Origin: Methanosaeta sp. PtaB.Bin039
GTDB lineage: Archaea > Halobacteriota > Methanosarcinia > Methanotrichales > Methanotrichaceae
Length of the DNA stretch: 36,003 bases
Direction of reading: 5' to 3'
Assembly (NCBI GenBank): GCA_002067795.1
Contig: MVQI01000033.1
Span: forward strand, 1 to 36,003
Of the stretch, positions 1 to 36,003 are shown one piece after another. Position 1 is the first letter of the stretch. Every line of letters starts with the position of its first letter. Position numbers and translations under genes: made by a program. Below the pieces are notes generated by a model, which worked only from the letters and a program-made list of their open reading frames with translations, was not told the DNA's origin and did not search any database.

Positions 1-2
1 TG

Positions 3-22
3 GAGATCGCCGAAGCGATCTC
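3..22 (-). other. Perfect hairpin with a cUUCGg tetraloop on the minus strand
   Basis: Eight bases (3-10) are perfectly complementary to 15-22 with a four-base loop. Read on the minus strand the loop is TTCG closed by a C-G pair, the exceptionally stable cUUCGg tetraloop. It lies about 90 bp downstream of the last gene of the minus-strand operon at 114-1384. It could be a 3'-end stabiliser, a terminator or part of an RNA continuing beyond the window edge. There is no T-run within the window to settle this. Confidence 0.5.
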
Positions 23-113
23 AGCCTGTCTCCATCTCCTGACAACTTGGCGACGGTTAGCCTGGGCTCTCCTGATCTTGGTGCGGCCTATGGAGTGCAC
101 GGTCTCACCAGAT

Positions 114-581
114 TTAGCCCTTCCACCATGGATAATAGCCAATTCCGTCCCGGCCGTTCGCCCTGGCAACAATCACGGATCTGCCGACCAACCGTTGTAT
201 TTTGGGCAACAAGGCATCATCCAGTATCAGCTTGAACCGACCGACCTGGACCGTGATAGTACCATCCTGGTTGGCCTGAAATCCCGTCAACTTGCCCCAC
301 CGAACGTCACCAGACCGCAAGGACATCGCCTTAGAACCACGGTTCAACGGCTCAACTGATCCATTTTCAGGCGCCTTGGTCAGCTTATAGCAGCACCTAG
401 GCAGCTCGAGAACCTCACCACGCTTTTTCAGGATAGTGAGCATCAGGTGGGCGGTGTCCCCGGTGACGTTGAACTCAGTCGTAATATCATCGACTGTGGC
501 CTTGCCAGCCACCGCCAGGTAACTGAGTAGGTCCTCCAGGTCTTCTGGCGGGATTGATCCCCGTTCTGTTCGAACAGTCAT
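114..581 (-). CDS. Hypothetical protein with N-terminal winged-helix-like segment
   Basis: This is the last of four overlapping or abutting minus-strand genes that start at 1384. The product is 155 aa. Residues about 10-60 look like a winged-helix domain: a helix-rich stretch with a putative recognition helix around 'DTAHLMLTILKKRGEV', followed by a basic, hydrophobic strand region. The C-terminal half is beta-rich and ends in 'GIGYYPWWKG'. I do not recognise a named family. The start overlaps the stop of the previous gene by 4 bp (ATGA type), which supports translational coupling. A DNA-binding or regulatory role is inferred only from the fold-like pattern and from its place next to an RHH regulator and a SWIM protein in an accessory segment. 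Confidence 0.6.
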   Translation of the reverse strand: MTVRTERGSIPPEDLEDLLSYLAVAGKATVDDITTEFNVTGDTAHLMLTILKKRGEVLELPRCCYKLTKAPENGSVEPLNRGSKAMSLRSGDVRWGKLTGFQANQDGTITVQVGRFKLILDDALLPKIQRLVGRSVIVARANGRDGIGYYPWWKG

Positions 582-850
582 TCAATGACCGCCTCCTCGT
601 GGTGGGCTAGATCCTCAGGCAGATCGTGACCGTTTTTCAGCAACCAGATAGCCGCTTCCCGAGGGCTGATCTCCTCCACACCCTGCCATTGCGAGATGTG
701 GACAATATAGAACCTCCCCTTCCTGGAACGGTAGAGATCGACGTGGTCCCACTGGCCTATGGCTGTCTTGCCGTCTGAATTTTCCCCCCAATGATGCCCC
801 GCTTGGTCAGTGTCCACAACAACATTATCGCCTAGCTGCAAGCGGACCAT
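578..850 (-). CDS. Small hypothetical protein, 90 aa
   Basis: Third gene of the minus-strand operon, 1 bp after the previous stop and overlapping the next start by 4 bp. The product is acidic at the C-terminus. It has a beta-rich N-terminal half with aromatic-rich segments ('GQWDHVDLYRSRKGRFYIV') and a short helical C-terminal part containing 'SPREAAIWLLKNG'. I do not recognise a family, and there is no signal peptide or membrane segment. The tight spacing and the intact frame across the operon argue that it is a real gene. Confidence 0.55.
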   Translation of the reverse strand: MVRLQLGDNVVVDTDQAGHHWGENSDGKTAIGQWDHVDLYRSRKGRFYIVHISQWQGVEEISPREAAIWLLKNGHDLPEDLAHHEEAVIE

Positions 851-851
851 C

Positions 852-1037
852 TCAGACCACCTCTGCCAGCTCCTCGCCCAGCTCTCTCAGATCAGCGTAG
901 ACGACCGCGGCATCAGGGCCAAAGGTCTTCGCCATGGACTCTAACCGTTTCCTGGCCAGATCAACAGGAATGCCAGTCCAGTTGGCCAGATAGGCGAGGG
1001 CCTTGGGATCCTGTAGGAGGTTGATTGGAGGGGTCAT
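852..1037 (-). CDS. Small hypothetical protein, 61 aa
   Basis: Second gene of the minus-strand operon. Its ATG shares one base with the TAA stop of the SWIM gene (TAATG junction), typical of translational coupling. The 61-aa product is mostly predicted helix and acidic at the end ('ELGEELAEVV'). The central 'GIPVDLARKRLESMAK' resembles a short helix-turn-helix-like or UBA-like three-helix bundle, but I would not assign a family. Its function is unknown. Its support comes from operon position, overlap and absence of a better frame. Confidence 0.5.
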   Translation of the reverse strand: MTPPINLLQDPKALAYLANWTGIPVDLARKRLESMAKTFGPDAAVVYADLRELGEELAEVV

Positions 1038-1384
1038 TACCAGACCACCGCCAGAGGCTCACGATGCTTGAATACGGGCCTGAAGTCGCCTATGTCGCCC
1101 AGGTTCTCTGAGGTGGTGGCAGGGGCAGGGAAGTACAGCCTCTGATGTTTGCACGGCTTCCCTGGGCTGTAAGTGGCCGCAGGGCAGGAACAATCGTTAG
1201 GCGTGGTCACATAGTAGGCATCGCCCTTCTTGCTCCTCACCAGCACCATATTCGCGCTAATGCGGTAGAAGTCTGGCATCTCCGCGGGCCCCTGGCCACG
1301 ATTGCGGTATTTTATCAACTGCGTTACAGCCTCCACCGTCTGAGTGACAGGAGAGGTCATAGATAGAATGGTCTTTCCATTCAT
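1037..1384 (-). CDS. SWIM-type zinc-finger small protein
   Basis: First gene of a four-gene minus-strand operon. The 115-aa product contains C65-x-C67 and C78-x-H80 (CxCx10CxH), which matches the SWIM zinc-binding signature. In the family this module binds DNA or protein and is found in Rad51-linked factors, transposases and SWI2/SNF2 proteins. The N-terminal 40 residues are helical ('QTVEAVTQLIKYRNRG') and the middle is beta-rich. The last 35 residues are proline-rich. It is a stand-alone SWIM domain, with no helicase or nuclease domain attached. A TATA-like element around 1417-1424 would give a leader of about 9 nt. The promoter is shared with the divergent RHH gene, whose product is the likely repressor (inference). 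Confidence 0.65.
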   Translation of the reverse strand: MNGKTILSMTSPVTQTVEAVTQLIKYRNRGQGPAEMPDFYRISANMVLVRSKKGDAYYVTTPNDCSCPAATYSPGKPCKHQRLYFPAPATTSENLGDIGDFRPVFKHREPLAVVW

Positions 1385-1396
1385 TGCTTTGCACCA
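1381..1396. repeat. Left copy of a 16-bp inverted repeat flanking the RHH gene
   Basis: These 16 bases (tcattgctttgcacca) are the exact reverse complement of 1684-1699. The copy overlaps the SWIM gene start codon and contains the first GCAC half-site of the regulatory region. It may be an operator copy or one end of a small mobile cassette. Confidence 0.6.
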
Positions 1397-1445
1397 ATAG
1401 CACTATAGCACTAATGGATATAAAACTCTTTTGGTGCTATTGCAC
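1391..1445. promoter_or_regulatory. Divergent TATA region with clustered GCAC/GTGC half-sites (putative RHH operator)
   Basis: Between the divergent SWIM and RHH genes lie GCAC at 1391, 1400 and 1408, GTGC at 1434 and GCAC at 1442. The last two form the palindrome GGTGC-n4-GCACC at 1432-1445. A central A/T element at 1417-1426 (gatataaaac) can be read as a TATA box on either strand. On the plus strand it would start transcription near 1448, right at the ATG at 1450. On the minus strand it would start near 1393. The layout fits autoregulation by the RHH protein; binding itself is inferred. Confidence 0.55.
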
Positions 1446-1449
1446 CATA

Positions 1450-1671
1450 ATGCTTTTAAGCCGAAAACGCCCACTACATGACATGGGACGAGTCAATGTG
1501 TATCTCCCGGATGAGCTGGAGAGGCGACTAAAGGACTTCGTTTATAAGAAAACGGGATCTTTTCGCGGGCAAAGCGAAATAGCAGTCCAAGCCATCAAAG
1601 AATACTTGGAAAATCACGAGCATGAGCTAGAGAAAAGCGAGAACCCTTGTGAGGCCCTCGCCTCCCCCTAA
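1450..1671 (+). CDS. Ribbon-helix-helix (CopG/Arc-type) transcriptional regulator
   Basis: The segment 'MGRVNVYLPDELERRLKDF' followed by a 'SEIAVQAIKEYLENHE' helix is a classic RHH fold: one strand for major-groove contact and two helices for dimerisation. I place the start at ATG 1450 (73 aa) because a TATA box centred near 1421 would begin transcription about there, giving a leaderless mRNA. ATG 1483 (62 aa) is the alternative and begins exactly at the RHH strand, but it has no Shine-Dalgarno. Upstream start codons in frame from 1384 lie inside the promoter and are unlikely. The gene is divergent from the SWIM operon and flanked by a 16-bp inverted repeat. It is probably an autorepressor also controlling the SWIM operon. 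Confidence 0.7.
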   Translation: MLLSRKRPLHDMGRVNVYLPDELERRLKDFVYKKTGSFRGQSEIAVQAIKEYLENHEHELEKSENPCEALASP

Positions 1672-1719
1672 GTCATTGATTTGTGGTGCAAAGCAATGAC
1701 AATGATCCGTTTTTCTAAG
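1672..1719 (+). terminator. Hairpin plus T-run after the RHH gene
   Basis: GTCATTG at 1672-1678 pairs with CAATGAC at 1694-1700 around a 15-nt loop, and a five-T run follows at about 1712. It starts at the RHH stop codon and is the last feature before tRNA-Ser. Archaeal termination mostly uses T-runs, so this is a reasonable terminator. It overlaps the right inverted-repeat copy. Confidence 0.4.
1684..1699. repeat. Right copy of the 16-bp inverted repeat flanking the RHH gene
   Basis: These 16 bases (tggtgcaaagcaatga) are an exact inverted copy of 1381-1396. The copy lies directly after the RHH stop codon and partly inside the downstream hairpin. Confidence 0.6.
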
Positions 1720-1751
1720 GCATTTCCCATTTCAGTTTACCTGTAAGAAAG

Positions 1752-1837
1752 CGCCGAGGGAGGGATTCGAACCCTCGATCCTCGTGAGAGGAACAGGTTT
1801 AGCAAACCTGCGCCCTACCTGGCTAGGCTACCTCGAC
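1752..1837 (-). tRNA. tRNA-Ser (anticodon GCU)
   Basis: On the minus strand, GTCGAGG at the 5' end pairs with CCTCGGC at the 3' end, with discriminator G. The anticodon arm is CAGGT-TTGCTAA-ACCTG, giving GCU. A long variable arm (TCCTC...GAGGA), typical of serine tRNA, precedes the T arm with GGTTCGAATC. No CCA is encoded. A TATA-like box at 1862-1870 sits about 28 bp upstream. The 3' end faces the accessory genes at 1-1671, a common integration geometry. Confidence 0.95.
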
Positions 1838-1861
1838 CCGGATAGGCCCTTTCGCTTTTCG

Positions 1862-1870
1862 ATATTTAAA
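1862..1870 (-). promoter_or_regulatory. TATA box for tRNA-Ser
   Basis: The minus strand reads tttaaatat, centred about 28 bp upstream of the tRNA 5' end at 1837, the usual archaeal TATA-to-start distance. Confidence 0.6.
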
Positions 1871-1909
1871 CCCTCCGTTTTCTGAGAAGCCCATGCACTG
1901 CCTTCCTTT

Positions 1910-2224
1910 TCAGGATCCGAACCGCTCCATCTTCTCCAGATAGGCAAGGCCGACAGGCGTAAGAGTCAGCCCGCCCTGGCCCTCCTCGACCAGGTGAGCC
2001 TTCTTAAGCACATCAATGTGGAAACGAAGGGCCTCCTTGCCCATGCCAAGCTCTTCGTGCAGATGATCCAGCGAGACCGACTCCCGACCGATGGACACAA
2101 GCAACCGTCGCCTCAATGGGAGCTGAAGGGCCACCAGGGCGAACCAATGGTCCTCGGCCGTCACCCACCATCCCGAAGAAGAATCGCCATCATCCCCGAT
2201 ACCCGGTCCCGTCGGAGAGGTCAT
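1910..2224 (-). CDS. Winged-helix (ArsR-like) DNA-binding protein
   Basis: The product is 104 aa. After a disordered N-terminus rich in Gly, Ser and Asp (about 25 residues), the segment 'EDHWFALVALQLPLRRRLLVSIG' and the helix-turn-helix 'LDHLHEELGMGKEALRFHIDVLKKAHLV' form a winged-helix domain. A wing and a C-terminal helix ending 'GLAYLEKMERFGS' follow. The start at 2224 is chosen because GGAGG lies 7 nt upstream and because it avoids overlap with the CBS gene; an in-frame start at 2284 would overlap it. It lies just downstream of the CBS-pair gene on the same strand, so the two may form an operon. Its target is unknown. Confidence 0.7.
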   Translation of the reverse strand: MTSPTGPGIGDDGDSSSGWWVTAEDHWFALVALQLPLRRRLLVSIGRESVSLDHLHEELGMGKEALRFHIDVLKKAHLVEEGQGGLTLTPVGLAYLEKMERFGS

Positions 2225-2271
2225 ATCGGAGCCTCCGCGAAAGCTGCACATGCGGCCGACGCCATGCCCAT

Positions 2272-2652
2272 CTACTCCACACACCTGAGCAGATCCTTGC
2301 TTGTGACTATTCCCACCAGGGCCCCGCCCTGGACCACAGGCAGCCGGCGGATGTTGTGGCGGATCATAACCTGGGCAGCCTCCTTTGCTGGGGCTTCTGG
2401 AGATATGGTGACCAGAGGGGCAGGGGTCATGATCTCCGAGACTCTTACCGTCTTGGGATCAAGCCCTGGGGCCAGTACCCGGGCGAATATCTGAGTCGTG
2501 GTGACGATTCCTTCCGCCTCCTTCAAGAGACCCTGCCTGGCAACCAAGACGCTGCCGCGGGAGCCTGAGACCATGATCGAGATCGCCTCAAATACCGTTG
2601 CATCAGGAGAGACTGTGACTATAGGGTAGGTCATGACATCCATTACCTTCAT
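2272..2652 (-). CDS. CBS-domain pair protein
   Basis: The 126-aa protein is made only of two CBS domains, at roughly residues 1-62 and 69-126. Each has the usual pattern: 'VMTYPIVTVSPDATVFEAISIM' in abbreviated form for the first, and 'IMTPAPLVTISPEAPAKEAA' with 'GIVTSKDLL' for the second. Such stand-alone pairs bind adenine nucleotides (AMP, ATP, SAM) and act as sensors for partners. No enzyme is fused. The next gene on the strand is a winged-helix protein 47 bp downstream, so a sensor-regulator pair is possible but not shown. The start is the first ATG, with an A/T-rich TATA-like element (minus strand aacttaaag) about 45 bp upstream. Confidence 0.85.
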   Translation of the reverse strand: MKVMDVMTYPIVTVSPDATVFEAISIMVSGSRGSVLVARQGLLKEAEGIVTTTQIFARVLAPGLDPKTVRVSEIMTPAPLVTISPEAPAKEAAQVMIRHNIRRLPVVQGGALVGIVTSKDLLRCVE

Positions 2653-2718
2653 GAGGCCAGCTCCAGGTGGCTATCGTACCTCCAACCCCTTTAAGTTATC
2701 CAAAGATGCCAAGCGCCC

Positions 2719-3387
2719 TTACACATCCAGCCACTCGACTGAGATCCCGCGGTCCCCCAGATCTACCAGGGCAAAGTGGCCGCGGCGAAACTCGCCCACG
2801 TTTACAACACAGGTCTTGCCCAACCGGCAAGCCCCCCGGTCCTCGTGTATATGTCCGCACAGCACAAGGGCAGGCTTCCGGTCGAGGATGAACCGCAAAA
2901 GTCCAACAGATCCGGATTCCTCACCGTTATAGAGTCGGTCCTGAACACCCCTGGGAGGCTGATGGGCCAGAACAACACGCCATCGGCTGACGGCAGCGGC
3001 GCTGTCCAGACTGCAGAGGGTCTGAAAGACATCCTCATCTGTGTGATAATACCGGTTGGGGTCACCCACCCGGGACCTGTCGCGTGGCACCATGCCACCC
3101 ATACCGTAAAATGCGGCCTCGCCAATCAGGGCGCAGCACCGGTGAACCAGCTGCAGACCGTTACCCGGCCATATACCCTCCACCAGTTGTGGCTGGTCCA
3201 TGTTGCCAGGCACAGCCAGACATGGCATGGATAACCTCGAGAGCGCATCGAGAATAGGCCGTGCCGCAGATGCATCGCTTCCGTTGTGTATATCGCCGCA
3301 GAGGGCCAAAAGGTCGGCCTCGATGCCGCTCAAGCCTTCCAGCCGCTCCCATCGATCGTGAAGGTCGGCCAGAGCCAGGATCCTCAT
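2719..3387 (-). CDS. Calcineurin-like metallophosphoesterase
   Basis: The 222-aa protein has the full set of motifs of the family: D8-L-H10 (DxH), GDIHN at 31-35, GN62-M-D64, 'AHQPP' with H142, and GHIHED with H179 and H181. These ligate two metal ions. It resembles small archaeal MPEs related to YfcE/MJ0936-type phosphodiesterases; the physiological substrate is unknown. I start at the ATG at 3387 because the fold begins directly with 'MRILALADLHD'. A TATA box (plus strand gatatttat, 3407-3415) would place transcription near that ATG, giving a leaderless mRNA. An in-frame ATG at 3405 would lie upstream of that start point. Confidence 0.88.
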   Translation of the reverse strand: MRILALADLHDRWERLEGLSGIEADLLALCGDIHNGSDASAARPILDALSRLSMPCLAVPGNMDQPQLVEGIWPGNGLQLVHRCCALIGEAAFYGMGGMVPRDRSRVGDPNRYYHTDEDVFQTLCSLDSAAAVSRWRVVLAHQPPRGVQDRLYNGEESGSVGLLRFILDRKPALVLCGHIHEDRGACRLGKTCVVNVGEFRRGHFALVDLGDRGISVEWLDV

Positions 3388-3406
3388 AACCGGATATATC
3401 ATCAAC

Positions 3407-3415
3407 GATATTTAT
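3407..3415 (-). promoter_or_regulatory. TATA box for the metallophosphoesterase gene
   Basis: The minus strand reads ataaatatc, centred about 24 bp before the ATG at 3387. It predicts a leaderless transcript. The 239-bp gap between this gene and pheT otherwise shows no gene. Confidence 0.5.
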
Positions 3416-3644
3416 CTATTCTTCCAGCAGGCATGCAATGATCTGACATCTGATGAACATCTGCTGGGGCGCGCAAAAACGTCCGATTGACTGCACCTAT
3501 GGAGGCCCTCGAAGCCCCAAATCAGATAGGCAAAAGGAAAGACGGGTGGGTTTTAGCAGGCGAATGAGACGGCAGGGAACCGAGGCCTGGCCGGCTGCAA
3601 GATAGCGACCGGCCAGCCTATACGGCCCATTGTTCCCGATGAAC

Positions 3645-5252
3645 TCAGGTCTCCAGCTCCATCCCAACCACCGGCTGCTCCAGGCCAAAACCGGTTATCA
3701 CCGCCGGATGAAGCTCTCCGAAGCACCCAGCCCGCCTGCCTTCAAGCATTATATCCGCCCCCCGTCCTGGGATGAAAGCACCGTCTGCCGAAGGCACTAT
3801 CCTGGCAGGCATACACAGCTCACGAAGAACAGCCTCTGCAGCAGATCGCACCTCAGAGAAGCCGGCTCCGCTGTGGATTGATGCCGAGGCCAGATGGCTC
3901 TCAGTCCGCCCGCCAACAACCACATCCCCTACCGCAAAGATGCGCTGAGGCAACGGGTGGTGCTGGTTCATGGAGAGTATCTCCAAGAGACCTGGCAGGA
4001 TATCGGTCCTCACCATTGTGTGCAGCTCGCTTATGGGGTGCAGAACCCTGGTATAGTGGCACGGTTCGCGCCTCATCAGCTCGAACTGACTGTGCTCGCT
4101 CGTCAGTGTAAACGGCATGACCTCCAGATAGCCGAGACCTGCCAGGCTCTCACGAACCCGGCTTCTGTGAGTGGAGAGCGGATGCGACTGGCCCATTGTA
4201 ACTGTGGCCGGCATCTCGGCCTTGAGGTTCTCGTAGCCGAAGGCCTTGGCCGCGTCCTCGAATATGTCCCATGAGTGCATTATGTCCGCCCGGTAAGCCG
4301 GCACCAATACCTCCACCATGGACCCGTCTGGCCTGGCTCCAAAACGCATCCTCTGCAGAGCAGAAGCCAGCTCTTCCGGTCCCAAATCAAAGCCGATCAG
4401 GCTGTTGGCCTCTGCCGGGTCAACTACCCAGCGAGACGGTGTCAAATCAGGCAGAACCTTCTCGCCCTCTTGGGAGCGCAGCGTAACCCCCTCAATCCTT
4501 CCGCCCCGCTCAGCCAGAGCTGTCACCACTATGTTCAGCGCCTTGAATACGACCGGATCGGTGCCTGTGACATCTATGAACAGATCTCTTGTCTCGTCCC
4601 GCACCCTGGTCAGCTCACCGTTGATGATTGGCGGAAAGGACAGAACCTGGTCGTCCGAGTCGAGTATGAGCGGATAGCGCGGGCAGCCTTCCAGGATGTG
4701 GGCGAATGCGCGGCCCTTGGGATGGCGCTCTAAGACCTCCCGCATGCTCATCGAGTCCTGGAAGTCCAGTGGCACGAACCGGAAGGATGGGTCGGCTGCA
4801 AGATAGCGAAATGGCGGCCGGACCTGTGATATGTCGTGAACCCCTATTGCCACCTTGCGGCGGTTGCGTCCCAGCCCCCAGTGCAGATCCTCCTGGAGGT
4901 CCATCAGGGACTCTATGGCCGGATCGCTGAAGTGAAGATCGCGAATTACAGCACAGCCTATCACCGGCCTGACCGCCCTTACCGACGGGTCCACCTCCAT
5001 GACGATGGGCCCCCGAGAGACCTGATATTCGGGAAGGCCGGCATTCAATCCGAGAAATCCGGTCATGGCCCGGGCCACGCCCTCAGAGCAGTACAGGTCC
5101 GGCCGGTCTGGGAAGAACTCCACATCGACGTGATCCTCCTCCAGCCGCTTGCCTATATCTGCACCCATCATGGGCAGACGCTCCAGGATCGTCTCCTTTG
5201 AAGCGCCCACCATCTGCTCCAGATCCTCGTAGTAAAGCCTGACTACCGGCAT
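3645..5252 (-). CDS. pheT: Phenylalanine--tRNA ligase beta subunit, archaeal type
   Basis: The 535-aa product matches the shorter archaeal PheT, which lacks the bacterial EMAP tRNA-binding insert. It opens with 'MPVVRLYYEDLEQMVGASKE', typical of the archaeal/eukaryal beta subunit. It continues through B3/B4 editing-type sequence (about residues 85-275, including 'DLFIDVTGTDP') and a B5-like domain. It ends in a catalytic-like fold with 'VRTDILPGLLEILSMNQHHPLPQRIFAVGDV'-type sequence. With PheS it forms the alpha2beta2 enzyme that charges tRNA-Phe. The gene follows pheS with a 1-bp gap, so the two are clearly co-transcribed and probably translationally coupled. The 3' gap of about 240 bp separates it from the next operon. 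Confidence 0.96.
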   Translation of the reverse strand: MPVVRLYYEDLEQMVGASKETILERLPMMGADIGKRLEEDHVDVEFFPDRPDLYCSEGVARAMTGFLGLNAGLPEYQVSRGPIVMEVDPSVRAVRPVIGCAVIRDLHFSDPAIESLMDLQEDLHWGLGRNRRKVAIGVHDISQVRPPFRYLAADPSFRFVPLDFQDSMSMREVLERHPKGRAFAHILEGCPRYPLILDSDDQVLSFPPIINGELTRVRDETRDLFIDVTGTDPVVFKALNIVVTALAERGGRIEGVTLRSQEGEKVLPDLTPSRWVVDPAEANSLIGFDLGPEELASALQRMRFGARPDGSMVEVLVPAYRADIMHSWDIFEDAAKAFGYENLKAEMPATVTMGQSHPLSTHRSRVRESLAGLGYLEVMPFTLTSEHSQFELMRREPCHYTRVLHPISELHTMVRTDILPGLLEILSMNQHHPLPQRIFAVGDVVVGGRTESHLASASIHSGAGFSEVRSAAEAVLRELCMPARIVPSADGAFIPGRGADIMLEGRRAGCFGELHPAVITGFGLEQPVVGMELET

Positions 5253-5253
5253 C

Positions 5254-6711
5254 TCAATGACCCCCGTAAACTGATATGGGCGTGTCCCGCAGCCACTCCA
5301 GATCGGATTGATAGAGCAGCCGAAGATCTTTCAGGCCGAGAGTCAGCATGGCCAGCCGGCTGACGCCTAGCCCCCAGGCCAGCACCGGGTGGTCGATTCC
5401 GAATGGTGCTGTCACCTCCCGCCGAAATACCCCGGCACCACCCAGCTCTACCCAGCCCAGGCCGTCGATCCATACCTCTGGCTCCACGCTGGGCTCGGTA
5501 TAGGGGAAGTAGCCAGGCCGGAAGCGAACCTGGTGAAATCCCATCTTGGAATAGAACTCCTTTAGCAGACCAAGCAGGTTTGCAAAGGTGACGCCGCGGT
5601 CCATGATGACGCCTTCCAGCTGCTCGAACTCCGGGGTGTGAGTGGCATCTATCGACTCCCTGCGGTAGACCCGATCTATGCAGAAGGCCTTGACCGGAGG
5701 CTCGGGGTGATCTGCCAGGTATTTTATGGTGACTGCAGTGGTGTGAGTTCGCAGGACCTCCTGCCTGGCCACCTCTTCTGACCAGCAGCCGCCCCATCCG
5801 GTGGAGCCGGTATTGCCGCCACGCTCATGCATCTCCTTTACCCCGGAGCAGTCGGGCAGGTCGGCCTTGGTGGACAGGTAGAACGTGTCCTGCATCTCCC
5901 TGGCAGGGTGATCCTGCGGCTGGAAGAGAGCATCGAAGTTCCAGAAGCTGGACTGGACAATATCTCCCCGGATCTCAGCAAAGCCCATCTCAAGCATTAT
6001 CAGACGCATCTTCTCGAGGAGCCTCTGATAGGGATGGATCTTGCCGGGAAACAGCCGCTCTGCGCTTAAGGTGACGTCATATGGTGTGAACCGGCGATCC
6101 CGCCACATTCCGCTCTTCAGCAGCTCCGGCGTAAGCTGCTTGATGGTGACAGCCGCCTCGCCTGCAGTGCCGGACCGCGCGGCCAACTCGGCTCTGGCCT
6201 TTTCGGTGGGGCGATAGAGCCAGGACTTTTGCTCGCTGGAGGTCACCAGCCCTCTGCCCTTAAGCGCGGCCAGAGCCGATGCCGAAAGCCCAGAAGCATC
6301 TCTTGGCCCGCCATGCAGGGCCTGCAAAACCGCCTCATCCTCACCAGCCGAGACATGGCCAGAGGGTCGCATAACTCCACCCTCTATGACAGCCCAACCC
6401 TTCTTCTTGATCCAGCCGATGCCGATCTTCAGCGTCGGATCCCTCAGCTCCGAGAGCGGGACTCCCTGGCCCAGGCGCTCGAGAAGCTGTCTCTCGGGAA
6501 GCCCTTGCCTGGAATAAGCCTCCCCTTCGCCGGTCAGCGAGAATATCTCAGAAACTGTCTTCTTGACCTCGATCAGGCCCTGCTCGCCAAGCGAATCGGC
6601 CGAGGCCCGAACCGCCTCGACCTTCATGCCCAGCTTATCGGCGATGGCCTTGGGGTCCTGCTCGCCTGCAGCTATGGCCTCTAGAACCTTTGCATCGCTC
6701 TCCGTCAACAT
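5254..6711 (-). CDS. pheS: Phenylalanine--tRNA ligase alpha subunit, archaeal type
   Basis: The 485-aa product has N-terminal winged-helix domains ('KVLEAIAAGEQDPKAIADKL') that contact tRNA in the archaeal/eukaryal form. The class II catalytic core includes 'FWNFDALFQPQDHPAREMQD' around residue 260, the motif 2 region 'FCIDRVYRRESIDATHTPEF', and the motif 3 'GLGVSRLAMLTLGLKDLR' near the C-terminus. It catalyses Phe activation and transfer to tRNA-Phe with PheT, which lies 1 bp downstream. A good TATA box (minus strand ttaaatatag, 6757-6766) sits about 50 bp before the ATG. Confidence 0.97.
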   Translation of the reverse strand: MLTESDAKVLEAIAAGEQDPKAIADKLGMKVEAVRASADSLGEQGLIEVKKTVSEIFSLTGEGEAYSRQGLPERQLLERLGQGVPLSELRDPTLKIGIGWIKKKGWAVIEGGVMRPSGHVSAGEDEAVLQALHGGPRDASGLSASALAALKGRGLVTSSEQKSWLYRPTEKARAELAARSGTAGEAAVTIKQLTPELLKSGMWRDRRFTPYDVTLSAERLFPGKIHPYQRLLEKMRLIMLEMGFAEIRGDIVQSSFWNFDALFQPQDHPAREMQDTFYLSTKADLPDCSGVKEMHERGGNTGSTGWGGCWSEEVARQEVLRTHTTAVTIKYLADHPEPPVKAFCIDRVYRRESIDATHTPEFEQLEGVIMDRGVTFANLLGLLKEFYSKMGFHQVRFRPGYFPYTEPSVEPEVWIDGLGWVELGGAGVFRREVTAPFGIDHPVLAWGLGVSRLAMLTLGLKDLRLLYQSDLEWLRDTPISVYGGH

Positions 6712-6756
6712 AAAGCATCATCTCTCAGGTAGGACAGGCCAGCTATCCGGCCACCC

Positions 6757-6766
6757 TATATTTAAG
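6757..6766 (-). promoter_or_regulatory. TATA box for pheS-pheT
   Basis: The minus strand reads ttaaatatag, close to the archaeal TATA consensus, with a predicted start near 6735 and a leader of about 24 nt. Confidence 0.6.
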
Positions 6767-6923
6767 GAGGATGTAGCTTGTGAATTTCCATCTCCCAACC
6801 CGCGATGCCCATGAAGGTTCCCCATCAAAAAAGCCCTTCCTGAGATAGGCGAAATCATCCGGAGAGATTGCCGATGGCCTTGTCGGAACTCTAAAAAATA
6901 TTGGAGAATCTTCCAGAAGTCGC

Positions 6924-7655
6924 CTATTCCCTCAGCACGCCACTGCCAGGCGGATCGGGAAAGCTCTCCAGCTCGTCGAGAACCTCCAGGACGCCCTGCA
7001 CCGCAATCTGGAAGAAATGGCTGCCCTTCTCTGCCGAGGCCCGGGATGGGTCGCCCATGATGCCGTTTCCCATGAGGTGCCGCACATCTCTGAGAACAAG
7101 GTAACGCGGCCTTTTCGGATGGTGGGCTGCTGGCAGGCCCTTAACAAGATCCGGCCGGTGATAGAGCATCCTGGACGTCTCGACCTCTCCAGCATGTCCA
7201 TCATCGGCTGCCTCTACCGCCTCGCTTAAAATGAAGTCGAAGTCTGTGACGAGGCTGACCCGCAGTCCTGCAGCCGCGGCATCCTGACAGGCCTCCTTCA
7301 AAGCTGCCATGTGCTGGCCTCCGGCATGTCCGGCCAGGACCAGTACATGCTCAAATCCGCACTCGCTCAAGGAGAACAGGATGTCTCGGACATAATGGCG
7401 AAGGCCATCGAAGGTCACGCTCACCGTACCTGGAAAGCCGCGGGTGCTGCGGCAGACTCCGTAGTGGACAGGCGGCGCGATGAATATGGGCCTCCTCCTT
7501 GCCACCTCCCTGGCGACCTCATCTGCCTGCAAGGTATCGGTGATGGTGGGCAGATGGGGGCCGTGCTCCTCCAGTGCGCCCACCGGCAGAAGCACGGTCC
7601 TGGTCCTGGCCAGGCCAGCCTCGATCTCCGGCCAGGTCATCTCCTCCATCATCAT
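6924..7655 (-). CDS. Creatininase-family amidohydrolase, probable ArfB-like deformylase
   Basis: The 243-aa product has the creatininase-family metal site: 'PVGALEEHGPHLP' with E30, H31 and H34, D40 of 'TITD', 'GHAGGQH' in the middle, and 'GHAGEVETS' later. In methanogens the best-characterised member is ArfB (MJ0116). It removes the formyl group from the FAPy nucleotide made by ArfA in the archaeal riboflavin and F420 pathway. I favour that role on family and lineage, but other creatininase members exist. Its ATG overlaps the aglB stop by 4 bp, so it is the second gene of an operon with aglB. The pairing of a flavin enzyme with an oligosaccharyltransferase is probably incidental. Confidence 0.8.
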   Translation of the reverse strand: MMMEEMTWPEIEAGLARTRTVLLPVGALEEHGPHLPTITDTLQADEVAREVARRRPIFIAPPVHYGVCRSTRGFPGTVSVTFDGLRHYVRDILFSLSECGFEHVLVLAGHAGGQHMAALKEACQDAAAAGLRVSLVTDFDFILSEAVEAADDGHAGEVETSRMLYHRPDLVKGLPAAHHPKRPRYLVLRDVRHLMGNGIMGDPSRASAEKGSHFFQIAVQGVLEVLDELESFPDPPGSGVLRE

Positions 7656-10375
7656 ACTTCTATAACTCCTCCGCTCTGCACAAGCTCCTCGGGGACCTTC
7701 ACCTCATAGATCGAGCCGCCTGCTGAGAGCTGGTAAGGCCCAGCCGGTGCAGTGTCGAACCTTGTGCCGTCAGGCAGCGGTCCTTCCGTGGAGTATGGCA
7801 CCACCAGGGTGTACTGACCCTGGGAGTCGGTCACATTGGACTGAACATAGATGAAGGAGCGGTTCTGGTTGGTCATCACTGCCACAGCTATCATGACCTT
7901 GCTGCCTGGTGCCGCCGTGCCCCGGATCGTCGCTCCGGGGACATGCTCGAATGTCTTCACGTACTTCTGGCCGTCGCTGGTCGCAGCGGTAGGAGACTCG
8001 TGGACCAGCCGGTAATGCTGGAGTGCCTCCACATGGATTGGGGAGATGGCGAAAGACCGGCTCACGATGCTCGCGTTGTATCCGGCCTCCTGGCTCTTGT
8101 TGACGAACTCCTCGAGCTCGGTCCTGTTCGTTGATATCAGCGGCGCCTGGGTAACCAGCATGACCTGGCTGCCGTCATTGGTCTGGACCTTCTCCACAGC
8201 GATGCCCACCGCCTCGCCTAATGGAATCTCGCTGCCGTCGAAGAAGTGCAGACGGGCCACCATGGTCCTGAAGTAGGGCTCAAGCCAGATCTGGATCGGG
8301 ACCAGGGAGCTCTCGCCCTGCGCCTGGAAGACGTATCCGTAATAGCGCCCGGTATTGATGGCGCTCCATGCGGCCATGGCGTGGAACTTTGTGACCGCCA
8401 TCTCCACATCTGTCATCACGTACCTGGTATTGAAATAGGGCGAACGGCTGGTGTTAAGCCCGGCCAGCACCGTCTCTGCCTCGGCCTCAGACTCGGCCAG
8501 GAAGAACGGCGAAGACCCCGGAATCCCGGCGGTCTTGTTACCGATGCCCTGCTGGAAGGGATTGGCATTGGGGTATCGCCCACCAATGGTCTCGATCAGG
8601 TGCCCGTAGTCCCACCAGGACATGACCCCATAAGCGGTTGCAGGGTACTGGAATTTCTGGCCGGATGGCGGCCTCTGGTACACCTCGTAGATGGGCAGTC
8701 CAGGATCGGGAGTATTGTTACCCAGCCACTTGATGGAGCTGTACCAGTCTGTATTCGGCCCCCTCGAGTATGTGGCGGTCTGGATGGAGTCCTGCAGACT
8801 GGGCATGGCCAGGAATAGTATCACCAGGAATATCAGCAGGGCCGATCCCATGCTTATGACTCCCGGCATCTCCGGGGTCTTTCCCTTCACCAGCCCTGCC
8901 AGGTAGCCCTCGATTGAAGAGAAGTCTATCTGACGGTAGGCTTCGGCTGCCAGGTAAGCGCAGAGCAGGGCTACGTTGACCCCGTAATAATAGGCAGACC
9001 TGTTCGCAGATAGGGTGATCAGGAAGATTACGATGCTCCAGACCAAGAACAACAGATGGGCCGGATTGGTCTCCTTGACGCTGCGATAGGCAACCAGGAC
9101 CATCCCTGCTATCGAGAAATAGAACGGAGAGAGGTAGTGCGAAACGCCCGGGAAGTTGGCATCTATTCCGGTCAGCTGGCCGTATGTCCTCTCGTAGATC
9201 GGAGAGAGTTCAGCAACTGTGGCCGCACCGCCAGATCGCGGAAACAGATAGGTTCGCATGCTGCCAACCAGTGAGCCGATGAAGCCTGGCATCACCACAT
9301 AGGCGACAAGCGCCACAAGGATGACCGCTCCTGGAACGGCTCCGGCCAGGACAGGCCAGCTCTGGCCACGCTGGCGCAGGAAGCGGGCCAAAAACGCCAC
9401 TGCCAGGACGAAGATACCGCCCGCCAGCAGCATGACCGGCTGGAAGAGAGAGTAATAGATAACAGCAAAGCCATTACGCGCGTCGGCGAATGGCAGCACC
9501 ATGAGCAGTGCAACCAAAAAGCCGATGCCACCTATTATTCCAGGGTACTCGGCATCTCTGCCGCGGACATATTCCGCCGCTGTCTGCAGCAGTATGAATA
9601 TCATCAGTATGCCCTGGAAGAGGATTCCCATGGCCCAGGCATCAATGTAAAGACCCAGCATCACCCCTGACGCAACCGCGACGGCCAGAGGACGTTTGAT
9701 CCTGGCCATGTCCATCTGGGCCAGAGAGCTGAATGTGAGATTTTGGCCGATTCTGAAGGCCATCATGAAGAGAAGGATGGCAGTGGTGCTGAGCAGCACC
9801 TCTGATGAGTGGTGGTCGGTGAATCCAAGCACGGTCCTGGAGAAGAGCTGCCCGGGCAATATCACTGCCAGAAAAGCAGCAGTCATTCCGCAGCCGCGGC
9901 CTCCCACCTCCTTTCCGATGAGGTACACGGGGATTACCAGCAGAGCTCCGAGGATTGCCGGCCAAAAAGCGCCCACCGTGTCTACCACCTGCAGGCTGGA
10001 CCCGCCCAGAGCCAGCACCTTGGATATCAAGGCTATGCCCCAGCTGACGAAAGGCCCGAAGTGCAGTCCCGCCCCATTGGGGAAGTTGGTGAGTGGATCG
10101 AACCAGGGGCGCTCCAGGTGCAGGAATGTGGTCTTGGCCAGCATCATATGATACCAGGCATCGCTCTCACTGCTGAAGCGCACACCATCGGCTAGGAATA
10201 CGTTCTTGAATGGGATAACAACCCTGAGATAGAGAGAGAACAAGAACAGCACGCACAGACCGCCGTACCAGTAAAGGTCGGGCAGGCGCGCCAGCTTACG
10301 GCCCCGATCCGGCTCGGACCTGTCCCGGGCTGGGTTTTCGCCAGACTCTCTCTTTTCTCCGCCATCTTTTCTCAT
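7652..10375 (-). CDS. aglB: AglB/Stt3-type oligosaccharyltransferase
   Basis: The product is about 907 aa with a short charged N-terminal tail, about 13 hydrophobic membrane segments (residues about 38-490) and a large soluble C-terminal domain. 'ESDAWYH' with D74 fits the first acidic DxD-like motif of external loop 1. 'TDHHSSE' follows later, and W589-W590-D591-Y592-G593 is the WWDYG signature that binds the acceptor sequon. The enzyme transfers a lipid-linked glycan to Asn of S-layer and other surface proteins on the outer face of the membrane. The start may be GTG 10381 or ATG 10375. An AGGAG lies 4 nt before the GTG and 10 nt before the ATG; I chose the ATG. A TATA box (10421-10430) precedes it. 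The stop overlaps the creatininase gene. Confidence 0.95.
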   Translation of the reverse strand: MRKDGGEKRESGENPARDRSEPDRGRKLARLPDLYWYGGLCVLFLFSLYLRVVIPFKNVFLADGVRFSSESDAWYHMMLAKTTFLHLERPWFDPLTNFPNGAGLHFGPFVSWGIALISKVLALGGSSLQVVDTVGAFWPAILGALLVIPVYLIGKEVGGRGCGMTAAFLAVILPGQLFSRTVLGFTDHHSSEVLLSTTAILLFMMAFRIGQNLTFSSLAQMDMARIKRPLAVAVASGVMLGLYIDAWAMGILFQGILMIFILLQTAAEYVRGRDAEYPGIIGGIGFLVALLMVLPFADARNGFAVIYYSLFQPVMLLAGGIFVLAVAFLARFLRQRGQSWPVLAGAVPGAVILVALVAYVVMPGFIGSLVGSMRTYLFPRSGGAATVAELSPIYERTYGQLTGIDANFPGVSHYLSPFYFSIAGMVLVAYRSVKETNPAHLLFLVWSIVIFLITLSANRSAYYYGVNVALLCAYLAAEAYRQIDFSSIEGYLAGLVKGKTPEMPGVISMGSALLIFLVILFLAMPSLQDSIQTATYSRGPNTDWYSSIKWLGNNTPDPGLPIYEVYQRPPSGQKFQYPATAYGVMSWWDYGHLIETIGGRYPNANPFQQGIGNKTAGIPGSSPFFLAESEAEAETVLAGLNTSRSPYFNTRYVMTDVEMAVTKFHAMAAWSAINTGRYYGYVFQAQGESSLVPIQIWLEPYFRTMVARLHFFDGSEIPLGEAVGIAVEKVQTNDGSQVMLVTQAPLISTNRTELEEFVNKSQEAGYNASIVSRSFAISPIHVEALQHYRLVHESPTAATSDGQKYVKTFEHVPGATIRGTAAPGSKVMIAVAVMTNQNRSFIYVQSNVTDSQGQYTLVVPYSTEGPLPDGTRFDTAPAGPYQLSAGGSIYEVKVPEELVQSGGVIEV

Positions 10376-10420
10376 GTCCACAAATCTCCTGTTCTATCGG
10401 TGGGAAGAGCGCATCCCAGG

Positions 10421-10430
10421 AGATAAAAGT
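10421..10430 (-). promoter_or_regulatory. TATA box for aglB
   Basis: The minus strand reads acttttatct, about 45 bp before the aglB start, predicting a leader of about 18-25 nt. It lies in the 269-bp gap divergent to the DUF2124 gene. Confidence 0.5.
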
Positions 10431-10650
10431 TTTGAGGCCGAAAAAAGGATTTTCCAGTAAGCAGCCGGCAGATACACGGAATTTGGGTGCAGCTGGAAGC
10501 GGTGCAGGCTGAAAAATGGCATGTGATTTGCAGCGGAAAGGCCAGGTACCCGGCTGACACGAGCGGACCTGCCTGCTGGTCGGACCGGAAAGATGGGGAG
10601 GGATAGGTTAAAGGTGGAAAAGGCCGCATACACTCAGACGGAGGATTGCT

Positions 10651-11112
10651 ATGGAGAAGCTCGCCGACTTTCATGGGCTGGGTGGCATGCTCAACAGCTT
10701 TCGGGACCTGGTGCAAGAGGATAGAAAGATCACCTTCGTAGGCTCCCCTGGGTTTTGCACACCATTTGTCCTCTTCTTGGGCTATCCGATCAGGAATAAG
10801 GAGATGGTATTTGTGCCGGGGCTGGACAAGGAGCGTGCACGCCGTATCAAGCCCACAGACTACGGCCTGGAGCTTGGAGAGGCATCGTCAGCTGACGCCG
10901 ATACGCTCGTTGTGCTGGGCGGCATGGCCATGCCGAAAATCGGCGTTAGTGCCGAGGAGATGGCCGACTTCCTGAGGGCAGTTCCACATCGGCGATTGAT
11001 AGGTGTCTGCTTCATGGGGATATTTGAGAAGGCAGGATGGTGTCAGAAACTGCCCTTCGATATCGTAATGAACACAACGTTAGACGGAGATATATCAGGG
11101 CAACGTAAGTGA
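10651..11112 (+). CDS. DUF2124 family protein
   Basis: The 153-aa protein matches the DUF2124 family as I know it, which is largely confined to methanogens and relatives. It has 'GSPGFCTPFVLFLGYPIR' in the N-terminal third, 'DTLVVLGGMAMPKIGVSAEEM' centrally and 'IGVCFMGIFEKAGW' near the C-terminus. The alternation of strands and helices suggests a Rossmann-like fold, but no catalytic residue set is established. A purine-rich Shine-Dalgarno (ACGGAGG) lies just before the ATG, and a TATA-like ggttaaagg sits about 45 bp upstream. It is divergent from aglB and not in an operon. Biochemical function is unknown. Confidence 0.85.
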   Translation: MEKLADFHGLGGMLNSFRDLVQEDRKITFVGSPGFCTPFVLFLGYPIRNKEMVFVPGLDKERARRIKPTDYGLELGEASSADADTLVVLGGMAMPKIGVSAEEMADFLRAVPHRRLIGVCFMGIFEKAGWCQKLPFDIVMNTTLDGDISGQRK

Positions 11113-11201
11113 GGAGTCCTCGACTCAACACAGAGGGCCGAGGAGATGAAGAAAAGGTATATAGTTGCGATCCCAAAGGCCAGTCGTTGGCCACAATGGA
11201 G

Positions 11202-11275
11202 TGGGCCCGACGCGATTCGAACGCGTGACCTCACGGTTATCAGCCGTGCGCTCAACCTGGCTAAGCTACGGGCCC
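11202..11275 (-). tRNA. tRNA-Ile (anticodon GAU)
   Basis: On the minus strand, GGGCCCG at the 5' end pairs with CGGGCCC, with discriminator A. The anticodon arm CACGG-CTGATAA-CCGTG gives GAU. The D arm (TAGCTTAGCC) and T arm (GCGTTCGAATCGC) are canonical. The gene is 74 nt with no intron and no encoded CCA. Its TATA box appears shared with the divergent pspA gene. Confidence 0.95.
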
Positions 11276-11302
11276 AAGCGTGAAGGGGAGATTGAGCAAC
11301 CC

Positions 11303-11311
11303 ATTTATAAC
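11303..11311. promoter_or_regulatory. TATA element probably shared by tRNA-Ile and pspA
   Basis: The sequence atttataac reads as a TATA box on both strands. It is centred about 32 bp from the tRNA-Ile 5' end (minus) and about 54 bp from the pspA ATG (plus). Both distances allow initiation at the expected sites. Confidence 0.45.
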
Positions 11312-11360
11312 TGTTTCCCCCGGGGAGGGGGCAGCGGTATTTGAGTCCGGAGGTGCATTC

Positions 11361-12056
11361 ATGGGACTATTGGAACGGATGAGCACGGTGGTAAGGTCCA
11401 AGATGAACAGGATCATGGACAAGGTTGAGGACCCTCGAGAGACGCTGGATTACTCTTATGAGAAGCAACTGGAGCTGCTTCAGAATGTCAAGAGAGGGCT
11501 GGCTGAGGTGACGACCTCCAAGAAGAGGCTGGAGCTGCAGAAGGCCAAGCTCACCCAGAGCATGGATAAGCTGGACGGTCAGGCCAGGGAGTCTGTGGCC
11601 TCTGGCAGGGAGGATCTCGCCAGATTGGCCCTGGAGAGGAAAGCTGCACTGCAGATACAGTCCCAGAGCCTGGACGGCCAGATCGCGGATCTGGAAAAGG
11701 AGCAGCAGAAGCTTATTGCCGTGGAAGGCCGTCTCTCGACCAAGATAGAGACATTCCGGGCCAAGAAGGAGACCATCAAGGCCCAGTACTCGGCAGCAGA
11801 GGCCCAGGTAAAGGTAACCGAATCGGTGACCGGGATCTCTGAAGAGATGGCCGATGTGGGGCTTGCGGTTCAAAGGGCTGAAGAGAAGACCGAGAGCATG
11901 AAGGCCCGATCATCAGCTCTGGACGAGCTACTGGAGCAGGGAGCTCTGGAGGATTTCTCGTCAGGGGATGTCCTGGAAAAGGAGCTCAACAAGGCCAAAG
12001 CAAGCGGTCAGGTAGAGGCCGAGCTGGCCAAGCTCAAGGAGGAGATGAAGAGATGA
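11361..12056 (+). CDS. pspA: PspA/IM30 family membrane-stress protein
   Basis: The product is 231 aa and almost entirely helical coiled coil. It opens with 'MGLLERMSTVVRSKMNRIMD', the amphipathic membrane-binding helix plus start of the hairpin typical of PspA/Vipp1. 'VEDPRETLDYSYEKQLELL' and long heptad-rich helices follow. PspA proteins form ESCRT-III-like rods or rings that protect the membrane. The start at 11361 is set by GGAGGTG 5-6 nt upstream and by the family's N-terminus; an in-frame codon at 11280 would run through the tRNA promoter. It overlaps pspAA by 4 bp. Confidence 0.92.
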   Translation: MGLLERMSTVVRSKMNRIMDKVEDPRETLDYSYEKQLELLQNVKRGLAEVTTSKKRLELQKAKLTQSMDKLDGQARESVASGREDLARLALERKAALQIQSQSLDGQIADLEKEQQKLIAVEGRLSTKIETFRAKKETIKAQYSAAEAQVKVTESVTGISEEMADVGLAVQRAEEKTESMKARSSALDELLEQGALEDFSSGDVLEKELNKAKASGQVEAELAKLKEEMKR

Positions 12057-12331
12057 TAATCAGAATCATGGGCGAAGGGCAGTTCTCAGTCTCCAGCAGC
12101 CTGATCGGCAAACTGAACGAGATCGACAACCGGATCGTCGAGAAGGTGTGCAGCGGGGACAAAGAGGGCTATGCACAGGAGCTGGCTCGACTGATTGCAA
12201 TGGTTAAGAGCGAAGGGGAGATTATGCAGAGCAGGGAGATCATCAGTTCCGACCTGATTATCCCCCCGCCCGATATGACTCTGGAAGAGGCTCAGAGGAT
12301 ATTCAAGGACGACGGGCTCATTGCTGACTGA
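12053..12331 (+). CDS. pspAA: PspA-associated protein PspAA
   Basis: The 92-aa product matches PspAA, the small partner usually encoded directly after pspA in archaea and actinobacteria. It starts 'MIIRIMGEGQFSVSSSLIG' and has a helical middle around 'LNEIDNRIVEKVCSGDKEGY'. It ends with the family's 'DLIIPPPDMTLEEAQRIFKD' segment and an acidic tail. It has no membrane segment. The ATG overlaps the pspA stop by 4 bp (ATGA), so the two are co-translated. It is thought to bind or modulate PspA; the mechanism in archaea is not established. Confidence 0.88.
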   Translation: MIIRIMGEGQFSVSSSLIGKLNEIDNRIVEKVCSGDKEGYAQELARLIAMVKSEGEIMQSREIISSDLIIPPPDMTLEEAQRIFKDDGLIAD

Positions 12332-12538
12332 TGGGCAAGCCGAAATCCGCCTGTCGCCACCGAGACGAATAGCTGGCGCGTCCTGCCCCTGGCAGGATGC
12401 GCTTTTTCAAGCGATTATCTTTCACGAGCATCAATTCGAGGCATCGGTATCCAATCTCTTTTTTTTCGCTTATCTGGCATGGGTGATCACGAATGTCTTT
12501 CAGCAGTCCGGCATTGGGCTTTGCGAATCCTGAAGGAT

Positions 12539-12575
12539 CCTCTTTGGTCCCACCGTGGATATCATGAATTCGAGG
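12539..12575. repeat. CRISPR-like 37-bp repeat, copy 1
   Basis: This unit begins CCTCTTTGGTCCCACC and ends GAATTCGAGG, so its ends CCTC/GAGG are complementary. It is identical to 12610-12646 except for one base (C versus T at the eleventh position). The 34-bp spacing between the copies gives a 71-bp period, as in a CRISPR. There are only two units and no cas genes in the window, so it may be a relic array or an unrelated duplicated element. Confidence 0.5.
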
Positions 12576-12609
12576 TCAGAAATATTTGGCGTCGCTTTCA
12601 GCCTCAGTG

Positions 12610-12646
12610 CCTCTTTGGTCTCACCGTGGATATCATGAATTCGAGG
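12610..12646. repeat. CRISPR-like 37-bp repeat, copy 2
   Basis: This is the second copy, with one mismatch to the first. The 34-nt sequence between the copies (12576-12609) is not related to the repeat. An A/T-rich patch follows, which on the plus strand looks like a leader or promoter-like region. Confidence 0.5.
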
Positions 12647-13007
12647 AGGATGATGGATAAAATATTTACAAAAATATAAATCACATCCGGACAATTGCGT
12701 TCACCTGACATCTTCAGCGGAGACCTCTTCGGGCAAAGCCCAGGCCACGCGTATGCGAACATCCCGCGATAATTGTGCCTCATGCAAATCATCTCCCATG
12801 ATCCGAAAAATCGAAGGCAGCGTCGATTTAGGGTGACGAGGGCTTTCTTGAAACATAAAACCTGGGTTACGATTGTACTTAGATGCTGATACGCCCCCGC
12901 AAAAAAGAGATGCGATGGCCCGGGAGATAGACTTCACCCAATCAAGGGCTCGATCCGTCATCTCCAAGCCCCCGCCAGCAGTCCCGGGCCGATCACGGGG
13001 TCCGGGC

Positions 13008-13673
13008 TTATTTCACATATACCCAGATGATATTGCTGTTCTGACAGCAGCAGTCACCAAGCCACAGAGCGTGCCAGCCCCGTCCCTGACCCTGCCAGGA
13101 GATGACGTAGTAACCGTACATCAGGCATCCAAGGTCGCGGCTGCGCACCGTGCCATCAGGCGACCTATCGTAGAGCCTGATCTGCCTGCACTGCTCGATG
13201 TTCACAAGGATATTGGTGGACTGGCCGTCCTTGAACGCTGCCGGGCCAAGCGACCACATCCTGTCGTAGAAGATCCACCCAAGCAGATCACCATCCCCGC
13301 ACTGGCCATAATAGGGGTGATTGGCATCATACTGATGGATGTATATAACAGGGGACTCGAGAAGGTGGATGAACTTAGCTATGGACTCTTCTGAAACCCT
13401 CTTGACCTTGGGTGCAAGCTTGATATCGCTCGACGCAGATATTGCGGGCACAGATGACGGAGGCGCCAAATCCATGGACTCAAATGAGTACAGACAGTCT
13501 TGCCAGGGGCATACAGACCCTGGCTGACAGTAGCAGGCTTGACTCCCTGGCATCGATCCGCCCTGGCATGAAATGCACTGGTCCACAAAACCACATCCCG
13601 TGCCCGAAGAAAGCAGAAGAAAGGTACCGATCAACAGAACACGTCCCCACCCATTGCAAAAGATCTCGCTCAT
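13008..13673 (-). CDS. Secreted cysteine-rich hypothetical protein
   Basis: The product is 221 aa from the ATG at 13673. Residues 10-27 form a signal peptide ending in a lipobox-like 'LSSGTGC' (C27), so it may be a lipoprotein or a cleaved secreted protein. A cluster of seven or more cysteines (residues 27-60, including 'CISC', 'CYC' and 'CPWQDC') follows. More cysteines occur near the C-terminus ('GDCCCQNSN'). A disulfide-rich or metal-binding extracellular domain is likely. I know no family. An upstream in-frame ATG at 13691 is less likely. A TATA-like cttatacc on the minus strand lies near 13745-13752. It lies on the same strand as, and downstream of, pspAB-htpX, so an envelope role is plausible. 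Confidence 0.65.
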   Translation of the reverse strand: MSEIFCNGWGRVLLIGTFLLLSSGTGCGFVDQCISCQGGSMPGSQACYCQPGSVCPWQDCLYSFESMDLAPPSSVPAISASSDIKLAPKVKRVSEESIAKFIHLLESPVIYIHQYDANHPYYGQCGDGDLLGWIFYDRMWSLGPAAFKDGQSTNILVNIEQCRQIRLYDRSPDGTVRSRDLGCLMYGYYVISWQGQGRGWHALWLGDCCCQNSNIIWVYVK

Positions 13674-13859
13674 CGTTCGTATCCTCCACACGATTCATCT
13701 GTTTGGAAAACTCACCCTTGATTAAGGCACCTCTATTGAACAGGTATAAGCTTTTTCATCAAAGGGCGCAATCTCGATAAGAGAAATCGAGATGCTTGGA
13801 AATATCAATTTAATTTAGCAATATTGCCATAAGAAATATACGAACGCGGATAACTGCCC

Positions 13860-14420
13860 CTAAACCGGCATACCCCATAGCGGGTACCAGCGGGACAGGT
13901 CTTTCTCGATTGGCAGCTCTGCCTCAAGGGCCGCCCTCAGGCGGAGTTCCATCTGAACATCCCTCTCCTTTCCACGGGGAACGAAAGGATAGTAATTTCC
14001 CTGCTTGAAGTTGAATATCCAGTAAGCCCTGAAGTCCCCAGAAAAGGGGTATACGGCGCACAACAGCTGGGGGCCAAAACCCTGCTCGGTCAGTATCTGG
14101 GCAGTCATTTGCACCGTGGCCACGATGTCTTCAAATTCCGGATCCCGCAGGACTACCCACAGGTAGCCGTACTCATCCTTGCGAACCTCCCACTCAGTCC
14201 CGCTCTGCTTGGCGCCGATCCTCAGCAGATCCTCTATCTCGGCTGCCACCCGCTGGTAAGCAGAAGATTCCACAGGCTTTATGCACACGCCGGCAGTCCC
14301 GGCGGCTTTCAGCCCCATCTTGGCCTCCATTGTAATGGCAGCCGTGGAGATGGCGAATTGCCGCTCCACCTTTGGCTCGGGCAGCTCAGATCTGCCCAGG
14401 ATCACATCGAATAGGCCCAT
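13860..14420 (-). CDS. pspAB: PspA-associated protein PspAB
   Basis: The 186-aa product starts 'MGLFDVILGRSELPEPKVER', very like the PspAB N-terminus, and carries 'AISTAAITMEAKMGLKAAG' and 'GVCIKPVESSAYQRVAAEIE'. The later part contains 'YGYLWVVLRDPEFEDIVATV' and an aromatic-rich 'YPFSGDFRAYWIFNFKQGNY', as in the family. It has no membrane segment. I start at 14420 because the conserved N-terminus begins there and a GAGGGGGGA lies upstream. An in-frame ATG at 14480 adds 20 residues without family support. It follows htpX by 78 bp on the same strand. The pairing of pspAB with htpX and pspAA with pspA is characteristic of this stress system. Confidence 0.85.
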   Translation of the reverse strand: MGLFDVILGRSELPEPKVERQFAISTAAITMEAKMGLKAAGTAGVCIKPVESSAYQRVAAEIEDLLRIGAKQSGTEWEVRKDEYGYLWVVLRDPEFEDIVATVQMTAQILTEQGFGPQLLCAVYPFSGDFRAYWIFNFKQGNYYPFVPRGKERDVQMELRLRAALEAELPIEKDLSRWYPLWGMPV

Positions 14421-14498
14421 ATCGAATATATCCCCCCTCACCAGCAATCTGTCGAAGGCTTCACAGCTGGCACCACCCAAAAAACGCCGCCTGACACC

Positions 14499-15365
14499 TC
14501 ACAGCACCTCGCGCTGCAGCTTCTCAAGGGCAGCTATTCGATCTTGGATCGGTGGGTGAGTGGAGAACAGGTTGAGCAGGGCCCCGGTTGGGATTATGAA
14601 GAAGGCGTTCATGCCCTCCACCCGGCGCAGGTCCTCCTTGGGCACTGTCGCCATGCTCCCGCTTATCTTCATGAGCGCGGAGATAAGACTTGAGGGTTGC
14701 CCGGTTATGATGGCTGCACCCCGATCCGCCGAATACTCCCGATATCGTGAGAGAGCCTGGATCAGCAGGAAGCTGACGATCCACACCAAGATGGAGACCA
14801 GCCAGACAATCATCAGATTGCCGGATTCCCTGTCATCCCTGCTGCCGCCCATGAAGAAGAAGTTTTGGACTACCATCTGGGCAACCATGGACAGGAAGCT
14901 GGCCATGGTGATCACCATAACGTCACGGTTCTTCACGTGGGTCAGTTCATGGGCCAGCACAGCTTCCAGCTCGGATCTGTCGAGCCGGCGCAAAAGGCCT
15001 GTGGTCACTGCCACCACAGCATTATTCTGACTTCTGCCAGTAGCGAACGCATTGGGGAGATCGGTCTTGACGATGGCTACCCTCGGCTTGGGCAGGCCAG
15101 CGATGGCGCACAGCCGGCTTATCGTCTCGTGAAGTTCAGGAGCCTGTGACTCCGAAACCACCTTGGCCCCCATGCTGGAGAGTGCTATCTTGTCTGAGAA
15201 GAAATACTGGATAAATATCATGCAACCCATCAGCAGCAGCATAGTCATCCTGCCCACGCCCATGCTCCATAGCACGGCCAGGAAGAGCAGGTAGAGTGCC
15301 GCCAGCAAGAACATTGTGAGAAGCATCCTGGTCTCCAGACCCAAATCCCGGCTCCATCGTTTCAT
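14499..15365 (-). CDS. htpX: HtpX-family membrane zinc metalloprotease
   Basis: The 288-aa product has two N-terminal membrane segments (about 12-34 and 38-56). A cytoplasmic protease domain carries H139-E-L-T-H143, the zinc-binding HExxH, with E of 'REYSADRGA' as the third ligand. Two more hydrophobic segments lie around 150-200. HtpX degrades misfolded membrane proteins. It is encoded upstream of pspAB on the same strand and within 3 kb of pspA-pspAA, which supports a joint envelope-stress response. Start is ATG at the family's N-terminus. Confidence 0.95.
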   Translation of the reverse strand: MKRWSRDLGLETRMLLTMFLLAALYLLFLAVLWSMGVGRMTMLLLMGCMIFIQYFFSDKIALSSMGAKVVSESQAPELHETISRLCAIAGLPKPRVAIVKTDLPNAFATGRSQNNAVVAVTTGLLRRLDRSELEAVLAHELTHVKNRDVMVITMASFLSMVAQMVVQNFFFMGGSRDDRESGNLMIVWLVSILVWIVSFLLIQALSRYREYSADRGAAIITGQPSSLISALMKISGSMATVPKEDLRRVEGMNAFFIIPTGALLNLFSTHPPIQDRIAALEKLQREVL

Positions 15366-15467
15366 CTGATATACCCCATATCTCCAGGGGCTGCTTACCG
15401 ACAGACAGCCCCATAAATTCAGTCTCTTGTCGTCTTCTGGTTTAATGTACTTTTGCCCGAGGCAGAA

Positions 15468-15902
15468 ATGGACCCGATAACCGCGCTATCCGGTCCTTCG
15501 ACAGACTTAAATCCGCGCCGGCCCTGCATGGTTTTCATGGAGCCTGAGGCGAGCAAGGAGAAGAAGGATCAGAAGGGTCTCTACGACCTGGCAATCCCGC
15601 TGGGTATGCCATTTTCAGTGATACGGGAGCTGGTCGAGAAGTTCGACTTAGACCTGGTCAAGCGCAAGGCCAAGGTGGATATGGTGGGCGAGGTTGACGA
15701 GCGCGAGATCCTGGTCCTGAGAGGAGACCTAAATACGGTACTTGAGGCAAAGGAGCACATGTTCGCCGCCCTGGATCGCAAGATATCGGACTGGGAGAGG
15801 GACGAGCGTGGGGCGCGCCACCGGGAGATCTTCCGGCCGCTCTCTGCAGAGGAGAGGGAGAAGAAGAGGCTGGAGGAGGAATCCGGCCAGATGCCCCAGT
15901 AG
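15468..15902 (+). CDS. Conserved hypothetical protein, ferredoxin-like fold possible
   Basis: The 144-aa product has a poorly conserved N-terminus, then a compact domain (residues about 35-110). Its order is strand-helix-strand-strand-helix: 'LYDLAIPLGMPFSVIRELVEKF', then 'VDMVGEVDEREILVLRGDL', then 'TVLEAKEHMFAALDRKI'. This resembles the NIL/ACT-like ferredoxin fold, though I cannot assign a family. A charged tail ends the protein. ATG 15468 is chosen because GAGG lies 5 nt before it and a TATA-like ggtttaatgta lies about 25 bp upstream; a TTG at 15453 is possible. It is divergent from htpX and convergent with queE. Confidence 0.65.
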   Translation: MDPITALSGPSTDLNPRRPCMVFMEPEASKEKKDQKGLYDLAIPLGMPFSVIRELVEKFDLDLVKRKAKVDMVGEVDEREILVLRGDLNTVLEAKEHMFAALDRKISDWERDERGARHREIFRPLSAEEREKKRLEEESGQMPQ

Positions 15903-15923
15903 AGCCAGATCCGAATTCCCATA

Positions 15924-16688
15924 TTACGGCAGTCCCATCATGAGGTGGGCCTGGGGTATGACAAGAACAGAATCGGCGAAGGCCGAAGCCGCATCTTGCC
16001 ACCGCATGAGCTGGGCTGGGGGAATACGCCCCCTTCCGGACGCGGGCTGAATTACCAGGGAGTCTGGCTTGGCTATGCCATCGAGAGCTTGCATAAGCTC
16101 GCTGTCGCATGTCTCCGGAAGGACTACCACCTTTGCGATCGTATAGATACGCAGGCGGACCGATTCCCTTATGCAGCCGAGCTCGTTCTCGTGCAGAGCT
16201 GGCCACTGGTCGTCGGGGCAGCAGGCGTGGCTTGGCAGCTTCAGATCTATCGCAGCATAGTCGATCCACTCGGCCATTGAGGAGAATCGCCCGCAAGAAA
16301 AGCCGTTGGTCTCGAGATAGACTGCTATCCCCTCATCTTGACACCGCATTGCAAGCCCCTTCATGAACCGATCCTGACAGAGAGGCTCTCCGCCGGTCAG
16401 GGAGACGCTGTGCAGTGCCGGACCCTTCAGCGATCTGATGCATCTCATTGCCAGGTCAGCATCGAGGGGATTTTGGAGCAGGCAATACTCGCCCTGACCG
16501 GGGATCGTCTCCACCCGGCAGACGTGGGTTTTGGCCATGGCGTGCCTGCTGTCGCAGTAGCAGCAGTTAAGGCTGCATCCCGCACCTCGCACGAAGATCT
16601 GGCGACGGCCTATCAGGGGACCCTCCCCCTGCACGCTGCAAAATATCTCGACAAGGCTGCCTTCTGGTGGCGTCGTCTCTTCCGACAT
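15924..16688 (-). CDS. queE: 7-carboxy-7-deazaguanine synthase (radical SAM)
   Basis: The 254-aa product has '[20 protein letters not shown]', the QueE substrate-loop signature, then C38-x3-C42-x2-C45 ([10 protein letters not shown]) that binds the 4Fe-4S cluster and SAM. '[10 protein letters not shown]' (the GGEP motif) and 'VYLETNGF' follow. It converts 6-carboxytetrahydropterin to CDG, on the route to preQ0 and archaeosine in tRNA. The start is set at ATG 16688, which follows the queC stop by 10 bp with GTGAGG about 8 nt upstream. An ATG at 16721 would overlap queC by 23 bp. It is the last gene of the RHH-queD-queC-queE operon. Confidence 0.93.
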
Positions 16689-16698
16689 CGGATCGGCC

Positions 16699-17367
16699 TC
16701 ACATGTACTCGGTTGGATCATCTGCCCCAGCTTCCCTAAAACCCCTCTGTCGGTGCTGACAGGACTCGCACCTTCCGCAATGCTTGGGTCCTTCGAGATA
16801 GCAGGACCAGCTCATCTCAAGAGGAGCCCCTACCTCCAGGCCTTTGCGCACGATATCAGCCTTGAACAGGTGCAGCAGGGGAGATACGATGACCGGAGGG
16901 CGGCTGAAAGAGGCCACCGATCTCTGAAGCAGAGAGTTGAACCGGTCCACGAACTCGGGGCGGTTGTCGGGATAGGACTGGGCCTCCTCGGCATTGAAGC
17001 CCACGTAGATCTTCTCCGCCCCCAGGTACTCTGCATAAGCTGCTGCCATCGATACGAATACCAGGTTGCGGCACTGCACCCAGGTTGATGGGGTGGCTGA
17101 GGCGTCGAGCACAACCTGCCCGTCCATCGGCAAGGCTGCCTCCCGACTTGTCAGGGCAGACATGTTGCGGAACATGTCCACATCCACCGAGAAAACCGGT
17201 GCGTCCAGGAACCTGCCCAGCCGCTCAACGACCATCCTCTCCTGATACTCTGCCTTCTGGCCGTAGTTGACGTGAAAAAGCCAGACCGAATTTCCCTCTG
17301 CCCTGGCGATGGTGGCGGCGATGGTGGAGTCCAGGCCACCCGAACACAGGCATACTGCCCGGTTCAC
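16699..17367 (-). CDS. queC: 7-cyano-7-deazaguanine (preQ0) synthase
   Basis: The 222-aa product begins '[20 protein letters not shown]', with the SGGLDS P-loop of ATP pyrophosphatases, and ends with C-x8-C-x2-C-x2-C zinc ligands in '[16 protein letters not shown]'. QueC converts CDG and ammonia to preQ0 with ATP. I set the start at GTG 17367 rather than an in-frame ATG at 17412. The GTG overlaps the queD TGA as GTGA, GAGGGGG lies about 7 nt upstream, and the protein then starts directly with the first beta strand. Confidence 0.94.
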
Positions 17368-17723
17368 TGAGAGTCCCCCTCGATCATGACCCACTTGTTC
17401 TTCCCCTCCCACAGACGGATCGAGACGAGCGAGACGCCATGGCCCTGAAGCTCCTGATCCAGATGCCTGTATATGCGATATGCCAGGTGCTCTGCGGTTG
17501 GATTGGGCTCGACCTCATTCAGATCCCGGTGGTCCATCTCGCTCACCGCCGCCGCCAGCATCTCCTTAACCAAGAAGAAGTCCATCACGAAACCATCCTC
17601 GCCCACTGGCCCATCCAGGACCGCCTCCACGCGATAGGTGTGGCCATGAACCCGGGCGCACTTGCCAGGATATCCGGGAAGCCGGTGAGCGGCATCGAAC
17701 TCCGTGGCCAGGCCGATCTTCAT
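17364..17723 (-). CDS. queD: 6-carboxytetrahydropterin synthase (PTPS family)
   Basis: The 119-aa product has the zinc ligands H13 ('AAHRL'), H26 and H28 ('HGHTY'), with catalytic C22 in 'KCARVHGHTY'. The second half has 'MDHRDLNEVEPNPTAEHLAY' with the catalytic Asp/His region, and 'SIRLWEGKNKWV' at the end, which fits the purine-binding Glu. It turns dihydroneopterin triphosphate into 6-carboxytetrahydropterin. It overlaps the RHH gene upstream and queC downstream by 4 bp each, so all are translationally coupled. Confidence 0.94.
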   Translation of the reverse strand: MKIGLATEFDAAHRLPGYPGKCARVHGHTYRVEAVLDGPVGEDGFVMDFFLVKEMLAAAVSEMDHRDLNEVEPNPTAEHLAYRIYRHLDQELQGHGVSLVSIRLWEGKNKWVMIEGDSQ

Positions 17724-17896
17724 CGCCCTTCCTCCAGCCTGCCGGCTCGCCTATCGATCTCATCGAGCTGGTCCAGCATCTTTCGCAGAGCAGTGCGCAC
17801 TGCATCGGAGAAGTTGACGAACTTCTTGCCGTCACCCACGTGGCGGTTGACATCATCGATTATATGCTTTGGAATCTCCACAGTCACCTTGGGCAA
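17720..17896 (-). CDS. RHH-type small DNA-binding protein heading the queDCE operon
   Basis: The 58-aa product reads 'PKVTVEIPKHIIDDVNRHV' then 'FVNFSDAVRTALRKMLDQLD', the strand and two helices of a ribbon-helix-helix protein. No ATG exists. I choose TTG at 17896 (start of M-P-K-V-T-V) because GGGGGA lies 5 nt upstream and homologous RHH proteins start at that strand. A TATA box at 17933-17941 predicts transcription near 17910, so the TTG at 17920 would lie outside the mRNA. GTG 17887 is another option. The stop overlaps queD by 4 bp, so it may regulate the preQ0 operon (inference). Confidence 0.75.
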   Translation of the reverse strand: MPKVTVEIPKHIIDDVNRHVGDGKKFVNFSDAVRTALRKMLDQLDEIDRRAGRLEEGR

Positions 17897-17932
17897 TGTA
17901 TTCCCCCAGTATGCCGGCAAGAATATTCAGGG

Positions 17933-17941
17933 AATATAAAA
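17933..17941 (-). promoter_or_regulatory. TATA box for the RHH-queD-queC-queE operon
   Basis: The minus strand reads cttttatat, a strong archaeal TATA box. It predicts initiation at about 17910, 14 nt before the chosen TTG start. The 272-bp gap to dphB (17921-18192) otherwise shows no gene. Confidence 0.6.
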
Positions 17942-18192
17942 GCCTGCCTGAGACATGGGGCAGCCTGTAAAAGATCACAGTCATTGACTGAAAACATCGG
18001 ATGAAGCAAGTCCATTTCGCGTGGGATCAAGGTCGATATGCTGCTGGCCATCTGCTCAGAACATGGGACTATTCGGAGATGGGCTTCATAAGAGATTAGA
18101 TCCCGAAGATGGAGCCAGGGGCAGCATATCCGGCTGGCGGACGAAAAGGGGGTGCCCGACCAAGAGAGCGGCGGCAGTGGTCTCGCATCAGG

Positions 18193-18990
18193 TCAGATCT
18201 CGAACCGTCGGACCAGCTCAGGTGAAGCTTTGGCCAGCACCTGCAAGGCCCGGGCTTCCATGAAGTGCAATCCGCCGGGCATCACCAGGATATGAAGCGG
18301 AGGGCCGAAGTCAATCTCGACGAGCTGGGACAAAGTCCCTGCCCGGACCATACAACCGTCGGAGCCTGCGCGCGCCACGCCCACCCCAAGGGCCTGGCCA
18401 AGCTCGGTCTCGCCGCCGGCAACAGCGACCTCAAGCAGGCACTCTATGCCCTGATTGACCGTCATGAAATGATCTTCCTGAATGTCGAGGTACAGCAAGG
18501 TGTGCAAGTTCTGTCTGCGGTTCTCCGAGAAGACCATGTACGGGGTCTCCGGAACTATGCGCTTTCCCCTCGCCTTGTAGGGAAATGGTATCGAGGCTGA
18601 CCTGCCGAACCGGTAGTTCTGCAGCCCGGTCAGCCCAGGGACGGCCGAGGCGATTGTGGATGAGTGGATCACACGTGTCGGTATGCCCATCTCCTCTGCC
18701 CGAAGACGCAGATCCAGGTGGGTGGTCGATATCATGGGGTCACCGCCAACCAGGAACGCCACATCCTTATCCCGGGCCTCTGACAGCCAGCCGGGCGACT
18801 CCTCCACATCAGACCGGCTCAACAGGGTGACAGGCCTGCCGTAAAGCTGAGAGAGCCGCTTCGCGCTGGAGCCCATCAGCCGTGAGGTGTAGAACTCGGC
18901 CAGTACCAGATCCGCCTGCCGCACAACCTCAAGGCCCCGGACCGAGATATCCAGCTCATCGAACAGCCCCAGGCCGACGAAGAACAGCAT
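18193..18990 (-). CDS. dphB: Diphthine synthase (diphthamide pathway methyltransferase)
   Basis: The 265-aa product starts '[20 protein letters not shown]', and has '[20 protein letters not shown]' with the GGDP motif and '[20 protein letters not shown]' with the family's SAM-binding region. This is the tetrapyrrole-methylase fold of archaeal DphB. It methylates the modified His of elongation factor 2 to make diphthine. It is divergent from mcrC with only 107 bp between them. The start is the ATG matching the family N-terminus. Confidence 0.95.
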
Positions 18991-19063
18991 GGTGGATAGA
19001 CCATATTTGGCAGGGAAAAAGCTTTGCCTTTAAGACAGCCCGGCCAGCAGGCCCCCTCGTTAA

Positions 19064-19073
19064 GGCTATATCC
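19064..19073 (+). promoter_or_regulatory. TATA-like element upstream of mcrC
   Basis: The sequence ggctatatcc is centred about 28 bp before the ATG at 19098 and would give a near-leaderless mRNA. There is no Shine-Dalgarno before the ATG, which agrees. Confidence 0.45.
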
Positions 19074-19097
19074 GAGGCTGGCCCAAAAGCCTATTTC

Positions 19098-19760
19098 ATG
19101 ATAGGCAGGCAGACACAGGTGGTGGATTGTCGAGAGAGCATGGGGCTGGCCAAGGGTGGCGGGCTGGCCCAGAGGGGAACGCTCTCGGAAGCAGCCCGCC
19201 CGGATGTTATAGCCATAGCCATGTCCCCCGGCCGGCGCCACATTACCAAGCCGGTTTGCGAGATAACCTATGGTCTGCGCAGGGAGGGCATCCAGACCAG
19301 CGTGCTGGTGCTGGAAGCAGGTACGGGAGTTCCGGAATCGTTTCCCCAGGCATCCCGGGGCTACGGTCCCACCTTCGGGCTAAACCCCACCGAGCTTGAG
19401 CAGGTCGCCAGGCACAAGATCGCGGTGATCCATCTGGGCAACGTCAAGTCCCACGTCATCCACAAGGCCAAGGAGATACTCTCCCAGGTGGACATACCGG
19501 CCGTGGTCGTGGCCCAGTGCCCGGTTGACTTCGAGGACTTCGCAAGGGAGGGCATCAAGACAAGGCTGGTTATGCCGCCGAAGAAGAACCTGGCCACAGC
19601 TGGAACCGTGGTTGATATAGTGACCGGTGTGACCAGGGGTGCCACATGCGGCCGCGTCAAGCTCAACACCCTGGCCAAGGTCCTGAACAAGCACCTGGCA
19701 GCAATGGGTGCGGGTCCGCTTCAGAGAGGCACATCCCCGGACAAGACCCTGACCAATTGA
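19098..19760 (+). CDS. mcrC: Methyl-coenzyme M reductase operon protein C
   Basis: The 220-aa product has the McrC hallmarks: 'GRQTQVVDCRESMGLAKGGG' at the N-terminus, then 'PGRRHITKPVCEITYGLRRE', 'HLGNVKSHVIHKAKEIL', 'PVDFEDFAREGIKT' and 'VVDIVTGVTRG'. McrC belongs to the A3a activation complex that helps reduce and activate methyl-CoM reductase. I start at 19098, since the upstream open frame to 18882 runs opposite dphB and shows no family sequence. Here the gene stands alone, with no mcrB, D, G or A beside it. It may be a copy outside the mcr operon or the only one; this window cannot tell. Confidence 0.92.
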   Translation: MIGRQTQVVDCRESMGLAKGGGLAQRGTLSEAARPDVIAIAMSPGRRHITKPVCEITYGLRREGIQTSVLVLEAGTGVPESFPQASRGYGPTFGLNPTELEQVARHKIAVIHLGNVKSHVIHKAKEILSQVDIPAVVVAQCPVDFEDFAREGIKTRLVMPPKKNLATAGTVVDIVTGVTRGATCGRVKLNTLAKVLNKHLAAMGAGPLQRGTSPDKTLTN

Positions 19761-19846
19761 TCGGCCTGCATTATGGATGAAATAGTCAGAGAAACAGCAC
19801 ATCGATAATTTATCGACGATTGGGCCAGAAAGGAGCCGCGCTGGAC

Positions 19847-21046
19847 ATGAATGGATCACATATGAAGTTCGCCATCCTGCTTGGAGACGGTATGGCTGAC
19901 CAGGCATTGCCGGAACTGAGCGGAAGAACGCCGCTTCAGGCAGCATCCACAGGGTCCATGGACGCTCTGGCAGCCAGGGGGAGGCTTGGGATGGCAACCA
20001 CCGTCCCCCCAGGATTTCCCGCCGGCAGCGATGTGGCCAACCTCTCGGTGATGGGATACGATCCCCGCCGATACTACAGCGGCCGGGCGCCGCTGGAGGC
20101 CGCCGCCATGGGAGTCCCGCTTAAAGATGGGGATATCGCCTTTCGATGCAACCTTGTGACCGTCCAGGATGGACGCATGGCCGACTACAGCGCCGGACAT
20201 ATCAGCTCTGCTGAAGGAGCGGAGATAATCCGCTCGTTGCGGCACCTGGTTCCCGGCGAGAGGCTGTACCCTGGCGTCAGCTACAGGCACCTGGCTGTGC
20301 TGGAGGATGGAGCGAAAGCCAAGTGCACCCCACCCCACGACATAACCGGCCAGCCCTTCAGGAAATTCCTTCCCAGGGGACCCGGAGGAGAGATCCTGAA
20401 GGATATCATGGACCGGGCTGCGCCGATCCTCGCAAGCCACCCGGTCAACAGCCGACGCGTTTCCGAAGGCAAGCGTCCGGCAAACATGATATGGCTTTGG
20501 GGACAGGGGCCGGCTCCGTTCATGCCCCGCTTTCGCCAGCTGTACGGCCGGGACGGCGCGGTGATCTCGGCAGTAGACCTTCTGAAGGGGATAGGGATCT
20601 ATGCAGGGATGGAGGTGGTGGATGTTCCTGGGGCCACCGGGACAATAGATACCGACTACGAGGGAAAGGTCGAAGGGGCCTGCAGAGCTCTGCACAACGT
20701 GGATGTGGTCTATCTCCACGTGGAGGCCCCTGATGAGGCAGGCCACGCCGGAGATCTCGATCAGAAGATAGAGGCCATAGAGCTGTTCGACTGCCGGGTG
20801 GTCGGCCCGATGGTAGAGGCTTTGGAGGCGTCAGGCCACCCTTGGCGCGTGCTGCTCATGCCTGACCACCCAACCCCCATACCGCTCCGAACCCATACCG
20901 CAGAGCCGGTGCCATTCCTGATGGCAGGAGAGGGGATAGCTCCGGACAGATGCAGAAGCTTCGACGAGGTCGCTGCCAAGGATGGCGGATTTGGCCTGGT
21001 CGAGGGCTTCGAGCTCATGGGGAGGATGCTTGGGAGACACGACTGA
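19847..21046 (+). CDS. apgM: 2,3-bisphosphoglycerate-independent phosphoglycerate mutase, archaeal type
   Basis: The product is about 399 aa. It begins 'MKFAILLGDGMADQALPELS' after five extra residues, with the metal-binding D of 'GDGMAD'. The nucleophile region is 'GSDVANLSVMGYDPRRYYSG', and 'EAPDEAGHAGDLDQKIEAIE' and 'MPDHPTPIPLRTHT' carry the later metal ligands of the alkaline-phosphatase fold. It interconverts 3- and 2-phosphoglycerate. ATG 19847 follows an AAGGAG by 11-12 nt; ATG 19862 is the other choice and matches the family N-terminus. A TATA-like ataatttatc lies at about 19804-19813. It follows mcrC by about 90 bp. Confidence 0.95.
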   Translation: MNGSHMKFAILLGDGMADQALPELSGRTPLQAASTGSMDALAARGRLGMATTVPPGFPAGSDVANLSVMGYDPRRYYSGRAPLEAAAMGVPLKDGDIAFRCNLVTVQDGRMADYSAGHISSAEGAEIIRSLRHLVPGERLYPGVSYRHLAVLEDGAKAKCTPPHDITGQPFRKFLPRGPGGEILKDIMDRAAPILASHPVNSRRVSEGKRPANMIWLWGQGPAPFMPRFRQLYGRDGAVISAVDLLKGIGIYAGMEVVDVPGATGTIDTDYEGKVEGACRALHNVDVVYLHVEAPDEAGHAGDLDQKIEAIELFDCRVVGPMVEALEASGHPWRVLLMPDHPTPIPLRTHTAEPVPFLMAGEGIAPDRCRSFDEVAAKDGGFGLVEGFELMGRMLGRHD

Positions 21047-21331
21047 ATCTGGACGTGAGCCTTCAAGGCGCAGAACACGGGAATCGAGGGCATCAACATC
21101 ATCCAGGGCCTCGGCTGCATCGCAGCTGAGGGAGATGGACGATTTTCGCATCTGCCTTGGAAGACGAGCCAGGCTGGCCCTGCGATGAATGGATGCGTGG
21201 GAACGCCTGATCGTCTCCAAGGGCAATCCTGCAACATTTCCGCACGGGGATAGCCTGATTCTCGTTGCCGAAAACCGACTTCTGGAAAAAGCTTTTCCCC
21301 TTGGCCAGACAAGTAGTCATGGGGCAATATC
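21047..21331. other. Intergenic stretch before the GerW gene
   Basis: The 285-bp gap has no credible gene. Its only notable element is GGAAAA-AGC-TTTTCC at 21284-21298, a six-base-pair stem, about 35 bp before the next ATG. It could be an operator or a weak terminator for apgM. Confidence 0.35.
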
Positions 21332-21748
21332 ATGAATGAGGTTGAAAGCCTGCTTCGAGCGACCTTCGGGGAGATGATCCAGGTGATGTCTGCCCGAACC
21401 GTGGTCGGAGATCCTGTGACCCTGGAGGACAGGACGGTTATTCCCCTCGTGAGCGTGGGAATGGGTTTTGGGGCTGGTGCCGGGGCAAAGGAGTACGGGC
21501 AGAGCGGCGGTGCCGGCGGCGGAATCGGCATCAAACCAGTGGCTGTCGTCATCATAGAGCCGCAAGGCGTAAGGGTGGAACCGGTATCCTCTGCCCCGCA
21601 CTCAACTGCTGAGAAGCTGACCGAGAGCGTGCCCAAGGCCATAGAGGCAGTCGCCAATTTGCTGGGCAAGAGGAAGAAGGAGCCAGAAAGCCCGCCTGAG
21701 GAGAAGGAGGTCGAGGAGAAACGGCATGTGAGCGTGCCGGTCACGTGA
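21332..21748 (+). CDS. GerW/YtfJ-family protein
   Basis: The 138-aa product has the GerW (YtfJ) pattern: 'VVGDPVTLEDRTVIPLVSVG', then a glycine-rich loop 'MGFGAGAGAKEYGQSGGAG', then 'GIGIKPVAVVIIEPQGVRV'. A charged Lys/Glu-rich tail follows. YtfJ is needed for spore germination in Bacillus, but homologues are widespread in non-spore formers and archaea, where the role is unknown. The next gene, 7 bp downstream, is DUF2953-like, the same partner as ytfI in Bacillus. Confidence 0.85.
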   Translation: MNEVESLLRATFGEMIQVMSARTVVGDPVTLEDRTVIPLVSVGMGFGAGAGAKEYGQSGGAGGGIGIKPVAVVIIEPQGVRVEPVSSAPHSTAEKLTESVPKAIEAVANLLGKRKKEPESPPEEKEVEEKRHVSVPVT

Positions 21749-21755
21749 CCGCGGC

Positions 21756-22343
21756 ATGTCCGACCCCCTGCACATTCTGCTGCTGGCCGCTGCCTTTGCA
21801 GCATTGATTTTGGGGCTGGCTTCTCCTGTCGAGCTGGCGGTCCTTGCAGGGGGCGGGGGCGAGTCCTGGCAATGGAAGATCTCGGTTTGCTGGCTGTTCG
21901 GCCTTGTTAGAAGGGACCTGAACGGCGGGAGGGGCTCAAAGCCCAGGGCGGCAACAAAGCCTGCCAAGAAGTCCGGCCGCACGTCACCGATGCCCGGGCT
22001 TCTGAGGGACGGAGTGGTGCGTGAGAGGCTGCTGGCATTCCTCGGGGCCACCCTTGGGGCGGTGACTATGGGACGATCTCGCCTGCACCTTCGGCTGGGC
22101 CTCGAAGATCCGGCTGATACCGGATCGGTTCTTGGTCAGATATACTCCATACTCCCCCTGATCCGAGCCTGGGCACCACGCATGGTGGTGACGCTGCAAC
22201 CTGAGTTCGAAGAGCAGATCCTTGAGGCTGAGGCCGACTGCCGGGTGCAGGTGGTGCCGGCCCGAATACTGCTGCGCTGGTCCAGGCTCCTTTTTGACAC
22301 ACGCACGTGGAAGGCTGCAATACGGATCTTGAGGCGAATTTGA
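21756..22343 (+). CDS. DUF2953-like membrane-anchored protein
   Basis: The 195-aa product has one N-terminal membrane segment (residues about 5-32) and a linker rich in Lys, Arg and Pro (50-80). The C-terminal domain contains 'LHLRLGLEDPADTGSVLGQI' and 'LQPEFEEQILEAEADCRVQV', the strand pattern of DUF2953 (YtfI). The family often lies beside GerW/YtfJ genes, as here. It is probably anchored with its domain on one membrane face; function is unknown. Confidence 0.75.
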   Translation: MSDPLHILLLAAAFAALILGLASPVELAVLAGGGGESWQWKISVCWLFGLVRRDLNGGRGSKPRAATKPAKKSGRTSPMPGLLRDGVVRERLLAFLGATLGAVTMGRSRLHLRLGLEDPADTGSVLGQIYSILPLIRAWAPRMVVTLQPEFEEQILEAEADCRVQVVPARILLRWSRLLFDTRTWKAAIRILRRI

Positions 22344-22381
22344 AGAGCGATTTTTGGAGAGATAAGGGGGAGGGGCGTCTG

Positions 22382-22618
22382 GTGCATGCCGAGCCAGCAG
22401 TGACCGTAGGCGACGTCACTGTGATCCCGCTGTCCGAGCTATCCTGGCGGATCGTTCTCGGAGAGGAGGCAGCCGGCATGACGGCCTCAAAGTCTCCGGT
22501 GGCGGTTGTCGTGCGATTCCCTGACCGCATCGCAGCTTTCCGGATGGATGGAAGCGAGATCAGCCAATCCGAGATGCAAGACATCCCGGATCTCGAAGAC
22601 CTGGAAGTCGATCTGTGA
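22382..22618 (+). CDS. Short GerW-like protein
   Basis: The product is about 78 aa from a GTG start. 'EPAVTVGDVTVIPLSELSWR' and 'SPVAVVVRFPDRIAAFRMDG' repeat the two key strands of the GerW domain seen in the gene at 21332, without its glycine-rich loop. The earlier in-frame GTG at 22307 would overlap the DUF2953 gene and has no Shine-Dalgarno. GTG 22382 follows GGGGGAGGGG by about 7 nt. This makes a three-gene unit GerW, DUF2953, GerW-like. I infer a common function or complex. Confidence 0.6.
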   Translation: MHAEPAVTVGDVTVIPLSELSWRIVLGEEAAGMTASKSPVAVVVRFPDRIAAFRMDGSEISQSEMQDIPDLEDLEVDL

Positions 22619-22840
22619 AGCCAAAGCCTGCCGTTTAGAGATCGAATCGGACTGCCAACCTGCATTTAAAAGAAAGGAGGTCGTAGGGAGGAGCCACCGC
22701 CAGGGTTCGAGATCGCCCACATAAGAAGCATCAGGTTCTGATCTGCTGGTTGATCCTCGAAGACGGCATCGCCGCAGCTGTCCGGACGACCGGCTTTAAG
22801 CATTTGATGTTACATCCGGATCCAGACGTTTGCACAAACG

Positions 22841-22850
22841 ATAAAATTCA
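22841..22850 (+). promoter_or_regulatory. TATA box for fmdE
   Basis: The sequence ataaaattca lies about 50 bp before the fmdE ATG. A Shine-Dalgarno AAAGGAGG lies about 7 nt before that ATG. The 276-bp gap before fmdE otherwise shows nothing coding. Confidence 0.5.
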
Positions 22851-22894
22851 TAAGCTGGCAGCAAAGGAGTACCTCGTGGCAAAGGAGGCAGAGT

Positions 22895-23482
22895 ATGGAA
22901 GAGATCCTTGCAAGAACAACCGATCCGAAGATGCGGGACCAGATGGAGAAGGTAGCCCAGCTCCATGGCTACCTGAGCACGGGGGCCTTTGCCGGCATAC
23001 AGATGTTCAACATCGCTGAGAGGATACTGGGAACCGGAGACGGCGACCGTCTCTTCGTCACATGTGAGACATACCATTGCCTTCCCGACAGCTTTCAGGC
23101 ACTTGGCAGCTGCACCATAGGCAACAAGGGGCTGCGCATCCTGGACTACGGGAAGATGGCAGCCACCATAACCCGTCGTGCTCCAGCCGGGTCCAGGGTA
23201 AAGGCAGTCCGTGTGATACTCGACCCAGCAAAGACCGTTCGTTACCCCCGACTTCATTCCTGGTACATGAAGACCGAGAAGGTACCCCATCCCGAGGCCA
23301 TATCCCTCCTGATTCAGGCAGGAGAAGGCGTGTACTCATGGAGGATCATCGAGCATGTCGTCCCGGAGAAACCGCAAAAAGTGATAGTGCTTTGCGAGAA
23401 ATGCCAGGAGAGCTTCATCCGGCGCAAAGACGAGGCGCTCTGCCCCAACTGCCTTGACGGCGAGAGGGCCGGCGGCATATGA
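22895..23482 (+). CDS. fmdE: FmdE-family protein with C-terminal zinc ribbon
   Basis: The 195-aa product shows the FmdE pattern: 'HGYLSTGAFAG' (residues 24-34) near the N-terminus, then 'CETYHCLPDSFQALGSCTIG' and 'GLRILDYGKMAATITR'. A C-terminal zinc ribbon follows: C167-x2-C170 and C183-x2-C186. The usual HGHxCPG has Ser28 in place of Cys. FmdE is encoded with formylmethanofuran dehydrogenase in some methanogens, but it is not a firmly established subunit; a role in metal or cofactor handling has been suggested. It has a strong Shine-Dalgarno and precedes fdhD by about 100 bp. Confidence 0.85.
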   Translation: MEEILARTTDPKMRDQMEKVAQLHGYLSTGAFAGIQMFNIAERILGTGDGDRLFVTCETYHCLPDSFQALGSCTIGNKGLRILDYGKMAATITRRAPAGSRVKAVRVILDPAKTVRYPRLHSWYMKTEKVPHPEAISLLIQAGEGVYSWRIIEHVVPEKPQKVIVLCEKCQESFIRRKDEALCPNCLDGERAGGI

Positions 23483-23580
23483 GGGGACTGCCCGGTGCCC
23501 GGGCCTTGTATCACCCTTCAGGTGGAAACCCATTGCCGATAGCTGATAGTGAATGAAAATTTGGAGAAGAGGTCTCCGAC

Positions 23581-24381
23581 ATGGATAGGGAGAACTGGCA
23601 TGCCAGGCGCATATCAGAGCCACAGATATCGTGGAGAGAGGAACGGCTGGAGGAAGAGCCGTCGTTCTTCTCCACAAGCTGCCTGGAGATCAGAGGCGAC
23701 CAGCGCAGTGTGGTGGAGGTGGATGTGGCGGTGGAGCAGACCATCTCCATCTATCTGGACGGGCAGATAGCTGGCCGGGTTCCGGCCATACCTGCGGAGC
23801 TGAAGGAGCTGGCTGTGGGCTTCCTTGTCGGGGATGGGCTTGTCGGCAGCATAGAGCAGGTGGCAGAGGCGAGGTCGGATAGGGATCGTGTCCTCTGTAA
23901 GACCCGCAGTATGCCGAATGTGGCAAGAGGGCAGGATGACCGACCCGGGCACATTCTACGCCGCGTCATATCCGAGGCCCGCATATCTTCTGCCAGCCTC
24001 CTCGACGCTGTCGACCAGCTCAACCAGCGCGCACGGCTCTGGCGGCGGACTGGAGCAGCCCACGCAGCCATGGTCTGCGATATGAACGGAGGGGTGCTTG
24101 TGTTCTGCGAGGATGTCAGCCGGTCCAGCGCCATGGACAAGGCATTGGGATCTGCCCTGTTAAGAGGGCTGGAACTGGCCGAATGCGCTCTCGTTACCAG
24201 CGGACGGCTCTCGGAGAGCATGGTCAAGAAATCAGCCAGGGCAGGCGTCCCAATCCTGGCCAGCAAAAGCGCACCTATTGCTGGTGGAGTAAACCTGGCG
24301 AGAGAGATCGATATGACCCTGGTGGGCTTCGCCCGCCGGCCCAACGTGTACGTCTACAGCGGCGTACGCAGGGTGATCTGA
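23581..24381 (+). CDS. fdhD: FdhD-like sulfur-carrier protein, divergent
   Basis: The 266-aa product aligns with FdhD through 'TGAAHAAMV', then 'EDVSRSSAMDKALG', then 'SGRLSESMVKKSARAGVPIL' and 'TLVGFARRPNVYVYSG'. FdhD passes sulfur from a desulfurase to the molybdenum cofactor of formate dehydrogenases. Two usual features are altered. The CxxC pair expected before the TG-HA motif is not seen; only C106 is nearby. The usual EDVGRHNA is EDVSRSSA. Its place between fmdE and fmdF suggests it serves the Mo/W centre of formylmethanofuran dehydrogenase (inference). It could otherwise be a degenerate paralogue. Confidence 0.85.
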   Translation: MDRENWHARRISEPQISWREERLEEEPSFFSTSCLEIRGDQRSVVEVDVAVEQTISIYLDGQIAGRVPAIPAELKELAVGFLVGDGLVGSIEQVAEARSDRDRVLCKTRSMPNVARGQDDRPGHILRRVISEARISSASLLDAVDQLNQRARLWRRTGAAHAAMVCDMNGGVLVFCEDVSRSSAMDKALGSALLRGLELAECALVTSGRLSESMVKKSARAGVPILASKSAPIAGGVNLAREIDMTLVGFARRPNVYVYSGVRRVI

Positions 24382-24520
24382 GATCGGCCCCTGTCAGCCA
24401 ATTGCCTGGCATTAAACGTTTTCGCTTAATTTTTCCCGAATATACGAGCTATATCGCAAACTTCATAGCCATTCCCGGGATATGATGATGCCGGCAGTCT
24501 GCTGAGGCAGGATTGGGCTC
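24382..24520 (+). promoter_or_regulatory. A/T-rich promoter region before fmdF
   Basis: The gap between fdhD and fmdF is markedly A/T-rich, with TATA-like elements cgcttaattt near 24424 and gaatatac and gctatatc near 24440-24455. It suggests that fmdF-A-C-D-B has its own promoter with a leader of roughly 40-70 nt. I cannot choose among the elements. Confidence 0.45.
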
Positions 24521-25549
24521 ATGAGAGAGGTGGTCTTTGAGGTCAGGGAGGATAGAAGCCAGGTCTATCTTCCGGAAAGGTGCATTGGGTGCGGGACTTG
24601 CGTCGCAGCCTGCCCCAAAGGGGAACTCGTTATAGGCTCGGTGGGAGCGGTGGCCAGAGGGGTGATAGACCGGGATTTCCTATCCAAGGGCATGGCAAAA
24701 AACTGCGTCTTTTGCGCCGTATGCGCCCGGGTCTGCCCGAGAGGAGCCCTGGAATTCCGAAGGGACGGAAAAAGGGAGATCGATGATGGATACCTGCATT
24801 CAGCGCTTTCGCCAACCACAGTCAACGATTATTGCGTGCATTGCGGACTGTGCGAGGAGGTCTGCCCACAGAGATGCATAAAGGTGGAGGTTAAAGGCCT
24901 TGCTCAGGACGGCAGCCTCAATCTGGAAGGCGAAACGATCGTTGATCAGGACAGATGCGTTCACTGTGGATGGTGTGCAGCCGTCTGCCCAACCCGGGCC
25001 ATTTCCGTAAAAAAGCCATTTTCAGGGGAATTTTCCAGGGACGACGGGGCCTGCCAGGCCTGCAGGACCTGCATCTCGGTCTGCCCGGCAGGAGCCCTCT
25101 TCAACCGGAGATGGGGCCAGGGAGAACGGATCGAGAAGGTCACCCACCGTCCTGGTGCCTGCCTAAGCTGTGGAGCCTGTGCACTGGCATGCCCGGTCTC
25201 TGCGATCACGGTCTCGAAGACCGGAATCATCCCGGATGTGAAGGGCAAAGGGGGACTGCTGAAGAGAATATCCGGACCGGCCATCCGCCCGGCCCTCACC
25301 TCGATCCTTGTGACCGATGAGCAGGCCTGCCTTGGATGCGGCAACTGCGTCATCGCCTGCCCGGTCAACGCCATGTCCGACGCCTACCTGGCAGCAGGGC
25401 ATCTGAACGAGGTGGATGAAAAGCCCCTGCTTGAGGTAGAGAACGGCAGCATCAAGGTCGTGAATCAGGACCTGTGCGGGTCCTGCGGCACCTGCTCCAT
25501 TATCTGCCCGGTGCAGGCCGTTCGGCTAAAGAGCAGGGAGGCGATCTGA
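24521..25549 (+). CDS. fmdF: Polyferredoxin subunit of formylmethanofuran dehydrogenase
   Basis: The 342-aa product has eight CxxCxxCxxxCP motifs, such as 'CIGCGTCVAACPKG', 'CVFCAVCARVCPRG', 'CVHCGLCEEVCPQR' and, last, 'CGSCGTCSIICPVQ'. It should therefore carry eight [4Fe-4S] clusters. Length and cluster count match FwdF/FmdF, which wires electrons to the catalytic FmdB. It is not the shorter FwdG ferredoxin, which is absent here. fmdA starts 1 bp after its stop. Confidence 0.94.
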   Translation: MREVVFEVREDRSQVYLPERCIGCGTCVAACPKGELVIGSVGAVARGVIDRDFLSKGMAKNCVFCAVCARVCPRGALEFRRDGKREIDDGYLHSALSPTTVNDYCVHCGLCEEVCPQRCIKVEVKGLAQDGSLNLEGETIVDQDRCVHCGWCAAVCPTRAISVKKPFSGEFSRDDGACQACRTCISVCPAGALFNRRWGQGERIEKVTHRPGACLSCGACALACPVSAITVSKTGIIPDVKGKGGLLKRISGPAIRPALTSILVTDEQACLGCGNCVIACPVNAMSDAYLAAGHLNEVDEKPLLEVENGSIKVVNQDLCGSCGTCSIICPVQAVRLKSREAI

Positions 25550-25550
25550 G

Positions 25551-27323
25551 ATGTCTTCGCTCATAATAAAAAACGGCTGTCTCTTCGATCCGCTTAACGG
25601 AATCGATGGAGAAGTCAAGGATATCTTCATAAGAGACGGCAGGGTGGTGACCGATCTCAGCGGGACACAGCGTCGAGGTGCCCAGGTGATCGACGCCGCA
25701 AAGAAGACGGTGATGCCTGGAGGAGTGGATTCCCACTCCCATGTTGCAGGGGCCAAGGTCAACGCCGGGCGGCTGATGCGCCCAGAGGACCACATTCGTA
25801 CAGTGAGAGCCCGAACAGCCATTACCCATGGCGGAAGCGGCTACACAATCCCTTCCGTCTACAAACAGGGCTACGACTACGCAGGCATGGGATACACCAC
25901 GGTCTTTGAGGCAGCCATGCCGCCTCTTGAAGCCCGCCACACCCATGAGGAGATGGGAGCGACCCCAGTACTGGATATGGGGGCATACATGGTCCTGGGC
26001 AATAACTGGTTCGTCATGCGTTACCTGAAGGATGGCGACATCGACCGGACAGCGGCATACATCGCCTGGATGATGCGCACCCACAAGGCCTATGGGATAA
26101 AGTGCGTAAATCCGGCGGGTGTGGAGAACTGGGGTTGGGCAAAAAACGTCAACTCCCTGGACGAGCCTAACATCCATTTCGATATCACTCCCAGAGAGGT
26201 TATCCGGGGACTTGCCGAGGCCAACGAGCTCCTCGGGCTTCCGATGTCGCTGCACCTGCACACAAACAACCTGGGCCACCCAGGAAACTGGGAGATAACA
26301 AGGGAGTCACTGAAGATCACAGCCGGCCTGGCCCCATCATCCCGGGCACAGGTCCCCTGGGCAGAGACCAGGCTGGACAGCAGGCGTCAGCAGACGGTCT
26401 ACCTGGCCCACGCCCAGTTCTGCTCTTTTGGTGGGACATCGTGGAGGGACTTCCAGTCCGGCGCGCAGGGCGTGATCGATTACGTCAACTCTGCGGAGCA
26501 TGTCGTCATCGACAACGGGGCGGTGCCGTTTGGGCCAGCTACCGCCATGACCGGGGACGGCCCGGCAATCCACGATCTGTACATGCTGTCCGGGCAGAAG
26601 TGGTCCAATACCGATGTTGAGCTTGAGTGCGGGTCGGGTGTTATACCGTTCGTTTACGCCAAGAGCAGCCCAATCAGCAGCATACAGTGGGCAATGGGTC
26701 TCGAGCTTCTGCTGCGAATCAAGGACCCATGGAAGACGATTATGACAACAGATCATCCCAACGGCGGCGTCTTCACCGAGTACCCCCAGGTGATGACCTG
26801 GCTTATGTCACGCAAAGCAAGGGATCAGACCGCCTCGGAGTGCCATAAGTGGGCATACGATCGCTCCAGCCTCGGCGAGGTGGATAGGGAGATGGACCTC
26901 TTCGAGATGGCCGTCCTGACCAGGGCCAATCCGGCCCGGACCATCGGGATCTCATTTCGGAAAGGTCACCTCGGAGCCGGAGCCGATGGGGACGTGACGA
27001 TCTACGATATAGATCCGTCCACACTCGATCCTGCCCACCACCAAAACCTCGCTTCCGCCCTGGCTCGCCCCTACTGCACCATCAAAGATGGGGCGGTGAT
27101 AGCCAGGAGAGGGGAGGTGCTGGCGGTCCCGGAGGGCAGGCGCTTCTATTGTCAGCCATTCTCAGACCAAGAGGAGGAAAAGGAGATGCTGTCCGACCTC
27201 AAGGAGTGGTTCAAGTACTACACCGTGGGCTTTGCCAACTACCCGGTGCCGGATAAGTACCTGAAAAGGCCTGCCCCCATTGCCGTCAACAGGCCGCTGG
27301 AAGCCCTGGCCAGGAGGCGATGA
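25551..27323 (+). CDS. fmdA: Formylmethanofuran dehydrogenase subunit A (amidohydrolase)
   Basis: The 590-aa product is an amidohydrolase of the FwdA/FmdA type. H62-S-H64 in 'GGVDSHSHVAG' supplies two metal ligands; 'HLHTNNLGHPGNWE' and 'HAQFCSFGG' carry further His ligands. The C-terminal third has 'TRANPARTIGI' and 'GHLGAGADGDVTIYD'. In the FwdA structure a dinuclear zinc site with a carboxylated Lys converts formate and methanofuran to formylmethanofuran after FmdB reduces CO2. It overlaps fmdC by 4 bp. Confidence 0.97.
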   Translation: MSSLIIKNGCLFDPLNGIDGEVKDIFIRDGRVVTDLSGTQRRGAQVIDAAKKTVMPGGVDSHSHVAGAKVNAGRLMRPEDHIRTVRARTAITHGGSGYTIPSVYKQGYDYAGMGYTTVFEAAMPPLEARHTHEEMGATPVLDMGAYMVLGNNWFVMRYLKDGDIDRTAAYIAWMMRTHKAYGIKCVNPAGVENWGWAKNVNSLDEPNIHFDITPREVIRGLAEANELLGLPMSLHLHTNNLGHPGNWEITRESLKITAGLAPSSRAQVPWAETRLDSRRQQTVYLAHAQFCSFGGTSWRDFQSGAQGVIDYVNSAEHVVIDNGAVPFGPATAMTGDGPAIHDLYMLSGQKWSNTDVELECGSGVIPFVYAKSSPISSIQWAMGLELLLRIKDPWKTIMTTDHPNGGVFTEYPQVMTWLMSRKARDQTASECHKWAYDRSSLGEVDREMDLFEMAVLTRANPARTIGISFRKGHLGAGADGDVTIYDIDPSTLDPAHHQNLASALARPYCTIKDGAVIARRGEVLAVPEGRRFYCQPFSDQEEEKEMLSDLKEWFKYYTVGFANYPVPDKYLKRPAPIAVNRPLEALARRR

Positions 27324-28108
27324 TGACCGAGATAATCCTTGAGGTAAAGGGGCCCATCGGTCTGACAGTTGAGGCCGAGGCCGTCTGCCCCCATCGTCTG
27401 TCAGGGCTGGCCCCCGGGGAGATAGAGGCACAGCTGGTCTGGCAGGGGCCGGCACAGCTGCCGCTCTCCGACTTCTTCGAGGTGGAGGTCAGGGAGGGAG
27501 AAGGCGAGGTCAGGATCGCCATCGAGGGTGATGCATCGAGGATCAAGCGAATCGGCCAGGGCATGCGTTCCGGTTGCATAGAGATAGATGGGAGCTGCGG
27601 GATGCACCTGGGCGAGGAGATGGAGGGCGGATCGATCCTTGTCAGGGGCAATGCCGGCTCCTGGGCAGGGATGGAGATGAGAGGAGGCCTGCTGGAGATC
27701 GAGGGGGATGCTGGAGATCACGTGGGCTCTGCACACCGCGGTAGCTGGCGGGGCATGAGCGGCGGCGAGATCAGGATCGGAGGTTCTGCCAAAAGCCAGC
27801 TTGGAGGGGGGATGATTGGGGGGAAGATATCAGTTGCCAGGGATGTGCAGAACTTCTGCGCCATCAGGCAGAGCGGCGGGCTGATATTAGTTCATGGGAG
27901 GGCTGTGCGAGGTGTTGGGGCGGAGATGACCGGTGGAGTGGCTGCAGTGCTAGGAGGTATCGAGCGCTTCTCCCCAGGGTTCGTTGAGACTGGGATGGAA
28001 GAAGATCCTGTTCTTGGCGGGGAGAAGCGACCTGGGACGTTCATCCGCTACTGCGGAGACTACGCTATAAGCAAAAATCCAAAGGGGACGTTGTTCGTCC
28101 GGGGGTAG
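27320..28108 (+). CDS. fmdC: Formylmethanofuran dehydrogenase subunit C
   Basis: The 262-aa product is a glycine-rich beta-helix like the C-terminal domain of glutamate synthase. It has repeated 'GxxxGxxMxGG' turns such as 'GNAGSWAGMEMRGG', 'GDAGDHVGSAHRGSWRGMSG' and 'GRAVRGVGAEMTGG'. FwdC is a structural subunit that bridges A, B and D. The start overlaps the fmdA stop, with two tandem ATGs at 27320 and 27323. The C-terminal extension 'TFIRYCGDYAISKNPKGTLF' is typical. fmdD follows. Confidence 0.95.
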   Translation: MMTEIILEVKGPIGLTVEAEAVCPHRLSGLAPGEIEAQLVWQGPAQLPLSDFFEVEVREGEGEVRIAIEGDASRIKRIGQGMRSGCIEIDGSCGMHLGEEMEGGSILVRGNAGSWAGMEMRGGLLEIEGDAGDHVGSAHRGSWRGMSGGEIRIGGSAKSQLGGGMIGGKISVARDVQNFCAIRQSGGLILVHGRAVRGVGAEMTGGVAAVLGGIERFSPGFVETGMEEDPVLGGEKRPGTFIRYCGDYAISKNPKGTLFVRG

Positions 28109-28180
28109 GGGATGGGGTTCATGGAGGCGACGCTAAGCCAGTATTTCTTAAATTGCAGCTCAGGAGAGGGTTGTGAGGGT

Positions 28181-28576
28181 ATGAGAGAGGTTCTTTTGAA
28201 TACGGGCAGTACGATTGAAGAGGGGCGGCTGGCGAAGGGCGGAAACAAGCTGGGTCCCGAGTACGTAGAAGAGTGCGCAGTCTGCGAGATCAGCCATGTG
28301 GACTATGCAGAGCTTGGATTTCCGGACAGGGTCAGGATCTGGACACCGGATCGAAAGCATAGCGTGGCGGTCCATGCCCGTCCTGCCCGGTCGCTTCAGC
28401 CCGGACAGATCTTCATGCCCAGGGCGATCTGGTCCAACCTTGTGGTGGACCCCGATACGTTCTCAACCGGCTCCCCACTATACAAGGGCAGCCCTGTGAT
28501 CATAGAGCCTACCCAGGAGGACGTATTGAGTGCGGCTGAGATAGTGCGAAGGCATTACTCACGGGGCAAGAGATGA
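28181..28576 (+). CDS. fmdD: Formylmethanofuran dehydrogenase subunit D
   Basis: The 131-aa product begins 'MREVLLNTGSTIEEGRLAKG' and carries 'DRVRIWTPDRKHSVAVHARP' and 'GQIFMPRAIWSNLVVDPDTF'. This is the small double-psi beta-barrel that binds molybdopterin dinucleotide together with FmdB. I start at ATG 28181 because GAGAGG-GTGAGG sequences lie just upstream and the family begins there; an in-frame ATG at 28112 would add 23 unconserved residues. It overlaps fmdB by 4 bp. Confidence 0.95.
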   Translation: MREVLLNTGSTIEEGRLAKGGNKLGPEYVEECAVCEISHVDYAELGFPDRVRIWTPDRKHSVAVHARPARSLQPGQIFMPRAIWSNLVVDPDTFSTGSPLYKGSPVIIEPTQEDVLSAAEIVRRHYSRGKR

Positions 28577-29886
28577 TGTTCAGGAACCTGGTATGCCCGG
28601 TCTGTGGTGCCTCCTGCGACGATATCCAGGTGGAGATGACGGCAGAGGGCATCGTGGCGAAGAACGCCTGCAAAATGGGCAACGCAAAGTTCCAGGAGCT
28701 GGCAAGCCCTCACCGGATACGCCAGCCATTGATATGTCAGGGCGGAGAGATGCTGCCATCCGGATGGGAGGAGGCGCTGGACCGGGCGGCCGATATCCTT
28801 GCAAGCTCGAGCCGGCCCCTGATATTCATTGGCAGCGAGACCTCGTGCGAGGCGATGGAGGTCGGGCTGCACCTGGGGGAGTATCTGGGCGGAGTTGTGG
28901 ACTCCAACTCCACAGTATGCCACGGGCCAACAGCCATGGGTATTCAGGAGGCAGGGCGGGTCGGCGCCACCGCCGGCCAGAGCAAGAACCGGGCCGATCT
29001 GACAGTCTACTGGGGGTCCAATCCCCTGGAATCCATGCCTCGCCACATGTCCCGATATGCAGTATATCCCCGAGGCTACTGGACCAGGAGGGGGCGGTTC
29101 GACCGCACTGTTATAACCGTGGACCCAAGACGCTCCCTGACAGCGGAGAACTCCGATCTGCATATCCAACTCAATCCAAATACCGACTTTGAGCTGCTCT
29201 CCGCCCTGCTTGCATTGCTGCATGGCCAGCAGCCCCACCCTTCGGCAGAGGAGGTGACAGGCGTTGCGATCAGGCAGATGGAGGAGATGCTGGAACTGAT
29301 GAAGGGCTGCAATTACGGAGTGATCTACGCCGGCCTTGGCATGGCGTCCTCCTACGGAAAGCACCGCAATGCGGAGATGGCGTTTCACCTCGTGCAGGAG
29401 CTGAATAACCATACCAAATTCGTCATCGGAGCGCTGAGAGGCCACTGCAATGTGGCTGGATTCAATCAGGTCGCATCCTACCTGTACGGCTACCCATTCG
29501 GCCTCGACTTCAGCAGGGGCTATCCTCGCTACAATCCGGGCGAGTTCACCGCCGTGGACCTGCTCAGAGAGAGGGACGTGGATGCGGCCCTCGTGGTCTG
29601 TGCCGACCTGGTCTCCCACTTCCCGGCCGACTGCGCCTCTTACCTGGGCGAGATCCCCATGATCTGTATCGATATCGCGTCATGCCCAACTACAATGCTG
29701 TCGGATGTTGTGCTGCCCGGGGTGATCGACGCCATGGAATGCGACGGCACATTCTACCGCCTGGACGATGTGCCCATCTACTTCCAGCCATTCACGGCCT
29801 CGCCGTTTCCTTTTACCGCTAGCAACCAGCATACACTCCAGCAGCTAATGGAGCGGGTCAGGGGACGAAAGGAAGCAGGGAGCTGA
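28573..29886 (+). CDS. fmdB: Formylmethanofuran dehydrogenase subunit B (catalytic Mo/W subunit)
   Basis: The 437-aa product has N-terminal C8-x2-C11-x3-C15 and C33 for a [4Fe-4S] cluster, as in formate-dehydrogenase-type enzymes. C116 in 'STVCHGPTAMG' is the expected Mo/W ligand. It is an ordinary cysteine codon, TGC, not selenocysteine. It reduces CO2 to formate at the bis-molybdopterin centre. Whether the metal is Mo or W cannot be read from the sequence; the fmdEFACDB order is that of the Mo-type operon of Methanosarcina. Confidence 0.96.
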   Translation: MMFRNLVCPVCGASCDDIQVEMTAEGIVAKNACKMGNAKFQELASPHRIRQPLICQGGEMLPSGWEEALDRAADILASSSRPLIFIGSETSCEAMEVGLHLGEYLGGVVDSNSTVCHGPTAMGIQEAGRVGATAGQSKNRADLTVYWGSNPLESMPRHMSRYAVYPRGYWTRRGRFDRTVITVDPRRSLTAENSDLHIQLNPNTDFELLSALLALLHGQQPHPSAEEVTGVAIRQMEEMLELMKGCNYGVIYAGLGMASSYGKHRNAEMAFHLVQELNNHTKFVIGALRGHCNVAGFNQVASYLYGYPFGLDFSRGYPRYNPGEFTAVDLLRERDVDAALVVCADLVSHFPADCASYLGEIPMICIDIASCPTTMLSDVVLPGVIDAMECDGTFYRLDDVPIYFQPFTASPFPFTASNQHTLQQLMERVRGRKEAGS

Positions 29887-30067
29887 GGAATAACAGCGGC
29901 GTGCGAAGAGTTACAGTCGTGCCTCCGTCTGAAAGGTCGGCCGTATCCCTGATCAAGCCGCATCTCTTTTGCCCGCGCTGGACGAAAAAAAATGAGGCAA
30001 AGACCCGGACAGGTCCATCCCGCAGATGCATCCAGACCGGGCACTTAGGCTGGCTGAATCGAAGCCG

Positions 30068-30075
30068 TTTTATTT
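30068..30075 (+). promoter_or_regulatory. TATA box for the K+ channel gene
   Basis: The sequence ttttattt is centred about 25 bp before the ATG at 30097, predicting a leaderless transcript. There is no Shine-Dalgarno. An A-run at about 29985 may mark the 3' end region of the fmd operon on the other strand or be chance. Confidence 0.45.
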
Positions 30076-30096
30076 TTATGGTTCGGATATCTATCC

Positions 30097-30972
30097 ATGG
30101 CCAGTCATCACGGATCGGCAGTCGAGAAGTCCAATTCGACCACCGCACTACCGCGGTCTTTCCGTCAGACTGTGCATTTCTACATGATAGATTACAGGAC
30201 TGCCATCGGCAGAGGAATCGACGTCTTCATCATCGCCCTCAACCTGCTGGTCTGCGGGATATTCGTGGCCAACACATATCCCATATCCGACGATTTCCGC
30301 AGTCTGCTGTGGCAGGCTGAGCTGGTGGCGGTCTTCTTCTTCATACTGGAGTTCTCCGCTCGCCTCTACGGCACGTACGACCGCAGAGGCCACATGAGAA
30401 ACGTCTACACGATAATCGACTTGGTTGCCATCTTCCCAACCCTCTTGGAGCTGGTCCTGCCTGCATTCGGCTTGGCCGTCTCCGTGGGGTTCATCAAGAC
30501 CATCAGGGTCTTCGCCGTCTTCCGAATCTTCCGGTTCTTGCGCTTCTTCGCCTCAGACCATCTCTTCTTCGGAATCATCGCCGCCGATCTGCTCCGCGTG
30601 GCCAGGCTGACGCTGACCATACTCATAATATTCTTCGTATCCTCCGGCCTGTTTTACTACGTTGAGAGCCCTTACAATCCCGACGTGCAGGACTTCGGCG
30701 CTGCCTTCTATTTCACGGTGGTGGCACTTTCAACCGTGGGGTTCGGCGACATCACCCCGGTCTCGGCGGCGGGAAGATTGGTGACGGTTCTCATGATCAT
30801 CTCCGGAATCATACTGATTCCCTGGCAGGCCAGCCAGATCGTTAAGGAGTGGCTGAATATATACGGACGGAAGAAGGTTGTCTGCTCGAACTGCGGCCTA
30901 TCTCATCACGAGTTGGATGCCTCACACTGCCGGCATTGCGGGCAGGTTCTCTTCATCCGTGAGGACCTGTGA
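30097..30972 (+). CDS. Voltage-gated-type K+ channel with C-terminal zinc ribbon
   Basis: The 291-aa product has six membrane segments. The S4-like 'FIKTIRVFAVFRIFRFLRFF' has a basic residue at about every third position, typical of voltage sensors. The pore loop has T213-V-G-F-G-D218, a K+ selectivity filter. After S6 (about 224-246) comes a short soluble tail with C263-x2-C266 and C278-x2-C281, a zinc-ribbon pattern. KvAP-like archaeal channels do not usually end this way, so the ribbon may be a redox or metal sensor, or an assembly domain (inference). It is not in an operon. Confidence 0.9.
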   Translation: MASHHGSAVEKSNSTTALPRSFRQTVHFYMIDYRTAIGRGIDVFIIALNLLVCGIFVANTYPISDDFRSLLWQAELVAVFFFILEFSARLYGTYDRRGHMRNVYTIIDLVAIFPTLLELVLPAFGLAVSVGFIKTIRVFAVFRIFRFLRFFASDHLFFGIIAADLLRVARLTLTILIIFFVSSGLFYYVESPYNPDVQDFGAAFYFTVVALSTVGFGDITPVSAAGRLVTVLMIISGIILIPWQASQIVKEWLNIYGRKKVVCSNCGLSHHELDASHCRHCGQVLFIREDL

Positions 30973-31320
30973 TCGAGATTTAGGCTTAAGAATTCCAAGA
31001 CGAGCCATAATCTGCCGATGTAGCACTGATACAAAAGTCTCAAGGCTGGCCGAGGATCGACTTGGACCTGCATAGCTTCTCTTTGTGCAATCGGTGACAG
31101 CCGGCCTGTCCCCCCCGTGTGGGCAAGGCGGCATGTCATCGCCGTCAGGCAGTACAATTGCCAGATAGGGACCTGTGCTCCGTAAGATTATTATACGTCG
31201 ATCGACGTTATTGATCACGGCGCAAGCTGGGACCCCGGATCGGCAACCGGACATCCCCGCTCTCGGCACCCAGCGCATGGGGATGGTGGCGATCGGCCCT
31301 GAAGGCCGCCGGGAGGGCGA
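30973..31320. other. 348-bp intergenic stretch with a TATA box and an exact palindrome
   Basis: Nothing coding is convincing here. The stretch has attattatac at 31187-31196, a TATA-like box. It overlaps ACGTCGATCGACGT at 31195-31208, a perfect 14-bp palindrome. The layout suggests an operator at the promoter of the secreted protein at 31321, with a leader of about 100 nt. Confidence 0.45.
31195..31208. promoter_or_regulatory. Perfect 14-bp palindrome at a TATA box (putative operator)
   Basis: ACGTCGATCGACGT reads the same on both strands and overlaps the end of a TATA-like sequence. A dimeric repressor bound here would block TFB/TBP binding. No regulator can be named. Confidence 0.4.
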
Positions 31321-31965
31321 TTGAGATCCGTGTATAAGAGAATCTGTCTGCTGGCGATCCTTGTGGCTGCTGCGGGCAGCTCGCCGGCTGCTCCGGATCT
31401 GGCAGGCCACTGGCTGATGAATCTGCAGGTGCAGAGCAGCAATGGAGAATACCAGATAGGGGAGGCTGGCCTTCTGATACTTCATCAGAACGGCTCAAAG
31501 GTCACTGGAAGGGCCGCCCTGGGAGACAGATCGGACGGCCTGGTGGAAGGCAGGTTCAAGAGAGGCCATGCCGACCTCACCCTTACGTTCTCCGCGGATC
31601 AGCCGTCGGTGGTGATGATGCTTGGAGTCGACCAGAGCGGAGAAGGGCTGGCAGGCCGCTTCTCAGCAGCGACCTCTGACGGCGGGGTCTACAGGGGCAG
31701 CTTCTCAGCACACCCCCAGGCAGCTGGATCCGTGGATACACCAAGCTGGCAGGACAGGCCGACCAGGAGGGAGAGGATGTCCCCGGAGTATATCTCCCGC
31801 TTCGTGACCTACGCAACGCCCACATCAACGGTCATGGACGACCCGGAGTACCACTACAAGCAGCAGCAAGGGTCGATGGTGAGGAAGACGTATGTGATAA
31901 AATACGATAGGAACTCCCTTCTCATGGTCAGGAACAAGCCGTTCCTTCATCAGTGGTGGCTCTGA
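31321..31965 (+). CDS. Secreted hypothetical protein
   Basis: The 214-aa product begins with TTG: 'MRSVYKRICLLAILVAAAGS' is a signal peptide, cleaved near 'SSPAAP'. GGGAGGGCGA lies directly before the TTG; a GTG at 31330 is the alternative. The mature part is beta-rich: 'DLAGHWLMNLQVQSS', then 'LILHQNGSKVTGRAALGDRS', then 'GLAGRFSAATSDGGVYRGSF'. This resembles lipocalin-like or META-type extracellular beta-sheets. A basic tail with 'SMVRKTYVIKYDR' follows. I know no family. It is likely extracytoplasmic. Confidence 0.65.
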   Translation: MRSVYKRICLLAILVAAAGSSPAAPDLAGHWLMNLQVQSSNGEYQIGEAGLLILHQNGSKVTGRAALGDRSDGLVEGRFKRGHADLTLTFSADQPSVVMMLGVDQSGEGLAGRFSAATSDGGVYRGSFSAHPQAAGSVDTPSWQDRPTRRERMSPEYISRFVTYATPTSTVMDDPEYHYKQQQGSMVRKTYVIKYDRNSLLMVRNKPFLHQWWL

Positions 31966-32059
31966 GGCGACAGCTGGAAAGCCGCTTTTGCCGAAATGGC
32001 CGGTTGTCTGAAATCCGGTTCCAAGGGACTCGTGGGCCCAGGGCCAGGAAGAATCCCTC

Positions 32060-32341
32060 TTATTGCCTCGTTGAGCCCTGGACGATCCCAACGCGTTGGC
32101 CTCTTTGCTGAAGTCGGTCCAGCAGATCTGATGCGCCTCTTCTGGCCGCCGTGGTCGCATCTTCGTCCTTCCGAAGGATAAGCTCGAGCACATCCCCCTC
32201 AGAAGTCTCAGTGGGGAGGAGGGCCAGTGGCAGCTCTATTCGCATCTCCTCGCCAGGCTGCCCAGCGACATCACCCGCCCTCCGTCTGCCCACAAGGAGG
32301 ACGGCTCTTCCGCCCTCAATCCGGTCAACCGTGGCCCTCAT
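32060..32341 (-). CDS. DUF3006-like small protein
   Basis: The 93-aa product starts 'MRATVDRIEGGRAVLLVGRR' and has 'LPTETSEGDVLEL' followed by a charged helical tail. That is the DUF3006 pattern, a small beta-barrel often encoded beside ComEC-like metallo-beta-lactamases. Its ATG overlaps the stop of the MBL gene by 4 bp, so they are translated together. The function is unknown. The neighbourhood suggests it assists the MBL protein. Confidence 0.8.
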   Translation of the reverse strand: MRATVDRIEGGRAVLLVGRRRAGDVAGQPGEEMRIELPLALLPTETSEGDVLELILRKDEDATTAARRGASDLLDRLQQRGQRVGIVQGSTRQ

Positions 32342-33324
32342 ATCTGATCTCCTCCGCCAAAGAGGTACTTAAGGATCCACATCAGCAAGTCCCATATGCT
32401 GGTATGAGACGTCTGCTCGACATCCGGACTGGCAAAATCGTCCCTCGGCATCTCGCCGTCCGGCTGCTTGCTGCTGGTGGTGACGGTGAGGCCCTTGCCG
32501 TCTGTGGACACGACGATATCGCCGTCCTGATCCGTCCTGTAGACAGCCGATCCCTGGGCGGCCAGGGACCGCAGCACCCGGAAAGAGGGGTAACCGTAAT
32601 CGTTGCCTGAGCCAACGGTGATGACGCTGACAGACGGCATAACAGCCCGGAGGAATGCCGGCTGAGAGCTGTAGGGACTTGCGTGATGCCCGACTTTCAA
32701 TACCTCGCTCTGCAGCCCGCGGTGAGAGTCCAGAAGGCTCTGCTCGGCTGCGGTGCCGACATCAGACATGAGCAGGAAGGAGACGCTGCCAAAAGTCGCC
32801 CTCAACACAATCGAGTCCTCGTTGAGTCCCAGGCCATAACCTTCAGATGGAGGGGATAGCACCTCTATCCGGGCGTCCGGGCCAAGGGGTATTATCTGGC
32901 CGAATGCGCCCGCTTTGAGGGGGATTTCCATCTGATCGGCCAGTGAGAGAAAGCGCGTATAGCTGCTGGTTGTATGGGGCTTGCCGCTGTCCAGCACCTG
33001 GCGCACCGGAATGTTCCGAAGCACAAAGCTTAAACCACCAACGTGGTCGGAGTGGGGGTGGGTAGCCACCACCAGGTCCAGTGAATCGGTCCCAACTGAG
33101 GTCAGATATGATACCACGACAGGGCCCATCTCGTATTCCCCGCCATCGATCAGAACATTTTTTTGGCCGCACTGGATCAAGATGCAGTCCCCCTGTCCCA
33201 CGTCCAGGAAATGGACGGTCATGTTGCCGGCAGCATAGGCGGCGCCTGAGACGGAGGCTGCCGCAAGCGCCAGAAGCATCGCAAGCAGGAATGTTCGGAC
33301 GGAATTGATATGGCGGGAATTCAC
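32338..33324 (-). CDS. Secreted ComEC/Rec2-like metallo-beta-lactamase
   Basis: The product is about 328 aa from a GTG at 33324, with a signal peptide over residues 8-32 ('FLLAMLLALAAASVSGAAYA'). 'VHFLDVGQGDCILI' (35-50) and H89-x-H91-x-D93-H94 in 'THPHSDHVGG' are those of the ComEC-C / Rec2 MBL family. It is a free-standing domain without the ComEC channel. It may act on nucleic acid or phosphoesters outside the membrane (inference). The GTG is chosen because GAGGAGG lies 9 nt upstream and the signal peptide starts there; an in-frame ATG at 33471 would put 49 odd residues in front. Confidence 0.85.
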   Translation of the reverse strand: MNSRHINSVRTFLLAMLLALAAASVSGAAYAAGNMTVHFLDVGQGDCILIQCGQKNVLIDGGEYEMGPVVVSYLTSVGTDSLDLVVATHPHSDHVGGLSFVLRNIPVRQVLDSGKPHTTSSYTRFLSLADQMEIPLKAGAFGQIIPLGPDARIEVLSPPSEGYGLGLNEDSIVLRATFGSVSFLLMSDVGTAAEQSLLDSHRGLQSEVLKVGHHASPYSSQPAFLRAVMPSVSVITVGSGNDYGYPSFRVLRSLAAQGSAVYRTDQDGDIVVSTDGKGLTVTTSSKQPDGEMPRDDFASPDVEQTSHTSIWDLLMWILKYLFGGGDQI

Positions 33325-33365
33325 GGGTGCAGACCTCCTCTGGAACTGAGCCAGGCATGGCCAGG

Positions 33366-33381
33366 GTATTATTTTATTTTT
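33366..33381 (-). promoter_or_regulatory. TATA region for the MBL gene
   Basis: The minus strand is an A/T run (aaaaaataaaataata) about 45-57 bp before the GTG start at 33324, suited for TBP binding and a leader of about 25 nt. Confidence 0.45.
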
Positions 33382-33560
33382 TCGACAATCGACAATATTG
33401 TGAAAATAGAGCGTTTCTGAGACTGGCAAGGCCCCCATGCAAGTCCATCTGGCGTACGCCCGTCGCTGCATTGCGGGGAGCGGCAGAGAGATATACCACT
33501 GCTGACACTACCGCACCAGGTGTTGCAGGGTCCCTTTCAGAGGCCGCAGCATTTGAGGTT

Positions 33561-33644
33561 GCGGGGTTTGCCAAGCTGGCCAAAGGCGCAGGACTTAAGA
33601 TCCTGTCTCGCAGGAGTTCGCGGGTTCGAATCCCGTACCCCGCA
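33561..33644 (+). tRNA. tRNA-Leu (anticodon UAA)
   Basis: GCGGGGT at the 5' end pairs with ACCCCGC, discriminator A. The anticodon arm CAGGA-CTTAAGA-TCCTG gives UAA. A long variable arm (TCTCGCAGGAG) and T arm (CGGGTTCGAATCCCG) follow. No CCA is encoded. The 3' end borders about 1 kb of A/T-rich DNA, the geometry of a tRNA-targeted integration. Confidence 0.95.
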
Positions 33645-34039
33645 TGGCAATCTATCATTAGATAGTGGTCTTTAGGAGTTGTCCCTTTATCGCTTCATGG
33701 ATAAATGGAGTATTCTTTTATATGACCCTTTTGATGCAAAAGGTACAATCCTGTCGCGTTAGAGTCGTGCTGGCTTCCTACTTGGCCCATAAGATAATTA
33801 TATAAATTACAATATATAATGACGTTGAAGACCGTCTAGGTTTTAGGAATCTACTCCAAGATAGTCATATAACTGCTATTAAGAAATATCATGAGATTCT
33901 CAGCATACCGATCTTGCACCATGGCAAACGAGATCGGAAGTGGTTATTGATATTTCGATGAAGAAAATGAGCGACAACTCTTGTGTGGTTAACGGTATAT
34001 CAAGAAGCTTGTCATGCCTAATACCATCTTTTATAAGCA

Positions 34040-34097
34040 TCGTAATTTGGAAAATTGTCCCTCTAGATTCGTGATTTGGAAAATTATCCCTCTAGAT
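34040..34097. repeat. Tandem 29-bp repeat, two copies
   Basis: Copies at 34040-34068 and 34069-34097 differ at two positions. Each contains ATTTGGAAAATT followed by (g/a)tccctctagat. Looser versions of the core occur at about 33678 (gttgtcccttta) and 34109 (aaattatcacttt). Iteron-like arrays of this type may bind a replication or regulatory protein, but two full copies are a thin basis. Confidence 0.55.
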
Positions 34098-34301
34098 ACT
34101 AGATGATAAATTATCACTTTGGGGAGTCCTATGCAAGATAATGTAATATAATATAGATGATAAGGCAACAAACATATTATAACATTTAAAGATTTTATTT
34201 TTTTAAAAATAACTCCCTAAAGAGAGGATCGCAATTATGTCAATATCATTTCCATCATGCTCAAGCCAAATACATATCGCGGAACATCCAATAAGGCCCG
34301 G

Positions 34302-34322
34302 GGGGATTGCCATAGAATCCCC
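34302..34322. other. 7-bp perfect stem hairpin
   Basis: GGGGATT at 34302-34308 pairs with AATCCCC at 34316-34322 around a 7-nt loop. It is a small G/C-rich island in the A/T-rich stretch. It could be a terminator-like or RNA structural element. Confidence 0.45.
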
Positions 34323-34380
34323 ACAACATCATCGATAATCTACTTTTCATTTATAAACAAAATCGTATATGTAGGTATGC

Positions 34381-34494
34381 CTATATATAAGCCTTGCGAT
34401 ATACTTATATACTATGGCCCCCACACAACGTGTTTGGAGGCCAAAGAAGTATGGCCGAATAGTCCGACGCTTGGTCGATTCTGACGCGTCGGGC
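34381..34494 (+). ncRNA. Candidate structured RNA with TATA box and two hairpins
   Basis: TATATATAAG-like sequence at about 34382-34391 is a near-consensus TATA box, predicting transcription from about 34413. The first hairpin (34415-34443) has 11 pairs in a 13-position stem, closed at the base by TGGCC/GGCCA. The second (34462-34494) pairs GTCCGACGC with GCGTCGGGC (one G-T) around a 15-nt loop. They are G/C-rich islands in an A/T-rich non-coding stretch, a known mark of archaeal RNA genes. No known RNA family is recognised. The RNA proper would be about 34413-34500. Confidence 0.35.
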
Positions 34495-34697
34495 AAGAAT
34501 ATGCCAAATTAACAAAGATAGCTTACGGTATCGAAGAACAGGGAGATAATAAAACAAACTAGTGGATCGTATCTAAATGGAATATCGAATGAACCGAATA
34601 ATAATGCAACCTAGAAGATATGAAATTGAAAATAAATCATCTTCGTATTTCACATATTGCAGCGAAGTGGTACTGCTAATGATAATGAGGTAATAAT

Positions 34698-36003
34698 ATG
34701 AAAGACGAACGTGAAACAGATGGAACGTCAACATCGGTATCGGTTCCACAACAGACAGTGGAAGCCGCATTACTGTGTATGAGCTCGGCCTGCGACGGTG
34801 CAGAAACTCGTGATGGGAGAGGATACAGCAAATATGATTCCGAGTTTGGAAACGACCTCGCCGAGAAATTGCGGAGAGGAGATAAGCTAACCCAACAAGA
34901 TGTTGATAAGGCTATACGGATGCTGGCCAAATATAAGGGTCAGCTCTCCAAAGCTGGGATACAGTTCGAATTGGTGGAGGCCGAAGCAAAAGAACGCCAA
35001 ATGAAAACGCAGAAACAGGAATTCTCTCCCGAAGTTATCGCAAAGGCACAGGAGATAATTGACGGCGGCACGTCCTACGAATTCCTTTATTCGACCTGGC
35101 AAAGGATGCATTATGGCGATGAAGCACTTGGAAAGATACTAATCATCAGCACCGCCGTTGGGTGCTCGACCAATACCAAAGGTCTACATGTGTTAGCATC
35201 AGGACCAAGAGGTTCAGGTAAAACCGATGCGGTCAACAAGGCCCTACATTTGGTGGATGTGAACCATCGATTTCCAGGGAATGTCACTCCGCAGGCCCTA
35301 TTCTATCACAGAGATGGTTTTGAGCCGGGCACCATAATTGGAATAGATGATCTGAAATGGAACGACGATCTAGGCGTGTCTGTGAAACAGATCACTGCTC
35401 GTTTCCAGGAGAGAGTAAAGCGGGCTACAGTGAAAGAACAAGAAGGATGCGAATTCGAGGCGCAGAAGCGCCTCACATTCTGGGTAACTTCTGTAGATAA
35501 CCAGGGAGATGAGCAAATCCGAGACCGCTTCGTCATGATAGAGGTGTCCAGCACTCCCGAACACAAGAAGAAAGTTCAGGAACACATGAAGTTGCAGGAT
35601 ATGGGAGTTGATGATCCAGACGTCATGGCATTCGACATATCGGTATGCCAATGTATTGTTGCCGATATGCATAAGCAAGAATTCGACGTGATAATACCAT
35701 TCGCCGATCGAATAGTATATGATGGGGATAACCGCGGTTACGGAATGCTTGGTGACATGATTAAGGGTCTCGCTGTCTTGAGATATGGGATTAGGAGCTC
35801 TGATGAAAATGGTCGTCTAATAGCTACAGAAGAAGATTTCAGAGATGCGCAAGAGCTATTCAAGGCAATCGGCGGTCATTCCGCTGATAAGTACACAGAT
35901 GCCGAATTGAGAGTATTAGACGCGATAGTTGCCTGTGGCCGTGCCGCTACCGTCACCCAGATATGTGCTCAGACTGGTCTCTCTGACCAGCGAGTCTATG
36001 AAA
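34698..36003 (+). CDS. AAA+ ATPase, probable replication or mobile-element protein, truncated by window end
   Basis: The frame is open from ATG 34698 to the last base (435 codons). GAGG lies about 9 nt before the ATG. After a helical N-terminus (about 150 residues), Walker A 'GPRGSGKT' lies at residues 169-176, Walker B-like 'IIGIDD' around 213-218, a sensor-1-like 'FWVTSVDN' and an arginine finger-like 'QIRDRF' follow. The end ('ELRVLDAIVACGRA' and 'TVTQICAQTGLSDQRVYE') looks like the start of a winged-helix domain. The layout (AAA+ then winged helix) recalls MCM- and Cdc6-type replication ATPases and element-encoded helicases, but I cannot name a family. Codon use is more A/T-rich than that of the core genes, in line with transfer. 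Confidence 0.75.
   Translation, partial: MKDERETDGTSTSVSVPQQTVEAALLCMSSACDGAETRDGRGYSKYDSEFGNDLAEKLRRGDKLTQQDVDKAIRMLAKYKGQLSKAGIQFELVEAEAKERQMKTQKQEFSPEVIAKAQEIIDGGTSYEFLYSTWQRMHYGDEALGKILIISTAVGCSTNTKGLHVLASGPRGSGKTDAVNKALHLVDVNHRFPGNVTPQALFYHRDGFEPGTIIGIDDLKWNDDLGVSVKQITARFQERVKRATVKEQEGCEFEAQKRLTFWVTSVDNQGDEQIRDRFVMIEVSSTPEHKKKVQEHMKLQDMGVDDPDVMAFDISVCQCIVADMHKQEFDVIIPFADRIVYDGDNRGYGMLGDMIKGLAVLRYGIRSSDENGRLIATEEDFRDAQELFKAIGGHSADKYTDAELRVLDAIVACGRAATVTQICAQTGLSDQRVYE

Follow-up and report, generated by a model that had tools for sequence, protein, structure and literature searches.

Stable hairpins upstream of a replication-type ATPase gene in a probable integrated element of a Methanotrichaceae archaeon

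Little is known about the control of copy number in archaeal plasmids and proviruses. In bacteria, plasmid pIP501 is subject to copy control of the antisense and leader type. The same kind of control has been described for another bacterial plasmid, pMV158, where it involves RNAII (PMC4485353). Among methanogens, the cryptic plasmid pME2001 provides the replicon of shuttle vectors (PMC8609365), and the pC2A replicon encodes an HUH RepA, with a DSO and an SSO proposed to lie near repA (PMC9569500). If a structured stretch ahead of rep does control replication, it would offer a testable handle on the replicon type of the methanogen shuttle vectors. The window analysed here, the whole of a 36,003-nt contig (C33) in a host draft genome of 2.45 Mb, ends within a gene related to the Rep of pME2001 and contains two stable hairpins in the non-coding DNA before it; by itself, the window presents just a likely regulatory leader.

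The AT-rich region beside tRNA-Leu(TAA)

The features of the locus are collected in Table 1. GC content drops sharply immediately 3′ of the tRNA-Leu(TAA) gene, to 36% in 33646-34697 versus 58% in 30000-33559 and 48% within the ATPase ORF. Relatives carry elements in tRNA-Leu genes, flanked by att repeats that correspond to the 3′ part of the tRNA. The junction with the tRNA gene, the drop in GC and the elements of these relatives lead us to infer that foreign plasmid- or virus-like DNA has been integrated at the tRNA-Leu(TAA) gene of this Methanotrichaceae archaeon, in agreement with the integrated element proposed in the preliminary description. A search for a duplicated att site with the sequence of 33585-33650 returned no second copy besides other tRNA-Leu genes; the contig ends at 36003, inside the ATPase gene. 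The kilobase between the tRNA and ATPase genes had also been described as A/T-rich and geneless, which its composition and the lack of any convincing gene bear out. An ORF at 34257-34484 was rejected as coding because it has no family match, spans the TATA box and lacks a Shine-Dalgarno sequence. The 29-bp tandem repeats are possible iterons of a replication origin.

Table 1. Coordinates of the features from the tRNA-Leu gene to the contig end
Feature	Position	Strand	Remarks
tRNA-Leu (TAA)	33560..33645	+	ARAGORN and Rfam; likely attachment site of the integrated element
AT-rich non-coding putative control region, tRNA-Leu to replication ATPase	33646..34697		36% GC; no convincing ORF
Tandem direct repeats, 2 x 29 bp	34040..34097		93% identical (repeat search); TRF score 102
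T-rich tract TTTTATTTTTTT	34193..34204	+	Candidate terminator for transcription from the tRNA side
Hairpin 1	34302..34322	+	-11.2 kcal/mol; sixth best in region; z = -0.2; chance level
TATATATAAG, candidate TATA box 1	34382..34391	+	One mismatch to TTTATATA; predicted start ~34411
CTTATATA, candidate TATA box 2	34404..34411	+	As good as box 1; by eye resembles the TTTATATACTA box of viruses L077/L078
Predicted 5′ leader of replication ATPase mRNA, from TATA box 1	34411..34697	+	Putative transcript
Hairpin 2 (TGGCC.CCA.ACA-ACG-TGT.TGG.GGCCA)	34415..34443	+	-15.0 kcal/mol over 34412-34447; z = -3.0
Hairpin 3	34462..34494	+	-19.3 kcal/mol over 34462-34495; 67% GC; pair probability >0.99
Replication ATPase ORF, P-loop GPRGSGKT	34698..36003	+	435 aa, open to contig end (truncated)

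Other elements with integrase-like genes are found at the same tRNA-Leu(TAA) gene in G030:C47 (34813-34870 and 43067-43152; L071) and G011:C32 (L072), one of them with a 58-bp att repeat ~8 kb away, so that this gene appears to be a hot spot of insertion. The window's own genome (G000) contains another tRNA-Leu gene with an integrase after it that shares 56% identity with the L059 integrase (C44, 17278-18336), together with an integrase fragment that contains a stop and lies beside a tRNA-like stretch (C62, 111-549). At L060 (7160-8504 of G016:C115), an integrase-like gene ends near an archaeal SRP RNA gene (8190-8504, minus strand), a possible case of an element inserted at an SRP RNA gene.

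Hairpins, candidate promoter and replication ATPase

The preliminary description reported three hairpins with correct coordinates and sequences; two of them, hairpins 2 and 3, are more stable than chance, whereas hairpin 1 is not. Local folding of 33646-34697 (span 40), compared with 200 dinucleotide shuffles of the whole kilobase, ranks hairpins 3 and 2 as its top two short hairpins. None of the 200 shuffles yielded a best hairpin at or below -18.9 kcal/mol (lowest -18.6) or a second-best hairpin at or below -14.5 (lowest -14.4). The signal weakens at longer folding spans; for the best hairpin on its own, span 45 gives p = 0.03 when the kilobase is shuffled and p = 0.007 when only 34391-34697 is. 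For the two hairpins together (34405-34500), z is -3.9 when the plus strand is folded and -3.2 for the minus strand. As RNA, the minus-strand form of hairpin 2 is more stable than the plus-strand form (-18.9 versus -15.0), and hairpin 3 combines a stem of 9 bp, in which one pair is U.G in plus-strand RNA, with a 3-nt bulge and an upper stem of 4 bp. A switch pairing between GGCCA (34438) and TGGCC (34451) was rejected as clearly weaker than hairpins 2 and 3, which form with probability above 0.94.

Box 1 lies ~27 bp before hairpin 2, where a strong TATA box had been claimed; the box is present, but the adjective is not warranted, as five plus-strand boxes with at most one mismatch to TTTATATA are observed and 2.4 are expected. 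On the minus strand seven are observed versus 3.4 expected, one of them at 34577. A role for TATATATAAG as a promoter box is plausible; at neither box is there a clear counterpart of the GAAA-type BRE that precedes many of the host family's tRNA-Leu genes. The start predicted from box 1 falls at the foot of hairpin 2 and that from box 2 inside it. The plus strand has no run of four or more T residues in 34348-34760, and with no U-run on the way from the hairpins to the ATPase start, transcription begun at the TATA box should read into the ATPase gene, whose ATG at 34698 is preceded by the Shine-Dalgarno sequence GAGGT.

The encoded protein is, judged from its sequence, a replication-type P-loop ATPase of the pME2001/pMTB1 Rep family. 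It is 27% identical to the putative Rep of pMTB1 (tblastn E 5e-11), and profile comparison with the Rep of pME2001 by hhalign gives a probability of 99.2% over 345 columns. Its closest relatives belong to Methanothrix proviruses, elements and viral contigs, with identities of 43-45% to the ATPases of elements in G012 and G016 and 42-46% to those of three viral contigs (L076-L078). Protein-pattern scans of the genome and viral contigs from the window ATPase alone found no close relative; patterns built on alignments recovered relatives at 43-46% and one at 32%. The motif DEQIRDRF is invariant in the three closest relatives, and its DEQ and RDR in seven. Residues 1-90 match phrog_21015 (E 7e-6) and other, longer ATPases. 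Earlier labelled AAA+, the protein retains the P-loop ATPase part of that name, and AAA+ identity is plausible; the label goes further than the evidence, as Pfam gave no match above cut-off, AAA included. An AlphaFold model of the protein is poor (pLDDT 54).

The hairpins thus lie between a candidate promoter and a Rep-type ATPase gene, which makes the previously suggested link to replication-gene control likely; hairpins 2 and 3 are probably regulatory. The explanation we prefer, with about an even chance of being right, is that they form a cis-acting control region of the element's replication gene, a folded leader that sets Rep synthesis. Transcription would start at ~34411, just 5′ of hairpin 2, and a leader of ~285 nt would cross hairpins 2 and 3 before entering the Rep-type ATPase frame at 34698. 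Its fold would then set Rep synthesis, and hence copy number, via mRNA stability or translation, possibly with the involvement of a protein bound to the leader. In its simplest form the account would be a structured leader, or an overlapping operator, that governs how much replication protein is made. Findings from the window argue for such a leader, namely that the hairpins beat shuffles and lie between the TATA-like boxes and the ATPase start without a U-run, and that the ATPase is of replication type with Rep relatives in pMTB1 and pME2001.

The placement of hairpin 2 at the predicted starts of both TATA boxes speaks for the main rival explanation, in which the inverted repeats act as DNA, either as operators for a repressor or Rep that overlap the start or as part of an origin with the 29-bp repeats. 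Stem stability is similar for the two strands, the tandem repeats lie 300 bp upstream, and an AT-rich region beside rep is typical of origins. The U.G pair and asymmetric bulge of hairpin 3, however, are unlike a simple dimer operator, copies of this hairpin's 3′ arm occur in the window no more often than by chance, and the element, as far as the contig reaches, shows no repressor gene. On balance, operators or origin palindromes are somewhat unlikely to be the explanation.

Ranking third, and improbable, is a separate RNA gene, which had been suggested in the preliminary description as a new one; such a gene is possible, but the searches do not support it. It would be either a small plus-strand RNA of ~100 nt (34411-34510) or a minus-strand antisense RNA, acting in trans on Rep as in bacterial plasmids. 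As plus-strand RNA, 34411-34510 does adopt a two-domain fold, in which hairpin 2 comes first and a short UGGC/GCCA helix then encloses hairpin 3 (-37.8 kcal/mol), and an antisense RNA would be consistent with the greater minus-strand stability of hairpin 2 and the minus-strand TATA-like box at 34577. Meile and colleagues reportedly mapped a short pME2001 transcript in 1988, which would also favour an RNA gene. Against it, no U-run follows hairpin 3 in a plus-strand transcript, and a minus-strand transcript would have none directly after hairpin 2. Rfam returned no family above its gathering score except tRNAs (best other match E 0.26, below cut-off), and DNA searches with 33650-34697 in 50-100 genomes of the same family or class gave only tRNA or short chance-like matches. 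No second hairpin copy was found in the window's own genome, and relaxed hairpin patterns had zero matches in viral contigs.

Regions upstream of related replication operons

The five closest relatives were tested for the best hairpin upstream of the gene that opens the replication operon; it is significant in four (p = 0.007 for L059, 0.003 for L076, 0.007 for L077 and 0.010 for L078) and not in L060 (p = 0.20). The hairpins of L077 and L078 have nearly identical flanks, with the stem sequence replaced and the pairing kept, which is what structural conservation would look like, in a comparison of two sequences only. In a scan of 49 loci that encode related, mostly more distant ATPases, only a minority showed structured upstream regions, and a general rule of structured leaders in this ATPase family is not supported.

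The leader of the L059 provirus (9005-9245, minus strand, G012:C43; ~230 nt) is a better structured-RNA candidate than hairpins 2 and 3 of the window, with several GC-rich helices, a folding energy of -89.6 kcal/mol and z = -5.5. A search of 50 genomes of the family found no relatives of this leader, and its direct alignment with the window leader gave nothing above AT-rich noise that would indicate homology. Ahead of their Rep operons, pME2001 and pMTB1 likewise have a strongly folded stretch, with z = -4.6 and -3.4, respectively; by the short-hairpin test pMTB1 is significant and pME2001 is not, and the pMTB1 hairpin lies upstream of the folded stretch. This stretch covers ~4829-4935 and then 1-117 in pMTB1 (L081) and ~4331-4439 and then 1-88 in pME2001 (L163), is 95% identical between the two plasmids, and lies between a TATA-like box and the Rep operon. 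A coding explanation of the pMTB1 leader was rejected, as its possible 25-codon frame, read by eye, is broken in pME2001.

Most relatives have a small ORF between the leader and the ATPase gene; between 34484 and 34698, the window has no plus-strand ORF of at least 50 aa. The operon is therefore arranged differently from those of its relatives, as it lacks the small gene before the ATPase, which is Hfq/Sm-like in some of them. Small ORFs directly 5′ of the replication ATPase occur in several archaeal elements, including L080 (2456-2713), L076 (1279-1479) and L078 (4487-4983). That of L080 is weakly Hfq-like (Hfq E 2e-5) and that of L078 weakly RimP-SH3-like, both below curated cut-offs; the remaining ones have no family match. 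One may speculate that the Hfq/Sm- or SH3-like small proteins of relatives bind such leaders.

These comparisons bear on the proposed leader in both directions. In its favour are the stable hairpins found in the corresponding position in most close relatives, the folded regions of pME2001, pMTB1 and L059, and the stem of L077 and L078 that changed in sequence and still folds; the better folding of hairpin 2 on the minus strand, the minority of structured regions among the 49 loci, the missing small gene and the lack of a clear BRE count against it. A further explanation is that the element is decaying and its hairpins are chance structures or neutral remnants. One of the three is at chance level, conservation could not be shown, the contig ends within the ATPase gene, the 49-locus scan revealed no universal structure, and p rises to 0.03 at span 45. 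Nevertheless, at span 40 the neighbouring hairpins 2 and 3 outdo the shuffles, the ATPase frame has stayed open and keeps conserved motifs, and most close relatives have hairpins in a similar position, all of which makes a neutral origin the least probable of the explanations considered. Returning to the folded leader, a broader proposal would be RNA-based copy control in archaea, whereby replicons with a pME2001-type Rep carry a fast-evolving structured RNA before rep, its structure but not its sequence kept, possibly acting with the Hfq/Sm-like protein that some relatives encode beside rep; we regard this extension as improbable.

Comparison with described replicons

Among the known systems closest to that of the window is L059, which shares with it the host family, an ATPase of 43-45% identity and integration, probable in the window, at a tRNA-Leu gene. 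L059 lies at tRNA-Leu(GAG) (3675-3762), has a 41-bp att repeat at 13095-13135, and encodes its ATPase at 7485-8774 and an integrase, named tyrosine-type from its sequence, at 12112-12990. As in the window, a TATA-like box is followed by a strongly folded leader, although the leader sequence is not homologous; L059 differs in having a small ORF before the ATPase and in directing the ATPase towards the tRNA, whereas that of the window is directed away from it. The viral contigs IMGVR 3300038673_000480, 3300005326_000725 and 3300001866_000284 (L076-L078) also have significant hairpins just before the replication operon. Their leaders are shorter than that of the window, their hairpins differ in sequence, and their ATPase genes follow small SH3/Sm-like ORFs and have more genes around them.

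Among described plasmids, the Methanothermobacter plasmids pME2001 (NC_002125, NC_014409) and pMTB1 (CP006848) share the Rep-type ATPase family of the window, and the RepA of pC2A belongs to a different protein family. The Rep proteins of pME2001 and pMTB1 are 23-28% identical to the window ATPase, their leader sequences are unrelated to that of the window, and they are free plasmids with a different small ORF before rep, whereas the window holds a probable integrated element. In both, as in the window, a TATA-like box is followed by non-coding DNA that is long and strongly folded and leads up to the Rep operon. Control of the pMV158/pIP501 type involves other Rep families, the window host is archaeal, and an antisense RNA and its promoter would be hypothetical in the window. 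As in those bacterial plasmids, hairpins placed between promoter and rep could likewise set Rep synthesis in the window.
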